From the NCBI RefSeq assembly GCF_900110645.1, contig NZ_FOFB01000020.1, positions 1-64,000 on the forward strand: 64,000 nt of DNA, read 5' to 3'. Under the pieces are notes generated by a model. It made no database searches. It was given only the letters and a program-made list of their open reading frames with translations, and was not told the DNA's origin. Positions 1 to 64,000 of the stretch are shown piece after piece; the first letter of the stretch is position 1, and each line of letters opens with the position of its first letter. The position numbers and the translations under genes are program-made. The stretch comes from Neolewinella agarilytica (lineage in GTDB: Bacteria > Bacteroidota > Bacteroidia > Chitinophagales > Saprospiraceae).

Positions 1-1877
1 GTCACTTCCGCTACATCCAGTTCATCAAGATCTACGACGAGGTGGCTCCGACCATCGACGCGGACGAGCCTGCTGACTGTTTTGCCGGAACTTCCCTGAC
101 TTGTACTGCTGAAGTTGAACTGACCTTCACGGCACTTGACGAGTGTTCTGATGCTGACGTTCAGATCGAACTGGACGCTAACTACGTAGCTGGTGCCGGC
201 TTCACTGCTGACAACCCTGCCACTCTTGGCGTAGGTGTTTCCCTGAGCAATGACGGCATGGGTGGTTTCACCATCAACGCTACCAACGTACCCGTAGGTA
301 ACCACGCTGTCCGCGTTCGCGCCTCTGACGGCTGTGGTAACTTCGACGTTGAGATCATCGAATTCTGTGTTGAGGGTGACAAAGCTCCAACGCCGATCTG
401 TATCAGTCAGCTGACCGTTACGCTGATGCCTGACGGCCAGGGTGGTGGCATGGCTGCTATCTGGGCATCTGACTTCATCGCTTCTGATGTTGAGGACTGC
501 TTCGGTAACGTCATTGACAAGTACAGCATCTACACGGAAGAAGAAGCCGGCGCTGCTGGTTTCGCTCCTGCTGCCGGCCGCCTGGGCATTGACCTTGACT
601 GTGATGATGACTCTACGGTTCCCGTCCGGGTTTACGCCATTGACGACAATGGAAGCGCGGATTACTGTGCGGTCTTCGTACTGGTACAACTCTTCCAGGA
701 GGATCTTTGTACGGGCACGGGTGGAAACCTGGCCGGTAACATTGCTACCCAGGATAACGACCTGATGGAAGGTGTTGAAGTTAACCTGACCGGTAACAAT
801 GATATGGACGAGATGGTAATGACTGCTGCTAACGGTGGCTACTCTTTCACCAGCCTGCCACTGAACGCTGACTACACGGTTGAGGCTAGCTACTCTCCTG
901 AAGTTGACCTGTCTCAGGTTAAAGTATCTGACGTAGTGAAGATCGGTAGCGTAATCCTGGGAACGAGTACTTTCGATAACGGTTACGACTTCGTTGCTGG
1001 TGATGTTGACCAGGACGGTTCACTCTCTATCTTCGATATGGTCGCGATCCAGCGGGTAATCCTAGGCAATGACGAGACCTTCGCTACGGGAGAGACCTGG
1101 CGCTTTGTTACCGAAGAATACAACCTGACGGCGAGCAACTGGGCGACAACTTTCCCGGAGGTGTATAACGTGAACGATCTGGCGGGTGTACTATCGGATG
1201 TTGACTTCGTCGCCATCGAGATGGGTAACGTTGTCCGCGAAGGCGGTCGTTCTGCGTTGAACCTGGAAACGGAAGATACCAGCCTGGAGGCTGGTCAGAC
1301 GCACACGATGATCCTGACGGCAGCTGAGATGCGTGGCTTCCAGGGAACGATCGCGCTGGCTGCCGGTCTGGAGCTCATTGACGTAACATTTGAAGGAGAG
1401 GGAGGATTGAACCTCAACCGTGCTGGTGAAGGGCTAATTGGTGTCGCGATGCACGAAGCCATCAGTCTGACACTGGAAGTCCGCGCTACGGAAGCCGGCC
1501 GCCTGAGCGAGCTGGTGAGCCTGACGGAGACGCTGGTACGGACCGAAGGGGTAAACCTGAATGGTGAGAGCACTGGCCTTGGCCTTGCTTTCAACGGTTC
1601 TTCCCTTGCACCTGCGGTGAGCGCCCTGCTGCAGAACACACCGAACCCGGTTGTAGACGCTACGACGATCCGTTTCGAACTGGCGACTGCCGGCCCTGCT
1701 ACTCTGAGTATTCAGGATGCTGCCGGTCGCATTGTGCTGGTACGTCAGCTTGACGCCCTTGCCGGTATGAATCGCGTTGATCTTACTTCCAAAGACCTCG
1801 GCGCTGCCGGCGTACTGACGTACACGCTGACTGCCGGAGACTTCTCCGCTACGAAGAAGATGGTAGTTGTTCGCTAA
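1..1877 (+). CDS. C-terminal part of a large secreted T9SS-sorted protein with dockerin-like segment (5' end outside window)
   Basis: The reading frame is open from the first bases of the window, so the GTG at 42 is an internal valine and the true start lies upstream. The visible part holds Cys- and Asp-rich adhesin-like domains (about 42-700), a carboxypeptidase-regulatory/SdrD-like fold (720-900), and a dockerin-type pair of repeats (about 915-1065; the calcium-loop-like DVDQDGSLSIFD is at 1008-1043). A cohesin-like beta domain follows (about 1260-1580), then a type A T9SS sorting domain (1620-1877) that begins with the typical N-x-P-N-P motif and ends in a basic KKMVVVR-like tail. The protein should be exported by Sec, then by T9SS, and anchored or released at the cell surface. 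Its binding partner or substrate cannot be told. A strong terminator follows. Confidence 0.85.
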   Translation, partial: HFRYIQFIKIYDEVAPTIDADEPADCFAGTSLTCTAEVELTFTALDECSDADVQIELDANYVAGAGFTADNPATLGVGVSLSNDGMGGFTINATNVPVGNHAVRVRASDGCGNFDVEIIEFCVEGDKAPTPICISQLTVTLMPDGQGGGMAAIWASDFIASDVEDCFGNVIDKYSIYTEEEAGAAGFAPAAGRLGIDLDCDDDSTVPVRVYAIDDNGSADYCAVFVLVQLFQEDLCTGTGGNLAGNIATQDNDLMEGVEVNLTGNNDMDEMVMTAANGGYSFTSLPLNADYTVEASYSPEVDLSQVKVSDVVKIGSVILGTSTFDNGYDFVAGDVDQDGSLSIFDMVAIQRVILGNDETFATGETWRFVTEEYNLTASNWATTFPEVYNVNDLAGVLSDVDFVAIEMGNVVREGGRSALNLETEDTSLEAGQTHTMILTAAEMRGFQGTIALAAGLELIDVTFEGEGGLNLNRAGEGLIGVAMHEAISLTLEVRATEAGRLSELVSLTETLVRTEGVNLNGESTGLGLAFNGSSLAPAVSALLQNTPNPVVDATTIRFELATAGPATLSIQDAAGRIVLVRQLDALAGMNRVDLTSKDLGAAGVLTYTLTAGDFSATKKMVVVR

Positions 1878-1918
1878 GAACGACTGACTTCTCAGCCCCA
1901 TCCGGAAGGATGGAAGGG

Positions 1919-1954
1919 AAAACCCCGTTACTCTTCCTGAGTAGCGGGGTTTTC
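1919..1954 (+). terminator. Rho-independent terminator after the T9SS protein
   Basis: A 15-bp stem (1919-1933 with 1939-1953, one G-T wobble) has a 5-nt loop and ends in a run of T on the plus strand. It sits 42 nt after the stop codon at 1877. Confidence 0.9.
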
Positions 1955-2023
1955 TATTGTTGTTTTAGGAAATCTACTTACAAGCTATTGTTAACCGGCC
2001 ATTGCGTCCAGGAACCTCTTCTC

Positions 2024-2033
2024 TGCACCTGCG
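2024..2033 (+). repeat. Dispersed 10-mer copy (TGCACCTGCG), intergenic
   Basis: Exact copy, plus orientation, between the T9SS protein and the FtsX permease. The GCGCC tail seen in other copies is degraded here (tttatcgccc). Confidence 0.7.
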
Positions 2034-2140
2034 TTTATCGCCCGATAACTTAATAAATGGATTACTTCTTGTCAGGAGTAAACGCATAAAGTATCGAAAT
2101 AGGATAATCTCACGGCCTCGTCGTAAGTTTACCATTCAAT

Positions 2141-3463
2141 ATGAACCTGCCCCTTTATCTCGCCCGAACTGTAGCCCGTGGTGGCTCCGAATCCATCTCC
2201 CGAACCATTATCGGTATTGCCGTGGCTGCCGTAGCCATTTCTATGGCGACTATGGTCCTGGCCAGTGCGCTGATTGGTGGGTTCAAATCAGAAATTTCGG
2301 ATAAGATTTTTGGCTTCTGGGGGCATATTCACATCACGGCGGACGCTGCCAGTTATGGTATCTTCGATTCTTATAATTATCCTATTTCGATCAAGCAGGA
2401 TTTCTACCCGCATCTGGACACTACCGGTAGGGTAACCCTTGAAGCCTTTGGTTCCTCTCTCGGGCTGGAAACGGCCGAAGAGGAGGTGAGCAAAGAAGGG
2501 GTGAAGCACATCCAGCAGTTCATCGTCCTGCCGGGCGTAGTGAGTGTATACCCCGAAGGAGAACGGCTCCCGACGCAGGAAGCACTGGTGCTGAAAGGAA
2601 TTGCAGAAGACTACGACTGGGACAACTTCAATCGTTACATCGAAGAAGGAGAAATCCTTAAGGTAACACCCGACTCCACCAGCCGGGGGATCGTGATCAG
2701 TAGCATAACTGCCCGGCGATTAGAACTTAAACTGGGAGACCGGATGGACTTCGCCTTCATCGACGGACGCGGGCAGGAGCGGGCCCGGGCGTTCCAGGTG
2801 ACGGGCATTTATAAAACGGGCCTGGAAGAATTTGACCGGCAATTTGCCCTGGTTGACATCAAACAACCCCGGCAACTGTTGAACTGGGACGATGACAAAG
2901 TGGGGGGCTTTGAGGTAATCCTGGACAACATTGATGACCTGGAAATTTTCGCCAATTATATCCACTATCAGGTGCTGCCGCAGGAACTGTACGGCGATAG
3001 CATTCGCCAGAAAATCGGCGAGCTCTTCGACTGGCTCGATATACAGGATTATAACTGGGCCATCATTCTGGCGCTCATGATTGTAGTCGCCATTATTAAC
3101 ATGATGACGGCTTTGCTCATCCTCATCCTGGAGCGCACCAATATGATCGGTACGCTCAAAGCCCTGGGGCAGAGTAACTGGAGTATCCGACAGATCTTTC
3201 TTTACTACGCCGGCTTCATCATCATCGGTGGGCTGTTGCTGGGCAATGGCCTGGGACTATTACTTTGCTGGATTCAGAAAACCTTTGGGGTCGTCCATCT
3301 CGACGAGGAATCGTACTACCTCTCCGTGGCGCCCATCAAGGTAGACTGGGGCTTGTTGCTGGCTTTGAACGTGGGTACTTTCCTGATCACGCTGGCTTTC
3401 CTGATTGTGCCCTCTTATCTCGTTACGCGGATCGATCCGGTGAAGGCGATTCGGTTTAAGTAA
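2141..3463 (+). CDS. ABC transporter permease of the FtsX/LolC-LolE type
   Basis: This 440-aa membrane protein has the FtsX permease layout: an N-terminal transmembrane helix (about residues 20-45), a large periplasmic MacB-like domain (about 50-300), and three C-terminal helices (about 307-330, 353-377 and 404-424). It ends with the family-typical DPVKAIRFK. The short cytoplasmic loop with ERTNMIGTLKALG is the coupling element that contacts the ATPase. Relatives pull lipoproteins out of the inner membrane (Lol system) or act in mechanotransmission. No ATPase gene is adjacent, so the partner (a LolD-like protein) must be encoded elsewhere. The ATG at 2141 gives a normal N-terminus. Confidence 0.88.
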   Translation: MNLPLYLARTVARGGSESISRTIIGIAVAAVAISMATMVLASALIGGFKSEISDKIFGFWGHIHITADAASYGIFDSYNYPISIKQDFYPHLDTTGRVTLEAFGSSLGLETAEEEVSKEGVKHIQQFIVLPGVVSVYPEGERLPTQEALVLKGIAEDYDWDNFNRYIEEGEILKVTPDSTSRGIVISSITARRLELKLGDRMDFAFIDGRGQERARAFQVTGIYKTGLEEFDRQFALVDIKQPRQLLNWDDDKVGGFEVILDNIDDLEIFANYIHYQVLPQELYGDSIRQKIGELFDWLDIQDYNWAIILALMIVVAIINMMTALLILILERTNMIGTLKALGQSNWSIRQIFLYYAGFIIIGGLLLGNGLGLLLCWIQKTFGVVHLDEESYYLSVAPIKVDWGLLLALNVGTFLITLAFLIVPSYLVTRIDPVKAIRFK

Positions 3464-3494
3464 GGGGGGAAAGGGAAATAAGGGAGAAAGGGGG
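3464..3494. repeat. Purine-rich low-complexity tract
   Basis: An almost pure G/A run (GGGGAAAGGGAAATAAGGGA-like) directly after the permease stop. Similar G/A or C/T tracts occur at 31139-31219 and 34567-34612. Confidence 0.5.
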
Positions 3495-3500
3495 CGCGCA

Positions 3501-3510
3501 CGCAGGTGCA
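3501..3510 (-). repeat. Dispersed 10-mer copy (TGCACCTGCG), intergenic
   Basis: Exact copy in minus orientation, followed on that strand by tgcGCGCCCC. It lies between two convergent genes. Confidence 0.75.
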
Positions 3511-3545
3511 AGGGAAAGGTCGAGGAGCAACGGAGCCTGCCCGCT

Positions 3546-4115
3546 TTAGAAGCGGTAGCCAAAACGCCAGTTTGTTACAATGCCACGGTGGAAATTTCGC
3601 ACGGCGGGGAAACGAAAATCTCTGACCCTGAACCGGACGCCGGCCGTAAATTCAAAATCGAAACGCTCTCCCAGCTGACGGCGGAGACCCCAGAGGAGCT
3701 TGGTGCTAATCTGTTCACTTGCTACTAGCGCATTGTTGGAGGTGAAGAGAAATAAATCAGGGCGGTACTCGGCCGTCAGGGTAACGAAATTGCCGCTGTT
3801 GTTACGAATGCTCCGGCCGGATTCAACGCGCTTCTCCAGATTGTAGTAATGCCGGCCAGCAACCGAAACAAGTGGGCGTAGGGCGAAGTAGCTTCTTTCG
3901 CCGTTTTCATTGTTGCCAATTACCCAGCGGGTTCTCGAAGCAATACCCGCCTCAACGCGCAAGGTGCTGGACGCTGATAAGCCAATTTCCTGCACGAAAT
4001 GCAGCGTGTTGAGGTTGAACTGCAGGCTGGAGAGGGACTTCTCAACGCTTGCCTCCTGGGCAAACAAAGAAAATACGAACAGGGCAAGCAGGGAAGTGAA
4101 ATGGAATTTTAACAT
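3546..4115 (-). CDS. Small exported outer-membrane-like protein, function unknown
   Basis: The 189-aa product begins with a signal peptide (about residues 1-19, cleavage after ...LFAQ). It continues with alternating hydrophobic and polar beta strands and ends in an aromatic WRFGYRF, a C-terminus typical of outer-membrane beta-barrels. This fits a small barrel of the kind Bacteroidota annotate as outer membrane protein or DUF3575-like, but I do not recognise a specific family. It faces the FtsX permease convergently and stands alone. Confidence 0.65.
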   Translation of the reverse strand: MLKFHFTSLLALFVFSLFAQEASVEKSLSSLQFNLNTLHFVQEIGLSASSTLRVEAGIASRTRWVIGNNENGERSYFALRPLVSVAGRHYYNLEKRVESGRSIRNNSGNFVTLTAEYRPDLFLFTSNNALVASEQISTKLLWGLRRQLGERFDFEFTAGVRFRVRDFRFPAVRNFHRGIVTNWRFGYRF

Positions 4116-4257
4116 GGGCTAAGATTGTAGGTGTTCAGGGAGACTAACTCCCCGATGATGTTCTAAACATAGTACACCGCCTACGTCAATTCCAAGGAGC
4201 TTAACGCCGGCTTAACCGCTTGAAAGGAGCTTTAACGGACCTTTAAGATGATCCGGT

Positions 4258-4305
4258 CGAGGAGTTGTACTCCGAGTACCCGAAGACTCGGAGTGCAACT
4301 CCTCG
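4258..4305. terminator. Long hairpin downstream of the NamZ-like gene
   Basis: Twenty-bp arms (4258-4277 and 4286-4305, one mismatch) flank an 8-nt loop. It lies just past the stop of the minus-strand gene at 4322 and probably ends its transcript. It has no clear T-run on that strand, so it could also be a palindromic repeat of the kind found elsewhere in the window. Confidence 0.6.
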
Positions 4306-4321
4306 ATCGGGGAGGAGTTTT

Positions 4322-5569
4322 TTAGGGATACAGCAGATAGGGCTGCCGCTGCTGGTCGAATGCCGCGAGCTCAGCTTTAAAGACAGTACGAATCTTTTTC
4401 GCAGAATCTCCGGCTTCAATCATTTGGCGGAGGCGGGGACCGCCGGCCAGGAGGTCGAAGAAGTCCGGGCGGGTGAAGAAGGTTACGCCCTGCTCGCTCA
4501 GGTCGCGGTAGGCTTCTACCAATAGCTCGTAGCGAATGTCGTGGGCACGGGCTTTTTCCAGCGGCCATTGGCTCAGGTCAACGCCCCGGCATAGTTCTCC
4601 TTTCAGTTTAGGGTCCGCACTGCCGGGGCCGGGAGTGGGCGTGAAGCGAATGTCTCCATAACGGAGCTTCGGGTGACCGAAGAGCTGAAACTGCCGGTTG
4701 GTGCCCCGGCCTACGGAAAGGGCCGTTCCTTCAAAGAAACACAGGCTGGGGTAGAGATAGACACTGCGCGGGTTGGGCAGGTTTGGCGAGGGGGCAATCG
4801 GGAGATCGTAAACGGACTGGTGGGTGTAGCCGGGCATGGTGATGATGTCCAGCTCGGCCTGCAGCCCCTCCGGCAGCCAGCCTTCACCGTTGACCATTCG
4901 GGCAAATTCGCCTACGGTTAAGCCGTGCACTACGGGGATGGGAGCAATGCCAATGAAGCTTTCATGGCCGGGCTGCAATACGGGGCCGGCGAGGTAATGC
5001 CCGTTTGGGTTGGGCCGGTCAAGTACCATCACTTTTGTTCCGTAGCGGGCGGCGGACTCCATAACGTAAAATAAGGTAGAGATGTAGGTGTAGAAGCGGG
5101 CGCCGACATCCTGAATGTCGAAGACGATGATGTCTACGTCTGCCAAGTCCGCAGCGGAGGGCTTTTTGCTTTTGCCGTAGATAGATTTGATGGGGATGCC
5201 GGTTCTGACGTCCCGACCATCTTTTATATCATCTCCGGCGTCTGCTGTTCCCCTGAAGCCATGCTCGGGGGCGAGGATTTTGCGGATGTCGAGACCGAGA
5301 TGCTGGAGGCTGTCGGCCAGGTGGACCTTGCCAATGGTAGAGGTTTGGTTAACGACCAGCGCGATGCGCTGGCCCCGGAGCTGGGGCAGGTAAGCCTGGG
5401 TCTCCCAGGCAGCCGGGCGGAGCGGAAGGGGAGCGGGCGCTGTCTGCTCCTCAACTTCCCCCTGCACCTGCGGCTGCGCCCCCTCTCCCGTAACGGCTAC
5501 GGAAGATGTTTTGCCACAATTTGAGGCAAATGTCAGTAGAAAACAAAAAATAATGTATACCTTAGCCAT
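4322..5569 (-). CDS. namZ: DUF1343 lipoprotein, exo-beta-N-acetylmuramidase NamZ-like
   Basis: The product is 415 aa from the ATG at 5569; an upstream in-frame ATG at 5596 would spoil the signal sequence. A lipobox ends at Cys18 (TFASNC), then an A/P/Q-rich linker (20-55) leads to the DUF1343 domain. Family hallmarks are visible: EHGFRG (102-107), the D-x-Q-D-V-G-x-R-F-Y-T-Y block (151-162), DRPNPNG (184-190) and VHG (214-216). Characterised members (B. subtilis YbbC/NamZ) remove terminal N-acetylmuramic acid from peptidoglycan fragments, so the likely role is cell-wall recycling in the periplasm. It is divergent from the DnaQ/GIY-YIG gene. Confidence 0.85.
   Translation of the reverse strand: MAKVYIIFCFLLTFASNCGKTSSVAVTGEGAQPQVQGEVEEQTAPAPLPLRPAAWETQAYLPQLRGQRIALVVNQTSTIGKVHLADSLQHLGLDIRKILAPEHGFRGTADAGDDIKDGRDVRTGIPIKSIYGKSKKPSAADLADVDIIVFDIQDVGARFYTYISTLFYVMESAARYGTKVMVLDRPNPNGHYLAGPVLQPGHESFIGIAPIPVVHGLTVGEFARMVNGEGWLPEGLQAELDIITMPGYTHQSVYDLPIAPSPNLPNPRSVYLYPSLCFFEGTALSVGRGTNRQFQLFGHPKLRYGDIRFTPTPGPGSADPKLKGELCRGVDLSQWPLEKARAHDIRYELLVEAYRDLSEQGVTFFTRPDFFDLLAGGPRLRQMIEAGDSAKKIRTVFKAELAAFDQQRQPYLLYP
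5463..5472 (+). repeat. Dispersed 10-mer copy inside the namZ-like linker
   Basis: Exact TGCACCTGCG followed by gctGCGCCCC. It lies in the flexible linker right after the lipobox (about residues 32-36 of the lipoprotein). Confidence 0.75.
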
Positions 5570-5616
5570 TACAGGAATATTAATACAGGCCCACACTCTT
5601 TTTGAGTTGAACCAGG

Positions 5617-7032
5617 ATGAAAAACAAAGAATACGCGATCGTTGATATCGAAACGACCGGTGGACGGGCCAACCGCCACCGGGTTACCGAAGTGGGGATC
5701 GTGATCTTTGACGGTGAAAAGGTACTGGAAAGATGGGAATCGCTGATCAATCCTGAAATGCGTATCCCCGCCGGCATCACCGAACTGACCGGTATAACGA
5801 TGGAGATGGTCGCTGACGCGCCCAAGTTCCACGAAGTCGCCCGCCAGATTGTGGAGCTCACCCAGGACCGGATTTTTGTGGCTCACAACAGCCGCTTCGA
5901 CTATGATTTTCTGCGGGAAGAATACCGCCGGCTGGGCTATACTTTCAGTCGGAAACAACTCTGTACCGTACGCCTGACGCGCAAGACCTATCCAGGCCTG
6001 AAGTCGTACAGTCTCGGCAATCTGGTGCGGCATTTCGGCATTGAACTCAAGAACCATCACCGGGCCCTGGCGGACGCTACCGCTACGACGGAGCTGCTCA
6101 GACTCTGCCTGGTCAACGCGGACTCTGATAAGGAAGTCAAGGCACTCGTGAACCGGGGCATTACGGAATCGAAGTTGCCACAGAACATGAAGCTGAGTCA
6201 GATTGAAAACCTGCCGGAAGAGTGTGGCGTTTATTATTTTCATAACAATGCCGGACAGGTGATTTACGTCGGGAAGAGTAAGAATATCCGTTCCCGGGTG
6301 GCCCAGCACTTCAATGACCGGACCGCAAAGGGAAAGACCATCGCCCGTGAAGTAGCGGACATTACCTGCGAGTTAACGGGCTCCGAGCTGGTTGCGCTCC
6401 TGCTGGAAAGCGAAGAGATCAAGCGACTACAACCTTCCATAAACCGGGCGCAGCGACACACGAAATTTGCCTACGCGATCGTCTCGGAAATCAATGACAA
6501 AGGCTACCGGGTTTTCGATATTGCCAGGAATACCGCTCAGCTGCGGAAAGAGGCGGATGTGATCAGTGAATTCCCCAGCCTGAGCCGGGCGAAAGGACGG
6601 CTGAACTTCGTCCGCAAGCACCTGGATCTCTGCGGTATTTATACCAAACTATCGACTGGCTCTTCGGCCTGTTTTTACTTTCACCTCAAGCAGTGCCACG
6701 GGGCCTGCGTCGAACAGGAATCACCGGAAGACTATAACCTCCGGGCGGCGGAAGCCCGCCTGCTGCTACGCAATGTCTTCGATTTCGACTTCCTGCTCTT
6801 CGACCGCGGGCGTACGCACGACGAGGAAGCGGCCATCCTGGTGCGGGAAGGGAAGTATCAGGGCTACACCTTCATTAGTAAAGACGAAGCTAATGATGTG
6901 GAATCGGTAGTGAGAAGTGTCAAATGCAGCCAGACCCACCCGGATACGGCTCGTATCATCCAACGCTACGTGAGTGAAAAGGGTGGCCGGATGGTGGATA
7001 TTAAGACGGGGCGGCGGATGTCTTTGGTGTAG
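5617..7032 (+). CDS. DnaQ-like 3'-5' exonuclease fused to a UvrC-type GIY-YIG nuclease domain
   Basis: This 471-aa protein joins two nucleases. Residues 1-165 form a DEDDh exonuclease: Exo I D10-x-E12, Exo II with N91 and D95 in AHNSRFDYD, and Exo III H148 with D153. Residues about 200-280 are a GIY-YIG domain (GVYYF at 204, IYVGKSKNIRSR at 217-228, likely metal-binding Glu in LLLESEEIK). The C-terminal part is unassigned. Such fusions are known in Bacteroidota and some other phyla, related to Cho/UvrC, and likely act in DNA repair or processing. It lacks the UvrC helix-hairpin-helix C-terminus, so it is not UvrC itself. The ATG at 5617 is 47 bp from the divergent namZ-like start. Confidence 0.88.
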   Translation: MKNKEYAIVDIETTGGRANRHRVTEVGIVIFDGEKVLERWESLINPEMRIPAGITELTGITMEMVADAPKFHEVARQIVELTQDRIFVAHNSRFDYDFLREEYRRLGYTFSRKQLCTVRLTRKTYPGLKSYSLGNLVRHFGIELKNHHRALADATATTELLRLCLVNADSDKEVKALVNRGITESKLPQNMKLSQIENLPEECGVYYFHNNAGQVIYVGKSKNIRSRVAQHFNDRTAKGKTIAREVADITCELTGSELVALLLESEEIKRLQPSINRAQRHTKFAYAIVSEINDKGYRVFDIARNTAQLRKEADVISEFPSLSRAKGRLNFVRKHLDLCGIYTKLSTGSSACFYFHLKQCHGACVEQESPEDYNLRAAEARLLLRNVFDFDFLLFDRGRTHDEEAAILVREGKYQGYTFISKDEANDVESVVRSVKCSQTHPDTARIIQRYVSEKGGRMVDIKTGRRMSLV

Positions 7033-7198
7033 GGTGCTCGCTTCGCGACGAGGGTTTCACGCAGACGGACGCAGAGGGCTTCGTCTTGGAGCTAGATGGT
7101 ATCCAGATTTGAGCGTCTAGCGAAGGCGGTAGCTGCAGCGGCATTGGCTCCCCTCCCCAGCCGGAGGCGTTTGGAGGAGGGGCTGGGGGAGAGGGTTA

Positions 7199-7388
7199 AC
7201 GCATACTCGGAGCCGGACCCTCACCGCGAAGCAGCCCCGAAGGGAAAGGAACATTTTATCCTTCGCTCCGCTACGGAAAATGCACACTTCGAGGTCCTAA
7301 ATTGGCAGTCTAGGACCTCGAAGTGTGCTCAGCCATGGAGCCGGAGGCGAAATTGCTGAGTTCCTTTGAGCGTCCGGTGAGTATGCGT
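7199..7388. repeat. Nested palindromic element, about 190 bp
   Basis: Outer arms ACGCATACTC (7199-7208) and GAGTATGCGT (7379-7388) enclose AAAGGAAC/GTTCCTTT arms. These enclose a perfect 18-bp inner hairpin (7282-7299 with 7311-7328, 11-nt loop). The whole could fold into one long interrupted stem. Confidence 0.75.
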
Positions 7389-7600
7389 CAGCCCAGGGGG
7401 CTGGGGGAGAGGGTTTTGGAGGCTGCTTTGCAGCTTTGCGGTTTAATCACAGAGGTACACGGAGGTCGCTGCGCAGCAGGCAATTAACCACAGATTAACA
7501 CGGATTCATTGAGCATGTGTCTGCCATGAATCCTATTAATTCGACCAAAATCCTATTTAATCCTACCGCGCAGCAGCCACGCAGTGAATCCAATAGGCAG

Positions 7601-7660
7601 CATTCATTCTCTCATTCATTCACTCATTCGCTCATTCACTCATTCTCTCATTCATTTCAC
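7601..7660. repeat. CATTCACT/CATTCTCT short tandem repeat
   Basis: About seven imperfect repeats of an 8-nt unit (CATTCATT, CATTCACT, CATTCGCT and similar) abut the stop codon of the minus-strand permease gene. Unit and spacing do not fit a CRISPR. Confidence 0.8.
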
Positions 7661-8905
7661 TCACCGCCTGATCGCCTCCACCGGATCCAGCCCCGCTGCT
7701 TTTCGCGCAGGATAGGTGCCGAAGATGATGCCGGTGACCAGGGCCACTATGCCGACGACCAGGAGTGTGTTTAGGGTGAAGACGGCCTTGAATTCCAGAT
7801 CGTCAACGATCATATTCAGGATAGGGGCCGCGATCAAGGCGACCAGCATCCCCAGAATGAGACCGAAAACACAGCCGATGGCGGAAACGGCCACACTCTC
7901 CGCCAGAAACTGGGTAATGATGTTGCGTCGGTTAGCACCGACGGCTTTGCGGACGCCAATTTCGGCCGTTCGCTCGGTAATGGCCATGAGCAGTACGTTC
8001 ATCACGCCAACTCCGCCGACCACGACGGCGATACCGATCAGAAAGCCCATCACCAGACGGAAGACGAGAATGCCCTCCGCCAGTTGTTCCAGATAGCCGG
8101 ACTGGGTAAAGGATTCCGTTGCATCGGGGATGTTAGCAAAATGCCGCTCCAGCCAGCCGTCAGCGAACTCCTGAGCGGGGAGAACATCGTGCACGTTGTC
8201 AAGTGCAAGGTTCATGTCCGGGTAGACCTTGGGCGCTTTGGCCAGCTGACTGAGCGTATTTAAGGGGAAGACGAAGGCAAGCGAATTGTCGTCATCTTTG
8301 GCCTTGAACACCCCGCTTATGGCCAGAGAATCCCCGTAGAGGAAAATCTGTTGACCGAGGGCGTGTTCCGTCAGGCTGTCTCCTTCGGGAAGCAGCCGCC
8401 GGGCAAGGTTAGAATTTATGAAGGCGATTTTGTCTCCCCGTTCTGCGGCCTCGGGGCTGAAAAGGCTTCCGTGCAGGATAATAGAATCGGCCGGAGGGTC
8501 GAGTAGGGGAAGGGTAGTCGCCATATACCGTAGCCCTATTTTACTACTGTCTGCCGTATGGCCGATCGTACTTCCCTGGCTCATCAGTTGGCCAGTGCTG
8601 GCATAGGGCAGGGAGTCTTGCAGTTCCGCCATTACGGCGGGGGAGAGCCTGGCGATGGTGTCTCTTTCGGTATAGATTCCATCGATGCTGCTTCCTTTTT
8701 GGCTTCTGACGACGAGGTTCTCCAAAGAGCTTCGTTCAGCGATTTTTTCTCTGGCAAAGAGCTCCAGGCCGTCAATCATGGCCAGCATAGCCACCAGCGC
8801 ACCAACGCCGATGATGATGCCGAGAACGGAGAGAAAAGTCTGAAAGAAATTGTTGCGCAGGTTGCGGAAGGCTTCGGCGAAGGCGCGGGTGATGGCTTGG
8901 AGCAT
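7661..8905 (-). CDS. MacB-like ABC transporter permease
   Basis: I start the 414-aa protein at the ATG at 8905 (MLQAITRAF), which places the first membrane helix at the usual distance; the upstream ATG at 8944 adds 13 unlikely residues. The layout is MacB-type: N-terminal helix (about 21-45), a periplasmic MacB_PCD domain (about 50-290), then three helices with the conserved coupling segment ITERTAEIGVRKAVGA, ending in DPVEAIRR. Relatives export macrolides, toxins, lipoproteins or peptides together with an ATPase and a membrane-fusion protein. Neither partner is next to it. Confidence 0.88.
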   Translation of the reverse strand: MLQAITRAFAEAFRNLRNNFFQTFLSVLGIIIGVGALVAMLAMIDGLELFAREKIAERSSLENLVVRSQKGSSIDGIYTERDTIARLSPAVMAELQDSLPYASTGQLMSQGSTIGHTADSSKIGLRYMATTLPLLDPPADSIILHGSLFSPEAAERGDKIAFINSNLARRLLPEGDSLTEHALGQQIFLYGDSLAISGVFKAKDDDNSLAFVFPLNTLSQLAKAPKVYPDMNLALDNVHDVLPAQEFADGWLERHFANIPDATESFTQSGYLEQLAEGILVFRLVMGFLIGIAVVVGGVGVMNVLLMAITERTAEIGVRKAVGANRRNIITQFLAESVAVSAIGCVFGLILGMLVALIAAPILNMIVDDLEFKAVFTLNTLLVVGIVALVTGIIFGTYPARKAAGLDPVEAIRR

Positions 8906-9024
8906 AGCGGGAGTTTGGGATGGCTTCCCAATGTAACCAAGCACTTGCTGCGTAGAGGGGGTGGATAGACTAACGGTCAGTGTTTATCTACGAAGAAGAT
9001 CCGCTTGAGCCAATTGTCAGGTGA

Positions 9025-9723
9025 TTAATCCGCAGCGAGATCCTCTTTTTCCACCATCTTAAAAAACCACCAAACCAGTAAAGCGGACTCTTCCTGGTAA
9101 TCGCTCTCCCGCAGGGCGGCGGCGTAGCGCTCCATAACCAGCTCGTCTTTTAGCAGGAAGCCGCGCAGGGTCTGCAGCAATTTGGTGTAGCGGGCGAAGT
9201 CGGCTGCGGGTGGGACCGTCTTGGCGCCCAGTTTTTCGCAGATCGTCTGCAGCAGCGCAGTAGAGTAGGGGGCGTACTTCTCCGGATACTGCCCCATCAG
9301 GTAGAGAGAGACCATATTATAGTCATCGTCATGATTATGGCTGGGCGTCCGGTCTTTGGGGTGCGCGTCCCGAAAGCGATTGAAGAGCTCATTGATGTAA
9401 AAGCCGAAACGACCCACGCGACCTTCGAGGTCACGGTCTTCACTAAACAGGTCACGGAAGGCTTCGCGGACGAAGTCGGGCTCCCAGCGCATAATGGCCA
9501 GCATGGCGCGCTTGGGATCGTAGCCGCCACGGCGATAGTGGCGGCGGTTGGTCTTGCTGTCCAGCGCCAGGTCGTAGCTCTCGGCCAGGTCTTTTGCCTC
9601 GACGTTGAAGTGCGTCTGCCAGTTTTTCTGGGTCTCCCAGAGGGGGAGGTAGGCGAGGGCTTCGTCGGTGAGTATCCAGTCCTGAAAAGCGAGGATGGCG
9701 GCATCAATTTTAGGTACTTGCAT
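9025..9723 (-). CDS. Conserved hypothetical protein, helical, 232 aa
   Basis: I do not recognise the family. The ATG at 9723 (MQVPKIDAAI) is chosen because upstream in-frame sequence is antisense to murF-alr and low-complexity. The protein has no signal peptide or membrane segment. It is predicted mostly helical, rich in Trp, Tyr and Arg, with an acidic-histidine stretch SHNHDDDYN near the middle and an aromatic C-terminal WWFF. It is divergent from murF-alr with about 116 bp between starts, and is followed by the MacB-like permease in the same direction. Confidence 0.6.
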   Translation of the reverse strand: MQVPKIDAAILAFQDWILTDEALAYLPLWETQKNWQTHFNVEAKDLAESYDLALDSKTNRRHYRRGGYDPKRAMLAIMRWEPDFVREAFRDLFSEDRDLEGRVGRFGFYINELFNRFRDAHPKDRTPSHNHDDDYNMVSLYLMGQYPEKYAPYSTALLQTICEKLGAKTVPPAADFARYTKLLQTLRGFLLKDELVMERYAAALRESDYQEESALLVWWFFKMVEKEDLAAD

Positions 9724-9792
9724 GAGGGCAGAACGGCTTTGGAGCGAAGGTATGGGTTTGAGGGGGAGAATAGTTGTGGGAGCCTTACTTTT

Positions 9793-9812
9793 CCGCCGAC
9801 TAAAGTCAGCGG
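9793..9812. repeat. Short GCCGACT-type palindrome upstream of murF-alr
   Basis: CCGCCGACTAAAGTCAGCGG, an imperfect 8-bp stem, lies 27 nt before the start codon. A near copy sits at 42088-42107 in the same place relative to a GNAT gene, and related arms occur at 42664-42715. Confidence 0.6.
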
Positions 9813-9827
9813 TACACCCAATCCTCG

Positions 9828-9835
9828 TACCTTCA
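9828..9835 (+). promoter_or_regulatory. Bacteroidota -7-like box, 4 nt before the murF-alr ATG
   Basis: TACCTTCA fits TAnnTTTG loosely and is followed by CGCC and the start codon. trpS has the same arrangement (TATCTTCG, CGCC, ATG). The message would be leaderless or nearly so. Confidence 0.4.
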
Positions 9836-9839
9836 CGCC

Positions 9840-12239
9840 ATGCCATCGCTTCCGTCCATCCCGATCCTTTACGACCGTTACGGCGACTTCGACCTCCTCG
9901 TCGATTCCCGCCGCCTGCGCGATCCGGAGAAGACGCTGTTTTTTGCGCTGCCGGGGCAGCGGACGCACGGGAACAAATTCGTGGGACAGCTGTACCGAAA
10001 GGGCGTGCGGCACTTTGTGGTACATACACTCAGGCGGGGACCGCAGGTGCAGGGGGAGTTGGACAAGCGGGGGAAGTACCCCGAAGCCACTTTTCTCCTC
10101 ACGGACGATCCGCTGCGGCTGTTGCAACAGCTGGCGGCGCACCACCGGCGGCAGTTCGATATTCCGGTGCTGGCGATTACCGGCAGCAATGGCAAAACCA
10201 TCGTCAAGGATTGGCTCGCCCAGCTGCTGCAGCCCTACCTGAAGGTTTGTGCCAGCCCTCGTTCCTACAACTCCCGGATCGGGGTACCGCTCTCCGTCTG
10301 GCAGCTGCGGCCGGAGCACGAGGTCGCCATCTTCGAAGCCGGCATCAGTGAAGCCGGAGAGATGGCCGCTCTGGCGGAGATCATCCTGCCTACCTGCGGG
10401 CTGTTCACCATGCTGGGCAGCGCTCACGCTGCCGGCTTTACGGACGAGCTGGCAAAGCACCGCGAGAAAATATCTTTGTTCCGGGGGGCTAAGTGGGTGG
10501 TCGTGCCGGCTGATGACACCACCTCCGTTGGCCTGCTCCGGAAGCTGGACGTTGAGCCCATCACCCATCTCGGTATCAAAGGCCGCTGGCTGGAGGTAGA
10601 GGAAGTGTCCCTGGAGCTGCCTTTCCCCGAGCTCCCGGCCATCTATCTGGAGAATGCCTATGCGGCCGCTACGGCTGCTTATGCCCTGGGGCTGGGTAAA
10701 GAACAGATTGCCGCCAGCCTCCCCGATCTTCACGTACTGGATAACCGGCTGGAACAACGCGCCGGTCTGCACGGCGGCCCGGTCATCAACGACAGTTACA
10801 GCAACGACCTGACGGCGCTGGCCGCTGCTCTTGACTTCGCCGAAGCCAGAGCGAACAGCGGAAAACTATGCCTGATTCTGGGGACGATCCAACCTCGCTC
10901 CTCCAACTCACCCAGCACCCGCGTCAGCGCCCCCGAAGACACGCTGCTGCCGCTCCTCCATCCTCGCCTGACCCGCCTGCTCACCATCGGTGAAACGAAT
11001 GCTGGCTTGTCCCGCTCCATCGCCGGTGCCCGTCATTTTTCCCACCCGGAAGCCTTACTGGCCGAACTGGGGAATATCCCTTTTTCACCCGGAGAGGTGA
11101 TTCTGATCAAGGGCGCCAGCGAAGAGCGGCTGCACCGGGTGGCGGACGCCCTGAGCCGTCAACAACACCGCACGCTACTGCGGATCGACCTGGCCGCCCT
11201 GCGGCACAATTTCAACGTTTACCGGAGTGGTACCTCCGCCAAAATGATCGTGATGGTCAAAGCCAGCGCCTACGGCGGTGGCGCGCCACCCGTAGCTCAC
11301 GCCCTGGCCGAAGCCGGCGCGGATTACCTGGCCGTGGCTTACCCTGATGAGGGCAGCCACCTGCGGCAACACGGTCTGCAATTGCCCATCATGGTACTTA
11401 ATGCGGCGGGCCACGATTTTGACCGGATGCTCAGCAACCGCCTGGAGCCGGTCATTCACCGCCTGGAAGACCTGCGACGGGCCAGAGAAGCCGGCCTGAA
11501 AGTACACCTTGAACTGGACACCGGGATGGCTCGCCTGGGCTTCCGCCCCGCTGAATTAAAAGCCCTGCTGACCGAACTAAGGTCGGGCGACTACGAAAGA
11601 ACCATCGCCTCCGTCTTTACCCACCTGGCGGCCAGCGAAGACGGCGCACACGATGACTTCACCCGCCAACAAATCAATACCTTCGATGCTGCTTACGAGC
11701 GGATCGCGGAAGCACTGGGCGCTTTTCCTTCCCGCCACCTGCTCAATTCCAACGGTATCAGTCGCTTTCCCGGGCATGCTTACGAATACGTCCGCCTGGG
11801 GATTGGTCTTTACGGCATTGGGGATGCGGCTAAAGCTGCGGCTCTGCGCCCGGTACTTTCCTTCTCAACGCGGGTTACGGCGGTCTTCGAGCTGAAAGCC
11901 GGGCAAAGTATCGGCTATGGCCGCCGCGGAAAGATGGCCCACGACGGGCGGGTGGCCGTGCTGAGCGTCGGCTACGCCGACGGCCTGCCCCGCCTGGCCG
12001 GCGAAGGTCGCTTCTCCGTTCGCCTTCCCGGTGGTCTGGCGCCGGTCATTGGCTCAGTTTGTATGGATATGACGATGGTGGATGTCAGCCAGCTACCCGG
12101 GGTGAAAGTTGACGATGAAGCCATGCTTTTCGGGGCTGATCACCCCATTGAGGAGCTGGCCGAAGCGGCGATGACGATCCCGTATGAGATCTTGACGGGC
12201 ATCGGGCCACGGGTGCAACGAGTGTATACGGCGGAGTGA
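9840..12239 (+). CDS. Bifunctional MurF (UDP-MurNAc-tripeptide:D-Ala-D-Ala ligase) / alanine racemase
   Basis: This 799-aa protein fuses two peptidoglycan-precursor enzymes in the arrangement usual for Bacteroidota. Residues 1-450 are Mur ligase: ATP loop GSNGKT (115-120) and the NDSYSND block (about 317-323). Residues about 455-799 are a PLP-dependent alanine racemase: PLP lysine K474 in VKASAYGGG, catalytic Tyr693 in SIGYGRRG, and the conserved LGIGLYGI. It makes D-Ala and couples D-Ala-D-Ala to the tripeptide in the cytoplasm. A dispersed 10-mer copy lies at codons 68-71, in a loop of the MurF N-terminal domain. Confidence 0.95.
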   Translation: MPSLPSIPILYDRYGDFDLLVDSRRLRDPEKTLFFALPGQRTHGNKFVGQLYRKGVRHFVVHTLRRGPQVQGELDKRGKYPEATFLLTDDPLRLLQQLAAHHRRQFDIPVLAITGSNGKTIVKDWLAQLLQPYLKVCASPRSYNSRIGVPLSVWQLRPEHEVAIFEAGISEAGEMAALAEIILPTCGLFTMLGSAHAAGFTDELAKHREKISLFRGAKWVVVPADDTTSVGLLRKLDVEPITHLGIKGRWLEVEEVSLELPFPELPAIYLENAYAAATAAYALGLGKEQIAASLPDLHVLDNRLEQRAGLHGGPVINDSYSNDLTALAAALDFAEARANSGKLCLILGTIQPRSSNSPSTRVSAPEDTLLPLLHPRLTRLLTIGETNAGLSRSIAGARHFSHPEALLAELGNIPFSPGEVILIKGASEERLHRVADALSRQQHRTLLRIDLAALRHNFNVYRSGTSAKMIVMVKASAYGGGAPPVAHALAEAGADYLAVAYPDEGSHLRQHGLQLPIMVLNAAGHDFDRMLSNRLEPVIHRLEDLRRAREAGLKVHLELDTGMARLGFRPAELKALLTELRSGDYERTIASVFTHLAASEDGAHDDFTRQQINTFDAAYERIAEALGAFPSRHLLNSNGISRFPGHAYEYVRLGIGLYGIGDAAKAAALRPVLSFSTRVTAVFELKAGQSIGYGRRGKMAHDGRVAVLSVGYADGLPRLAGEGRFSVRLPGGLAPVIGSVCMDMTMVDVSQLPGVKVDDEAMLFGADHPIEELAEAAMTIPYEILTGIGPRVQRVYTAE
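10042..10051 (-). repeat. Dispersed 10-mer copy inside murF-alr
   Basis: Exact copy in minus orientation at codons 68-71 (RGPQVQG). The tail is gtCCCCGCC rather than GCGCC. Confidence 0.65.
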
Positions 12240-12249
12240 TTTGGACGCT

Positions 12250-13767
12250 TTAGTCCAGCGTTTTGTTTTCCCAGACGACGACCGGTAGTCCCTGCTTTAT
12301 CCAGTTGGCCATCCGGCCGCGGTCGGGCACGGCCTCCATGGCCAGGCTGCCGGCAACGAGGTCAGTGTCGCCATCGCCGTCGTAGTCAGCAGCGTCCATT
12401 ACGATCCAACGGCCGCGGTCGCCGGCCGGCAGTCGGTATTGCCGGAAACTACCGTCAGCTGCACCGAAAAATATGGCCACCGAGAGGGGGTTATCCAGGC
12501 TGAAGTCGGGAAAAAAGGAAATGGCCGCCAGGTCTTTGTGTCCGTCCAGGTTAAAGTCCGCCATTCGGGCTCCGTAAGCGCCGGGCATCGGGTGAAAAAA
12601 GGCTTCTTCGAATTGCCCGCTGGCGCTTCCGGTGTAGACCCGGATGCCGTGGTAAGCTTTGACGGGCGATTGGTAATCAGCATTGTCACCATTGGTGCAT
12701 AGCAGGTCAGTGAACTGATCTCCGTTCCAGTCAATAAGTTGAAGGCTGCTTGAGCCCCAGTAAGGTGGGAAGCGCAGTACCACTTCCTGTTGGGGCTTGC
12801 CATCAGGGAAAGTGAAGCGGATAACTTCCTCTTTTCCCTGCCCGAAGAGAACGTAGGCGGTGGGCGTGGCTGCTGTCGTGTCCGTCAGTACATTCATCGC
12901 TCCGGGGCGATCGCTCAGAGCGCTTGGGGTGTAGCTGCCAGCAGGGTTGGCGTGCCAAAGCGAAAGCCGGCCGGTCCACTTGCCGAATTCGCTTACGAGC
13001 AGCTCTTCCGTTCCGTCCTGGTCAATGTCCAGGCGGGCGAGGCTGGTCGGGCGTTGGAGCTTATCGGAGATGGTCTTCGGGCCGGCGGCAGTCCACTGTA
13101 ACAGGCGGCCGGTGGCCGCTTCGGTGGGGGAGAAGCTGCCGATGACGGTTGCAAAATTACCGATGGAGAGACCGGTGAGGTGGGTAAGTCCGGGGCCGGT
13201 AGGGAGCCGGCGGACGGCCCGGAGTTCTTCATCGAGTAATAGCAGGCTCGCCTTGTTGATGTCTGCGAATACGAGGCCCTGGCCGGGCAAAAAGTGCACA
13301 AAAGAAGTAGATGGTGGAGAGAGGAAGGCTTCCGGAAAATGAGGGGTGAAAAGGTCGGTTTCCGGGGCGCTCACCGCAGGTGCGGGGGTGGTTAAAGGAG
13401 CATGGTCGAGGTAATAGCTTCGGATGGTGGCCCAGTCTTCATCACTGATCCGTTTTTCTTCCGGGTAGATGTTCGCCGCCAGGCGTGCTGTTCGGTCGGC
13501 AGGGAGTGTTCCCAGCAGAGCGTCTCTTTCTGCTGCGGAAGTATACCGCCCCAGAAACTGCCCCATGCGGGGCAGCACGATGGTATCCCAGATGTGCCGG
13601 GGCAGCGCCCCGGGCTCCGGCGTCAGGTGGCAGCTGCCGCAGCTGCCCTCAATCATTGCTATCGTTCCCTGCTCTGCACCTGCGGTGAGCGCCGGCCCTT
13701 CCTCCGGCCGGGAGCACCGCATAATGATGAGCAGCAGACCGGCCACTATGATAAAAACCCTGGTCAT
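12250..13767 (-). CDS. Lipoprotein with cytochrome c heme site and VCBS/FG-GAP repeats
   Basis: The start is fixed by an ATGA overlap with the upstream gene's stop (ATG 13767-13765, TGA 13766-13764), giving 505 aa. A lipobox-like IIMRC puts the lipidated Cys at 18, and one c-type heme motif C-G-S-C-H is at 43-47. The rest (about 140-505) reads as a seven-bladed propeller with calcium-type VCBS/FG-GAP repeats: DIDQDGTEE, DWNGDQFTD, DFNLDGHKD and DYDGDGDTD. It probably carries electrons at the periplasmic side of the outer membrane and works with the MauG-like protein encoded just before it. Two dispersed 10-mer copies lie in its linkers. Confidence 0.82.
   Translation of the reverse strand: MTRVFIIVAGLLLIIMRCSRPEEGPALTAGAEQGTIAMIEGSCGSCHLTPEPGALPRHIWDTIVLPRMGQFLGRYTSAAERDALLGTLPADRTARLAANIYPEEKRISDEDWATIRSYYLDHAPLTTPAPAVSAPETDLFTPHFPEAFLSPPSTSFVHFLPGQGLVFADINKASLLLLDEELRAVRRLPTGPGLTHLTGLSIGNFATVIGSFSPTEAATGRLLQWTAAGPKTISDKLQRPTSLARLDIDQDGTEELLVSEFGKWTGRLSLWHANPAGSYTPSALSDRPGAMNVLTDTTAATPTAYVLFGQGKEEVIRFTFPDGKPQQEVVLRFPPYWGSSSLQLIDWNGDQFTDLLCTNGDNADYQSPVKAYHGIRVYTGSASGQFEEAFFHPMPGAYGARMADFNLDGHKDLAAISFFPDFSLDNPLSVAIFFGAADGSFRQYRLPAGDRGRWIVMDAADYDGDGDTDLVAGSLAMEAVPDRGRMANWIKQGLPVVVWENKTLD
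13375..13384 (-). repeat. Dispersed 10-mer copy (CGCACCTGCG) in the cytochrome-VCBS gene
   Basis: One-off copy, minus orientation, followed by gtgaGCGCCCC. It encodes part of a Pro/Ala-rich linker (about residues 128-131). Confidence 0.7.
13675..13684 (+). repeat. Dispersed 10-mer copy in the cytochrome-VCBS gene
   Basis: Exact copy, plus orientation, followed by gtgaGCGCC. It lies between lipobox and heme site (about residues 28-31). It is the second copy in this gene and in inverted orientation to the copy at 13375. Confidence 0.75.
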
Positions 13768-15725
13768 TTGGGCGTCCCACCGATGGGGCGATTGTTCCAC
13801 GCCGGAACTTCGTCGAAGGACGGCAATCTGGCGGGTACCTCCACCAGGTCTTCGTAATCCGTCAGGCTCTTCATGAAGGAAATGATGTCGCTTATTTCGT
13901 CTTCCTGCAAGCCCAGCGGGTCTGGCGGAAGTGTCTGGTGATCGAGCTCAATCCCGATTCCTGCACCTCCTCCACGGTTGTAGAAATCCATAACTTCTTC
14001 CAGCGTATTGTAGACTCCGTTGTGCATGTAGGGGGCCGTAATGGCGATGTTACGAACGGTGGGCGTTTTGAAGGCGTAGGCGTTGAAGTAGGCCTCGTCC
14101 GCTGGCCGGAAGTTGGCGATCCGGCCCGGGTCGGGGTCAAGCTTAGCTCCTTCCCACACAATGCTGTCGGGCACACCCAATACTTCGCTCTCACTTTCCA
14201 GATATTGTGGAGGAACAAGCCCGTTGAAGGTGGGGGCGAAGTGACAGGTGCCACAGGCCGCTTTTCCCATGAAAAGGTTGAAGCCGCGAATCACCTCGGG
14301 GGCTAATTCGTCGGAGCTTCCCCTGGCGTAGCGATCAAATTCAGCATTCATGCCCTGGAGGCTGGCCACGTAATGGCTCAGGGCGTCGGAAATGCTCCAC
14401 TTACTGAGGGCGTAGTCGGGCTGATTAGCGTAGGCTTCCTTAAAGAGCTGACGGTAGTCGTCGCTTTTGCGAATACGTTCCTCGATGGTAACGAAGTCTG
14501 TGGCGAACTCATGGGCGTCAACCACGACGTGCTTTACCTGCCGTTCGAGGAATTCCTCCCGCATGTCATGGAAATATTTCTCCGCGAAAACACTGTTGAT
14601 CAGGGTGGGGGAGTTTCGCTGCAGGGTTCCCTTTCCGTCCGTACTCAGGCTTTTGGCGTAGCCGTCCGTAAAGGCCAGTTCGGGGCGGTGACAGCTGGCA
14701 CAGCTGGAGGTCAGGTCATTGCTTAAAATCGGGTCAAAGAACAACAGTTTGCCCAGTTCCTGGCGTTGTTCGCTGTAAGCCGCTGAGGAAAAGTTGGCAT
14801 AGTACTCAGCGTTGAGCCAGTCGGCGTCAAAGAGGTGGTCGGCCTGAGGGTTGATGGGGCTGGGGAGATCGCCGTAATCCCCGGCGGACTCAATGTTGAG
14901 CAGTCGTTGAGCGTCCGGCAGCGCTTCCGTCAGCGGGTTGATGACCTGGCGAAGAAAGGCCAGCCGGTCAAAGCTGTCGAAATTACCTTCAGCGAGCATT
15001 GCCCGCGCCCGGGCCAGGCTGGTGAGGATAAGGGCGTTGGTCGTGGAGTCTTTTGATTCGACCAGAGGGGCGTATTCGCTGTAGTAGGCCGCCATCGTCT
15101 GAAACACGACCCTGGCTTCCGGCAGCGCATTGCCGGAACTGGGCGTGTCGAAGCCGGTCAGGCCAAGGGTGAAACTACGTACGAGTTGTTGCTGCAGGCC
15201 TTCGAACAGGTGACGGTGCTGCAGGCGAAGACTTTTCATTTGGCGGTGGAGTAGCCGGTAGTCTCCCAGAAGCTTATGGCTGAGTTTTTTGATGGCTGCC
15301 CGGTCGATTTCATCCGCAAAAACCAGTTCGTCGAGGGTTTGTAAGCCAGAAGGAGCAATGACGTTGATTTCAGGAACACTTGGTTCAGTTTTGGGTAGCG
15401 GTGCGCCGTTAATGTGGCGGGCGATGGTGGCGGGCTGAGCGTAGGCCAGCAGGAACTCCACTTTTTTGTAAGCCTGTCTGGTCGTCAGATGGGCTCGTCG
15501 TAGTTCTTCAACAGAAGAAGTATTGATGTTTGCGAGTGCCTGGTAGTGCAGGATGCTGGAATCGAGGAGATTCAGTTCTCCGGCCATTTTTTTATCGAGG
15601 GAGGAAAGAACCGTTTGCAGCGATGTCGCCCGGGTACCGGCATCGGGAACACGAAGGATATGCCCGGCAGCGGCAAAGGCACAAACGAATAGCAGGAATT
15701 TGAGGGTAGATAAAAAGGAGGTCAT
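13764..15725 (-). CDS. MauG/cytochrome c peroxidase-family diheme protein with N-terminal helical domain
   Basis: The ATG at 15725 (MTSFLSTLKFLLF) gives 653 aa with a signal sequence; the upstream ATG at 15785 would mask it. Residues about 40-320 form a helical domain that resembles imelysin-like regions fused to such peroxidases. The C-terminal half is di-heme peroxidase: C-A-S-C-H near 340, C-G-T-C-H near 490, and a candidate axial Met in APYMHNG near 565. Family members reduce peroxide or oxidise periplasmic substrates. It overlaps the cytochrome-VCBS gene by 4 nt and is 84 bp downstream of the PhoX-like gene, so the three probably form an operon. Confidence 0.87.
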   Translation of the reverse strand: MTSFLSTLKFLLFVCAFAAAGHILRVPDAGTRATSLQTVLSSLDKKMAGELNLLDSSILHYQALANINTSSVEELRRAHLTTRQAYKKVEFLLAYAQPATIARHINGAPLPKTEPSVPEINVIAPSGLQTLDELVFADEIDRAAIKKLSHKLLGDYRLLHRQMKSLRLQHRHLFEGLQQQLVRSFTLGLTGFDTPSSGNALPEARVVFQTMAAYYSEYAPLVESKDSTTNALILTSLARARAMLAEGNFDSFDRLAFLRQVINPLTEALPDAQRLLNIESAGDYGDLPSPINPQADHLFDADWLNAEYYANFSSAAYSEQRQELGKLLFFDPILSNDLTSSCASCHRPELAFTDGYAKSLSTDGKGTLQRNSPTLINSVFAEKYFHDMREEFLERQVKHVVVDAHEFATDFVTIEERIRKSDDYRQLFKEAYANQPDYALSKWSISDALSHYVASLQGMNAEFDRYARGSSDELAPEVIRGFNLFMGKAACGTCHFAPTFNGLVPPQYLESESEVLGVPDSIVWEGAKLDPDPGRIANFRPADEAYFNAYAFKTPTVRNIAITAPYMHNGVYNTLEEVMDFYNRGGGAGIGIELDHQTLPPDPLGLQEDEISDIISFMKSLTDYEDLVEVPARLPSFDEVPAWNNRPIGGTPK

Positions 15726-15809
15726 GCTCGTGGAGGATAATAAAGGGCCGGCACGAAGACATCGCACCGGCCCGGGAAAACTCAAATAAATGATATAGAG
15801 AAGATTTAC

Positions 15810-17777
15810 TTATTGCTTCACCAACTCGATTACTTTACCTTCAGCATTGCGGAGGAAGTAAAGGCCGGCAGGAAGACGGGATACATCAATGCGGCTCACA
15901 TTGCGGTATACCCGAAGGCGCTGACCGTTGGTATTGTAAAGCGCGATGTCCTGCATTTTATTGAAGTGTACTTCCTGAAGCGTTGGGTTCGGGAAAACCG
16001 TGAATTCATCCTGCTCCGTGATGTCCGGACCCGCGAGGTTGGATACCGTCAGTTCATTAAAGCCGTGAATGGCGAAGGTCAGTGAGTGGTTGAAGGGGAA
16101 CTCATTGGCGCCGCTCGGGTGCTGGCTGTTCACCAGCAGGCTCTTACCATCGGGGGTTGGCATGGCTCCGGTGATCTCTGCACCAACGGGGGTTACGGTA
16201 AGGCGGATGAGATCTTCCGTGGTGGCGTTTTCCGTATTCAGGTCAAGGAGGAAAAGCTCACACATGCGGTGACGGATGCCAAGACCGGCGGCAGCGCCGT
16301 CGGAGGTGTTTTCAAATGGCATACGGCCGAAGGTTTCTCCGTTGAGGTCTTCGCAAATGACGAGGAAGGGGTTGTCATCGATGTACATTACGTTGAGCCC
16401 GTCGGGGTTGGAGAGGTGCTTGGAGGGGTAGTTGTCCTGCGTTGGGCTTTCTTCGAAGTAAGGACCGCCGTTAATGACAACGAATACTTCTTCCGTCTCC
16501 GGGTTGTAACCAAGCACGCGGCCGTAATAGTCGCGGTAGCCTGCACCGTCAGCAGTAATGGTGGAGTCCGGGAAAACTTCCTGTACCCGGGCGGTTTGCT
16601 CAGCGGCGAGCTCCAGGTGGTGAGGAGCGATAACACCTCCGGCGGCGACTCCTCCGGCAAAACGGCTGCCAGGAGCGTCCCGGCCGGTTTCTGTCCAGTA
16701 GATGATGCCGCTCTCTTTGTCAATAGCGACCCATTCGTTACGGTTGTACATGGTAGCACCTACGGCAAGTGCCTGAGTGGAAAAGTCCATCATATTGGAC
16801 TTGGTCTCTTCAATAGTAATCCACTTTTCGTCAGCGTCGTGCTTATATACCTGAATTTCGCCTTTAGTGAAATCACCGGGTGTTTCGGCAACGAAACGTA
16901 CCCACGGAGCAGGGGTAGCGTCGATGCCCAGATAGATGTACTTGTTGTCCGTAGAAACGGTACCACCCTCAAAACCCTGACGACCGAAGTTGTACTGCTT
17001 GCGGATGGCTTTAGCCTGTTTAGGATCGATTTCAACCATCCAGTTGAAGTTCTCATATTTCTGCAGTGTGTCACCGTCGATGAACGGAAACTCCGGAGCA
17101 TCCACAACGAATGGGCGGAGATCCCGTACACCCTGGTTGGCAGTGTTGGTGCCGCCATCTTCGTTGTAGCTGATACCGTAAGGACCGGCTCCGAGGGCGT
17201 TGTTATTAGTGAAGCGACCATTGTTAATGGAGCTGTTGCTACTGCGGAACCATTCCTCGGCCGTCCAGATGCGTCCGTCAACCACGGAGCTGATGCCACC
17301 ACAGTTCATACCGGTTTCGCCTACAGTATTGGCAAAGTCTACGTTGAAGAACTTGCCTTCCCGGCCATCTTCAAGTTCCTGGTCCAATACAACCAGGTCT
17401 CCGGTGATCTCGTCGCGTTTAACGCGGAAAGCCGTCATGCCGCCACCGTCGCCAATGCGGTCGTCACGGTAGATGCTTTCGTGGCTGACGGACACCCAGC
17501 CCATGCTTTCATCGGAGTCATCCGGGGTGAAGCCGATGAAATCATGCCATTCTTTGGCGTGGGTCTGGCCAGCCTCGTTACCATAGGTAGCGGTGGTCTG
17601 TACCATGTCCGTACCGCCGATGAAAAGGACCTGCAGACTGAGTGGGCTGCCGGGCATGGTTACCCGGGTAGGGGTGTATCCTTCAGGAGCATCAATCTCA
17701 AAAGGAAACACCAACTGTGCGTTAAGGCTGCTTATACCCGAAACGACAAGTAGTAATGAAAGGTAGAAAGTTCTCAT
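15810..17777 (-). CDS. Secreted DUF839 (PhoX-like) protein with T9SS sorting domain
   Basis: This 655-aa protein has a signal peptide (1-20, ending SSLNAQ) and a long beta-propeller-like DUF839 region (about 25-560) with many Asp/Gly-rich turns. The phrase GWVSVSHE and the acidic metal-site-like segments recall PhoX-type alkaline phosphatases, which use calcium and iron. The C-terminus (about 585-655) is a T9SS type A sorting domain: FPNPTLQEV at the start and a KVIELVKQ end. Export to the surface is well supported; phosphatase activity is inferred from family only. It heads the likely operon with the MauG-like and cytochrome-VCBS genes. Confidence 0.8.
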   Translation of the reverse strand: MRTFYLSLLLVVSGISSLNAQLVFPFEIDAPEGYTPTRVTMPGSPLSLQVLFIGGTDMVQTTATYGNEAGQTHAKEWHDFIGFTPDDSDESMGWVSVSHESIYRDDRIGDGGGMTAFRVKRDEITGDLVVLDQELEDGREGKFFNVDFANTVGETGMNCGGISSVVDGRIWTAEEWFRSSNSSINNGRFTNNNALGAGPYGISYNEDGGTNTANQGVRDLRPFVVDAPEFPFIDGDTLQKYENFNWMVEIDPKQAKAIRKQYNFGRQGFEGGTVSTDNKYIYLGIDATPAPWVRFVAETPGDFTKGEIQVYKHDADEKWITIEETKSNMMDFSTQALAVGATMYNRNEWVAIDKESGIIYWTETGRDAPGSRFAGGVAAGGVIAPHHLELAAEQTARVQEVFPDSTITADGAGYRDYYGRVLGYNPETEEVFVVINGGPYFEESPTQDNYPSKHLSNPDGLNVMYIDDNPFLVICEDLNGETFGRMPFENTSDGAAAGLGIRHRMCELFLLDLNTENATTEDLIRLTVTPVGAEITGAMPTPDGKSLLVNSQHPSGANEFPFNHSLTFAIHGFNELTVSNLAGPDITEQDEFTVFPNPTLQEVHFNKMQDIALYNTNGQRLRVYRNVSRIDVSRLPAGLYFLRNAEGKVIELVKQ

Positions 17778-18344
17778 AGTCTAAAAGGAGTGTTTTGTTA
17801 AGCCACAAAAGTCTCCTCTGTACGTCACGGTAACTTGATCATAATGTTATCCCTGCTGGAATTATGGTATGCGTTTAATGATAATCAATTAATTATTAGT
17901 TGATGTTTATTTATATTAAAAAGAACGTTGCGCTTATCTCTACTTTAATTGTTTTTATTAAGTGCCAGCCTGTCGTGTAATGCACATATTTCAGGCAGCT
18001 GTCCACTTGTTTATTTTAGTGTTAAGCTTTTTGTCCGGGTTTACATTCTCTTAACTGCTGGTAGCCGCACTTAAGATTTGCTTAAATACCGGAAGAGCTC
18101 TGCTCAGTCCTGACCTGTAATTCGGGGCTTCATCCAAACACCTTAGTGAGCAACAAACTGATTGATGACTACGGGAACGATGAGGAAGAAGGGAGTTGCG
18201 GCAGGCGGGCGATAAAGAGCCATATTAAAACCAGACGATTATCTTTGCGGCACCAAAATAACTTAGCTGCGCTTTCTTAAAGACAAATAGAATAGACGAC
18301 AGAGCGCCATTAAGACTTCGCAAAGAATTTCAGAAAGAGTGCAT
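17778..18344. other. Intergenic region between divergent genes (about 570 bp)
   Basis: AT-rich on the left (17820-17960), with no gene and no strong hairpin. It should hold the promoters of both flanking genes. A clear -7-like box is at 18240-18247 for the rightward NYN gene; I cannot place the promoter of the leftward PhoX-like gene. Confidence 0.6.
18240..18247 (+). promoter_or_regulatory. Bacteroidota -7 box (TATCTTTG) upstream of the NYN gene
   Basis: A perfect match to TAnnTTTG about 100 nt before the ATG at 18345. No clear TTTG is seen at the -33 distance. Confidence 0.5.
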
Positions 18345-19316
18345 ATGAATGACCGACTCACTAAGATCGGCGTCTTTTACGACGGTAACTATTTTCTTCA
18401 TGTTTCAAATTATTACAACTACGACCATTCCCGCAGGGCAAGAGTAAGTATTGCCGGCTTACATCGCTTCATTGAAGCACGGGTAGGCAATGCCATCGGT
18501 CAGCCAGGTAATGCCCGAATCGTGGACAGCCACTATTTCCGGGGAAGGCTAAACGCTGCGGAAGCCCAACAACGGGGCTCCGTATTGTATTATGACCGGG
18601 TGTTTGATGACATCCTGATGAGCAGCGGCGTTACGACGCATTACAGCCCACTGCGGACTACTCACGGGCGGCGGGGCGAAAAAGGGATTGACGTATGGCT
18701 GGCTTTGGAAGCTTTTGAGTCAGCGATGCTGCGTCAGTTGGATGTCGTTGTTCTCATCGCTAGTGATAGCGACTACGTACCACTGGTCAGAAAGCTGCAT
18801 GGCCTGGGCTGTAAAGTTTTGGTGATGGGCTGGGATTTCGAATTCACGACGGATAACGGAACCCGGATGATCACGCGTACGAGCCAGGAACTTCTCGAAG
18901 CGGCCAGCTATCCTGTTTTGATGAATGACCTGATTGACAGTCCGGTATCCTCCGGAGAAAAGGATTTGATTGACGGCATATTCGTCGCTTCGAATCCAGA
19001 TAAAAAATGGCGGGAACCTGCGAAAAACGGAGAGGCTAAGGCGACGCTAAAGCCGAACAACAAGGTTGTCCTTGAAGAACCCTCCGAAGGAAGCCCAGGA
19101 GATCGGCTGGAGAGTGAGGTTTTTAGTCTTAAAAACGGTTACGGGTTCATTAAGTATCCGCCGAATAACCTCTTTTTTCATCATTCTGCCATTGAGAACG
19201 CTGACTTCAGTGAACTCTACGTCAATGACCCCGTAGCTTACACACTGGCCCATAACGACCGTGGGCAGCTGGTGGCAACGGAGGTGGAATTGTTGGAAGA
19301 TTTTGAGGAGGAATAA
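18345..19316 (+). CDS. NYN (PIN-like) ribonuclease-type protein with C-terminal cold-shock domain
   Basis: The 323-aa protein starts best at the ATG at 18345; an in-frame GTG lies two codons earlier. Residues 1-185 are a NYN/LabA-DUF88 domain with the acidic metal-site residues in FYDGNY (D13), EKGIDVWLALE and IASDSDYVPL. After a linker, residues about 250-315 look like a cold-shock/OB domain (NGYGFIKYP, LFFHHSAIE). A NYN nuclease joined to an RNA-binding fold suggests RNA processing or decay. The substrate is unknown. Its 3' end lies 3 bp from the convergent ABC exporter gene. Confidence 0.82.
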   Translation: MNDRLTKIGVFYDGNYFLHVSNYYNYDHSRRARVSIAGLHRFIEARVGNAIGQPGNARIVDSHYFRGRLNAAEAQQRGSVLYYDRVFDDILMSSGVTTHYSPLRTTHGRRGEKGIDVWLALEAFESAMLRQLDVVVLIASDSDYVPLVRKLHGLGCKVLVMGWDFEFTTDNGTRMITRTSQELLEAASYPVLMNDLIDSPVSSGEKDLIDGIFVASNPDKKWREPAKNGEAKATLKPNNKVVLEEPSEGSPGDRLESEVFSLKNGYGFIKYPPNNLFFHHSAIENADFSELYVNDPVAYTLAHNDRGQLVATEVELLEDFEEE

Positions 19317-19319
19317 AAT

Positions 19320-21098
19320 TTAGCCCAACTCAGCCATTCTTCTGAAATGGTGATTTGTCTCTACTAATTCATCATAGGTGCCGGAGGCCAGTATTTTTCC
19401 GTGATCCAGCAGGTGTATCTGATCGGCATGCCGCACGGTGGAAAGGCGGTGGGCGATGATGAGGATTGTCAGGCTCTCCGGAAGCTTATCCAGGCCGTCG
19501 ATGATGGAGTTCTCCGTGACGTTGTCCAGGGCACTGGTGGCTTCGTCCAGAACGAGTACGGCAGGTTTGCGCAGCAGTGCCCGGGCCAGGCCAATTCGCT
19601 GCCGCTGTCCTCCACTGAGGCGGATACCGTTTTCACCAAGGGTGGTTGACAGGCCATCAGGCAGTTCTTCCCGAACGAAAGAAGCCAGCTCAACCAACTC
19701 CAGCACGGCCATGATGTCGTCATCCGTTACTTCTTCCAGGTGGCCGAAGGTGATGTTGTCCCGCAGGCTACTGTCGTAAAGGAAAATCGCTTGCGGAACG
19801 TAAGCGAGCTGCTTACGCCACGCTTTAACGGTAGAACTATCCAGGGGCCGGCCATCTACCAGAATGTTTCCGGAAGTAGGCTGAAGCAGCCCCGTCAACA
19901 TATCCACCAGGGTCGTTTTGCCGGAGCCGGTTTTCCCGACAAAGGCCGTCACCTGGCCCTGTGGAATGGTCAGTGTCAACGCCTCAAAGAGTGGCGAGTC
20001 CATGCGGGGAAAGTGAAAGCCTATACTGTTAGTAACGATTCGTTGCTGAAAGGGCAATTCTTGTTGCAGGGTTTCTTCAGAAGCTGCCTCGATTAAAGAT
20101 GCCTTCAGGTCAGGATATAAACGATCCAACACTATTATATTGGACTTGATCGTAACTACAGCACCGTAGAAACTCTGGAGAGCGGGTAATAAGCGGTAGC
20201 CGGCAACGGCAAACAATGTTAGGGTCGGCAAAATTCTACTAAGCTCTCCGGCCTGGATGTAAAGAATAAGGGTGACACTAATGATGCCACAGTAAGCAAT
20301 GATCTCGAGAATAAACCTTGGAGTTTTGTTAATTAATGAAACTCTTGGGTTTACGCTGGCCAGGGTTTTTGTATCCGCCAGATACAAGTTCGTAAAATGG
20401 GCTTCATTGCCATAGGTTTTCACGGTTTTAATGCCCTGAAGCAACTCTTCCAGGGTCCGGACCCTGCGTTTTCCTGCCAGCATCTTTTCCTCGCCCAGTC
20501 TCGAAAGTAGGTTCTTTCGGAGTTGGTAAATGAGCAGATAAGCGCCACCTAAGAGAAGCCCGGCACTGATGGCTACAGTCGGGTTAATGATGAGAAGAAG
20601 TATAATGATGACTACTGTGATGCCGCCCTGAATCATCATCTGGAGAATGGGGCCTAAAATGCCGGAAACGATAACCATCGCCTCGTTTACTACGTGTACC
20701 CTGAGGTCCGCAGTATTACGCTTTAGGAAAAAACGATAAGGCTGGCCCAGGTAATAATCAAGTAGCCGGCTGCCCAGCTGTAAGTATACTTTCCACTGAA
20801 ACTTTTCCTGCCAGTAATTGAGGGTAAGGGCTGCCAGCCTCGAAAAAGTCAGCAGGAACATTACCCCCAGGCCGGTGGCAATCATGAAGGAGCGGGTAGA
20901 AAGGAATCCCCCAAATTCATAGAGCCGATTGAGCCATTCGTTGCTGTTGATTCTTTCTGGTTCCGCCAGCAATGCCATAAAGGGTAGAACGCTGGCAATG
21001 CCAACGATGTCTAAAAGCGAAAGCAAAGCAATTCCGCCGGTCAACCAGGCAAACTGGTAACGCTCCGATCCGGTTAGTATGGAGAAAACTCTTTTGAT
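19320..21098 (-). CDS. ABC exporter, fused membrane and ATPase domains (MsbA/PglK-like); probable non-ATG start
   Basis: The only normal start codon is TTG at 21044 (574 aa). However, the frame stays open 18 codons upstream to an ATC at 21098 and there encodes an elbow-helix-like IKRVFSILTGSERYQFAWL, which this family normally has. I therefore set the start at the ATC with caution. Six membrane helices span about 1-330. The ATPase shows Walker A GKTGSGKTT, signature LSGGQRQR, Walker B VLVLDEATSALD and the H-loop IIAHRLST. Likely substrates are lipids, glycolipids or peptides; none is indicated by neighbours. A perfect -7 box lies 4 nt before the ATC. Confidence 0.85.
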   Translation of the reverse strand: MKRVFSILTGSERYQFAWLTGGIALLSLLDIVGIASVLPFMALLAEPERINSNEWLNRLYEFGGFLSTRSFMIATGLGVMFLLTFSRLAALTLNYWQEKFQWKVYLQLGSRLLDYYLGQPYRFFLKRNTADLRVHVVNEAMVIVSGILGPILQMMIQGGITVVIIILLLIINPTVAISAGLLLGGAYLLIYQLRKNLLSRLGEEKMLAGKRRVRTLEELLQGIKTVKTYGNEAHFTNLYLADTKTLASVNPRVSLINKTPRFILEIIAYCGIISVTLILYIQAGELSRILPTLTLFAVAGYRLLPALQSFYGAVVTIKSNIIVLDRLYPDLKASLIEAASEETLQQELPFQQRIVTNSIGFHFPRMDSPLFEALTLTIPQGQVTAFVGKTGSGKTTLVDMLTGLLQPTSGNILVDGRPLDSSTVKAWRKQLAYVPQAIFLYDSSLRDNITFGHLEEVTDDDIMAVLELVELASFVREELPDGLSTTLGENGIRLSGGQRQRIGLARALLRKPAVLVLDEATSALDNVTENSIIDGLDKLPESLTILIIAHRLSTVRHADQIHLLDHGKILASGTYDELVETNHHFRRMAELG

Positions 21099-21102
21099 GA
21101 GG

Positions 21103-21110
21103 CAAAGATA
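21103..21110 (-). promoter_or_regulatory. Bacteroidota -7 box (TATCTTTG) directly before the ABC exporter
   Basis: On the minus strand TATCTTTG is followed by CCTC and then ATC AAA AGA. The 4-nt spacing equals that of murF-alr and trpS and supports translation beginning at the ATC. Confidence 0.5.
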
Positions 21111-21272
21111 ACGGGATTAGTTTCTATATGGACCCTCGGGTCGGTCAATACATTTACGGCCTACTCCCGTTGTTGGGGGAGCATAAAGAGTTTGCCTGCT
21201 AAATTTCGGGGCAGCAGATAAAAGGCTTGCAGGTTTGATCCCTTTTTCGGGTACAGACACTTTGGCGGGGCC

Positions 21273-21282
21273 CGCAGGTGCA
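21273..21282 (-). repeat. Dispersed 10-mer copy, intergenic
   Basis: Exact copy, minus orientation, 70 nt before a small membrane-protein gene; tail ggcCCCGCC. Confidence 0.65.
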
Positions 21283-21326
21283 AAGGGGGCTTTAAACAGC
21301 AAGGTGCTCAAAAGCCCGTCTTACCC

Positions 21327-21334
21327 TATCTTCG
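21327..21334 (+). promoter_or_regulatory. -7-like box (TATCTTCG) before the small membrane protein
   Basis: TATCTTCG-CGCC, the same string that precedes trpS, lies 17 nt upstream of the ATG at 21352. Confidence 0.45.
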
Positions 21335-21351
21335 CGCCAAATAGCTACCAA

Positions 21352-21537
21352 ATGAAGAGCAAGCAAATTCTCGGCATCGTCTTTACCCTCGTGGGAGCCA
21401 TCGGCCTGGCCGTCGGGGTTATGTCCATTTTTAATAAAGGACTGGCTTTCGGACAAAACCCCTGGGGAGTGGCCATCATCGGCGGAATCTTCTTCCTGAC
21501 CGGAATGGGGCTGATGCGGACGGTGAGTAGTAACTAG
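21352..21537 (+). CDS. Small two-helix membrane protein, 61 aa, function unknown
   Basis: The ATG at 21352 (MKSKQILGIV) is preferred over an in-frame start at 21235 because a -7-like box lies between them. The peptide has two hydrophobic helices (about residues 6-25 and 37-55), separated by a short loop with FGQNPWG, and a polar tail. Small proteins like this are common and usually unannotated; no family is recognised. Confidence 0.6.
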   Translation: MKSKQILGIVFTLVGAIGLAVGVMSIFNKGLAFGQNPWGVAIIGGIFFLTGMGLMRTVSSN

Positions 21538-21593
21538 TACGCCATACCAGCGCGTATTGCCCCCGCTGAAAGACAGTCTGGTAATCTCCGGTC

Positions 21594-22691
21594 TTAGTCC
21601 TCTGCCGGTACCCACCACTTTTCCCGGCAACGGTTAATGCCGTCAATACTAAATCGCTGACCGATCAGCGGACTGATGACGCAGTCCAGCTCGTCCGCCT
21701 TCGTAATCCGGTCAATGGGCTCATACCAGGGATGGTCACTGAGGGAAAAAGCACCCCAATGGATGGGCAGCAGGGCTTTGCCCTCAATGTCCTGATGGGC
21801 GCGAAGAGCTTCCTCTGGCTGCATGTGAATGTTTTTCCAGCGCTTGTGGTATTGCCCGGAGTCGAGCATCGTCAGGTCAAAACCTCCGAGCTTTTTTCCA
21901 ATCATCGGATAGTGGCTGCCGTAGCCGCTGTCACCACCGAAGTAGAGGCGGTGTAAGCGGGTCTCAATGGCAAATCCACACCATAAAGACTTATTTCTTG
22001 TGCCCGGTGATCGCCCGCTAAAATGGCGGGCGGGCGTAGCCGTAAACCGACAGCCAGCCAACTCAGCTGACTTCCACCAATCCAGCTCCGTAATCTTTTC
22101 CTGCGGGATGCCCCAGCTGCACAGGTGGGCACCTACGCCAAGGGGGACAAGGAACGCTTCCGTCCGGTCTTTGATGGCCATCAGGGTATCATAGTCTAGG
22201 TGATCGTAATGATCATGAGAATAGACAACGAGGTCGATTTTGTCCACTCCCGCCAACGGGTCGTAGTTTTTGTAGGGGAAACGATGACCGAGAAAAGGAA
22301 CCGGCGCTACCCACTCTCCAAGCATGGGATCAATCAGAATTGTCTTTCCGCCGGTTTCGAGGCGGAGGGCAGAGTGGCCATACCAGGTTAAATGATCTTT
22401 TTCCGGGTCAGGGGGAGTCACTCCCGCCGCAACACCCACCGGTAGCGCTTCTGCCGGCTGGGTGTTTTTGGCTTTGAGGTAGCCATAAAGATCACCGAGG
22501 AGCTGGCTGAAGCCTTCCTGAATGGGGGTTTTGTCCAGGTTCCGGAAGGAGCCCATTTTCCAGGACACCCCTTGCTCTTTAACGTATTTCATGGCACCTG
22601 CGGGCGCGCCAAAATTTGGATCGCTGCGGAACTTTCTGGCAGCGTACCCGACGGGCAGGAGGGCAAGGCCGATTAACCAATGTGGCTTCAT
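21594..22691 (-). CDS. Metallo-beta-lactamase-fold hydrolase (NAPE-PLD/UlaG-like)
   Basis: This 365-aa protein has an N-terminal hydrophobic anchor (about 5-19) and a metallo-beta-lactamase domain. The metal motif is H159-D-H161-x-D163-H164-L-D166, with further ligands likely in ARHFSGR, FGGDSGYG and the PIHWGAF near the C-terminus. The GHSALRLETGG entry strand and WYGHS are typical of NAPE-phospholipase D-like or UlaG-like enzymes. A phosphodiesterase or lactonase role is inferred from family. A dispersed 10-mer copy falls right after the membrane anchor (residues about 30-33, APAGA). The lactonase gene upstream runs in the same direction, 42 bp away. Confidence 0.83.
   Translation of the reverse strand: MKPHWLIGLALLPVGYAARKFRSDPNFGAPAGAMKYVKEQGVSWKMGSFRNLDKTPIQEGFSQLLGDLYGYLKAKNTQPAEALPVGVAAGVTPPDPEKDHLTWYGHSALRLETGGKTILIDPMLGEWVAPVPFLGHRFPYKNYDPLAGVDKIDLVVYSHDHYDHLDYDTLMAIKDRTEAFLVPLGVGAHLCSWGIPQEKITELDWWKSAELAGCRFTATPARHFSGRSPGTRNKSLWCGFAIETRLHRLYFGGDSGYGSHYPMIGKKLGGFDLTMLDSGQYHKRWKNIHMQPEEALRAHQDIEGKALLPIHWGAFSLSDHPWYEPIDRITKADELDCVISPLIGQRFSIDGINRCREKWWVPAED
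22593..22602 (+). repeat. Dispersed 10-mer copy (GGCACCTGCG) in the hydrolase gene
   Basis: One-off copy followed by ggcGCGCC, in the linker after the N-terminal anchor of the metallo-hydrolase. Confidence 0.65.
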
Positions 22692-22733
22692 GTAGAAGAT
22701 AATCCACCCGAAAGAGGAAATGTTCGAATTCGG

Positions 22734-23777
22734 TTACAACCAGGCCAGACTCGTTGGACTGGGGATTTTCTTAAAAGTGTGGTAGTGGATCAGGCTGCCC
22801 TTCGGATCAATGCGGAAAACTCCAATGGTGTGATCCTTAGTATTAGCGGACAGGAGCCACTCTCCGGAGGGGGAGACCACCAAATCGCGGGGATGCTCCC
22901 CGCCACTGGGGAAGGTGTCTCTGAAAATCAGCTTTTTCGCCCGCTCATCAATGCGCAGGGAGTTCAGGACGCTGAAGGCACGATCAGAGCAATAGACCAT
23001 TTTACCATTGTGGCCCAGGCGGATGGCCGCTCCACTGGCTTCGTCGATTACGCGCTCCGGCAGAGCGTTAGCGGTGTTAAAGATCAGGGGCTTTTCGCCA
23101 CTGACGTCCAGTAAGTGAACGACGCCGAGATGTTCACCATTGACCACGGCCAGTTTACCTTCCGGGTGGAGGGCGATGTGTCGGGGGCCGCAGGCATCTT
23201 TGAAAGTCAGGTCTTTCTCTTTCTGGTGCAGGAAGAGCCCATCTTCACCACGATCAAACACGGCTAGCTGCTGAGCGCCCATATCGCAGACGAGCAGCCG
23301 GTCTTTTGACTCCTGAAAAACCGCGCAGTGCGCCCGGGAGGGGTTGCCGTTGGAAGAACTCAGGGTCAGCTGTTGTATCTCTTCGCCAATGGCGCCATCT
23401 TCCCTGCGGGAGAAAACGAATAGCGTGCCGCTGGTGTAACAGGAGACTACGATAGCATTGCCGGCAAAAGCCAGATGGCAGGGGTCGTCTCCCGCCAGGG
23501 TATGTTCACTAATGAGCTCAAAGCTGACCTTGCCCCGTTTGTCTTGTCCGACGCGGTGAGCAGTCAGGGCCGCCCCTTCCGATTCGCTGACTTCCCGGAC
23601 GGCGTAGACGATGCCCCGACGGCGATCCGTAATCAGGTAGCTTGGGTTAACGGCCGGTGTAAAGCCCAGAAACCGAAGACTTCCGTCCGTCGAAGAAAAG
23701 TCATAAGCGGAGATGCCCCGGGCTTTTGCGCCGGGGGTGTCTTCTCCTGCTGTGGTGTAGCCACCGACTAAGAGCAT
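22734..23777 (-). CDS. Lactonase-family beta-propeller protein (6-phosphogluconolactonase-like)
   Basis: The 347-aa protein starts at the ATG at 23777 and lacks a signal peptide. The sequence reads as a seven-bladed propeller of the lactonase family (Pgl/YbhE type): LLVGGYT at the N-terminus, repeated blade motifs such as CHLAFAGN, CGPRHIALHPEG and HPRDLVVSPSGEWLL, and a final GVFRIDPKGSL. Family members hydrolyse 6-phosphogluconolactone, but many relatives in Bacteroidota have unproved substrates. It probably forms a transcription unit with the metallo-hydrolase gene that follows. Confidence 0.83.
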   Translation of the reverse strand: MLLVGGYTTAGEDTPGAKARGISAYDFSSTDGSLRFLGFTPAVNPSYLITDRRRGIVYAVREVSESEGAALTAHRVGQDKRGKVSFELISEHTLAGDDPCHLAFAGNAIVVSCYTSGTLFVFSRREDGAIGEEIQQLTLSSSNGNPSRAHCAVFQESKDRLLVCDMGAQQLAVFDRGEDGLFLHQKEKDLTFKDACGPRHIALHPEGKLAVVNGEHLGVVHLLDVSGEKPLIFNTANALPERVIDEASGAAIRLGHNGKMVYCSDRAFSVLNSLRIDERAKKLIFRDTFPSGGEHPRDLVVSPSGEWLLSANTKDHTIGVFRIDPKGSLIHYHTFKKIPSPTSLAWL

Positions 23778-23822
23778 TTTGTGAGAATTGAGAACAGTAG
23801 TACTGTGGATTGTATAATGATA

Positions 23823-23875
23823 GGTGGTAGAATTGAAGTGCTGCCCTTCTGCAGAAGCACAACAGTTCTACCGCC
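23823..23875 (-). terminator. Hairpin after the ChlI-like ATPase gene
   Basis: Outer 10-bp arms (23823-23832 with 23866-23875, one wobble) enclose an inner stem around the perfect palindrome TTCTGCAGAA. It lies 14 nt past the minus-strand stop at 23889. No T-run follows, so termination is probable rather than certain. Confidence 0.45.
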
Positions 23876-23888
23876 CGCAACAAGTCTG

Positions 23889-25370
23889 TTAATTGAAGTT
23901 CAGGTCTTCGTCGCCGAACATGTCGGCCAGTACGTCCCTGAAACTCAGGCTGTTTTCCATCGTCTCTTTATTCAGGACGTCGGTTTCCGCCAGGCCGTGG
24001 AGAACGAGTTCCATATAAAGATACTCTTCGTCCTTGCTCATCTTGCGGTCCAGATGGCCGGTAACGAATTTGCGTAGCCCGGCAACGCCGTCCAGTGCTT
24101 TTTTGTACTCGCTGTCGCTGGCGTCATTGAGAAGCTCAACGACGTGCCCACCGCTGAAGAATGCGCGGATAACGCCGTAAGGGTCACTTCCGGAGCGTCC
24201 GTCAGCGGAGGCTTCGTCCGGATTGGGGAAGTACTCCAGGAAGCTCGTCTTAATGCTCTGGCTAAGGAGCTTCATCGCTACACCGTAGGCTCCTTCCTGT
24301 TCGCCTTCATAAACGAGCTCGACCTTGCCGGTAATGGCGGGCACGACGCCCCAGAAATCCGTTATCCGGGCCTGGGTCTTTTTGTCTCCGGCCAGCAGAG
24401 CGCGGCGCTCTGCGGTGGAAATGAGATTCTCCAGCGCCGTGATGCTGAGTCTGGCGGATACTCCGGATTTTTCGTCGATGAACTCACTCTCCCGGGCGGC
24501 GAAAGCGAGTTGCTCGAGCATGGTGTTCAGCAGATCGTCTACTTCCACCATTTCGGCCTGAGATTCTACCAGATCTGCTTCCTGCTGAGTAATCGCTTTG
24601 GCAATTTCTACCGTTTTGGGGTAGTGGGTCAGAATTTGGCTCTGGATACGGTCCTTCAGCGGGGTGATGATGCTTCCCCGGTTGGTGTAGTCTTCGGGGT
24701 TAGCCGTAAAGAGGAACTGAATATCCAGCGGGAGGCGGAGCTTGAAGCCCCGGATCTGGATGTCACCTTCCTGCAGGATGTTAAAGAGAGAAACCTGGAT
24801 TCTGGCCTGGAGGTCAGGGAGTTCGTTAATGACGAAGAGGCCGCGGTGAGCGCGGGGCACGAGGCCGAAGTGAATCACCCGTTCGTCGGCATAGGTAAGC
24901 TTAAGGGTGGCGGCTTTGATGGGGTCAACGTCGCCGATGAGGTCAGCAACACTCACGTCAGGAGTAGCTAGTTTCTCCACGTAGCGATCATCGCGGTGTA
25001 CCCAGGCGATGGGGGTGTCATCTCCTTTTTCGGCGATGAGGTCGATGGCGTAACGACTGATGGGGGCGAGGGGGTCGTCATTGAGTTCGCTGCCTTCCAC
25101 CACGGGCATGTACTCGTCCAAAAGATTTACCAGTAAGCGGGCAATGCGGGTCTTGGCCTGGCCGCGAAGGCCGAGGAGTAAGATGCTGTGCCGACTAAGG
25201 ACAGCCCGCTGAATGTCGGGCAAAACACTGTCGTCAAAGCCGATAATGCCAGGGAATACTTCTTCTTTGGCTTTCAGTTTTTTGATCAGGTTCTCCCGAA
25301 GTTCCTGTTTTACGGAGCGGGAGGTATAGCCGGAGGCACGGAGTTCGCCGAGGGTTTTGGGATGGGACAT
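23889..25370 (-). CDS. AAA+ ATPase of the magnesium-chelatase ChlI/MoxR group
   Basis: The start is placed at the ATG at 25370 (MSHPKTLGEL), giving 493 aa; 20 upstream in-frame residues look non-native. The P-loop is GLRGQAKT (67-74) and the Walker B region reads GLFVINEL, with Asn where Asp is usual. The motif TANPEDYTNRGSIITPLKDR is characteristic of ChlI-like proteins. These work with a von Willebrand-type partner as chaperone-like metal inserters or complex remodellers. A matching VWA gene sits at 40474-41574 rather than beside it. True chlorophyll synthesis is unlikely in this organism. Confidence 0.85.
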   Translation of the reverse strand: MSHPKTLGELRASGYTSRSVKQELRENLIKKLKAKEEVFPGIIGFDDSVLPDIQRAVLSRHSILLLGLRGQAKTRIARLLVNLLDEYMPVVEGSELNDDPLAPISRYAIDLIAEKGDDTPIAWVHRDDRYVEKLATPDVSVADLIGDVDPIKAATLKLTYADERVIHFGLVPRAHRGLFVINELPDLQARIQVSLFNILQEGDIQIRGFKLRLPLDIQFLFTANPEDYTNRGSIITPLKDRIQSQILTHYPKTVEIAKAITQQEADLVESQAEMVEVDDLLNTMLEQLAFAARESEFIDEKSGVSARLSITALENLISTAERRALLAGDKKTQARITDFWGVVPAITGKVELVYEGEQEGAYGVAMKLLSQSIKTSFLEYFPNPDEASADGRSGSDPYGVIRAFFSGGHVVELLNDASDSEYKKALDGVAGLRKFVTGHLDRKMSKDEEYLYMELVLHGLAETDVLNKETMENSLSFRDVLADMFGDEDLNFN

Positions 25371-25593
25371 TTGTATAGATTTTCTGGAGTCAGTGAGGTA
25401 AACGGTAAGGGGGGAGGATAGTTTTAGCATTTAGCGAGTTACTAGCCTCCGGATAACAGGCAAGGACTCTAACTGACCGGATCGGGACAGTGCGGATGAC
25501 GAGATGCGCAAACGAAGGGGGAAGCTTATCTCAATTTCCTGAAACTATTATCGGAGTAAGGGAGCTTAGCCTCTTGACCGTGAAACACCTGAA

Positions 25594-25775
25594 GTGTGTA
25601 TAACCAAATGCACAGATTCAAAATTAATAGCCCCTCGACTACGCCCTCCATGAGGTCGGTCTTCGCTCGGGAGCCGAACGTTGTGAGAAAGGCCGTAGGG
25701 AGTCGACCGGCGAAGCCAGCCGCGCAGAGAAATTGTAGTCGAGGGGCATCATTTAGTGCATTTGGTTATACACAC
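25594..25775. repeat. Nested palindromic element, about 182 bp
   Basis: Perfect 20-bp terminal inverted repeats (25594-25613 and 25756-25775) enclose a second perfect 13-bp pair (GCCCCTCGACTAC, 25630-25642, with 25735-25747). The centre is about 90 bp and non-coding. No target duplication is obvious. It looks like a MITE-like or long REP-like element. Confidence 0.8.
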
Positions 25776-25835
25776 CACCTGACATCGGGAAAAACTTTAC
25801 CAAATAAATTCTATCATTGGCGCAAATAACGTTCC

Positions 25836-26381
25836 ATGCCTACCCCCAAAGTTTTTCTTTATATCTCCATGAGCCTTGATGGCTTCATCGCCACCGAAGA
25901 CGATGACCTCTCCTGGCTGGACGCCATGATGGTGGAAGGAGAAGACTACAATTACGGGGAGATCATGGCACGGACGGGGAGTTACGTCGTGGGGCGGAAG
26001 ACCTACGATAAGGTAGTAGAAATGGTCGGAGAGTTTCCGCAGCGGAAAAACTTTCCCTGCTACGTCATTACGCGGCAGAAACTACCGAATGAAGACAATC
26101 TTACCTTCCACGGTGGAGACGTAGAGGCGCTGGTCAACAGGCTGAAGAAAGAGGGTAGGGGCGACATTTACTGCGACGGGGGCAGCCAGGTCGTGAAGCT
26201 TTTTATGGAGGCGGACCTGATCGATGAGTACATCATTTCCATCGTGCCTGCCTTGCTGGGTAGCGGTAAGCGTTTATTTTCTGGAGGAGCTACGCCGGGG
26301 AGTATCCGATTGATAAAACAAGAACACTTTAAATCCGGGCTGGTACAGCTGAGGTATAAAAGATTGAAAAAGGAACTTTGA
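25836..26381 (+). CDS. Dihydrofolate reductase-family (RibD C-terminal-like) protein
   Basis: This 181-aa cytosolic protein begins with the family's KVFLYISMSLDGFIATED. Next come GSYVVGRKTYD (nucleotide-binding), a central CDGGSQVVKLFMEADLIDE, and the C-terminal IVPALLGSGKRLF that marks RibD/DHFR-like reductases. Such proteins are NADPH-dependent reductases of unproved substrate and are distinct from the true folate enzyme FolA. A perfect promoter overlaps its 3' end. Confidence 0.88.
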   Translation: MPTPKVFLYISMSLDGFIATEDDDLSWLDAMMVEGEDYNYGEIMARTGSYVVGRKTYDKVVEMVGEFPQRKNFPCYVITRQKLPNEDNLTFHGGDVEALVNRLKKEGRGDIYCDGGSQVVKLFMEADLIDEYIISIVPALLGSGKRLFSGGATPGSIRLIKQEHFKSGLVQLRYKRLKKEL

Positions 26382-26407
26382 TTTTCAAAGTTGAAAGGCT
26401 ATCTTTG
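26377..26407 (+). promoter_or_regulatory. Complete Bacteroidota promoter (TTTG-N19-TATCTTTG)
   Basis: TTTG at 26377-26380 and TATCTTTG at 26400-26407 match both consensus elements with a 19-nt spacer. The -33 element overlaps the last codons of the dihydrofolate reductase-like gene. Transcription would start near 26413 and run through an inverted pair of dispersed 10-mer copies toward the acyl-CoA dehydrogenase gene. Confidence 0.65.
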
Positions 26408-26439
26408 GTCGCGAACCTTAGGGCAGGCTTAGCGGGGGG

Positions 26440-26449
26440 CGCTGGTGCA
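26440..26449 (-). repeat. Variant dispersed 10-mer (TGCACCAGCG)
   Basis: Minus orientation, tail CCCCCCGC. It is paired in inverted orientation with the variant at 26515. Confidence 0.5.
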
Positions 26450-26514
26450 AAGAAAGTTAAGGAGCTTTGTGTGGGGGCAGGAACGGTTTTTGCCCTGCTC
26501 TTTTTACGATCCCT

Positions 26515-26524
26515 TGCACCCGCG
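26515..26524 (+). repeat. Variant dispersed 10-mer (TGCACCCGCG)
   Basis: Plus orientation, followed by tctGCGCCCC. With the copy at 26440 it can form the base of a roughly 95-nt hairpin. Confidence 0.55.
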
Positions 26525-26562
26525 TCTGCGCCCCAATCCGTGTTGTTAAACAAAATAAATTC

Positions 26563-26591
26563 TTGCTATATCAAGTAATTACCTACCTTTA
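26563..26591 (+). promoter_or_regulatory. Promoter candidate (TTG-N18-TACCTTTA) for the acyl-CoA dehydrogenase
   Basis: TTG at 26563-26565 and TACCTTTA at 26584-26591, about 60 nt before the start codon at 26653. One mismatch to the -7 consensus. Confidence 0.45.
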
Positions 26592-26652
26592 AGCCAGAAA
26601 TAAACCTTTTTCCACGTTTAGCATTTAATTACAGTCTCTAACCTAGTCGATT

Positions 26653-27813
26653 ATGGTCACCACTGCCTCCCTTACCCCTCAGCAGGAACAATTGGAAATG
26701 ATTCGCCAGAGTGCGCATGACTTTGCGAAGAGCCGCATTAAGCCACACGTGATGGAGTGGGATGAGGCCGAACATTTTCCCCGCGAACTCTTCAGGGAGA
26801 TGGGAGATTATGGTTTTATGGGCGTCCTGGTACCAGAAGAATATGGTGGTACCGGTCTTGGCTATGCGGAGTACATTACGATCATCGATGAAGTGGCAAG
26901 AGTTTGTGGCTCCGTCGGTCTGAGCCTGGCGGCTCACAACTCTCTTTGTACTAACCACATTCTGATGTTTGGTAGTGAAGAGCAAAAGAAAAAGTATCTC
27001 CCTAAACTGGCTACTGGTGAGCACATTGGTGCCTGGGGCCTGACGGAGCCCAACACCGGCTCTGACGCCGGCCGGATGCGTACCGTTGCCGAAAAGCAGC
27101 CTGATGGCAGCTACATCATCAACGGAGCTAAGAACTTCATCACCCATGGTCTGAGTGGCGAGGTGGCCGTTGTCATCGTCCGTACCGGCGAGCTGCTGGA
27201 CAGCCACGGCATGACGGCCTTCATCGTTGAGCGCGGTGATAAGGGCTTCCGCGGTGGAAAGAAAGAACAGAAGCTGGGCATGCGCGCCAGCGAGACGGCC
27301 GAATTGATCTTTGAAGACTGTCACCTGCCGGCTGACCGTGTCCTCGGCGAAGTAGGAGAAGGTTTCATCCAGAGTATGAAAATCCTCGATGGTGGCCGGA
27401 TCAGCATCGCTGCCCTCAGCCTTGGTATTGCCCGCGGAGCATTCAACGCTGCCCTGGCCTACAGTAAGGAGCGGGAGCAGTTTGGCAAAGCCATCAGCCG
27501 CTTCCAGGCTATTTCCTTTAAGCTGGCCGATATGGCTACAGAACTGGAGGCCGCAGAGCTCCTCGTTCGCGAAGCCGGACGCCTCAAGGATGCTCACCTG
27601 CCGGTAACCAAGCTGTCCGCTATGGCCAAGCTCTACGCCAGTGAAGTCGCCGTTCGTTGCGCCAACGAAGGCGTTCAGATTTTCGGAGGTTATGGCTTCA
27701 CCAAAGAGTTTCCCGCGGAGAAGTACTACCGTGACTGTAAACTTCTCACCATCGGAGAAGGAACTTCTGAAATTCAGAAGCTGGTCATCAGCCGGTCCCT
27801 GTTGAAAGATTAA
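26653..27813 (+). CDS. Acyl-CoA dehydrogenase
   Basis: This 386-aa FAD enzyme has the three acyl-CoA dehydrogenase domains in order: helical N-terminal, beta middle (GAWGLTEPNTGSDAGRM, about 132-148), and helical C-terminal. The FAD-contact strand ERGDKGFRGGKKEQKLGMRAS and the catalytic Glu in IGEGTSEIQK near the C-terminus are intact. It should catalyse alpha,beta-dehydrogenation of a fatty or branched-chain acyl-CoA and pass electrons to an electron-transfer flavoprotein. Chain length cannot be told. The UbiA gene follows 90 bp downstream in the same direction. Confidence 0.93.
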   Translation: MVTTASLTPQQEQLEMIRQSAHDFAKSRIKPHVMEWDEAEHFPRELFREMGDYGFMGVLVPEEYGGTGLGYAEYITIIDEVARVCGSVGLSLAAHNSLCTNHILMFGSEEQKKKYLPKLATGEHIGAWGLTEPNTGSDAGRMRTVAEKQPDGSYIINGAKNFITHGLSGEVAVVIVRTGELLDSHGMTAFIVERGDKGFRGGKKEQKLGMRASETAELIFEDCHLPADRVLGEVGEGFIQSMKILDGGRISIAALSLGIARGAFNAALAYSKEREQFGKAISRFQAISFKLADMATELEAAELLVREAGRLKDAHLPVTKLSAMAKLYASEVAVRCANEGVQIFGGYGFTKEFPAEKYYRDCKLLTIGEGTSEIQKLVISRSLLKD

Positions 27814-27903
27814 GGTCTTTATTCAGGCTTTTGGAGCAGACGAATTTAATTTTGCCTCTCCATTTCTTTCCATATGCCGGTAAGCACTATATCTTGCCGC
27901 CGA

Positions 27904-28836
27904 ATGTCAAACTACCCAATAATACCCGTCCTGCGCCTCCTGCGTTTTCCCAACCTCCTGGTGGTTGCGCTGACACAGGCTTTAGTGTATTACCGGATCA
28001 TCCAGCCCGCACTTGAATCCATCGGAGTAACCGGTGTCCTCAATAAGTGGAAATTCTTTGAACTGTGTTCCGTAACGCTTATGATTACGGCTTCGGGCTA
28101 TTTAGTTAATGATCTGCAAGACGTCAAAACGGACGAAATCAACCGGCCTGGCACCAACCCCATCTCTGTTCTGGGGCGTGATGGCGTTAGTTGGGTCTAT
28201 GCCCTGATGCTTTTGGGAGGTTTTATCGTTAGCCAGTTGCTGGCTTATCGTCTGGACGAAAGAGAACTCCTCTGGATTTTCCCCGTCGCCATTGGCATGC
28301 TGTCGGTTTACAGTACGGGAATGAAAAAAGTGCCGATTCTGGGGAACTTTCTGGTGGCGGCCTATTGTGCCGGCGTACCGGGTATTCTGCTACTGGCCGA
28401 ACGGAAAGGGATGCTGCAGCTGATCGAGACCAATCCGGAGTTGGGCTATAACTGCCTGCGCATTGTTTTACTGTTTATGGCCTTTGCCTTTCTGGCCACC
28501 CTTTTGCGGGAATTGGTAAAAGATATGGAGGACCTTCGGGGAGACCGGGAGGTCGGCCGGCGAACCATCCCCGTTATGTGGGGCATTCCTGCCAGTCAGA
28601 AAATAGGTATCCTGTTGGGCGTAATGGTAATTGTTGCCATTCTCTTCCCCATTTTCCTGGGCTGGCCCGCCTTTCTGGCACCTCCTATGCTGGCTTGCAT
28701 CGGGGTTTTGTTACTTGCCTTAATTTACGTCATGATTCAGCTCTGGCGGGCCCGTGAACCGAAAGACTATCACCGCCTTAGCACCGTCTTAAAGTTCTTC
28801 CTGTTGGGAGGCCTGGGGCTACTTGCTTTGTTTTAG
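27904..28836 (+). CDS. UbiA-family prenyltransferase
   Basis: The ATG at 27904 (MSNYPIIPVL) gives a 310-aa integral membrane protein with about eight helices. The first Asp-rich substrate motif reads N69-D70-x-x-D73-x-x-x-D77-x-x-N80, followed by RP; the second is KDMEDLRGD (about 211-219). These bind the prenyl-diphosphate magnesium ions. The acceptor is not clear: menaquinone, heme O and lipid routes use relatives. Its short cytosolic loops resemble the Bacteroidota geranylgeranylglycerol-phosphate transferase-like group, a weak guess. Confidence 0.87.
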   Translation: MSNYPIIPVLRLLRFPNLLVVALTQALVYYRIIQPALESIGVTGVLNKWKFFELCSVTLMITASGYLVNDLQDVKTDEINRPGTNPISVLGRDGVSWVYALMLLGGFIVSQLLAYRLDERELLWIFPVAIGMLSVYSTGMKKVPILGNFLVAAYCAGVPGILLLAERKGMLQLIETNPELGYNCLRIVLLFMAFAFLATLLRELVKDMEDLRGDREVGRRTIPVMWGIPASQKIGILLGVMVIVAILFPIFLGWPAFLAPPMLACIGVLLLALIYVMIQLWRAREPKDYHRLSTVLKFFLLGGLGLLALF

Positions 28837-28949
28837 CAAAGGAGGAGATTCACGATGTTGCGCAACTTTTAAGACCAATACAGACATTTGACGGGAGTTA
28901 TCAGGGTATTTACCTGCCCACTATTCTTACGCCCTAAAAAGCTACATAT

Positions 28950-28957
28950 TATCTTCG
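28950..28957 (+). promoter_or_regulatory. -7-like box (TATCTTCG) 4 nt before trpS
   Basis: TATCTTCG-CGCC-ATG. The spacing to the start codon leaves almost no leader. Confidence 0.45.
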
Positions 28958-28961
28958 CGCC

Positions 28962-29975
28962 ATGAGCCAAAACAAGACCATCCTCTCTGGGGTAAAACCC
29001 ACCGGTAAAATTCATTTCGGACGCTATTTCGGTGCCGTTGAGAACTGGATTCGCTTACAGGAGAGCTATAACTGCTACTACATGGTAGCTAACTACCACG
29101 CCATGACAATGCCCTTTGAGGGCAAAAAACTGGCGCAGGATAGCTGGGAGGTTTGTTTTAATCTGTTGGCTTGCGGTATTAAGCCGGAAAACCTTTTCAT
29201 TCAGAGTCTCATTCCTGAACATGCGGAACTATCCTGGATATTGGGTTGCTACACCAGCGCCGGTCAGCTTTCCCGCATGACCCAGTTTAAGGATAAGAGT
29301 GCCCAGAACGCTGAGAAAGGGAGCGAAGGCTTTATCTCCGGTGGTTTGCTGACTTACCCGGTTTTGCAGGCTGCGGATATTCTCATTTACAAGGCGGACC
29401 TGGTGCCCGTTGGCAAAGACCAGGAGCAACATCTGGAGCTGACCCGTAACATCGCGCAGCGCTTTAACAACCAGTCTGGCCAGGAATACTTCCCCGTGCC
29501 GGAGGCCCTGTACAGTAAGGTCGTTAAGGTCATGAGTACGGCTGATCCGATGCGGAAAATGAGCGCCAGTATGGGCGACAAGCACAACATTGATGTGTTT
29601 GCGGAGGAAAAAGTAATTCGCAAGCAAATTGGTAGTGCCGTAACGGATTCCGGGGCCGCGGACGCAGGTGCCATGAGCCCGGGCGTAAGCAACCTCTTTT
29701 CCCTCCTGAACGCTGCTGGTGCTACAGGCGCCCATGCTTCCCTGATGCAGGATTATGAGCAAGGGAGCCTGAAGTACAGCGATCTGAAAACAGCCGTTGC
29801 CGATGAGCTGGTTACTATCTCAACCGGTATCCGGGAGCGTATGGCCGAACTGAAGCAAGACCGTAAAGCCGTGAAAAATCAGATCAAGCACTCCAGCCAC
29901 GAAATCCGCAAAACAGCACAGGAAACGCTTAAGGAGGTAAAGGACATTTGTGGCCTGGCGAATATTCGGTTCTAA
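28962..29975 (+). CDS. trpS: Tryptophanyl-tRNA synthetase
   Basis: This 337-aa class I synthetase charges tRNA-Trp. The HIGH-type motif is in SGVKPTGKIHFG (residues 9-20) and the KMSKS-type loop reads K199-M-S-A-S. The tryptophan pocket region YPVLQAADILIYKADLVPVGKDQEQH is intact. The length is normal for bacteria. A dispersed 10-mer copy lies at codons 234-237, in the variable loop after the KMSKS region. It is probably transcribed from its own box directly upstream. Confidence 0.96.
   Translation: MSQNKTILSGVKPTGKIHFGRYFGAVENWIRLQESYNCYYMVANYHAMTMPFEGKKLAQDSWEVCFNLLACGIKPENLFIQSLIPEHAELSWILGCYTSAGQLSRMTQFKDKSAQNAEKGSEGFISGGLLTYPVLQAADILIYKADLVPVGKDQEQHLELTRNIAQRFNNQSGQEYFPVPEALYSKVVKVMSTADPMRKMSASMGDKHNIDVFAEEKVIRKQIGSAVTDSGAADAGAMSPGVSNLFSLLNAAGATGAHASLMQDYEQGSLKYSDLKTAVADELVTISTGIRERMAELKQDRKAVKNQIKHSSHEIRKTAQETLKEVKDICGLANIRF
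29663..29672 (-). repeat. Dispersed 10-mer copy (GGCACCTGCG) in trpS
   Basis: One-off copy, minus orientation, followed by tccGCGGCC. It lies in the loop encoding ADAGAM. Confidence 0.6.
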
Positions 29976-29986
29976 AGGGATTATCT

Positions 29987-30037
29987 CATCGGTTGTATCT
30001 TTTGGTCTGACAAAGTCGGCCAAAAGATCATCCGATG
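29987..30037. other. Hairpin between trpS and the CPBP protease gene
   Basis: CATCGG (29987-29992) and ATCTTTTGG (29997-30005) pair with CCAAAAGAT (30020-30028) and CCGATG (30032-30037), leaving small bulges. It may end the trpS message or shape the leader of the next gene; no T-run follows. Confidence 0.5.
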
Positions 30038-30113
30038 CGTAAAATCGCGGGTTCCATCCCTGGTTTTTTCCTGGCTTTCCGACCGGATTCCATCCTCCAC
30101 AAAACCATCAAGC

Positions 30114-31127
30114 ATGCTCAGCGGCCTCACAAATACCTGGAACGATTTACGGGAGTACCTCCCCCGGCCCTACGATAAGCTGGATGACGGAGCCACTCTG
30201 GGGCATAAAATTGGTCGTCTGTTTTCGGTACTGGCCATCGACCTGGGGGGTGCCGTATTGTTAATGTTACTCCTGTCAGCCATCTCTGAGCTAGGGCTGC
30301 TCAATATGGAAGAGCACGCCGTAGCGGACGCCTTTTCCTCGATGAGTACAACGGCGCTTTTACTGATGGCAGTTGTTGCTGCTCCGTTATTAGAAGAGTT
30401 TTTTTTCCGGTTTCCGCTTCGTTTCGAGGCTAATCCCTTTATGGGGCTGGCCCGGATTTTTGTACCTTTTAAAAACACTTCGGCCTTAGATGGTGATGAA
30501 GTCGAACGCAAACAGCTCCGGCGGACGAACCTGCGCGATTGGTGGGACCGTAACTACCGCTGGATCTTTTATCTCTCCGCCATTCTGTTTGCCTACGTCC
30601 ATATTTCCAACTTTAAGATTAATGCGACTATCCTGCTACTCTCTCCACTGTTGGTGGCAGCTCAATTCTGGATGGGAAGCCTCTCCGGCTATCTGCGGGC
30701 TCGCTATGGTTTCGTCTGGTCGCTATTACTACATGGTATCCATAACCTCATCTTGATCGGAGGGACTTTACTCGTCGATGGCCCAACGGAAGTGTTTTCC
30801 ATCGACAATGATGATTACCACCTGCTTATCGAGGAGGTGTCACCTATGAATAAGGGCGAAAATGCAGCCATTTTTACGGAATCAGACAGTCTTGCCTTCG
30901 TTGAGCAGGAACTGAGTAAAGTCTTACCCCTCTTGCTGAAAAACGAGTATGACCGGGTGTTCTACCCTACGGAAGAACGAGACCCGAAAGTCAACATTTA
31001 TTATGGGCGCGAAGGGGGGAGCTCGTCCGCAGAATCTTCCGTTCTGGAGGCATTAGCGAAAGAGTACGAATTCATCATTAAGCCTGATCCTGAAAACGAG
31101 CTGCGGGCCATCATCGAGTTCGAGTAG
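30114..31127 (+). CDS. CPBP-family intramembrane glutamic endopeptidase
   Basis: The 337-aa protein has about six membrane helices (roughly 35-230) and the CPBP/Rce1 motif E94-E95-x-x-x-R-F-P at the start of the third helix. The second and third motifs are AYVHISNF (His near 163) and LLHGIHNLI (His near 207). The C-terminal 90 residues are soluble and acidic. Bacterial relatives act in signal or bacteriocin-peptide processing and self-immunity; the substrate here is unknown. The start fits a cytosolic N-terminus. Confidence 0.87.
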   Translation: MLSGLTNTWNDLREYLPRPYDKLDDGATLGHKIGRLFSVLAIDLGGAVLLMLLLSAISELGLLNMEEHAVADAFSSMSTTALLLMAVVAAPLLEEFFFRFPLRFEANPFMGLARIFVPFKNTSALDGDEVERKQLRRTNLRDWWDRNYRWIFYLSAILFAYVHISNFKINATILLLSPLLVAAQFWMGSLSGYLRARYGFVWSLLLHGIHNLILIGGTLLVDGPTEVFSIDNDDYHLLIEEVSPMNKGENAAIFTESDSLAFVEQELSKVLPLLLKNEYDRVFYPTEERDPKVNIYYGREGGSSSAESSVLEALAKEYEFIIKPDPENELRAIIEFE

Positions 31128-31138
31128 CTGATTTGGCT

Positions 31139-31219
31139 CCTTCACTCCCCTTTATCCCCTTACTCCTTCACTCCCATTACTCCTTTTCCCCCTCATACTC
31201 CCTTATCCCCTTACTCCCT
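31139..31219. repeat. Pyrimidine-rich tandem-like repeats before xseB
   Basis: About seven loose units of CTTACTCCC/CCTTATCCCC occupy the leader of xseB on the coding strand. Related purine/pyrimidine tracts lie at 3464-3494 and 34567-34612. Confidence 0.65.
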
Positions 31220-31220
31220 T

Positions 31221-31406
31221 ATGACTTACGCCGAAGCCATCACCGAACTGGAAACCCTGCTGGCCGAGCTACAGGAGGTTCCCGCTGATATCGATCAACT
31301 GCACGCGCGCGTTGCGCGCGCTGAGGTCCTTGTGGCCAGCTGCCGCGCCAAGCTGCGCGGCGTGGAGGAACAGCTGGCGGAATTGGGAAAGGCGACGGAG
31401 GGCTAG
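31221..31406 (+). CDS. xseB: Exodeoxyribonuclease VII small subunit
   Basis: The 61-aa protein matches XseB in length and pattern: TYAEAITELETLLAELQ at the N-terminus, then a charged coiled coil (VARAEVLVASCRAKL). With XseA, encoded elsewhere, it forms the nuclease that trims single-stranded DNA. It stands alone here, which is less usual than a neighbouring xseA. Confidence 0.85.
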   Translation: MTYAEAITELETLLAELQEVPADIDQLHARVARAEVLVASCRAKLRGVEEQLAELGKATEG

Positions 31407-31558
31407 TCTTCAGTTGAGGATCCCTGATCCGAACGCGAATGGGGCCGAAGGCTGCCGGAGCGTGTGTGCGTTTGTTCGTGTTCGGTGCAGGTGTTGCATG
31501 GGTAAAGTCGCTTCGCTCCCTTACCCGGTTCGGACCAGAGGTCTTTAACCGAGACAGA

Positions 31559-32368
31559 CTAATCCAACTGCATCACCCCTTCCGTAGCAATAATCGACAA
31601 TTCCTCCAGCTCACCTTTTTCGAAGAGTCCTGGTAAATCCGCTAAGGGTGTCCCCAGCGGAGCTTTATAGTTCACATAATCCTGAAACAGGACACCGGCA
31701 ACCACCCTTGGGTTAAAGGCGGAGCGAAAGCGAACACCACCTTTATTGGTTTTATAATCGTAGGCGAGATAGTCGATCCGGTTAGTCTCCTGATTAATCC
31801 AGTAGAGGAAGTTATCGTCGTGGTCTACGCCACCGCCCTCCTCATCAAAATTCACCCGGAGGATATCATAGGCTTTTCCTTTGATCGTGGCGGTACCGGC
31901 AGCATAGAGGTTAACGGCCGGGTCACGGAGCTTGTGGGGTAGGGTAGCGAAGTAGATAACGGAATTGAGGGTTTCAAATCCGCTGTAGGCTTCCTTTTCA
32001 TTAAGAGTCTGAGAAGCATTGTCGATCAGGCGGTGAAAGATGCCGCCTTCAATCCGGTCGTTGTAGGCTTTACCCTCTTTTTCGTAGGAACTTTTGTAGA
32101 TCTCTTTTTCGTTTTCTGTGATGAACTCAAATTGAGAGCCCCGAAAGGTGAACCCGAAATTTACTTTGCTCAAGCGCTGACTGCCGTGGGCTTTCAGGGC
32201 ACGGTTGAGAATGCTGAGGGCAGCAGGATCAAGTTCTTTAGGGGAAGGAGCAGGCGCGGCCGCAGGTGCAAGCCCGGTTTCAACTTTCTCTGTAGTCGAA
32301 CTATCGGACGGTTGGCAGGCAGTAAACAGGCAGGCAATGGTTAGCGCGGAGAGAAGCAAGCGTAGCAT
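31559..32368 (-). CDS. Lipoprotein of the DUF6503-like type, function unknown
   Basis: The 269-aa product has a lipobox ending at Cys18 (CLFTAC), an Ala/Pro-rich linker (about 30-42), and a beta-rich domain with KAHG, FTFRGSQFEF, HDDNFLYWIN and YLAYDYKTNKGG. These recall the DUF6503 (outer-membrane lipoprotein-sorting-like) family, a tentative match. It is likely tethered to the outer membrane. It lies alone, convergent with xseB. Confidence 0.65.
   Translation of the reverse strand: MLRLLLSALTIACLFTACQPSDSSTTEKVETGLAPAAAPAPSPKELDPAALSILNRALKAHGSQRLSKVNFGFTFRGSQFEFITENEKEIYKSSYEKEGKAYNDRIEGGIFHRLIDNASQTLNEKEAYSGFETLNSVIYFATLPHKLRDPAVNLYAAGTATIKGKAYDILRVNFDEEGGGVDHDDNFLYWINQETNRIDYLAYDYKTNKGGVRFRSAFNPRVVAGVLFQDYVNYKAPLGTPLADLPGLFEKGELEELSIIATEGVMQLD
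32261..32270 (-). repeat. Dispersed 10-mer copy in the lipoprotein linker
   Basis: Exact copy, minus orientation, followed by gccGCGCC, in the Ala/Pro linker directly after the lipobox. Confidence 0.75.
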
Positions 32369-32466
32369 AGTGTAAGATTAGTGCAATAGCGTAACCGTTA
32401 AATCGCCGAAAGGATGACTATCCCTTATCGCTGAAGTAACTTGCCGACCATTCCGATAAATAACTT

Positions 32467-33333
32467 ATGCACAAAACAGTCCTCATTACCGGAGCCACCG
32501 GAGGCATTGGCTTCGCTACCGCCCGCGATCTTGCCGGTCGTGGCTACACCGTTATCCTGCACGGTCGAAACCGCGAGAAAGTGGAGGCCGCCACCGCCAG
32601 CATCCGTGCAAAGAACGCAGATGCTAAACTTGAAACCGTGGTGGCAGACCTCGGAGAACTGTCCCAGATTCGCCGGCTGGCCGAAGAAGTCAGGGCGCTG
32701 GCTCCCCGCCTGAATGTCCTGATCAATAATGCCGGTGTCTGGAACTCCAATCAGGAACTAACCGCCGAAGGTGTCGAAAAGACCTTCGCCATCAATCATC
32801 TGGCCTACTTCCTGCTCGCCAAGCTATTGATGCCTTCCCTCCGGGCGGCGCCCGGAAGCCGAATCATTTGTGTTGCCTCCGACAGCCATAAACAGATCAA
32901 GGGGATGTTTTTCGATAACATCAACCTGGACGGGAACTACCACGGCCTGCGCTCCTATGCACAGAGTAAACTGGCCAATGTTCTATTCTGCTACGAGTAT
33001 GACCGTCTGCGACCAAGCGAAGATTACCCCACCATTTTCGCCGTCCAGCCGGGGCTCGTCCAGACGGATATCGGCCTCAAAGGAAACACCTGGCTCCACA
33101 GCATCGCCTGGAAAGTGCGACGGCGGATGAGCGGGAACAAAACGCCCGCCCAGGGGGCGGCCACCAGCATTTTCCTCGCCACTGAACCTGGCCTGGAAGA
33201 TCAGTCCGGGCAGTATTGGGATGACTGCGCTCCTAAGAAATCTTATTCCAGCTCCTACGATCGGGATGAGGCCCGTATCCTTTGGGAAATGAGTTTGGAA
33301 ATGGTGGGGGAGAAGGCTTTTTTTGAGGATTGA
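32467..33333 (+). CDS. Short-chain dehydrogenase/reductase (retinol dehydrogenase-like)
   Basis: This 288-aa NAD(P)-dependent oxidoreductase has TGATGGIG (8-15), NNAG (87-90), a catalytic Ser in VASDSHK (about 138) and Y164-A-Q-S-K168. The C-terminal extension with KKSYSSSYDRDEARILWEMS is typical of retinol dehydrogenase-like SDRs in bacteria. The substrate is unknown. A 106-bp palindromic element lies directly downstream. Confidence 0.9.
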   Translation: MHKTVLITGATGGIGFATARDLAGRGYTVILHGRNREKVEAATASIRAKNADAKLETVVADLGELSQIRRLAEEVRALAPRLNVLINNAGVWNSNQELTAEGVEKTFAINHLAYFLLAKLLMPSLRAAPGSRIICVASDSHKQIKGMFFDNINLDGNYHGLRSYAQSKLANVLFCYEYDRLRPSEDYPTIFAVQPGLVQTDIGLKGNTWLHSIAWKVRRRMSGNKTPAQGAATSIFLATEPGLEDQSGQYWDDCAPKKSYSSSYDRDEARILWEMSLEMVGEKAFFED

Positions 33334-33340
33334 TTAATAC

Positions 33341-33446
33341 AGAGTATATCGGTAGATATAATGCGAATTACGGGCTAAAGACCCTTTGGTGCGCACCGAG
33401 GGGCTTAAACTTCACCGATTTTGCTCGTAATTCGCATATATACTCT
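33341..33446. repeat. Nested palindromic element, about 106 bp
   Basis: Arms AGAGTATAT (33341-33349) and ATGCGAATTACG (33361-33372) pair with CGTAATTCGCAT (33426-33437) and ATATACTCT (33438-33446). The centre holds the perfect palindrome GGTGCGCACC (33388-33397) inside CCCTTT/GAGGGG. It lies between the SDR and DUF1801 genes. Confidence 0.75.
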
Positions 33447-33482
33447 AAGACTAATAATCCCCCAGCAAAACCCACCGCAGCA

Positions 33483-33845
33483 ATGGAGGAAATAGATAGC
33501 CTGTACGATAATCTACCCGAAGAGGAGCGGATAATATCCACCATCTTGCGGGAGTTGATCAGGGAAACTATTCCCGATTGCCGGGAGAAAATCTCCTGGG
33601 GAGCTCCTTTTTATTATGGGCGAAAATCTATTTGCTTCGTTTGGCCCGCCAGCATCCCCTGGGGTAAACTGACTTCCGGAGTAGCCCTTGGGTTCACCCG
33701 GGGCCGGGAATTGGATCACGAGGGATTTCTTCAGTTTGGTGACCGAAAAATAATCGGACGACATATTTTCATTTCGCCCGAGGAAATTGATGTAGAGCAG
33801 ATCGTGCGCTTGCTCCAGTCAGCTTCAGCTTTGGACAAAAAGTGA
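33483..33845 (+). CDS. DUF1801-family protein
   Basis: From the ATG at 33483 (MEEIDSLYDN) the product is 120 aa; the frame also runs upstream to 33330 but through a palindromic repeat, which argues against that start. The pattern YDNLPEEERII, ETIPDCREKISWGAPFYYG and the C-terminal IFISPEEIDVEQIVRLLQ fit DUF1801 (YdhG/YjbR-like fold). Members are small cytosolic proteins of unproved function, some linked to iron. Confidence 0.78.
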   Translation: MEEIDSLYDNLPEEERIISTILRELIRETIPDCREKISWGAPFYYGRKSICFVWPASIPWGKLTSGVALGFTRGRELDHEGFLQFGDRKIIGRHIFISPEEIDVEQIVRLLQSASALDKK

Positions 33846-33865
33846 AATAGTCAGGAACCGCGGCA

Positions 33866-34240
33866 TTAATCAGTTATCCCGGCTTTTCGGAAAATATCCT
33901 GCAGCTCTTTTTCTATTGGGAAAGGTTGAAGTGGAGGAACGTTAGCTCCTCCGGGGTTCCCGACGGGGATCTTTCCAACGAAAGATTTTACCCCTCCGAA
34001 TACCAGTCTGGGAATCTGCCCGAGTATCTCTTTAGTGCTCTTAATCTTAATCCCAAACTGAAGCATTTTCCAATGCACGTAGCTATGTGCATAAGGATAT
34101 CTCTGGCCGATTATATGCGCCCTTTCCAGGTGATTCCAGGCCTTCGCCAGCTTGCCGGCGGAATATTCGGCCTGATACTTCTTCAGTTCAGTTTGATAAA
34201 ATGGCACCAGTTTTTGGGGGATGGAGGTATAAAACTTCAT
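33866..34240 (-). CDS. DUF3703-family protein
   Basis: From the ATG at 34240 (MKFYTSIPQK) the protein is 124 aa. AWNHLERAHIIGQ with a following H-x-x-x-H-W-K-M-L block is the DUF3703 pattern. Function is unknown; family members are small cytosolic proteins. An upstream in-frame ATG at 34276 would overlap the neighbouring gene's end and is less likely. It is the last of three minus-strand genes that may share a transcript. Confidence 0.72.
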   Translation of the reverse strand: MKFYTSIPQKLVPFYQTELKKYQAEYSAGKLAKAWNHLERAHIIGQRYPYAHSYVHWKMLQFGIKIKSTKEILGQIPRLVFGGVKSFVGKIPVGNPGGANVPPLQPFPIEKELQDIFRKAGITD

Positions 34241-34268
34241 GGTTGCAAGTTTTTTGCAGCAGTGAGAA

Positions 34269-34562
34269 TCACACAATCCCCGCTTTGATGTCCAGCAAAG
34301 TCTTTCCTGCTTCCGTGCGATATTTCACTTCTTCGATGGTGAGCATTTTGAGCAGGTCTTCGGGCTTTGGCATGGAGGATGATGTAGCCGGAGCACTGCT
34401 TTGTGGCTCTGGAGCATCGGTGTCGGTTTTTTGCAGTTGCTGCAAAAAGTCGAGGATGCCCAGGTTGATCAGTTCATCACTGAGCGCAATGGTGCCTTCC
34501 AGTTTGGTGCCGGAGAGGTCACGGAAATTGGTGTCGAAGAGATGCTTTTGAACGGGGTGCAT
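34269..34562 (-). CDS. Hypothetical protein, 97 aa
   Basis: I do not recognise this protein. It has no signal peptide or membrane helix. The N-terminal half (FRDLSGTKLEGTIALSDELINLGILDFLQQL) looks helical, then a Ser/Pro/Ala linker leads to a second helical part with PEDLLKMLTIEEV. It sits between an unknown gene and the DUF3703 gene, all minus strand with short gaps. Confidence 0.5.
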   Translation of the reverse strand: MHPVQKHLFDTNFRDLSGTKLEGTIALSDELINLGILDFLQQLQKTDTDAPEPQSSAPATSSSMPKPEDLLKMLTIEEVKYRTEAGKTLLDIKAGIV

Positions 34563-34566
34563 GAGT

Positions 34567-34612
34567 GAAAGGATTAAGGGGGGAAGGGGAGAAAGGATTA
34601 AGGGGGGAAGGG
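34567..34612. repeat. 22-bp direct repeat, G/A-rich
   Basis: GAAAGGATTAAGGGGGGAAG-type unit at 34567-34588 and again at 34591-34612 (identical over 22 bp), directly upstream of the minus-strand start at 34562. Confidence 0.8.
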
Positions 34613-34627
34613 CAGTGCCTGAAACTT

Positions 34628-35149
34628 CTACGCTTTGAGGTGGAGTTGAATGATCAGCACGTTAGCTTCACTGGTGAGTCGTAAATTTTTGATGAGCGGG
34701 ACCAGGGCCTGATAGCCGGCAGATGTAAGCAGCGCGGGCACGTGAAGCCGGAGATGGTCCGAGGTGAGTTCGATGCCTTTGGGTAAGCGCTCCGCGATCT
34801 GCCCTTGCATCAGTTTGATGATGGGCTTGTCGAACATCTTGAAGCCATCGGTTATGTCGAAATGGAGCCAGGGCTGGTTGGGGAAGGAAACGGAGCCCTT
34901 GGGGCGAAAGGTGATTTTACGGCGAACACTGCCGAGAACCGGCGCTTTGACGCCGAGATGGAGATTAACCAGGTTGTTGGCTTCGGGGTCCAGTAGTAGC
35001 TCTTCGACTGGGGTGTCGGCCGGCCTGGCGTCCAGTACTTCGTTAAGCAGGGTCCGGCCAATGGGGAGCCGCAGCTCAACGTCCGTCCCTTCCAGTTGGG
35101 TCGCCGGATCGTCTAATAAAGCTTGTAAGGGAGCAGGAATAGTGGGCAT
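34628..35149 (-). CDS. Hypothetical protein, 173 aa
   Basis: No family recognised. The protein is cytosolic by appearance, with a beta-rich, amphipathic pattern (VELRLPIGRTLLNEVL, KITFRPKGSVSF, LHFDITDGF) and a helical middle (IIKLMQGQIAERLPKG). It is the first of three co-directional small genes ending with DUF3703. Confidence 0.55.
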   Translation of the reverse strand: MPTIPAPLQALLDDPATQLEGTDVELRLPIGRTLLNEVLDARPADTPVEELLLDPEANNLVNLHLGVKAPVLGSVRRKITFRPKGSVSFPNQPWLHFDITDGFKMFDKPIIKLMQGQIAERLPKGIELTSDHLRLHVPALLTSAGYQALVPLIKNLRLTSEANVLIIQLHLKA

Positions 35150-35345
35150 TCAGTAGATAGTTGGTAGGCTAATAACGAACCGTACACCCTGCTTGTTTAA
35201 AACCGTCATTGCATCCTGCGTCAGCGCCTTATTGGCGTTTTGATCTGTTGGTTCGTTGGTCTTTTCGGCTGCCACTATTACATGGTTTTACCCTGGAAAA
35301 TCAGTGCTCCATTTCCAATGTACGGCAACCCCAAATACCAACGAG

Positions 35346-36749
35346 CTACTTCTCCGCCGAAGCCCGGGCACCTCCTACGGTAAGCTTCCGGCTGTCATTG
35401 AGCCAGTTCTTCACCGCCGGACAGCCCTGGTAGCGCTTATCGATCATGATGAAGGTTTCTCCGATGGTTTTCTCAATCCAGTCGCTCAGGAATTGTTGTT
35501 GCTTGGCCTGCTTGGTGGCTTCCTGAATCTTTGCGTAATCCTGGCTCAGAGAAGCCCGGTGCGGGGAAGACCGGGACTGAAGCTGGACGACCCGAAGCAT
35601 CTTTTCTCCGCGTGGGTCATTGTACTCCATCACTTCGCTTACGTCACCGATCTCCATCTCGTCAATGGTGAAGTATATGTCCGGATCCAGGTCACCGATC
35701 TCGAAGAACGTATTACCGCTGGCGGGGTTGGTCATCCGGCCATCGTTGTTGTAGCTCTGTACTTTATCAGTGCCGTAGCGCTTAACGGCAAAGCTGAAAC
35801 TAAAGGAATCTACCCGGACAAGGTTGGCGATACTGTCCAGGAACTGCCTGGATTCTTCTACATCTTCATCCGTGATTTCCGGGCGAATCAGTATGTGCGA
35901 CACCCGAATGGTGTTTCCCCGGCGCTCCTGCAATTTGATGAGGTGGTAGCCAAACTCTGACTCCACAACGCCGCTCATCTCTCCGGGGTCCAGGTTGTAA
36001 GCAGCGGCCTCGAATTCAGGGACAAACTTGCCCCGCTTCGTCCAGCCCAGGTCTCCACCTCCCCTTGCGGAGCCGTCCTGGCTGTATTTCTGGGCTGCTT
36101 CTTCAAAGGTGAGGCTACCTGCGGTAATTCGCTCCTGAATCTCTTCCAGCCGGGCAACGGTCAGCTCCCGGGTGTCTTCGTTGGCCTCCGGTTTAACCGC
36201 TATTTCCCCAACTTCTACTTCTGCATTGAAGTAGGGGAGACTGTCTCTGGGGATCTTGGCAAAGAAATCTTTGATCTCCGCCGGTGTTACTTTCACTTGC
36301 TGGATAATACTGCCGCGCATCCGCTCCACACTGATCTGCTCCCGCAGATCTTCCCGAAACTGCTCTTTGGTGGCCGTAATGCTTTGGCCGTAGTAGTCTT
36401 CGAATTGCTCGATGCTCCCCCCCATATAACCGAGGATGCGGTCAATACGGGCGTTGAGCTGGCTCTCGACCTCGCCGTCGCTTACCTCGATACTATCAAG
36501 TTTAGATTTGTTGAACAGTAGCTTGCCCACCAGAATCTGGTCTAATAGCTGACACCGTGCCTCGGGCGGCAGTGGCGTATTGCTCTGACCGGCAGCTTGT
36601 GCAAACTGCTCTTCGAGCTGGGAGAGGAGGATGAACTCTCCGCCAACCCGGGCGATGACCTGGTCAATGACCGCGGGCTGACTCTGGGCGGCCAGAGAAG
36701 AACTTGCCAGAACAAAAAACAGGGCCAGTACGGAATAAATCGTTTTCAT
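35346..36749 (-). CDS. surA: SurA-like periplasmic peptidyl-prolyl isomerase/chaperone
   Basis: From the ATG at 36749 (MKTIYSVLALF) the product is 467 aa with a signal peptide ending near SLAAQ. It has a SurA N-terminal helical domain (about 25-160: VIDQVIARVGGEFILLSQLEEQ) and two PpiC-type rotamase regions (about 170-275 and 280-385). The first carries the conserved SQDGSARGGGDLGW and FGYHLIKLQER. It should fold outer-membrane proteins in the periplasm. It is the third gene of a three-gene PPIase run (39584 to 35346). Confidence 0.9.
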   Translation of the reverse strand: MKTIYSVLALFFVLASSSLAAQSQPAVIDQVIARVGGEFILLSQLEEQFAQAAGQSNTPLPPEARCQLLDQILVGKLLFNKSKLDSIEVSDGEVESQLNARIDRILGYMGGSIEQFEDYYGQSITATKEQFREDLREQISVERMRGSIIQQVKVTPAEIKDFFAKIPRDSLPYFNAEVEVGEIAVKPEANEDTRELTVARLEEIQERITAGSLTFEEAAQKYSQDGSARGGGDLGWTKRGKFVPEFEAAAYNLDPGEMSGVVESEFGYHLIKLQERRGNTIRVSHILIRPEITDEDVEESRQFLDSIANLVRVDSFSFSFAVKRYGTDKVQSYNNDGRMTNPASGNTFFEIGDLDPDIYFTIDEMEIGDVSEVMEYNDPRGEKMLRVVQLQSRSSPHRASLSQDYAKIQEATKQAKQQQFLSDWIEKTIGETFIMIDKRYQGCPAVKNWLNDSRKLTVGGARASAEK

Positions 36750-36759
36750 GGTAGAGGTT

Positions 36760-37617
36760 TTACCGGTTGGTAAAGGTTTCAATATTGTTGCGCCGTAGTT
36801 CACGGTCGAAAATTTCTTCGCGGGCTTCGTCGAGTAATTCCCGCTTGCGGTTGTGGAGGATGACCTTGCGGGCCTGATCCTCTACGTAACTGAGTGGGGC
36901 AATCTCCAGCCGGGGCTTCACCTCCAGGAGGCGAAAGTAATACCGGAAACCACCTTCCTGCAGGCTAAACTCCCGCTTAGCGTTTACATTGTTAGCCGTC
37001 AGAGTGCCTTCAGGAAGTTGAGCGGCAATATCATCCAGGCTATACCAGGCTTCGGGCTGCAGCAAGGACACTTCCGCGAAGCGCTCGCAGTAGTTCTCCA
37101 GGGCCATGGTGTCGGTAATTTTACCATTGTTCCACAGCGTTTGCAGGCTTTCCTCGTCCTCCAGCGGGTAGGGGACGCGAATGAGTAAGCATCGAACGAT
37201 TGGCCGTTCCAGTTGGTACTGACCTTTATTCGACTCGTAATATGCCTCCAGTTGCTCTTTGCTTACCGTACTGTCAAGCCTCAGACTTACCAATACCTGC
37301 TCATAGTGGCTGCTGACCAGGCTGGAACGATAATCCCGGACCAGTCGATCAATGTTAAGGTCAGCCGGCAGGTTGCGTTCTGCTTCCCACTGGAGTACCG
37401 CATCACGAGACCAACGGTTGACGAAGGCCTGAATGATCAGTGTGCTATCCTCTGCAGTTGCATTAGCCGGGAACATGCCGTCCAGCTCAGAAAGAAGTAA
37501 CTCCTTCTGGTGCACTCTGGCAAGCACCCGGTCTCCTCCCGTAGATTCTTCTTCGGAACAAGCTGTCAACAACAGGAATGGCAGCCAAAACACGGCTACC
37601 CACTTTGGTATTCTCAA
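36760..37617 (-). CDS. SurA-N/PPIase-like lipoprotein, probably without catalytic domain
   Basis: This 285-aa lipoprotein (lipobox LLTAC, Cys20) resembles SurA-type N-terminal chaperone domains but shows no clear PpiC signature. The TTG start at 37617 is supported by a TTGA overlap with the preceding gene's stop (37616-37614). The C-terminal part (about 180-285) is helical and charged. It lies between two PpiC-domain genes and is likely a chaperone partner in outer-membrane assembly. Confidence 0.78.
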   Translation of the reverse strand: MRIPKWVAVFWLPFLLLTACSEEESTGGDRVLARVHQKELLLSELDGMFPANATAEDSTLIIQAFVNRWSRDAVLQWEAERNLPADLNIDRLVRDYRSSLVSSHYEQVLVSLRLDSTVSKEQLEAYYESNKGQYQLERPIVRCLLIRVPYPLEDEESLQTLWNNGKITDTMALENYCERFAEVSLLQPEAWYSLDDIAAQLPEGTLTANNVNAKREFSLQEGGFRYYFRLLEVKPRLEIAPLSYVEDQARKVILHNRKRELLDEAREEIFDRELRRNNIETFTNR

Positions 37618-39584
37618 GATTTAATCAGTTTAGAGAGTACTTTCTTGTTGACCTTGATGGGGAACTGCTGGCGAAGCATTTCGACCCACTCGCGTTCGAG
37701 TTTGTCCTGATAGTCCGCAATCACGTAGCCGCGGGCTTCCTTTAGTTCTTTATTGCGGGCAGGCAACAACTCCTCTACTTTATAGAAAGAAGCCATCCCG
37801 GCCTTTAGATCGTTTTTGATAACGGACCGGGCGCCTACCTGTGGCTTCGTTATCTGCAAGTCAGCTAAACGAGCCAACTCATACTTTTCCGTGCTGGCAT
37901 TGACATTGGCTCTGCCAAATTTGTCCAGTGTTTTGTCTACACCGTTTGTCGCAGCAAAAGCATACAACTCGTTAATGTCGATGTCCGACGCCGTTCTCAA
38001 CTCGTAGTGAGACACGGCGGCGCGTTTTTCCCACTGGTAATTTTTGGCGTTCTCGGCGAAGAAGGCTTTCAGCCCGGTCGTGTCCTGGCTGGCCTTATCC
38101 CATACTTCTATTTTGGTTGCTTCAAATAGCAGGATACCTTCACGGTATTCGCGCATCAGCGCGGCAAATTCGGGGTAATCCCGCTCCAGGCGACTTTCAG
38201 CGTAGGCCATCAGTTCGACGTCCACCCACTCTTCATACATGGCTTTGGCGACCGTGAAAGAGTTTCCGCTACGAGCCAGGCTGACCCGCTTACGGCTGTT
38301 CTTCCGGAGGTACTCTTGCAATGAGGATAGCATCACCTTATAGCCACCGTCCATCTCCAGTACCGCTTCATCCCTGGCAACACGGGCGGGCTTCCAACGG
38401 TAGTTAAGGAAGGTGGAATCTACCAGTGTAGCGGCGTAGCGCCCGAAGACAGCCGTGTTTTCTTTCGTGTTAGCGGAGTTACGGATATCGCGTAGCATCT
38501 GTTTTTTGGCGTCGGCATAACGACCATCAGCCTTTACTTTTTTCTCCAAAAGAGGGCGGACATCACTTAATGGTTGGTTTGCTTTCCGGGAAATTCGCTT
38601 AATGATGTGGAAGCCGGAACTGGTTTCGATGATGTCGCTTACCTGGCCATCTTCCGTAAGGCTGAAGGCCGCGTTTTCAAATGCGGGTTCGTAGCGGTTG
38701 ATTCCGAAGAAGCCCAGGTAACCATCGTTATTCTTAGTCTTACTGTCTTCGCTGTAAATCTTCGCTATTTTGCCAAAATCCTGGCCATCATCCAGCAATT
38801 TTTTAGCGCTCTGCAACTTGGTGGGAATCGCAACGGTGCCTTTAGCGTCCGCTGGTTTACGAGCAAAAAGGTGAGCAACTTCCATCTCTCCGCGCGCAGG
38901 TCGGCTACCTTCTTTAATGGCGAGGTGATAACCGGCATCCGTTCTGATGGGACCAATGACTTTCCCCTTTGGGGCCTGATACAGAGCTGCTTCCAGACGG
39001 TGCAGCCCCCGGGGGAAGGGGGCCGTGGCAAAGCCGATGCGGCCACCACGTGTTTTGCTGTATTTGTCGTCACTGTACTCGCTGGCGGCGGCAGCAAAGC
39101 CAGCAGCGTCGAGGCCTTTTTTCAGCTCCATCGCTCTCTTATAGAGCGCCAGGGTGTCTTCCGGCAGCGGGTTGCCCTTGAACTGGAAAAGGATGTGGCT
39201 GAAGTCAATGTCCGTTTGCTGGCGCTCGTAGAGGTCCGTAATCAACTTGTCGGTTACCTGATTATCGATCAGGTAGTTGTCGGCCAGCTGTTTGCGGTAT
39301 CCTTCCAGCTCGCGCTGCAGGGAGACGATCGTATCCAGACCCATTTCCCGGGCCCGGGCAACTTTGAGCTTGAACCGTTGGTACAGGTCGAGGTATTCCA
39401 TGACGCTCTCCTTGCTGAAGTCCGCTACGTCACCATTCGTTTTGGTGTAGATATAGCGGAACTCACCGACGGTTACGTCCTGGCCGTCAACGGTAAATAG
39501 AACGTCCGAATCCTGTTGAGCATTCAGGCCCGCGGTGAGAACCAGCAGGATAACAGGTAAAAGAAGGTGCTTTATGTAATTCAT
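37614..39584 (-). CDS. Periplasmic peptidyl-prolyl isomerase with two PpiC domains
   Basis: From the ATG at 39584 (MNYIKHLLLPV) the protein is 656 aa with a signal peptide (cleavage near GLNAQ). A SurA-like N-terminal helical part (about 25-120) precedes two parvulin domains. The first has YSDDKYSKTRGGRIGFA and GYHLAIKEGSR; the second has YSEDSKTKNNDGYLGFF and SGFHIIKRISR. The remaining C-terminal part (about 330-656) is unassigned and helical. It heads the three-gene run. The role, folding of exported proteins, is inferred from family. Confidence 0.88.
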   Translation of the reverse strand: MNYIKHLLLPVILLVLTAGLNAQQDSDVLFTVDGQDVTVGEFRYIYTKTNGDVADFSKESVMEYLDLYQRFKLKVARAREMGLDTIVSLQRELEGYRKQLADNYLIDNQVTDKLITDLYERQQTDIDFSHILFQFKGNPLPEDTLALYKRAMELKKGLDAAGFAAAASEYSDDKYSKTRGGRIGFATAPFPRGLHRLEAALYQAPKGKVIGPIRTDAGYHLAIKEGSRPARGEMEVAHLFARKPADAKGTVAIPTKLQSAKKLLDDGQDFGKIAKIYSEDSKTKNNDGYLGFFGINRYEPAFENAAFSLTEDGQVSDIIETSSGFHIIKRISRKANQPLSDVRPLLEKKVKADGRYADAKKQMLRDIRNSANTKENTAVFGRYAATLVDSTFLNYRWKPARVARDEAVLEMDGGYKVMLSSLQEYLRKNSRKRVSLARSGNSFTVAKAMYEEWVDVELMAYAESRLERDYPEFAALMREYREGILLFEATKIEVWDKASQDTTGLKAFFAENAKNYQWEKRAAVSHYELRTASDIDINELYAFAATNGVDKTLDKFGRANVNASTEKYELARLADLQITKPQVGARSVIKNDLKAGMASFYKVEELLPARNKELKEARGYVIADYQDKLEREWVEMLRQQFPIKVNKKVLSKLIKS

Positions 39585-39722
39585 ATGGTAGTATGATTCA
39601 TCCGAAAAAGCTCCGAAAGAGAGCGCAAAAGTAACCATTTTTCGGGGGAGCTTATTGTTGTTCCCATTAGCCGGATTTCAGATAGAGTAACCGAATGGCC
39701 GGCCAAATCGTTGTTTGGGGGT

Positions 39723-40370
39723 ATGACTGTCTTTATCTCACGATCTCTTTCTGCGCAAAGTCCGCTTGCTGCCTGGGCGGAAGCCGGGGGGCATAACCTG
39801 TTGGCTCATTCGCTGATTGACTTTCGGCCCGTTCCGTTTTCTCCGCCGGGGCAGGCAGATTGGTGGTTCTTTTACAGCTCCCGTGCGGTAGAGTTTGCCT
39901 TGCTGCAAGGTATCCCCGCAGTAAAACTGGCGGCCATGGGGCCGGGGACGGCTAAGACACTACAAAAGCTGGCGGGCCGGGTCGACTTTGTGGGGGCGGG
40001 TAAGCCTGAAGAAGTAGCGGAAGCTTTTGGCGAACGGGCTCGTGGGCAGCAAGTGTTTTTTCCGCGGGCGCGGCAATCCCGCAAAACGGTCCAGACACTG
40101 CTCGATGATCAGATAAGGGTGCTGGATGACATTTGTTACAATAATATCGCCGTGCCGCAGCAAACGCCCATTCTGGCGGAGGTATATATCTTCACCAGCC
40201 CGCTGAACGTCTCCGCTTATGTAGATCATCAGGCGCTCACCGCAGGTGCAGGGGTGATCGCCATCGGGCCCAGTACCGCTGCCGCACTGACCGTCCGGGG
40301 CGTAAACTGCCTTGTTGCCGCCAGCCCGGATGAAGAAGCAGTGGTGAGCGTGTTGAGGGCTTTACCTTGA
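39723..40370 (+). CDS. hemD: Uroporphyrinogen-III synthase
   Basis: From the ATG at 39723 (MTVFISRSLS) the protein is 215 aa, in the HemD range. The sequence shows the two-lobed HemD layout: an N-terminal ISRSL strand, WFFYSSRAVEFAL (about 47-59), MGPGTAKTL, and a second lobe with YIFTSPLNVSAY and AIGPSTAAALTVRGV. It closes the linear tetrapyrrole to uroporphyrinogen III in heme synthesis. Alternative TTG at 39711 adds four residues only. Confidence 0.82.
   Translation: MTVFISRSLSAQSPLAAWAEAGGHNLLAHSLIDFRPVPFSPPGQADWWFFYSSRAVEFALLQGIPAVKLAAMGPGTAKTLQKLAGRVDFVGAGKPEEVAEAFGERARGQQVFFPRARQSRKTVQTLLDDQIRVLDDICYNNIAVPQQTPILAEVYIFTSPLNVSAYVDHQALTAGAGVIAIGPSTAAALTVRGVNCLVAASPDEEAVVSVLRALP
40241..40250 (-). 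repeat. Dispersed 10-mer copy in hemD
   Basis: Exact copy, minus orientation, followed by gtgaGCGCC, at codons about 173-176 (LTAGAG). Confidence 0.75.
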
Positions 40371-40473
40371 TGGCCGCTTTGCGGCAATTGGGTTTCTCGC
40401 GAGCAAACTCCCCCTCCGCCGCAAAACCCAAACGCCCCCCCAACCGTTCTCCCATCACAAGACCCAAAACCAT

Positions 40474-41574
40474 ATGATCGGCTGGAGATTCAAAAACTAT
40501 TTACCCGGTGAAGGCGACGAAACCGACTTTGAGAAACTACTGAAGTTATTTCAGGAGCTACTCACGCACACCTCCGGTAACGTAGGTGAAGCCCTCCAGT
40601 GGCTCACCCAGCTGGATCGGCAGTATGAACTGACCAATGAGGACTACTCCATGGCTGAGTTCATCCAGGAGTTGATTGATAAAAACTTCATTCAGCCGGG
40701 GGACGGCCCCGGCAAGCCGCCTTACGTCCCAACCGCAAAAATGGAAGGGCAGCTACGTCAAAAAGCGCTCAAAGATCTCTTTGGTGACATCAAAAAAACC
40801 AAACGCGGCAACCACAGTACCCGCTATAGTGGCCGGGGAGACGAGCGGACCAGTGAGCGACGCCCCTTCGAGTTCGGAGACAGCCTCGACAAGTTAGCCG
40901 TGTCTGAGTCTTTGCGCAACGCGCAAATCAATCACGGCATCGGTGACTTTAAGCTCACCCATGATGACCTGGAAGTGTACGAGACCCACTACCAGGCCCA
41001 AATGTCTACCGTACTGATGATTGACATCAGCCACTCAATGATTCTCTACGGTGAAGACCGCATCACCCCCGCCAAGAAAACAGCCATGGCGCTGAGTGAG
41101 TACATCACCACGCGCTTCCCAAAGGATACGCTGGACATCATCGTCTTCGGTAACGATGCCTGGCCGGTAGAGATCAAGGATTTGCCCTACTTACAGGTCG
41201 GCCCTTATCACACCAATACGGTGGCAGGTCTTGAATTGGCGATGGACATTCTCCGCCGCCGCCGCAACCCGAATAAGCAGATCTTCATGATTACGGACGG
41301 GAAACCGACCTGTATTAAACGGGGTAACCGCTACATTAAGAATAGTGCCGGGCTTGACCGTACCATCGTCAATCGTACGCTCAACCTGGCCGGCCGGCTA
41401 CGTAAGCTGTCTATTCCCGTGACTACCTTCATGATTGCCCGCGACCCCTGGTTGGTGCAGTTCGTACAAACGTTTACGGAAACGAACGGCGGCAAAGCGT
41501 ATTACTCTGGCTTGCAGGGGCTGGGAGACTTCGTCTTCCGCGATTACAAGAGTAATAAAAACAAGCGTTCATGA
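40474..41574 (+). CDS. VWA-domain protein, probable partner of the ChlI-like ATPase
   Basis: The 366-aa cytosolic protein has a helical N-terminal part (1-170, with KTKRGNHSTRYSGRGDE) and a VWA domain. The MIDAS motif is D184-I-S-H-S188, and a later TDG (about 275) supplies the third acidic ligand. Such proteins pair with ChlI/MoxR ATPases, here likely the one at 23889-25370. The stop overlaps the next gene by ATGA (41571-41574), so the two are probably coupled. Confidence 0.85.
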   Translation: MIGWRFKNYLPGEGDETDFEKLLKLFQELLTHTSGNVGEALQWLTQLDRQYELTNEDYSMAEFIQELIDKNFIQPGDGPGKPPYVPTAKMEGQLRQKALKDLFGDIKKTKRGNHSTRYSGRGDERTSERRPFEFGDSLDKLAVSESLRNAQINHGIGDFKLTHDDLEVYETHYQAQMSTVLMIDISHSMILYGEDRITPAKKTAMALSEYITTRFPKDTLDIIVFGNDAWPVEIKDLPYLQVGPYHTNTVAGLELAMDILRRRRNPNKQIFMITDGKPTCIKRGNRYIKNSAGLDRTIVNRTLNLAGRLRKLSIPVTTFMIARDPWLVQFVQTFTETNGGKAYYSGLQGLGDFVFRDYKSNKNKRS

Positions 41575-42077
41575 ATGCCGCCGTCAGAACACTGCTCTTC
41601 TTGTCCCTCCTTTGCACCTGCGGCAGCGCCCAGGCCCAACGCGGGCAGATTGTCCCGCCATTTTTGCAAGAAACTACCGCCCCCGCTACGGTAGAAATGG
41701 AAGGTGAAACTTACGTACTACCCGATTTTTCCATTACTCCTGCCTTCGGTGGCGGTGGTGGAGAACTAATCAGCCAAACTCCGCTGGGCTACCTCGCTAC
41801 CCGCCGGACGAACACCGGTCTGCGCCTGGAACTTCGCCGTGTCCGGGATGTTTTTCGGGCCAGCGAATATTTTCGCTCCACCCCTAATCCACTGCTCGTT
41901 ACCGAGGGCCTGGGCCGTACGCCCAACGGACCCGTTTTTGATTTTACCCAAAGCGCTCCGCACCTGGCCTTTTTCTGCCGACTGGAGATCAATGAAAAGG
42001 CCGGTTTTGTGATTCCCGCAAAATTTCGGCTCGGCGCGCACCGATACTGGCAGGATAATTTGTTGAGGGAGAACTAG
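41571..42077 (+). CDS. Exported protein of unknown function, 168 aa
   Basis: A signal peptide (1-22, ending SAQAQ) leads into a Pro/Gly-rich N-terminal region and a domain with many Arg, Phe and Tyr. I do not recognise a family. The start is fixed by the ATGA overlap with the VWA gene. A dispersed 10-mer copy lies inside the signal-peptide coding region, encoding CTCG. Confidence 0.6.
   Translation: MNAAVRTLLFLSLLCTCGSAQAQRGQIVPPFLQETTAPATVEMEGETYVLPDFSITPAFGGGGGELISQTPLGYLATRRTNTGLRLELRRVRDVFRASEYFRSTPNPLLVTEGLGRTPNGPVFDFTQSAPHLAFFCRLEINEKAGFVIPAKFRLGAHRYWQDNLLREN
41613..41622 (+). repeat. Dispersed 10-mer copy in a signal-peptide region
   Basis: Exact copy followed by gcaGCGCCC, codons 15-18 of the exported protein at 41571. 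Confidence 0.75.
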
Positions 42078-42087
42078 AAATTCCTTT

Positions 42088-42107
42088 CCGCCGACTAAAA
42101 TCGGTGG
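42088..42107. repeat. Short GCCGACT-type palindrome upstream of a GNAT gene
   Basis: CCGCCGACTAAAATCGGTGG, nearly identical to 9793-9812, lies 22 nt before the start at 42130. Confidence 0.6.
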
Positions 42108-42129
42108 TACAAACGTAGATCACCTCACC

Positions 42130-42669
42130 ATGTCCGTTTCCCACCAATTGCGCACCACCCGTTTATTGCTTGCTCCTCTTCGTGTTGAAGACATTCCCAA
42201 AATCGTGGAATACGCCGGTAACGAAAACGTGTCGCGCTACACCCTGAACATTCCGCACCCTTACCAGGAGAAGGACGCCATCTACTGGCTCAATCTGGCT
42301 CATCAGGGTCGGGAATCCGGAGAGAAGTACATCTTTAGTATTCGGGACGGGGAAACAGAAGCGTTCATGGGAGGAATTGGCCTGCACGTGAATAAAGCCT
42401 TCTCTCATGCCGAGTTGGGGTACTGGATTGCCGAGCCTTTCTGGAATAAGGGCTTTGTCTCCGAAGCCGCAGCGGCTATCATTCGCTTCGGCTTTGAAGA
42501 GCTCGACCTTCGCAGAGTGGCCGCCCACTACGTTGCCGTCAATGGTGCTTCCGGTAAGGTAATGGCTAATGCCGGTATGCAGAAAGAGGGCGTTCTCCGG
42601 CAGCACATGTTCCGCAACGGAGCTTACCATGACGTGGTCTACTACGGTATTCTCCGGGAAGAGTTGTAG
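42130..42669 (+). CDS. GNAT acetyltransferase (RimJ/RimL-like)
   Basis: This 179-aa protein has the RimJ/RimL-type pattern: TTRLLLAPLRVEDIPKIVEYA at the N-terminus, GGIGLHV, AELGYWIAEPFWNKGFVSEAAAA (CoA-binding region), and VNGASGKVMANAGMQKEG with RHGxY-like end. It likely acetylates an N-terminal amine or a small molecule; the target is unknown. The stop codon lies inside the first arm of a 17-bp hairpin. Confidence 0.85.
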   Translation: MSVSHQLRTTRLLLAPLRVEDIPKIVEYAGNENVSRYTLNIPHPYQEKDAIYWLNLAHQGRESGEKYIFSIRDGETEAFMGGIGLHVNKAFSHAELGYWIAEPFWNKGFVSEAAAAIIRFGFEELDLRRVAAHYVAVNGASGKVMANAGMQKEGVLRQHMFRNGAYHDVVYYGILREEL

Positions 42670-42715
42670 CGCCGACTTCAGTCGGCGCATCCGTTACCTG
42701 AAGTCGGCGCTACAA
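42664..42715. terminator. Bidirectional hairpin between the GNAT gene and the T9SS protein gene
   Basis: Perfect 17-bp arms (42664-42680 with 42699-42715) around GCGCCGACTTCA. The stop codons of both convergent genes lie at its edges, which fits a shared terminator. The core shares GCCGACT with the palindromes at 9793 and 42088. Confidence 0.65.
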
Positions 42716-42716
42716 C

Positions 42717-44807
42717 TTACCTCTTCACTAGCCGGGTCGTCAAAATCTTCCCCGCGCTGCTACGGATTCGGGCTACATAAACGCCGGCGGGCCGCCCCGT
42801 CAGGTCGACATCTGCCGTCGCGCTTCCTGTCAGCTGCTTAGTAAGAATCTGGCGGCCGGTCAGGTCGAAGACGCTGACTTGTGCCAGGTCAAGGCCGCCA
42901 GCCGGCAACTCCAGCCGGAAGGCGCCGGAAGAAGGGTTGGGAATGGCACGCAGACTGCCCTGCAAGGGGGAGATCTCTTCGACCGGACTCAGAATTTCCT
43001 GCGGGTCAAAGCTGCCGATGGCTCCCGGCATGGTGTAAAAGATCTTATCGGTACCCGGTTGAATGGTGGCGAGGTTGATGCCGCTGCAGTTTATTTCGTC
43101 TTCCCGGTCCCAGAATTCGCCGTTGTCTACGCTGCGGTACAGGGTTTGGCGATCAATGGCGAAGAGGTCATCCTCAATCTTGAAAATGCCGTAGGTGCGG
43201 GGCAGGCTTTCATCCAGGGTCCAGGTGAGGCCTCCATCGGCCGTTCGGTAGGTGGAATTATTGCCTCCGCCGACGTATCCATTGTCCGCATCTGAAAAAT
43301 AGAAATAACTATAGAATAACCCGCTGGTGCCAGGGGAGGCTACCTCCTGCCAGGTTGCTCCTCCGTCTACGGTCCGGTAGAAAGGCTCCCGCGGGGTACG
43401 GTGCACGAAGCCGAAATCATCAGTGATCATCGTCATGTCCCAGCTGCCACCGTTAATATTCAGGCTGTTGGTGTATTCGGCCGTAACACTATTGCCGTCA
43501 GAACGTACCGTTTTACCGCTGATGAGGGCAATAATACCGCCGCCGGGCAGTGGAGAGAAGGCCACCCTTGTTCCGCCAATGCCGGCCTGCCGCACAAAGC
43601 GTGGCTCCTCGAAAGTGCGGGCGCCATCTTCGCTGCGCTGAAGTGTGAACTCCCGGCCAAAAGCATACACGTGCTTGTTGTTGGTTACTTTCAGTCGCCC
43701 TTCGGTGGAACTACCCAGGTTGGCCGTAATGGCCCAGCTGGCACCACCGTTCTCTGATTTGTAAACGTCTCCGTTTTGGGTCTCATAGGCGTAGGCGGAT
43801 TGCTCGTCGGCAAACTGAATGTTGTCAAACTCTGGCACTTTTTCGGTTAAAAGCAGCTGTTGGTCATTCCAGTCATCGTCCGCGGTAACTAAGGTGAGAC
43901 CTTCCGCCGCAGCGAAAAAGCGACCCTCAGCGCGGGTGTAGCTATTGTAAGATTGAAAAGTGACAGGGTTTTTGTTGGTCCAGTTGACACCATTGTCGAC
44001 GGTACTAAAGCGGAAACCCTTAAAGCTGATGATGTGGATGCTGTCTCCTTGTCCGCGCCAGATTTCGGAAATAGTAGAATAGAGCCGTTGCGTGCTGGAT
44101 TGAAGGGTGAAGTTGTTCCCATCATCGGTACTTTCGTAGAAGTCGGGGCCGAAGGAGGCATAAAAGTTTCCGTCGTCGTCCCGAAAGCCTCCGTTGATGT
44201 TGTTCGTCGTGGGGAAGGTAAAGGCCGTTTCCCAGTTCAGGCCGGCATCAGTGGTTTTGAAGAGTTTATTCTCTCCAAAGTAATACCACTCATTGGCGGA
44301 GACGGGGAAAAGTTCAGAATACATCTCAACGGGCAGAGAGAGCTCCGTCCAGGTGGCCCCCTCATCGGTAGAGTGCAGAAGTTGTGTGCGGCGGTAGGTG
44401 TAGCCAAAGAGATGCCCCTGGAGTTCGTAGTTGTACTCACTGAAATTTCGGCTGCTCACCTGCCGCCAGGTGCTTCCGGCGTCGGTTGAGCGATAAACAC
44501 CCCGGTTGGTCGTCAGGAAAACAGTCTGACAGTTGGTGGCCGGCAGGCAGGAGACCTTAGTGTAGGAAATGTTAGTGAGCAGTGGAGGCAGGGCCTGAAA
44601 GCTTGCCCCGTCGTTGGTGGTCCGGAGGAGGCTGCCGCACTGACCGGTGGCGAAGCCACGGCCTTCGGCGGCGATGTACAGGCTATTGAAATTCTCGTAC
44701 TGGTCGATATTGTCCGGGAATACCAGATCTGCCGTTTGGGCGCTGACGCAGGTGCAGAGGAAGGTTGACAGAAGCAGGGTGAAGAGCGTAGGGTGAAACT
44801 TAAACAT
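42717..44807 (-). CDS. T9SS-exported beta-propeller (YCF48/BNR-like) protein
   Basis: This 696-aa protein has a signal peptide (about 1-23) and about twelve BNR/YCF48-like blades marked by repeats such as TNDGASF, STDAGSTW, STDEGATWTEL, TTDAGLNWETA, SENGGASW and TADGGLTW. It ends in a T9SS type A sorting domain (about 620-696: IPNPSSGAF ... KILTTRLVKR). A surface binding protein is likely. The ligand is unknown. It is convergent with the GNAT gene across a shared hairpin. Confidence 0.87.
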   Translation of the reverse strand: MFKFHPTLFTLLLSTFLCTCVSAQTADLVFPDNIDQYENFNSLYIAAEGRGFATGQCGSLLRTTNDGASFQALPPLLTNISYTKVSCLPATNCQTVFLTTNRGVYRSTDAGSTWRQVSSRNFSEYNYELQGHLFGYTYRRTQLLHSTDEGATWTELSLPVEMYSELFPVSANEWYYFGENKLFKTTDAGLNWETAFTFPTTNNINGGFRDDDGNFYASFGPDFYESTDDGNNFTLQSSTQRLYSTISEIWRGQGDSIHIISFKGFRFSTVDNGVNWTNKNPVTFQSYNSYTRAEGRFFAAAEGLTLVTADDDWNDQQLLLTEKVPEFDNIQFADEQSAYAYETQNGDVYKSENGGASWAITANLGSSTEGRLKVTNNKHVYAFGREFTLQRSEDGARTFEEPRFVRQAGIGGTRVAFSPLPGGGIIALISGKTVRSDGNSVTAEYTNSLNINGGSWDMTMITDDFGFVHRTPREPFYRTVDGGATWQEVASPGTSGLFYSYFYFSDADNGYVGGGNNSTYRTADGGLTWTLDESLPRTYGIFKIEDDLFAIDRQTLYRSVDNGEFWDREDEINCSGINLATIQPGTDKIFYTMPGAIGSFDPQEILSPVEEISPLQGSLRAIPNPSSGAFRLELPAGGLDLAQVSVFDLTGRQILTKQLTGSATADVDLTGRPAGVYVARIRSSAGKILTTRLVKR
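44747..44756 (-). repeat. Dispersed 10-mer copy in a signal-peptide region
   Basis: Exact copy, minus orientation, followed by tcaGCGCCC, codons about 18-21 of the T9SS propeller protein. Confidence 0.75.
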
Positions 44808-44981
44808 AGATCACAATTGGTTTGATGCAAAGCTCTGGTTCCGGGAAGTACTGTCATTCACCCACATGGGTGATTTATACCGCCGAGTGCGCTCCGCGTC
44901 TGCCTCCGGCGGGACAAACTGCTCAGGCGGTGTAACTTTTTTTGTCGTGCTGGCGTTGGCTCAGGCACAAACAGGATTGCC

Positions 44982-45515
44982 ATGATTCGCCCGCTAACCC
45001 TCACTGACCTGGAAGCCTTCGTTGCCCTGCGAGCAGCCTCTTTTTCCTCCGATCCCCTTTCCTGGGATCAGGACGCAGACAGCATCGTTGATCCGAAAGT
45101 ATGGGCCGATCGGATCGTTGAAAAACCGGAGGAGCAGTTTCTCCTCGGCTATTTTATGACCGATGAAGCAGGACAGGAACAGCTGGCGGGCCTGCTGGGC
45201 TTTCAGCGCTACAATAAAACGAAGCGCCGCCACCGGGGGATGGTCTGGGGCGTATACGTCAGCCCCGTGGCCCGCGGCCGGGGCGCAGCCCGGCAACTCC
45301 TACGGGAGTGCGTCCGCAGAGCAAAGGAAATAGCAGGCCTGGAAAGGCTTAACCTAACGGTTTCTAATTACGCCGAGGCAGCCTGCAAACTATACCTCAG
45401 CGAAGGTTTCCGGGAGTTCGGGCGGGAAAAGGATGCAGCCCGTACCGGGGACGTAAGCATGGATGAGGTTTATATGACGCTGGACCTGACGGAAGCGCTG
45501 GAGAAAACGAGTTGA
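44982..45515 (+). CDS. GNAT acetyltransferase
   Basis: The 177-aa protein has the GNAT core: MIRPLTLTDLEAFVALR, then GMVWGVYVSPVARGRGAARQLL (acetyl-CoA P-loop-like R/Q-G-x-G-A region, about 85-105), and LNLTVSNYAEAACKLYLSEGFREFG (about 121-145). The substrate is unknown. It stands alone, followed by an intergenic palindromic region. Confidence 0.85.
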   Translation: MIRPLTLTDLEAFVALRAASFSSDPLSWDQDADSIVDPKVWADRIVEKPEEQFLLGYFMTDEAGQEQLAGLLGFQRYNKTKRRHRGMVWGVYVSPVARGRGAARQLLRECVRRAKEIAGLERLNLTVSNYAEAACKLYLSEGFREFGREKDAARTGDVSMDEVYMTLDLTEALEKTS

Positions 45516-45540
45516 ACACACTGCTCCCGTACCCCTTGCC

Positions 45541-45550
45541 TGCACCTGCG
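45541..45550 (+). repeat. Dispersed 10-mer copy, intergenic
   Basis: Exact copy, plus orientation, followed by ccgGCGCCC, just after a GNAT gene stop. Confidence 0.75.
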
Positions 45551-45598
45551 CCGGCGCCCAAAAGTCTGTCGGGCCCTAAGTGCTCAACCCGGGCGCTA

Positions 45599-45683
45599 CA
45601 AGGTCCTCAAGAGCAAACGCTCGAAGGTCCCGCAATACTGCGGGACGCTTTGAGGTTTGCCTGCCACCATCCATTGGACCTTG
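45599..45683. repeat. Nested palindromic element, about 85 bp
   Basis: CAAGGTCC (45599-45606) pairs with GGACCTTG (45676-45683). Inside, CAAAC and GTCCCGCA (45627-45634) pair with TGCGGGAC (45639-45646) and GTTTG. It lies in the 285-bp gap before the methyltransferase gene. Confidence 0.6.
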
Positions 45684-45756
45684 AAGCGTCCAAGAGGGAG
45701 CTTGCGATTGGTCTACCCAAATAGCGTTTAACCGTACAATTCACCAATCCAATTGT

Positions 45757-45764
45757 TATCTTTG
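45757..45764 (+). promoter_or_regulatory. Bacteroidota -7 box (TATCTTTG) before the methyltransferase
   Basis: Perfect TAnnTTTG match 36 nt upstream of the putative ATC start at 45801. Confidence 0.5.
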
Positions 45765-45800
45765 GCAATTCTCGACCAAACAACGTAAAACAGAGCTACT

Positions 45801-46607
45801 ATCGCCACTTTTGACGAAACACAGAAATCACAGGAGATTTATCGTAACCTCTGGGGAGGAGACGACCTTCATGTGGGTATTTATAAAGATGAAAGCCTTA
45901 GTCCTTTCGAAGCCAGCCGGGTAACGACCGATAGAATGCTTCGCCTGCTGCCAAGAATTAAGCGGTCTACCAAAATCCTTGTCCTGCAGTCGGGCTTCGG
46001 AACCGCTGCCCGCTACATTGCCGAAACGCACCAGTGTAAGATCGAATGCCTGAACGATGATAAGGTGCAGAATGCCTTTAATCAGTCACGGATTGACGAA
46101 ATGGAGCTGGGCAAGATGGTGAAAGTCTCCTTCGGCGACGTGGACTACATGCCTTACGAACCGGACACTTTCGACTTTGTCATTGCTCAGGACAGCTTCA
46201 GCATTACCGCTCAGAAACGGCAGATGTTCCGTGCTATTCACCGGGTAATGAAGCCGGAGGCCCGCCTGGTTTTTAGTGCCATCATGCGTGGAGACAAAGT
46301 GGATGCTGAAGGTGACAAGTTGATCAATTCCCTCCCGGTCGAAGAGCTGATCACCCTGGAAGATTATGAGCAGGACGCTAAAAAAGGCTTCTTTCAACAG
46401 ATCTACAACCTTGATCTTTCCCAGCACCTGGCTATCCACTTCCGGAAAATGGCGGAGTCACTAACGGAGAACAAAGAGGACATGGTGGAACAGACCAGCA
46501 ATAAATTTGTCGATAAACGGATGCACACTTGTAAGACGATCCAAAAGCTGGCAGAGAGTGGTCAACTGAACTGGGGAATCCTGATGTTCCAGAAACTGAA
46601 CGGTTAA
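45801..46607 (+). CDS. SAM-dependent methyltransferase (sarcosine/dimethylglycine-type); probable non-ATG start
   Basis: The only standard start codon is GTG at 45873, but this Val lies inside the conserved block NLWGGDDLHVGIY of the family, so translation must begin upstream. The frame is open back to 45789, and ATC at 45801 (ATC GCC ACT TTT GAC) is the best candidate, giving 268 aa. SAM-site features are VLQSGFGTAARYIAE and the acidic ECLNDDKVQ. FGDVDYMPYEPDTFDFVIAQDSF follows. Relatives methylate glycine, sarcosine or other amines, for example in betaine synthesis; the substrate here is an inference. Confidence 0.8.
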   Translation: MATFDETQKSQEIYRNLWGGDDLHVGIYKDESLSPFEASRVTTDRMLRLLPRIKRSTKILVLQSGFGTAARYIAETHQCKIECLNDDKVQNAFNQSRIDEMELGKMVKVSFGDVDYMPYEPDTFDFVIAQDSFSITAQKRQMFRAIHRVMKPEARLVFSAIMRGDKVDAEGDKLINSLPVEELITLEDYEQDAKKGFFQQIYNLDLSQHLAIHFRKMAESLTENKEDMVEQTSNKFVDKRMHTCKTIQKLAESGQLNWGILMFQKLNG

Positions 46608-46700
46608 GATGTCGTACAAACGGGCAACTTTTAACCCCGCTTGTACCCTGTCTCTATTGGGTGAAAGGTCGTATTTTGGCCTCCCCAAAATTACATACGA

Positions 46701-47717
46701 ATGAAAGTTGCTGTTGTCGGCGCTACCGGCCTGGTCGGAGGCGTCATGTTTCAAGTCCTGAAAGAGCATAACTTCCCGATTACGGAACTAATGCCGGTCG
46801 CCTCTGCGCGGTCTGTTGGCAAGCTGATTAGCTACGAAGGGAAAGAGTATCCCGTTATCGGAATGCAGGAGGCCATCGACCGCCGCCCGGACGTAGCGAT
46901 CTTTTCCGCTGGTGGTTCCACCAGCCTGGAATGGGCGCCTAAATTCGCTGAAGTAGGTTGCGTTGTAGTAGACAACTCCAGCGCCTGGCGCATGGACCCC
47001 ACCAAGAAACTGGTCGTCCCGGAGGTGAACGCTGATGAACTGACGCCATCCGACCTCATCATTGCTAACCCCAACTGCTCCACCATCCAGATGGTGCTTG
47101 CTCTGGCACCTCTGCACGAAGCCTTTGGCATTAAGCGCCTGGTGATCTCTACCTACCAGTCTTTCACGGGAACGGGCGTACCGGCCGTTAACCAATACGA
47201 AGCGGAAAAGCGTGGAGAAGATACCAGCGACACTGACCGGCCTTACCATTACCCCATTTTTGAGAACTGTATCCCACATTGTGATGTCTTTCTCGACAAT
47301 GCCTACACCAAGGAAGAAATGAAGCTTGTGCACGAGACGCGCAAAATTCTTGGTGATGATTCTATCGCCATTACGGCTACGGCCGTTCGGGTGCCCGTCC
47401 ACGGAGGCCATAGCGAATGCGTCAACATCGAATTCAAAAAAGATTTTACCGTGGAGAAGGTGCGGGAGTTACTTGCCGCCACTCCCGGCGTCATAGTACA
47501 GGACGACATCAAGAACAATGTCTACCCAATGCCTTTACTGGCAAAGCACAGAGATGAAGTTTTCGTTGGCCGTATCCGTCGGGATGAATCCATCGGGAAC
47601 GGACTCAACCTCTGGATTGTAGCGGATAACCTGCGCAAAGGCGCAGCTACCAACGCCGTCCAAATCGCCGAGTACCTCGTCGAAAACAAACTGATCGGTC
47701 AGACGGTGGAAGCCTGA
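46701..47717 (+). CDS. asd: Aspartate-semialdehyde dehydrogenase
   Basis: This 338-aa enzyme reduces aspartyl phosphate to the semialdehyde for lysine (peptidoglycan), threonine and methionine synthesis. It has the NADP site GATGLVGG (8-15), the catalytic Cys126 in NPNCSTIQ, STYQSFTGTGV, and the later VPVHGGHSE with the base His. Length and start are standard. Confidence 0.95.
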   Translation: MKVAVVGATGLVGGVMFQVLKEHNFPITELMPVASARSVGKLISYEGKEYPVIGMQEAIDRRPDVAIFSAGGSTSLEWAPKFAEVGCVVVDNSSAWRMDPTKKLVVPEVNADELTPSDLIIANPNCSTIQMVLALAPLHEAFGIKRLVISTYQSFTGTGVPAVNQYEAEKRGEDTSDTDRPYHYPIFENCIPHCDVFLDNAYTKEEMKLVHETRKILGDDSIAITATAVRVPVHGGHSECVNIEFKKDFTVEKVRELLAATPGVIVQDDIKNNVYPMPLLAKHRDEVFVGRIRRDESIGNGLNLWIVADNLRKGAATNAVQIAEYLVENKLIGQTVEA

Positions 47718-47752
47718 CAACCGAACGAAAGATTAACTGAAGCATTTTACAA

Positions 47753-47779
47753 TGGGGCAGTTCACGTTGAACTGCCCCA
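47753..47779. other. Hairpin between asd and the coiled-coil gene
   Basis: Twelve-bp perfect arms (TGGGGCAGTTCA with TGAACTGCCCCA), 3-nt loop, 36 nt after the asd stop. No T-run follows, so it may be a weak terminator or an RNA stability element. Confidence 0.55.
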
Positions 47780-47863
47780 CGCGACATAAGAATTACCGTA
47801 CCAACCGACTTCCCGGAGGCAAACTCAAATTATCTGCCTGCCGGGGAAACAACGTAAATTGAA

Positions 47864-49564
47864 ATGAGAAATCGAATTGCCGTCTGGGGGCGTGACGCCC
47901 AGGAAAAACGCGTACTGATCACGATCGAACTACAGGTCTCTGACAACATCGTCCGCATTCAAACCTACCCCGAAAAAGTAATCTCCGATGAGGTCTACAA
48001 GCTCTTCATGGAGAAGTGGCGTAAAGGGCAGGAGGGAGAATTTCCGGAACCGGACCGGGTTATTGCCCGTGAGTTATCGGTCTCCGAAGGATTGCTGCCC
48101 GATGACCTGAAGGCTGAGCAGACAGACATGATCCTCCGCGCTCAAACCGAATGGCACTTCCACGTGCTGAGCGATAAACTGGCCCAGAGCTATAAGTCAG
48201 AACTCGCCGAGATTGAAGACCGCATTGAGCGGGCCGGAGAGTACTCCAGCGATCTGTGGAACCAGGCGAAGAACTTTTGGCAAAAAGTCCAGGGGCAGCT
48301 ACAGGACAAAACATTGTTGCGGGAGCAGGGTAATGAAATCCGTAAGCGTGTCGATGTTTCTTTTGAGAAGCTCAAGGCAATGCGCGAAAAGCTCAATGAG
48401 CAGTATAAAGAAGAATCAACCAAGCAAGTTGCTAAGTTTAGCAGCATGCTCGAAGACGTTGAAAAACGGATAGGGGAGGGCACTCACCTGCAAAAAGTGT
48501 TCAACGACCTGCGCGAAATTCAGCGCAAGTTCCATAACGTCAAATTCACCCGAGAAGACCGGAATGCGATCTACTCTCGCATCGATGCGGCCTTCAAGAC
48601 CGTTAAGGAGAAGCGCGGCCAGGGGGGCGGTAACTCTAACAGCGGTGCTGCCGGGCGTACCCAGTCCCGCCTGGACGGATTACTCAAAGCCATGGAGCGG
48701 ATGAAGAGCAGCATGGGCCGTGACCAGAACGACCTGAAGTTCGAGCGCCGTCGGATCGAGAAGACGGATGGACAGCTGGAGAAGCAAATTCGGGAGGCTA
48801 AGGTTGTGATGATCGAAAGCCGCCTGAGCAGCAAGCAGGTAAAGCTGGACGACATGGAGAAGACCAAAACCATGTTGGAAAACAAAATCGCTCAGGAAAA
48901 GAAGAAAGCCGAGAAGCGGGCGCAGAAAGATGCTGAACGGGCAGCTGCGGAGGCTGCCAAGGCCAAGATTGCTGCGGATATTTCTACCCGGGACGTAAGC
49001 CCGGAAGAAAAAGCTAAGCTGGAGGCTGCCGCTGCGGCCATCGCCGCTGGTAAGAAGAAAAAAGGTGGCCGTACCAAGCCCGAAGACCGGACGCCGGAAA
49101 ACGTTGCCAGTATGGTTGCTATGAGCGAAATCGTTGGCGGAGAAACACCCGCTGCCTCTCCTATGGCCGAGAAAGCCGGAGATGTTATCGCTTCCGCAAT
49201 CACCTCCGTTGGTGATGCGGCCGAAAGTGTAACCGAAGAGGGAGGCCTGCTGGACCAGGCAGGCAGTTTTATCGCCTCGGCGGTAGAAGGTATCTCGGAA
49301 AAACTGGAAGACATTACCGATACGGCAAAGGCAGTAGCTCAGGTGGCCGGAGAGAAACTCGAAGCCGTCGCGGATATTGCCGAGGATAAGCTGGAAGATG
49401 TAATGGACGCCGCCGGAGAGAAATTCGAAGAGGCCAAAGAACAGGTAGAAGCATCCGTTGAAGCCGCTAAGGATAAGGCGGAAGAAGTCGCCGAAGCGGT
49501 CGAAAACAAGGTGGAATCGGTCACAGATGAAGTAAAAGAAGAAATTTCTGGAGAAGAAGAGTAG
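47864..49564 (+). CDS. Long coiled-coil cytosolic protein with acidic, repetitive C-terminal tail
   Basis: The 566-aa protein has no signal peptide. A small N-terminal domain (1-90) is followed by coiled coil (about 100-370), partly resembling DUF349-type repeats (W-x-x-x-x-x-x-x-R tracts). Then comes an Ala/Lys/Glu-rich linker, and a tail (about 430-566) made of imperfect 11-mer amphipathic repeats like those in LEA or YtxH-type proteins (EKAGDV, DKLEDV, DKAEEV). Such tails suggest binding to DNA, membranes or stress protection. None is shown. A strong terminator follows. Confidence 0.65.
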   Translation: MRNRIAVWGRDAQEKRVLITIELQVSDNIVRIQTYPEKVISDEVYKLFMEKWRKGQEGEFPEPDRVIARELSVSEGLLPDDLKAEQTDMILRAQTEWHFHVLSDKLAQSYKSELAEIEDRIERAGEYSSDLWNQAKNFWQKVQGQLQDKTLLREQGNEIRKRVDVSFEKLKAMREKLNEQYKEESTKQVAKFSSMLEDVEKRIGEGTHLQKVFNDLREIQRKFHNVKFTREDRNAIYSRIDAAFKTVKEKRGQGGGNSNSGAAGRTQSRLDGLLKAMERMKSSMGRDQNDLKFERRRIEKTDGQLEKQIREAKVVMIESRLSSKQVKLDDMEKTKTMLENKIAQEKKKAEKRAQKDAERAAAEAAKAKIAADISTRDVSPEEKAKLEAAAAAIAAGKKKKGGRTKPEDRTPENVASMVAMSEIVGGETPAASPMAEKAGDVIASAITSVGDAAESVTEEGGLLDQAGSFIASAVEGISEKLEDITDTAKAVAQVAGEKLEAVADIAEDKLEDVMDAAGEKFEEAKEQVEASVEAAKDKAEEVAEAVENKVESVTDEVKEEISGEEE

Positions 49565-49592
49565 TTTTTTTCTTGTTTTTCTTCACTTTTTT

Positions 49593-49634
49593 CGCCACAA
49601 CTATCTGATTGGGAGATAGTTGTGGCGTTTTTTT
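49593..49634 (+). terminator. Rho-independent terminator after the coiled-coil gene
   Basis: Fourteen-bp perfect arms (49593-49606 with 49614-49627), 7-nt loop and a run of T (49628-49634). Confidence 0.92.
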
Positions 49635-49667
49635 ATCTATTCGTTTTCACAAATACTTAATTGTGTC

Positions 49668-49699
49668 TTTGCCCTGACTTCTATCTGACCGCATATTTG
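49668..49699 (+). promoter_or_regulatory. Bacteroidota promoter (TTTG-N20-CATATTTG)
   Basis: TTTG at 49668-49671 and CATATTTG at 49692-49699 (one mismatch to TAnnTTTG), 20-nt spacer. It lies between two terminators and has no ORF downstream on this strand. Confidence 0.6.
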
Positions 49700-49705
49700 T
49701 ATTGT

Positions 49706-49822
49706 CGGGAGGGAAAACGCTCTCTCATAACCGATACAATGAGATTAAGATTCTGAGATTACGATTGTTTGTGACCATTCGTGTTCCGGTAGATATGGGC
49801 CGGAACACGAAGTCACTTTTTT
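49706..49822 (+). ncRNA. Candidate small RNA, about 117 nt (longer form to about 49900)
   Basis: The segment starts at a predicted promoter and ends in a stem (49771-49775 and 49778-49789 with 49800-49811 and 49812-49816) followed by six T residues. A second terminator-like hairpin at 49865-49896 could end a longer form. No ORF of note is present. The flanking genes end and begin outside it. I do not recognise 6S, tmRNA, SRP or RNase P RNA features. Confidence 0.5.
49771..49822 (+). terminator. Terminator of the candidate small RNA
   Basis: A 17-bp stem with a 2-nt bulge (TTCGTGTTCCGG with CCGGAACACGAA, extended by GTGAC/GTCAC) followed by T6. Confidence 0.75.
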
Positions 49823-49864
49823 CAATCTAACTTCAGACTAAGATATATGTTCATGGGATTATTG

Positions 49865-49900
49865 AAAGCCGGGTACCGATTGAGGTGCCCGGCTTTTTTT
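49865..49900 (+). terminator. Second terminator before the TPR-HTH gene
   Basis: AAAGCCGGGTACC (49865-49877) pairs with GGTGCCCGGCTTT (49884-49896, one mismatch) and ends in a T-run on the plus strand. On the minus strand it can also end the gene at 49919. Confidence 0.75.
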
Positions 49901-49918
49901 ATTTCAAAAAGGTAAGGT

Positions 49919-51505
49919 TCAGGCATGTATTCGTTTAGAGAAGCTGCGGACGAAATTTTCCAGGCTGTCTTCAGCTTGCAGAGGCAATTTTTTGCGTAAT
50001 CGATTCCTTGTTTTTTTTACACCTCCGGAAGAAATGCCAAGGATGTTAGCTATTTCATTAGTGTTAAGAGAGAGTTTAATAAGCAAAAATAGTCTCTCTT
50101 CAGCCTCTGTTAAATGAGGAAACTGCATGCGCAGGCGTTGCAAGTAACCAGGATGTGCTCGATTAAACTGTGCTTTAAAATCCTCCCAGTCTGCGGAGGT
50201 CAGGATCGTATTGTCGAGATTATAAGAATAGACATTGTTTTCGGGAGCGCTGTATTTAGGTTCCTCGGCCTTATGAGACTCCTCTGCAGACGGAAAAGTT
50301 GAAGTTTTGTAAGTTTTGTTGAGTTTAACCAGTGCGGCGTTTTTTTCAGATAGCAGTCGGGTAAGGGTTTTAAGATTTTGCTTTCCTTCTTCAATTTTTG
50401 CACGAGACTCTCTCAATCTACGTTGCCAGAACCACCAAGTAGCCGCAGAAACCATTAATAAGAGAAAGATGGCTACACCGAATCGTTCTGCTCTTCGCTG
50501 GGAGGTCAGAAGATCTTTTTCACTGGCTTCTAACTTTAACTGTTTTTCTGCCATACGGAAATTCTCTTCAAGACGGGCGATCTGTAACTTAGTTTTGCTG
50601 CCGATCAGGCTATCCCGGAGGTAACGAAACTTGTCTTGGTATTCATACGCTAGTTTATAGTTGGTTTGGTTTTCATAAAGCTCACGCAGGCCGGCATAAT
50701 TTTGTACGATGTTTTCGGTAAATCCATTCTCCTCATTGAAGCGAATGGCTTGCTGAAATCCATTTATGGCCATGTCTGTCTTTCCGATTAAACTATAGGC
50801 ATGAGAAAGGTTATTGATGGCTTTGCCAAATGGCCTTTTAAGATGTAGCTCTTGAGCCAGATCCTTAGCGATAGTAAGGTAAGGTATAGCCTCATGATAA
50901 GAACCTTCCTGTAAGAGCAGGTTGCCAAAGTTAGCATGAGCCGTCTGCAGATTTTTTTTGGCACCATATTTTTCCAAAAGGGGGAGTGCTCGGTAAAAGT
51001 AATTTCTTGCTATTTCGAAACTGTCCTTCAGGGCGTGCATTGCACTGAGTTGTTCAAGGCTTTCCGCCATACACAGGCTGTCTCCTGCAGCTTCGCACCA
51101 TCTGGCAGCATTTTCGTAAGCCCCGATTGCTTCATCCGTTTCTCTCAGGATTACCCAAAGGTGTCCTCTCCGGTAAGCAACGCCTCCCTTCCATCCTTCA
51201 TTTTGGGAAGTGTTAGCCAATGACTCTGCTATAAGCAAATGCTCCGTTGCAGTAGTGTAGTCCTGCATCCGAACGTAGTCGTAAAAAACATAGATCTCTC
51301 CAAATATACGTAGCAGGGTATCCTCCTTGTTTTCTACTGTACTCAGCCATTTTAAGTGAGCTGATAACCGTTGTTCTGTGGGTAGAATTGAATCTTGAGG
51401 TACAGGGTTCTCCCTTTCATAGCCAGCTCGGAAATTTGCCTGGCCAGTTAAGGAGAGGCTGTAGAGAAATAGTAAAGAAAAAATAAGTGAACGGGTACTG
51501 TGCAA
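49919..51505 (-). CDS. Membrane TPR protein with C-terminal LuxR-type helix-turn-helix (start uncertain)
   Basis: The annotated range uses TTG at 51505, which leaves a proper signal-like segment (RSLIFSLLFLYSLSL); the longer frame starts at ATG 51667 and adds 54 unlikely residues. The protein has TPR repeats (about residues 60-330 of the short form), a transmembrane helix (FGVAIFLLLMVSAATWWFW), a coiled coil, and a C-terminal helix-turn-helix (AEERLFLLIKLSLNTNEIANILGISSGGVKKTRNRLR). Such one-component sensors are common in Bacteroidota and would tie periplasmic input to transcription. It is divergent from a T9SS-exported propeller protein, its likely target or partner. Confidence 0.78.
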   Translation of the reverse strand: MHSTRSLIFSLLFLYSLSLTGQANFRAGYERENPVPQDSILPTEQRLSAHLKWLSTVENKEDTLLRIFGEIYVFYDYVRMQDYTTATEHLLIAESLANTSQNEGWKGGVAYRRGHLWVILRETDEAIGAYENAARWCEAAGDSLCMAESLEQLSAMHALKDSFEIARNYFYRALPLLEKYGAKKNLQTAHANFGNLLLQEGSYHEAIPYLTIAKDLAQELHLKRPFGKAINNLSHAYSLIGKTDMAINGFQQAIRFNEENGFTENIVQNYAGLRELYENQTNYKLAYEYQDKFRYLRDSLIGSKTKLQIARLEENFRMAEKQLKLEASEKDLLTSQRRAERFGVAIFLLLMVSAATWWFWQRRLRESRAKIEEGKQNLKTLTRLLSEKNAALVKLNKTYKTSTFPSAEESHKAEEPKYSAPENNVYSYNLDNTILTSADWEDFKAQFNRAHPGYLQRLRMQFPHLTEAEERLFLLIKLSLNTNEIANILGISSGGVKKTRNRLRKKLPLQAEDSLENFVRSFSKRIHA

Positions 51506-51698
51506 AGTAGGTGGATTAAAATTAGATAGAAATGGTTTTTGAGAAGAGGTGCCTGTGTCGCCTGAACGTTTTCCGGTTTTAAAGAGGGTTGTCCCCCTGT
51601 TTGTCCCCCCTTCGTGTGCAGGTTTTGTAGGCTTGATGGTGGAAATTTGCAGTTCATCACCGATCATTAATTCTTTGGTCGGTACACAAACATACTAC

Positions 51699-54608
51699 AT
51701 GAAATACCTATCTAAAGTAGGAGGTGTACCTGCTTCCTTATCGTTCCTCTTGTGTTTTATTTTTTCTTTCCCCTGTTTTAGCCAAGAAGCAATTCCGACG
51801 GTGAAGCCTGTATGGAACAGTATTTACGATAATCCAAAAGCTTCTTTTAGTGAGTTGAGAGAAGACTTCAATGCTTATTGGAAAGACCGAACCGTTGGTA
51901 AAGGACATGGCTACAAACCGTTCAGGCGGTGGGAGGCCTATATGGCCCCTCGGATTTTTCCCACTAACGATATGAGCCTGGTCAATAACACGTATTTCAA
52001 TTACGTCGCCTGGAAAAAAAAGCAAGGGATAGAAGACAATCAGAAGTCTTTTTCGGGTAACTGGACGCCTCTTGGCCCATTCACTAAGGCTACCGGAGAA
52101 GATACCGGAGTTGGCAGGCTTAATATGGTTAGGTTTGAGCCAGGGAACAACCAGGTTATGTACGTAGGTGCGGCAGACGGTGGCTTATGGAAGTCTACTA
52201 ACGGCGGAGCTTCCTGGAGCACTAACACGGACTTTCTGGGCGTCATCGGAGTGGCTGATTTGGCTATACATCCTACAGTGACCAACACAATGTATCTGGC
52301 CACTGGAGACGTAGAAAGCGACCGGCGGAGCATTGGTGTCCTTAAAACTACCGATGGCGGAGCTAACTGGAATAATACTGGCCTGAGTTGGACGGCAATT
52401 GATGATTACTCGATCCGTAAATTGTTGATGCATCCGGGCAATCCTCAGATTTTATTAGCAGCGACAAATAAAGGAATTTTCCGGACCACCGATGGTGGAG
52501 TTACCTGGTCGTCTTCTGCAACCGCTCAAAATTTTAAAGACATGGAGTTTAAGCCAGGCGATCCGAACACTGTTTATGCGTGCAGTAATTCCATGTGGAA
52601 ATCAACTAATAACGGTGTCAGCTGGACTAGGATAACCAATGGCGTGCCCGTAAATGATGTGGTTCGTCTGGGGTTAGCCGTTACGCCTGCTGAACCCGGA
52701 TATGTTTACCTGATAGCTGGAAAGCAATCCAATGGTGGACTAAAAGGTATTTACCGGTCAACCAATAGTGGTAATTCGTTTTCTACTCAGTTTGAACCTG
52801 TTTACAATAACACATTAGGAGATTACGATAACCCAAATATCCTGGGGAACGAACCCGATGGATCTGATGCTGCCGGTCAGTCCTATTATACACTTGCTTT
52901 GGCGGCTTCACCCACGGACCCTGATTTTCTCTTGGCGGGTGGTGTAAGCCAGTGGGCTTCTACAGATGGAGGAGAAAGCTGGTACATCAGTTCTTACTGG
53001 GCTCCTGACCCAAATTATGAGTTTGTCCATGCTGATACTCACGAAATCGTTTTTAGTAGCGATGGTACGAAAGCTTTCTCCTCCCATGATGGTGGATTAG
53101 CCATGTATACGGATAATGCAACGGGGGATGGTCCTTGGACAGATTTAAGTAATAATCTGAATATTTCTCAACAGACAATCATTGGTATGTCTGCTTCTAA
53201 CCCCAACAGAATGGCCGCTGGCCTTCAGGACATTGGAACCATTCTTAATACTGCCCCTAGTACCTGGAAAGTTATCGGAGGTGGTGATGGTGAGTACTGC
53301 TTTATTGACTACACTAACGACGATATCGTAGTAGAAACAGGAACCAATGGAAGCCATGCCATTTCCTACGATGGAGGCTTAAGCTTTACGGACATAGTCG
53401 ATGGATTACCAACTGATGGAGAAACTGGTGAGGTGGAGTTTCAGTCTCCGATTCATCAGGATCCAATGGTGCCAACAACTTTTTATGCCGGAGGCCGAAA
53501 GCACCTCTATTACTCTCAAAATCGTGGGGCGTCCTGGATTGCGAGAGGAATAGCTTTTCCCGAAAACGGAGGGTCGAATATTACGGAGTTTAAAATTGCC
53601 CCCAGTAACCATCAGATAATTTATGCAACGAATGGATTCAATCTTGCAAAGTCAACTGATGCAGGAATAAGCTGGGATTACCTGCCTGAGGCTTCACTCA
53701 ATGCTTCCGTGACCCAGATTGCTATTTCAAACGTCGATCCGGATAAAGTCTGGGTAACCTACTCCGGTTATGTAGACGGAGAAAAGGTCTATAGCTCGAT
53801 TGACGGAGGAGACAGCTGGACAAATATCTCAGACGGCCTGCCAAACATTCCTTTCAATACAATCGTGTTTCAGAATGGATCCAATGACTTGGTGTATGTA
53901 GGTGGCGATATTGGGGTTTACTGTCGTGGCATCGCGAAAAGTGGTTGGACTTTGTTCTCTGCCGGACTGCCAAACACAAAAGTCAGTGATTTAAAAATCT
54001 TTTATCCAACTATGAAGATCCGTGCTGCGACCTACGGACGGGGAACATGGGAATCTGACGCAATTATATCTTCTCTGCCCGTTACGCTTAAGACTTTCGA
54101 AGGTGAAAACCATGGAAAGATCAATAAAATATCCTGGGTAACTACTGAAGAAACTGACCTGGCCTATTATGAGGTAGAACGGAGCTCAGATGGAAACACT
54201 TTTAATACTTTGTCAAAGGTCCTTCCTTTATCCGTAGAGGTAAATGAGCAGCGTGCCTATAATTTCTCTGACAATCAACCGTATAACGGACTGAACTACT
54301 ACCGTTTAAAGATGACTGATCTTGACGGCTCATTCGAATATTCTCATGTCATCACTCTTTTTGTTGATGGTGATCAAAATGAGTTGTCTGTATTTCCTAA
54401 TCCGACTACAAACATCTTGCACTTTAAAGGATTGGCAAGAACTAGGGTGGATGTCAGTGTTCTGGATGCTCTTGGTAGAACAGTGATTGTACAAACAATT
54501 AACACATCGGCTGGCCTTGATGTTAGCCGCTTGCCCAATGGAACATACTATCTGGAAATATCGTCTGCGGATGAAATCCTGGACATAAAGCGGTTTGTAA
54601 AAGAGTAA
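51699..54608 (+). CDS. T9SS-exported BNR/sortilin-like beta-propeller protein
   Basis: From the ATG at 51699 (MKYLSKVGG) the protein is 969 aa with a signal peptide (cleavage near CFSQ). It contains many BNR/sortilin-type repeats (STNGGASW, TTDGGANW, TTDGGVTW, STNNGVSW, STDGGESW, SIDGGDSW) over about 100-760. A fibronectin-like domain (about 770-880) is followed by a T9SS type A sorting domain (about 885-969: FPNPTTNIL ... KRFVKE). It is visibly AT-richer than the left half of the window. Upstream GTG at 51549 would overlap the divergent regulator and hide the signal peptide. Confidence 0.87.
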   Translation: MKYLSKVGGVPASLSFLLCFIFSFPCFSQEAIPTVKPVWNSIYDNPKASFSELREDFNAYWKDRTVGKGHGYKPFRRWEAYMAPRIFPTNDMSLVNNTYFNYVAWKKKQGIEDNQKSFSGNWTPLGPFTKATGEDTGVGRLNMVRFEPGNNQVMYVGAADGGLWKSTNGGASWSTNTDFLGVIGVADLAIHPTVTNTMYLATGDVESDRRSIGVLKTTDGGANWNNTGLSWTAIDDYSIRKLLMHPGNPQILLAATNKGIFRTTDGGVTWSSSATAQNFKDMEFKPGDPNTVYACSNSMWKSTNNGVSWTRITNGVPVNDVVRLGLAVTPAEPGYVYLIAGKQSNGGLKGIYRSTNSGNSFSTQFEPVYNNTLGDYDNPNILGNEPDGSDAAGQSYYTLALAASPTDPDFLLAGGVSQWASTDGGESWYISSYWAPDPNYEFVHADTHEIVFSSDGTKAFSSHDGGLAMYTDNATGDGPWTDLSNNLNISQQTIIGMSASNPNRMAAGLQDIGTILNTAPSTWKVIGGGDGEYCFIDYTNDDIVVETGTNGSHAISYDGGLSFTDIVDGLPTDGETGEVEFQSPIHQDPMVPTTFYAGGRKHLYYSQNRGASWIARGIAFPENGGSNITEFKIAPSNHQIIYATNGFNLAKSTDAGISWDYLPEASLNASVTQIAISNVDPDKVWVTYSGYVDGEKVYSSIDGGDSWTNISDGLPNIPFNTIVFQNGSNDLVYVGGDIGVYCRGIAKSGWTLFSAGLPNTKVSDLKIFYPTMKIRAATYGRGTWESDAIISSLPVTLKTFEGENHGKINKISWVTTEETDLAYYEVERSSDGNTFNTLSKVLPLSVEVNEQRAYNFSDNQPYNGLNYYRLKMTDLDGSFEYSHVITLFVDGDQNELSVFPNPTTNILHFKGLARTRVDVSVLDALGRTVIVQTINTSAGLDVSRLPNGTYYLEISSADEILDIKRFVKE

Positions 54609-54675
54609 AACAGTAGTCTTTGTTTTGTGTGATACACGATGTGAACAACAAATCTGTTTGATACAGATATTAAGA

Positions 54676-54711
54676 AATGTGCTGTCCGGGATTACCCCCG
54701 GATAGCACATT
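54676..54711 (+). terminator. Terminator-like hairpin after the T9SS propeller gene
   Basis: Fifteen-bp arms (54676-54690 with 54697-54711, one wobble) and a 6-nt loop, followed by TCTATTTCT. Confidence 0.7.
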
Positions 54712-54941
54712 CTATTTCTGATCATGCGCTTAAAAGGCGATAACTATCGAGTCATCCTTTCTTAAATTTAGTCGTTTCGCTATTTAAGACCTCCTGCTTA
54801 CTTAAGGATAGTCAACCTGTTAGAGGTAGAGCACCATTTAGTCATACGAGTAAAGTATACTAAACAGTAGTTCATAATCATGAATCCTTGACATTAAAAA
54901 AAGACATTGGGTTACTACAGTAGTGGCTAGCTGCTGATAAC

Positions 54942-54949
54942 TACCTTTG
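54942..54949 (+). promoter_or_regulatory. -7 box (TACCTTTG) upstream of the RluA-type gene
   Basis: Perfect TAnnTTTG match about 60 nt before the ATG at 55009. No good -33 element seen. Confidence 0.45.
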
Positions 54950-55008
54950 CGGGCTGTTTCTATCCCGGTTTACTCTTTGGCTCGACCGCCAGGGGCTAAA
55001 ACAAAATA

Positions 55009-55734
55009 ATGAAGTTCGAAGTCCTCTACCACGATGATCACCTCATCGTGGTCAACAAGCCCGCCAACTTATTGTCTGTACCGGATCGTTATGATCCGGA
55101 CATTCCCAATCTTACCGCTCTTCTGGGGCGTAAATTCGGAGACCCGGTAATGGCTGTGCACCGCCTGGATAAACCCACCAGCGGAGTCATTGTCTATGCT
55201 CGTTCGCCGGAGGCGCACCGGGAGCTCAACCGACAATTTCAGGAGCGGGAAGTAGACAAAGTCTATCACGCCATCGTTGACGGGCAGCCCCCCGAGGAAG
55301 GCGACGTCGAGATTGATGAACCCATTGCCCGGAACCCCGGGCAAACCGGACGGATGATGGTCTCTAACCGTGGAGTATACGCCTTCACTGTTTTTAAGGT
55401 GATGGAGCGCTTCGGGCACCAGTTCAGCCTGCTGGGCGTTCAGATTTTTACGGGGCGGACACATCAGATTCGCGTTCACCTCAATTATGCCGGCTATCCG
55501 CTTATGGTGGATCCTTTCTACGGTAAGCGGGAGGAGTTTAAGCTCTCCGAAATAAAACGACGTTACAATATTGGCAAAGACCAGGACGAGCGCCCCTTAC
55601 TTTCCAGAGTACCCCTCCATGCCAGCAGGCTGGCTTTCAATCACCCTGATACAGGAGAACGTGTGTCGTTTGAGGCAACGATGCCTAAGGATATGCGGGC
55701 AGTGTTGAATCAGTTGCGGAAGTTAGGTAAGTAG
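55009..55734 (+). CDS. RluA-family pseudouridine synthase
   Basis: The 241-aa enzyme has the family's catalytic block H51-R-L-D54-K-P-T-S-G, preceded by VVNKPANLLSVP and followed by GRTHQIRVHLNYAGYPLMVDPFYG. D54 is the nucleophile for isomerising uridine in rRNA or tRNA. It has no S4 domain, which is closer to RluA/TruC than to RluC/RluD. Its 3' end overlaps the convergent gene at 55723 by 12 bp. Confidence 0.9.
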   Translation: MKFEVLYHDDHLIVVNKPANLLSVPDRYDPDIPNLTALLGRKFGDPVMAVHRLDKPTSGVIVYARSPEAHRELNRQFQEREVDKVYHAIVDGQPPEEGDVEIDEPIARNPGQTGRMMVSNRGVYAFTVFKVMERFGHQFSLLGVQIFTGRTHQIRVHLNYAGYPLMVDPFYGKREEFKLSEIKRRYNIGKDQDERPLLSRVPLHASRLAFNHPDTGERVSFEATMPKDMRAVLNQLRKLGK

Positions 55735-57216
55735 TTCAAGTATGATGTCGTACAAATCCTCATAAGGCAGAACCTCTTGATCGTAAGACGGTTGAAGGAC
55801 GCCTACCGGTACCTCATCAAGCATAGCTCTGTAATCCTTGGTTCTGCGTTTAGTAGAGTTGTAATTATAGTCAGATTTAGTGATTTCCGCCATCATCCGA
55901 AAGAAGACGTTGGCCCGAAAGTTCTTCTCTTTATCCAGATACCTGTCCCTGTACTTCATAGTTGCCTCGTATCGATCCATTACGCCGTCGTAGTCTCCGC
56001 GTTGTAGTAGTAAAATGAACTGGCTTATGAGGATGGGCACATTTTGTCCTCGTTTATCCTTTGTGAAGGTCGGCACACTATTAAGGTAACGGTGAATCCT
56101 GAAGTTATTGTTGTCCGTCCAGTCACTAAGCCGTCCAGACTGGTGCAGCAAATACAAATAAGCACTATAAATGATCCAGGTTTCCTGAATGCTGTTGGGG
56201 AGCTTCTTGAATTTCGAGTGATTAATCACCTGTTGATAGACCTTATAGGCATTACTGAATCGTTTGGTGTGGACGGATAGAAGGAAAGAGAACTCAAGAT
56301 GCTTAAACCAGTTGTACTTTCCAACGGTAATGTGCTGTCGTACAATCTCCAATGTTCGTTCTCCCTTTTCAAACTCCTTTAAGGCTACATAGCAGGCGGT
56401 AAGATTGATGCCTATCGCGAAGATTGCTGAAGCATAAGGGAAAGGAAGTTTCATGATTTCCGCTAAGCCCGCTTCACCGTGAGGAACTGCTTCTTGATAC
56501 TCATTGACACTCATGTACTTTGCTAAATGCAGAGCGCAGGTAGTGTACGTAAGTTGCCCACTGTTCAATGAGCAAGGCATGGAGTTGATATCTGCCAGGT
56601 ACTCGTCAATTAAAGCTTCTACCTCAGGCTTTTTTGAGCGATCTACTACGTACATGGAACTGATGTGGTACCAATGAGATCTACTGACGGACTCTTTAGA
56701 TAGCAGCTGTTGCAGTTCCTTCATCTCTTTATTGATGGACAATACTTTATCGGGTTGACCCGCCATTGCGTAGACGCCAGAGGCAACACTCAAACCGAAA
56801 ATGTGCTCGGCGGTAAACTGATACTTCGCGGCTACGGAAGTCACTTTCTTTCCTAGTTTTATATAGTTTTCTCTTGCGCCAAACCTAATGAGCAATTTGG
56901 CGAGCATAACATTGGACTGGCATTCTAACAGGGCAGATTCTCTATTGTCGTATTTACTCTTCTTCAGGTCAACAAAAAATACGGTTTGATAGAGTCTTTC
57001 CCGAAGCTGATGTTTCAGTTTATAGTAAGGATTCATTTCTGTCTGTCCGGGGTATAAAAGGGTGAAAGCTTCCTCATCGGAGGTAATTTTTCCGTCGATA
57101 AGTGCACGGTAAAACATGTCTAGCTTCGAAGTTCCCGTCTTGTTGTAGCTGACGACAGAAATGTTCTTCGTCTTGTTTTTGTTGAGCACTCGGGTGAGCT
57201 CTAGCAATAATTTCAT
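55723..57216 (-). CDS. Large helical-repeat protein, function unknown
   Basis: The 497-aa protein has no signal peptide. A short basic N-terminus (LLLELTRVLNKNKTKN) precedes an all-helical solenoid, with TPR-like pairs of helices from about residue 60 to 430. I do not recognise a family, though Bacteroidota genomes commonly carry such cytosolic solenoids. It is AT-rich relative to the left half of the window and sits close to the peptide cluster at 59134-64000, but no functional link is shown. Confidence 0.6.
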   Translation of the reverse strand: MKLLLELTRVLNKNKTKNISVVSYNKTGTSKLDMFYRALIDGKITSDEEAFTLLYPGQTEMNPYYKLKHQLRERLYQTVFFVDLKKSKYDNRESALLECQSNVMLAKLLIRFGARENYIKLGKKVTSVAAKYQFTAEHIFGLSVASGVYAMAGQPDKVLSINKEMKELQQLLSKESVSRSHWYHISSMYVVDRSKKPEVEALIDEYLADINSMPCSLNSGQLTYTTCALHLAKYMSVNEYQEAVPHGEAGLAEIMKLPFPYASAIFAIGINLTACYVALKEFEKGERTLEIVRQHITVGKYNWFKHLEFSFLLSVHTKRFSNAYKVYQQVINHSKFKKLPNSIQETWIIYSAYLYLLHQSGRLSDWTDNNNFRIHRYLNSVPTFTKDKRGQNVPILISQFILLLQRGDYDGVMDRYEATMKYRDRYLDKEKNFRANVFFRMMAEITKSDYNYNSTKRRTKDYRAMLDEVPVGVLQPSYDQEVLPYEDLYDIILELLT

Positions 57217-57521
57217 CAGTAGAAAAGGCTTGTAGTATGACAGAGGAGAGAGAAGGCCAAGCAGGCCGTTGCTCTATTCTCGTTTACATACCTCGCAACA
57301 ATGGGCGAATTAATACACATAAAATCATCCTAAATATAGAAAGAATTTGTTAATTATTTAAAGCTATATATTGTTGATTTTTAGTTATTTATGTATTTAT
57401 AAATAATTGTTTTTAGGTAAAAGTGTGGGAAAGAATAATGCGTTGAGTGTCATTGAGGAAGGAAAAGGAAGGGGGTATCTATGCAGTAGAAACTATCACG
57501 CATTACTAAAAACACACTGTT
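57217..57521. other. AT-rich intergenic region
   Basis: Strongly AT-rich (notably 57330-57420), no ORF of note. It probably carries the promoter of the leftward helical-repeat gene. Confidence 0.5.
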
Positions 57522-57647
57522 ATGACTGCTGTTATTTACTCCCTCCTCATTACCTTCGGCCTCATTACCTCACCTGCTGATTTTGACAATGCATCTGCTC
57601 AGGAGCAGCAGGAAATGATGATTGTTATCGAGGATGTGGTTATGTAG
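57522..57647 (+). CDS. Possible 41-aa small protein
   Basis: An ATG frame (MTAVIYSLLITFG...) encodes a hydrophobic N-terminal helix followed by an acidic, Gln-rich tail ending in EDVVM. No Shine-Dalgarno is seen, which is not unusual for this phylum. It could be a signal- or membrane-anchored micro-peptide, or chance. Confidence 0.3.
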   Translation: MTAVIYSLLITFGLITSPADFDNASAQEQQEMMIVIEDVVM

Positions 57648-57784
57648 GATAAGCCAATAGACCAATTCAAAATGGAAAAAACTAGGGGTAAGAATTTTAC
57701 TTCTTCTGTCTCTTCAAAATAAACCGGGAAGTCGCTCCTTTGCTACTGACAAACGGGAACACCACCCACCAAATCAAAACTAGA

Positions 57785-58243
57785 ATGTCACAGTCACCCA
57801 TAAGGTTCCATCACTCAGGCTTTGATCGTGCAGCAGTAACAGTTGCAGGATTGACTACTAAGCAACTTGGCAAGAAGGTCAACGTAAAGCTTGGCATGCC
57901 TAAGTATAATTGTCGCTTCCATGGTATCTGCCAAATGGACTCTTTTGAGGCAATCAACTTTGCTGAAGGTTGCCAACAGGAGGACGAACCGATTCTGCAT
58001 GGTACCCTAACTATACAGGGGCGTTTAGATCGTGGCACATTACGCATCCCAAGTGGCCAGATGCTGCTAGCCAAAGAACAATATCACTTTGGCCGGGAAC
58101 GCTTAGTCGTTTGGGAACCTATTCTGCTAAGCAACATCATTCCTGAAGTATCTGAGCAGTACTCTTGGGTACTTCCGGGAGCCTATCAGCTACGTCGAGA
58201 TGGCGATAGCTATAGAATGGTCCTTCGCTTTGGTACACCTTAA
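57785..58243 (+). CDS. Hypothetical protein, 152 aa
   Basis: No family recognised. The start is ATG at 57785 (MSQSPIRFHH). The protein is soluble and beta-rich, with a Cys/His pattern N-C-R-F-H-G-I-C (about 39-46) that could bind metal, and an additional Cys in EGCQQED. It is 57 bp upstream of another unknown gene in the same direction. Confidence 0.55.
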   Translation: MSQSPIRFHHSGFDRAAVTVAGLTTKQLGKKVNVKLGMPKYNCRFHGICQMDSFEAINFAEGCQQEDEPILHGTLTIQGRLDRGTLRIPSGQMLLAKEQYHFGRERLVVWEPILLSNIIPEVSEQYSWVLPGAYQLRRDGDSYRMVLRFGTP

Positions 58244-58300
58244 TAGATAATAGATAAACAACCCAGGTTACTTCTCAGGCGCCTAAACTTCTCAATCACC

Positions 58301-58834
58301 ATGGTAGCTCAGACTCAACAAGGCCGATACGAACTGACACCCTATGCTCCACATGCCTACGTCTTTACGACGGAGAGAGGGAATACCTATATCGTCCGGT
58401 TTATTCGCTATTGGCAGGAGGAGGTTGTTGAGTTATACATTAAGAAAGAACTGGAGGTGTTTGAAATATACTTCGAAGTAATGGAAATAAAAGATAAAGG
58501 CTACGACCGTAGAATCCAGTTTACCATCATCGGAGCTATCGTCGATTTCCTTGCTGAAAATGATCGGGTTGGCTTCTTCGACATTAAACGAGAAGACGGC
58601 CGAGGCCTTGAATTGCTACGAGTATATCGTATTTGGCTGAAAATGTATGAACGTAACCGAAAAGAAAAATCAATCATGTTAAATCGAATTGTGAGTATTC
58701 CTGATCAATTTGATTCACATATAGCCTGCTTGGTCCATCCTAATAATAAAAGCTTTAAAGGTCAAAATGTTGACCAGTTGATGGACAGTGTATTAAAGGA
58801 GATATTTCCTCGGGCAACGCTTACTCCTTTCTAG
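58301..58834 (+). CDS. Hypothetical protein, perhaps DUF6169-like
   Basis: The 177-aa protein begins with YELTPYAPHAYVFTTERGNTY followed by VRFIRY, which recalls the DUF6169 opening pattern; this is a weak match from memory. The rest is charged and helix/beta mixed, without membrane segments. Such proteins occur in accessory regions of Bacteroidota and have no known function. It directly precedes the peptide cluster. Confidence 0.5.
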   Translation: MVAQTQQGRYELTPYAPHAYVFTTERGNTYIVRFIRYWQEEVVELYIKKELEVFEIYFEVMEIKDKGYDRRIQFTIIGAIVDFLAENDRVGFFDIKREDGRGLELLRVYRIWLKMYERNRKEKSIMLNRIVSIPDQFDSHIACLVHPNNKSFKGQNVDQLMDSVLKEIFPRATLTPF

Positions 58835-59133
58835 TCATTGACTGGTTTTGAGATGAGCTCCTGAAAACTATCAAACCCATTTTTTTTAATTTCTTCAAAA
58901 GATAAAAGTATGTTCGATACTATAATTTTCAGAAGGGCAACGAAAGCTACTCGCGGGCTTTCGGCTCTGTTCTGGTCCCTTCGGGGATGACGAAGGACAA
59001 ATAAGAGGAATTATGAAGTATGCTCGCCATCTTTCTGATTTCCACGCTTGTGGCAGCGTTCAATGACTGCAGAAATATAGACCGCCCATATCGGGCAATT
59101 AATAAATTAATACATAATTCAATTTCCATAGAA
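58835..59133. other. Intergenic region before the peptide cluster
   Basis: No gene recognised. It should contain the promoter and leader of the first peptide gene; no clean TTTG/TAnnTTTG pair is visible. Confidence 0.5.
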
Positions 59134-59340
59134 ATGGCTAATAAGAAAAACCTCTCCCTCGACAAAGATCGCCTCGTACGCCTCCAGGACGCACAACTCG
59201 ACGCCGCCACCGGTGGTGCCGCTGCTGCCCCAGGGTCCAACACCGTTACCATCGGTCTGCGTGCCGCTAATACAGATGATACCCCCAGCGGTAGCTGCTG
59301 TGCTAAGTCTTGTAACCGTCGTGAGGCTGAAATCGCCTAA
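59134..59340 (+). CDS. Class I lanthipeptide-type precursor peptide 1, 68 aa
   Basis: The peptide begins MANKKNLSLDKDRL, with the alternating Leu/Lys leader pattern of Bacteroidota class I lanthipeptides, then QLDAATGG with the cleavage-site-like G27-G28. A middle block carries LRAAN (about 42-46), and the C-terminus has S54-C55-C56-A-K-S-C60-N61 followed by an acidic/basic tail (RREAEIA). Three cysteines are present and few Ser/Thr sit in the core. Modification into thioether rings is inferred from leader type and the neighbouring LanC-like gene. Confidence 0.8.
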   Translation: MANKKNLSLDKDRLVRLQDAQLDAATGGAAAAPGSNTVTIGLRAANTDDTPSGSCCAKSCNRREAEIA

Positions 59341-59396
59341 GGGACCATTTTCTTAATTCAACTACCAGGGGTCCTGTCCCCGTGAAATAGCTTAGT

Positions 59397-59600
59397 ATGA
59401 AAAACAAAGATCTTTCCCTCGATAAGGAGCGTCTCGCTCGCCTGCAGGAAGAGCAACTCGAAGCAACCATTGCCGGTGCTGATGGCCCCGGATCCAACAA
59501 GGTTGACGTTGATATCCTCCGCGCTGCCAACGACGATACGGATGACGGTACGCGGGCTGCCAGCAACAGCGGCAGCTGCTGTGCGAAGTCTTGTAACTAA
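59397..59600 (+). CDS. Class I lanthipeptide-type precursor peptide 2, 67 aa
   Basis: Same layout as peptide 1: MKNKDLSLDKERLARLQEEQ leader, cleavage-site position A26-G27 rather than GG, middle LRAAN (41-45), acidic DDTDDG spacer, and a C-terminal end at S60-C61-C62-A-K-S-C66-N67 with no extension. It lies 56 nt after peptide 1, probably on the same message. Confidence 0.8.
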   Translation: MKNKDLSLDKERLARLQEEQLEATIAGADGPGSNKVDVDILRAANDDTDDGTRAASNSGSCCAKSCN

Positions 59601-59610
59601 GATCCTCCCG

Positions 59611-59712
59611 GCCGCCGTTCTTTAGTGCCTGCACTAAAATCCGGAGAAGAGAAGCCACCTCAATTTTCCTCTTTTTCTCCTGATCCTCAGCCCCATAGAA
59701 CGGCGGCTTTTA
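59611..59712 (+). other. Structured RNA element between precursor genes 2 and 3
   Basis: GCCGCCGTTCT (59611-59621) pairs with AGAACGGCGGC (59697-59707), followed by T-rich sequence. A small hairpin TTTAGTG-CCTG-CACTAAA lies just inside. It could be a terminator with a large loop, or an attenuator or stabiliser that sets relative peptide levels. Confidence 0.5.
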
Positions 59713-59778
59713 TACTAAGTAATTGTCATTCTATATCCATTCACTACGCCACATTACGAAGGCGAAAAAAGAAAAAAC

Positions 59779-59973
59779 ATGAAGTCCAATAAACTCAAAC
59801 TCGATAAAGATACCCTGACCCGGCTGCAAAGCCAGCAAATGTCAGCCGCCGTAGGTGGTGCTACGGGAGAATACGAATCCAATGTCATTAAAGACGAACC
59901 AGAACTACGTGCCGCTGATAACGATGGAGGTGCCGATTCATGCTGTAGTAAGTCCTGTAATCGACGCGATTAA
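59779..59973 (+). CDS. Class I lanthipeptide-type precursor peptide 3, 64 aa
   Basis: The leader is MKSNKLKLDKDTLTRLQSQQ and the cleavage site is G26-G27. The middle block has ELRAAD (about 42-47), and the core ends in S54-C55-C56-S-K-S-C60-N61 plus RRD. It differs from peptides 1 and 2 by an acidic segment after the leader and only Ser (no Thr) near the cysteines. Confidence 0.8.
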   Translation: MKSNKLKLDKDTLTRLQSQQMSAAVGGATGEYESNVIKDEPELRAADNDGGADSCCSKSCNRRD

Positions 59974-60105
59974 TGCCAGGGATCACCTGGTACTCCAATA
60001 TTCAAATTAAAGCGGTTTGGTCTCATGGGGTATAGCCGATAATAATCTTTTTGAGATGCTGACTGGCCCCCACTTGACTTAGCATAGTATATAAATAATA
60101 GAATA

Positions 60106-60300
60106 ATGAAAAAGAAATTACAACTAAAAAAAGAAACACTCGTACGCTTACGCGAACAACAGCTAGCGGCTACCCAGGGAGGAAATGCTCTTGCTGAATC
60201 AAGAGGCGTAAACAGTGCTGATGAATTAGCCGTCGCCTTTGCGAGCTGCTGCCGAAAAACCTGTAATGACCCCAAAGAAGAGGAAATTGGTATTGACTAG
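60106..60300 (+). CDS. Class I lanthipeptide-type precursor peptide 4, 64 aa
   Basis: The most divergent copy: leader MKKKLQLKKETLVRLREQQL, cleavage site G25-G26, no LRAA block (ELAVAF instead), core S47-C48-C49-R-K-T-C53-N54, then an acidic tail DPKEEEIGID. It keeps the invariant S-C-C-x-K-[S/T]-C-N frame, with Thr replacing Ser before the third cysteine. It is preceded by 132 nt of spacer after peptide 3. Confidence 0.78.
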   Translation: MKKKLQLKKETLVRLREQQLAATQGGNALAESRGVNSADELAVAFASCCRKTCNDPKEEEIGID

Positions 60301-60544
60301 TCTTGGGTGCGCAATGAATTAAGTGCAAGCAAAAAACTATCAAAAAACAATCAGATAAATTTAGTAGTGTTGGAATAAGGCAGGAGCCTGATTAGGTTTC
60401 GGCGAGATATACTGTAAGACCCTTCGCCATAAATATCGTAGGATAATATAAGTAAGACATCTCATAGGTGTGGGCCCTCCTTATTCCTTTTTTACTCTTT
60501 TCATTCTGTGTACTCTCCTACCTTTTACAATAAAAAATCGAATA

Positions 60545-62980
60545 ATGTTTATTCATATCCGCCTCATACTTACAGTAATACTTACGGGCTTACTGTTTCC
60601 GCTTTTTCTGTTTTGTCAGGATGATTCTTCGATAAAAGTCTCGGGAGTTATTCTAACAGAAGATCAACAGCCCGTAGATTTTGCCTCTGTCTCTATTCTG
60701 GCTTCTGAAGATACTGCTGTTGTAGACTTTCAGTTAAGTGATGAATCCGGAAATTATGAGTTTCAAAACCTGAAGGCCGGTGGCTACCTGTTGAGGATTA
60801 GCCGACTGGGCTTTCCCGATTATACCACTGAGGCTTTTCAGCTCGTTGATGGTCAGCATCTGGAAATGTCCCCTGTGATGCAATCCACGGGAAATGACCT
60901 GGCCGTAGTGGAAGTGACTAGCCGACGGCCCATGGTTGCTTTCTCCGGAGGGAAAATGGTGGTTGCGGCGGACCAACTGCCTGGTAAAGAAATAAGCTCC
61001 GGCCTTGAGATCCTGAATAAGGTCCCCGGGGTATTTGTGAATGGGACGTCCATAACACTCAATGGATTTGGCAACGTCAATGTACTTATTAATGGCCGGC
61101 GACGAACCATGACTGCCAGCCAGGCCGCCACCCTTCTGCAGGGTATACCCGCAGAGAACATCAAAACTATTGAAGTCCGCAGCGGTAAGTCTGTATCTCA
61201 GGATGCATCAGGTACGGGCGGAGAGATCAACATCATCACGCACAAGTCTCTGGGGCAATTCTTTAATTTCAGTTTGCGTAACCGCGTAACGATTGATCGC
61301 TTCGTGAGCAACAGCCATAATGCCTACCTAAATTATAACGGTAGCCGCATTCGCTTCAACGGCGGCATTAACTATACCCGGAACTACAGCTACGGCAACC
61401 AACAACGGAATGAACGTTACTTCGACAATGATGAAAACCTGTTTGGTACGAACCAGGTAAACATAAACTCCCAAAGCCTTAGCCAATTACCTTCTGGTAA
61501 CTTCGGTATAGAGTATGACCTCAGCAGCAAACAACGTATTGGCATAAATGGTAACTCTTACTTTACGGTAAAGGATGGCCGGACGACCAATCTCAGTACT
61601 TTCGACTTCGTCGATGCCGAAGACCGGGACGTTCTGCTGGGAGAACAACTAGACCTCAATGACAACCTGAGCTCATTTGATGCTTACTACGAAAACGATC
61701 TGGACAGCCTCGGCAGCCGCCTCACGGCCAACCTCGGCTACCTGACCGGATACAGCCGGGAACAGATAGACTTTGACCGAAGAGAACCTCCCACGCTCTC
61801 TGGAAGCGAAGCATTGAACCTGCGTACGCGCCTCCCCCTTGATGGTGCTCAGACTACATTTCGCACAGATCTGAAAAAGTACCTGAGTCCTTCTACCGTT
61901 ATCTCTGCAGGCATTAAAATCTCCGACGGAAGCATTGAGAATTTCTCTGTGTTTGATACCATTAGCCGGCAGCCGCCCGTCCGCAATCTCGAACTCAGCG
62001 ACAGCCTTGGCTACCAGGAGCAGGTGTATGCCGCTTACGCCTCCATTAGCCACGAAATGGGATACCTGAGCTTTGAAGCCGGTTTGAGAGCAGAAGCTAC
62101 CAGGACGGAAACCTACAGCTATAAGGTTGATGCGCGTGGAGGACAGTCTTACGAAAACCTTTTCCCGAACCTGGCCGTGAGCTACGCTCCTTCCGCTAAT
62201 CACCAGTTCACCCTCAACTACAGTTCTTCGATTACACGCCCGAACTACCTGGAGCTGAACCCCTACGTTCGTTACCTGGACGCTTTCACCTTCACGACGG
62301 GAAATAACGAATTGCTACCCGAAATTGACCACCGGCTAACGCTCAATACGCGTCTCTACCGACTGCTCTACCTGAACTTCGGTCTGATTCGTGGCCAGCG
62401 TTACGTCGGCCAGGTCCGGGAACTAACGGAGGACGGGCTGACGACGAGTATCACCCCACAGAACGCCTTCAACGTCCGGGCGGGCTACGTTCAAGCCATC
62501 ATTTACTACCAGTTCGGTAAAAATGAGAAAGTACAGGGCCAGTTGTCCTCACTGGTGGTGCCTCTCAATTATCTCCCACTCCCTGCTTTTGAAGATCAGG
62601 CACAGTTCACGGGGTCAACCACTAAAGTCGTTCTTTCTGCCTCGACGCAGGTTAAGCTCACGGATCGTCTTACTATTGAGGGCGATTACCGATTTACCCG
62701 CGGTAGGCTTTACTTCCAGCGGAGAAACCTGAATCAATGGGTGGCCAATGCTCAGCTGAGATACCGCTTACCTGGCGATGCCTTCACGCTGGCAGTAGGG
62801 GCTACTGACCTGTTCAACAGTAATAATGCAGCAGGAGAGCGGTTTTTCACGGGCTTTGAGTCTGATTATGCTTCAGACTTTAATACCCGTCGCGTATCGA
62901 TTGCCCTCAATTACCGCCTGGGTAAGCTGCGTAAAAACTACCGGCGAGGCCCGGAGGGCGACGTTGGTCGCTTCCAATAA
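60545..62980 (+). CDS. Outer-membrane TonB-dependent-receptor-like beta-barrel protein
   Basis: From the ATG at 60545 (MFIHIRLILT) the protein is 811 aa with a signal sequence. A carboxypeptidase-regulatory-like domain (about 28-115) and a plug domain (about 118-225: ILNKVPGVFVNG, NVNVLINGRR) precede a large barrel that ends with the aromatic-rich strands typical of the outer-membrane barrel family often placed with TonB receptors in Bacteroidota. Next to the peptide genes it may move the peptide across the outer membrane or take up a product or signal. Start at 60470 would put the signal sequence inside. Confidence 0.85.
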   Translation: MFIHIRLILTVILTGLLFPLFLFCQDDSSIKVSGVILTEDQQPVDFASVSILASEDTAVVDFQLSDESGNYEFQNLKAGGYLLRISRLGFPDYTTEAFQLVDGQHLEMSPVMQSTGNDLAVVEVTSRRPMVAFSGGKMVVAADQLPGKEISSGLEILNKVPGVFVNGTSITLNGFGNVNVLINGRRRTMTASQAATLLQGIPAENIKTIEVRSGKSVSQDASGTGGEINIITHKSLGQFFNFSLRNRVTIDRFVSNSHNAYLNYNGSRIRFNGGINYTRNYSYGNQQRNERYFDNDENLFGTNQVNINSQSLSQLPSGNFGIEYDLSSKQRIGINGNSYFTVKDGRTTNLSTFDFVDAEDRDVLLGEQLDLNDNLSSFDAYYENDLDSLGSRLTANLGYLTGYSREQIDFDRREPPTLSGSEALNLRTRLPLDGAQTTFRTDLKKYLSPSTVISAGIKISDGSIENFSVFDTISRQPPVRNLELSDSLGYQEQVYAAYASISHEMGYLSFEAGLRAEATRTETYSYKVDARGGQSYENLFPNLAVSYAPSANHQFTLNYSSSITRPNYLELNPYVRYLDAFTFTTGNNELLPEIDHRLTLNTRLYRLLYLNFGLIRGQRYVGQVRELTEDGLTTSITPQNAFNVRAGYVQAIIYYQFGKNEKVQGQLSSLVVPLNYLPLPAFEDQAQFTGSTTKVVLSASTQVKLTDRLTIEGDYRFTRGRLYFQRRNLNQWVANAQLRYRLPGDAFTLAVGATDLFNSNNAAGERFFTGFESDYASDFNTRRVSIALNYRLGKLRKNYRRGPEGDVGRFQ

Positions 62981-63186
62981 AGAAGGCTTTGGGTGCCCTT
63001 GTTTCAATAAGGCGTTCAGTAGCCTGAAAGTACTGTCTCAATACAATTTCTGTTACATCTCCTTTTGAGGAGTACCCACTTTCCATTTTTGACGAGTGGG
63101 TGGGGGGAAAGGTTTACAACGTATGCCCTGGCAGCGCTAAGCCTTCTCCTTGCCCATACTCTTCATCATCATAAAATTTTCTGGCT

Positions 63187-64000
63187 ATGTCTACGACGGT
63201 AACCGCGTTGGCAAATCAAGGGAGTCTGCCTCACCAGGACTCCGCGCTTACCCGGCGGCTATTCGAATTAGCCGAAAATATCGATCGATACGATACCGGC
63301 TTTGGCCTCAATGGAATAACGATGTTGGCGGTCTGCCGCTACCTCAATTCAGGAGCGTCAGCAGATTTGGCGATTGCGCAAAACCTTTGCCTTCAGGCTA
63401 TTGAAGGGGTGACCGACCCGCAACATACCGCAGCCGCTACCCTGGTTGAAATCAGTGAACTGGCTCAGTTTCTGGCTTCCCATGCTGAAACGCTGGAGCT
63501 GTCCGAAGCCGTTACTCCCTTACGCGAAATGCTGCACCAGATTTTGGTTAAGCGGATGAATATTTGCTTTGAAAAGCAGGAGCTGGATCCTTACACAGGA
63601 GGCTTTCAGCCCGCCTGGTATCTCCTGCTTTATGGCCCGGATTGTCACCAACACCTAAAGAGCTGGCTGGAAGCTTTACCCACCGTTGAAGCCCTCGCAG
63701 AGCGCCATGAAGATGGTACTTATAAAGTGGCCACCGGCCTGTCTCACGGCCTGGCTTTCTATGCGCTCTTTGTATGCAAAGTCTTGCAGCGCTGCCCTGA
63801 AGTCAGAGCATTTCAGCGGCGCGGGAAGGGCTATCTCAGAGCCTTACGGCGAAGATCGGTTTCCGCCCGCCGCTACGGTTGCTACTACCTGGAAGGTAAG
63901 GCGCGCGGACCGGGCCGCTTATGCCTGGCCTACGGAGATATGGGCATCCTTTATGCAGGTCTGCAGCTGGCGCGCTTGCTGGGCGAAACGGATGAAGTTG
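63187..64000 (+). CDS. LanC-like lanthionine synthetase (3' end outside window)
   Basis: An open frame from the ATG at 63187 (MSTTVTALANQG) runs to the window edge (271 codons). LanC features are DTGFGLNGITML (about 37-48), DPYTGGFQPAW with the likely catalytic Asp, GLSHGLAFYALF with the catalytic His, and RLCLAYGDMGIL. In the last, the usual R-L-x-W-C-Y-G reads R-L-C-L-A-Y-G: the first zinc-ligand Cys position is Ala (63928-63930), with a Cys two residues earlier (63922-63924). The second Cys-His ligand pair lies beyond the edge. It should cyclise Cys onto dehydrated Ser/Thr in the four peptides upstream. No dehydratase is visible in the window. Confidence 0.8.
   Translation, partial: MSTTVTALANQGSLPHQDSALTRRLFELAENIDRYDTGFGLNGITMLAVCRYLNSGASADLAIAQNLCLQAIEGVTDPQHTAAATLVEISELAQFLASHAETLELSEAVTPLREMLHQILVKRMNICFEKQELDPYTGGFQPAWYLLLYGPDCHQHLKSWLEALPTVEALAERHEDGTYKVATGLSHGLAFYALFVCKVLQRCPEVRAFQRRGKGYLRALRRRSVSARRYGCYYLEGKARGPGRLCLAYGDMGILYAGLQLARLLGETDEV

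Follow-up and report, generated by a model that had tools for sequence, protein, structure and literature searches.

Four short genes lie in a row towards the right end of the window (the whole 64-kb stretch of DNA analysed here). They raise the question of whether they encode the precursors of a class I lanthipeptide pathway and, if so, how the rings of the product would be closed, given that the first of the two LanC-like genes that follow encodes a protein without the zinc ligands.

Gene content of the locus

The window, bases 1-64000 of a contig of 126,463 bases, ends inside this LanC-like gene, LanC1, and the set continues beyond it.

59134..59340, + strand: precursor A1, 68 aa, GG site, core with SCCAKSCN (ORF open upstream to 59020; leader start at 59134)
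59397..59600, + strand: precursor A2, 67 aa, AG site, core ending in SCCAKSCN
59779..59973, + strand: precursor A3, 64 aa, GG site, core with SCCSKSCN
60106..60300, + strand: precursor A4, 64 aa, GG site, core with SCCRKTCN and an acidic tail
60545..62980, + strand: outer-membrane barrel, TonB-receptor-like (OMP_b-brl_3), with CarboxypepD-like and plug domains (start ATG; ORF open to a GTG at 60470)
63187..64344, + strand (window ends at 64000): LanC1, predicted LanC-fold protein without zinc ligands, 385 aa
64347-65570, same contig, beyond the window: LanC2, LANC_like PF05147 at 107.1 bits
65581-66540, beyond the window: luciferase-like enzyme, PF00296 at 71.7 bits
66561-69755, beyond the window: LanB, PF04738 at 359.6 bits and PF14028 at 159.2 bits
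69770-71971, beyond the window: C39-ABC, an ABC exporter with a C39 peptidase
71974-72378, beyond the window: 134-aa membrane protein of no family, matched by a protein at the equivalent position in Lewinella sp. W8
After the 134-aa protein, opposite strand: ffh (SRP54)

The first-pass annotation had proposed a class I lanthipeptide cluster, and LanB, the zinc-type LanC2, and the C39 exporter are indeed found directly downstream. A right flank without dehydratase or peptidase, which had been named as evidence against the proposal, is not what is seen, because LanB and the C39-ABC both lie there. Both dehydratase domains are present in LanB, as in class I, together with the motifs that align with NisB, and its N-terminal model has one match in the organism's own genome. 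In LanC2, WCYG and CHG align with NisC, as in zinc-binding LanC enzymes. The gaps from LanC1 onward are 2, 10, 20, 14, and 2 bases. The best NCBIfam match of the luciferase-like enzyme is to the MsnO8 group, at 139.4 bits, under the cut-off of 166.95. Inspection by eye of the ORFs of the window and flank revealed neither an immunity gene (LanFEG, LanI) nor a regulator, and a PADLOC search with four proteins gave no match at 0.01.

The four short genes had been described from their Leu/Lys leader and a shared SCCxK[S/T]CN, and they are real, with ORF and motif present in all four. All four also score above the curated cut-off of 22 bits for NCBIfam NF038153 lant_leader_L1a (24.5, 30.2, 33.1, and 31.3 bits for A1 to A4), a leader-only model that is silent on the core, and they are its four matches across the organism's own genome. 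Ser/Thr and Cys are present in the core behind each class I leader. The proposed GG-like cleavage site holds for A1, A3, and A4, while A2 has AG, and the description of the cores as having very few Ser/Thr does not hold for every one of them, 8 of the 40 residues of core 1 being Ser or Thr.

Bacteroidetes class I precursors are described, in the available sections of Walker et al. 2020 (PMC7268733), as having an LxLxKx5L leader, often with GG and a C39 peptidase. The present locus shares the leader pattern, the GG-type site, and the C39 peptidase, as well as LanB and LanC. Those sections hold neither this core nor a zinc-less class I LanC, paired LanCs, or an outer-membrane barrel, and 'TonB' is not mentioned in them. 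The luciferase-like reductases LanJC, in what is available of the same paper (PMC7268733), were named from a class II pair, birimositide; the enzyme here is likewise a PF00296 protein in a lanthipeptide cluster, but one of class I. The locus is read as a gene set for making and exporting class I lanthipeptides of the LxLxK/GG type known from Bacteroidetes, with a probability of about 0.88, and the firm support for this comes from gene content and order, the leader family, motif conservation, the active-site residues kept and lost, and the LanC-like model.

Two other genes in the window were noted 5' of the precursors. The 497-aa protein at 55723-57216 (- strand) has no Pfam match over cut-off and is 33% identical over its full length to L118:4766-6304 (G583), near another L1a-leader cluster; it may belong to a family widespread in the order, or to one that accompanies such clusters. 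The 177-aa protein at 58301-58834 (+ strand), just upstream of the precursors, has a sub-threshold DUF6169 match.

The core motif and the clusters that carry it

When the window is translated in all six frames, SCCx[KR][ST]C appears four times, always within A1 to A4; 30 mononucleotide shuffles of the window gave 0.03 on average. The motif had been put forward as new, and in this exact form it is confined, among the genomes searched, to three genomes of one genus; the looser [ST]Cx3[ST]C is present in three further Bacteroidota clusters. The looser form is not rare in raw DNA (7 in the six frames of the window, 3.4 in shuffles). Inside precursor cores it was found in 23 of 48, with 0.58 expected when each core was shuffled, the 48 being the peptide ORFs from all loci that passed a filter on leader, GG/AG, and Cys (47 passed before a rerun); those without the motif include one copy cut by a locus end, and the eighth precursor of W8 fails the filter as it has no GG. 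The 23 peptides are distributed over six clusters, three of the organism's own genus, one in G602 of the same family (core example GSCGKKSCNCPN), and those of G180 and G384 in the same class (ASCVLLSCN and ASCAASCNQNSCN).

These six clusters represent about three independent cases, because three of the species share one genus and G180 and G384 are close genomes, with luciferase-like enzymes that are 80% identical. All six have several precursors and an OMP_b-brl_3 barrel, together with LanB, a C39-ABC, a luciferase-like enzyme, and a pair of LanC-like genes; in G384 the barrel sits on a different contig, at its end and next to additional precursors. The TPFG of LanB is VPFG in the distant clusters G602, G180, and G384. 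It was also seen that contigs C54/C55 of G384 (L060, L115, L116) hold two near-identical precursor pairs, one by LanC/LanB/C39 and the other by the barrel at the contig end, which could be either a copy or an assembly break.

LanB has matches at E 1e-30 or better in 4 of 100 genomes (its own included), with identities of 53% in G018 and 52% in G015 (same genus) and 24% in G080. The two same-genus relatives, MAG Co_bin.246 and Lewinella sp. W8, have in common the order precursors, barrel, LanC1, LanC2, luciferase-like enzyme, LanB, C39-ABC. Eight precursors in W8, and two whole and one cut by the contig end in MAG Co_bin.246, each carry SCCx[KR][ST]C, these having been filtered on leader or Cys motif, such that a precursor with neither would escape. 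Over the 14 whole precursors of the genus, the leader columns L7, L9, R16, L17, and Q21 and the motif columns S, C, C, and C are invariant, and K11, L14, G28, and K58 are nearly so. The precursor profile has matches in 4/298 genomes of the family and 8/395 of the phylum, NF038153 in 9/385, and LANC_like in 18/385. A scan of genome contigs with a single LanB sequence gave 21 stretches that matched the pattern, none of which was confirmed.

Related clusters without the motif were also seen. In Chryseobacterium, where the LanB of strain MYb7 is 28% identical, cluster L019 has LanB, one ligand-bearing LanC, and a luciferase-like gene; G191 has a barrel, LanB, a C39-like ABC, and one LanC with TYG, and no luciferase-like gene was seen there. 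For G407, G122, G360, and G262, the sequence covered is 3–4 kb around LanC.

In G602, in W8, and at the present locus, the C39-ABC is immediately followed by a short protein with one hydrophobic stretch (L114:4173-4730, L007:13974-14378); by eye these proteins are perhaps reduced HlyD-type partners. At a separate locus, L117 (G301:C1:2248000-2266000), nineteen L1a-leader matches, many of them identical, lie beside LanB and a C39-ABC (contig 2257066-2260358, - strand). Their cores mostly have one Cys or none, and G301, presumably part of the 385 genomes drawn, is not among the 18 with a LANC_like match, which raises the question of dehydration without a cyclase.

LanC1, a cyclase-like protein without zinc ligands

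The annotation of LanC1 as LanC-like is upheld by its predicted fold, with LanC structures as the best matches of the model and an alpha-toroid as in LanC, although confidence is low (pLDDT 61.5, 3 rows); the absence of the zinc ligands had been missed. In the alignment, Cys284, Cys330, and His331 of NisC are replaced by A, L, and Y in 3/3 orthologues, and the residues aligned with NisC Asp141, His212, and Tyr285 are retained in the three Lewinella proteins. LanC1 scores 22.8 bits against Pfam LANC_like, just below the cut-off of 23.2, and genes of its type may therefore escape mining based on that model. Its own profile matches 3/21 genomes of the genus and, in the phylum beyond the organism's own genome, only weakly 6/395 genomes (best E 1.6e-18, compared with 1e-203).

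One account, to which we would give somewhat less than an even chance, makes LanC1 an inactive partner of LanC2 in a heteromer, with a role in binding leader or core. The two genes are adjacent, 2 bases apart, LanC1 is the more diverged (42/37% versus 50/44% identity), and a ligand-bearing LanC is paired with a ligand-poor one in 4/6 motif-bearing clusters, including G602, where the odd copy keeps Cys284 and the CH pair alone is missing. The Lewinella proteins, on the other hand, still have Asp, His, and Tyr, and G180 and G384 are left unexplained, where both LANC_like matches of the genome (E 1e-8 or better) are without zinc ligands.

As both copies are ligand-free in G180 and G384, ring closure there, if any, would seem to be zinc-free, and this favours the second account, that LanC1 is an active metal-independent cyclase, closing for example a ring at the vicinal Cys pair of SCC without zinc activation of the thiol, the role in which zinc is held in LanC enzymes (PMC9934072, in the part available). 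The retention of D, H, and Y in LanC1 despite the loss of all three ligands is in keeping with this, as is a precedent in the class III cyclase ThurKC, active without zinc in the excerpted account (PMC10604976). LanC1 and ThurKC have lost all three ligands within a LanC fold, but the likeness is partial, because Asp141 and His212 are also replaced in ThurKC (PMC10604976, same excerpt); LanC1 retains both and is a separate gene beside LanB, not fused to kinase or lyase, and so falls outside the class III metal-independent type. Of the two copies in G180 and in G384, one carries Asn in place of Tyr285 and the other Ser at the Asp141 position, which leaves His212 alone as universal, and loss of metal ligands is also a route from enzyme to scaffold. 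An active LanC1 is possible on this evidence, and we hold it only tentatively.

Certain Bacteroidales that have no LanB encode LanC-like proteins lacking the zinc motif, and these are, in the available text of PMC10352776, thought to be endoglucanase-like. The C...CH is missing from both these and LanC1, but here LanB adjoins and LanC structures are the best match. Among the matches listed from the open literature, none describes a LanC pair that adjoins LanB and has one zinc-less member, and none describes the barrel or a cluster of this type.

The barrel and the proposed pathway

The TonB-receptor-like barrel reported after the four peptides is an OMP_b-brl_3 protein with a plug (Plug 33.3, TonB_dep_Rec 35.7, OMP_b-brl_3 204.7 bits). 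A multi-peptide, barrel-linked system had been thought unusual; it is not so among the relatives, since all six motif-bearing clusters have both. Such barrels are common in Bacteroidota. The plug and barrel here, and a like barrel in each of the six clusters, would fit peptides that are exported and then taken up again as metal-binding or signalling peptides with a free Cys, not toxins, as would the failure to recognise by eye any immunity gene among the cluster ORFs. The ratio of three Cys to two conserved hydroxy residues in SCCxK[S/T]C would fit too, since simple lanthionines leave at least one motif Cys unaccounted for. Re-uptake is nevertheless rather unlikely, as the barrel would serve equally as an export pore or in self-protection. 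Chance ORFs or remnants without a working pathway are highly improbable, as the ORFs are intact, the motif occurs 4 times against 0.03 expected, and three species share the conserved set, their LanB proteins being 51-53% identical.

In the lanthipeptide pathway that we favour, LanB would dehydrate core Ser/Thr, most likely both hydroxy residues of SCCxK[ST]C, and the zinc enzyme LanC2 would close thioether rings, with LanC1 either assisting it, as a partner or substrate-binding subunit, or closing one ring metal-free. The luciferase-like flavin enzyme may act on a dehydro-residue or on some other group. Cleavage after GG/AG and export of the peptide would fall to the C39-ABC, and the barrel would either move the product across the outer membrane or re-import it. 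All the chemistry is putative, including which residues are dehydrated, how the rings are arranged, and what the flavin enzyme does, and so are the direction of the barrel and the activity, whether as the toxin or the signal first suggested.

It may be, though the proposal is a speculative one, that these clusters form a Bacteroidota class I subtype in which [ST]Cx3[ST]C rings are closed wholly or partly by zinc-less LanCs that retain the enolate-protonating His (in Lewinella also Asp and Tyr); peptides with SCCx[KR][ST]C from Lewinella would then be one branch, with 3 to 8 variants and a dedicated barrel. What makes the locus interesting is the occurrence of a zinc-less LanC in clusters with LanB and the link between it and the short core, rather than the leader or the multi-peptide layout. 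Where LanB is found with a sole or partner LanC that is zinc-less, it should be possible to test cleanly which active-site parts a LanC requires, and the short core that the peptides share points to where the rings should be sought.
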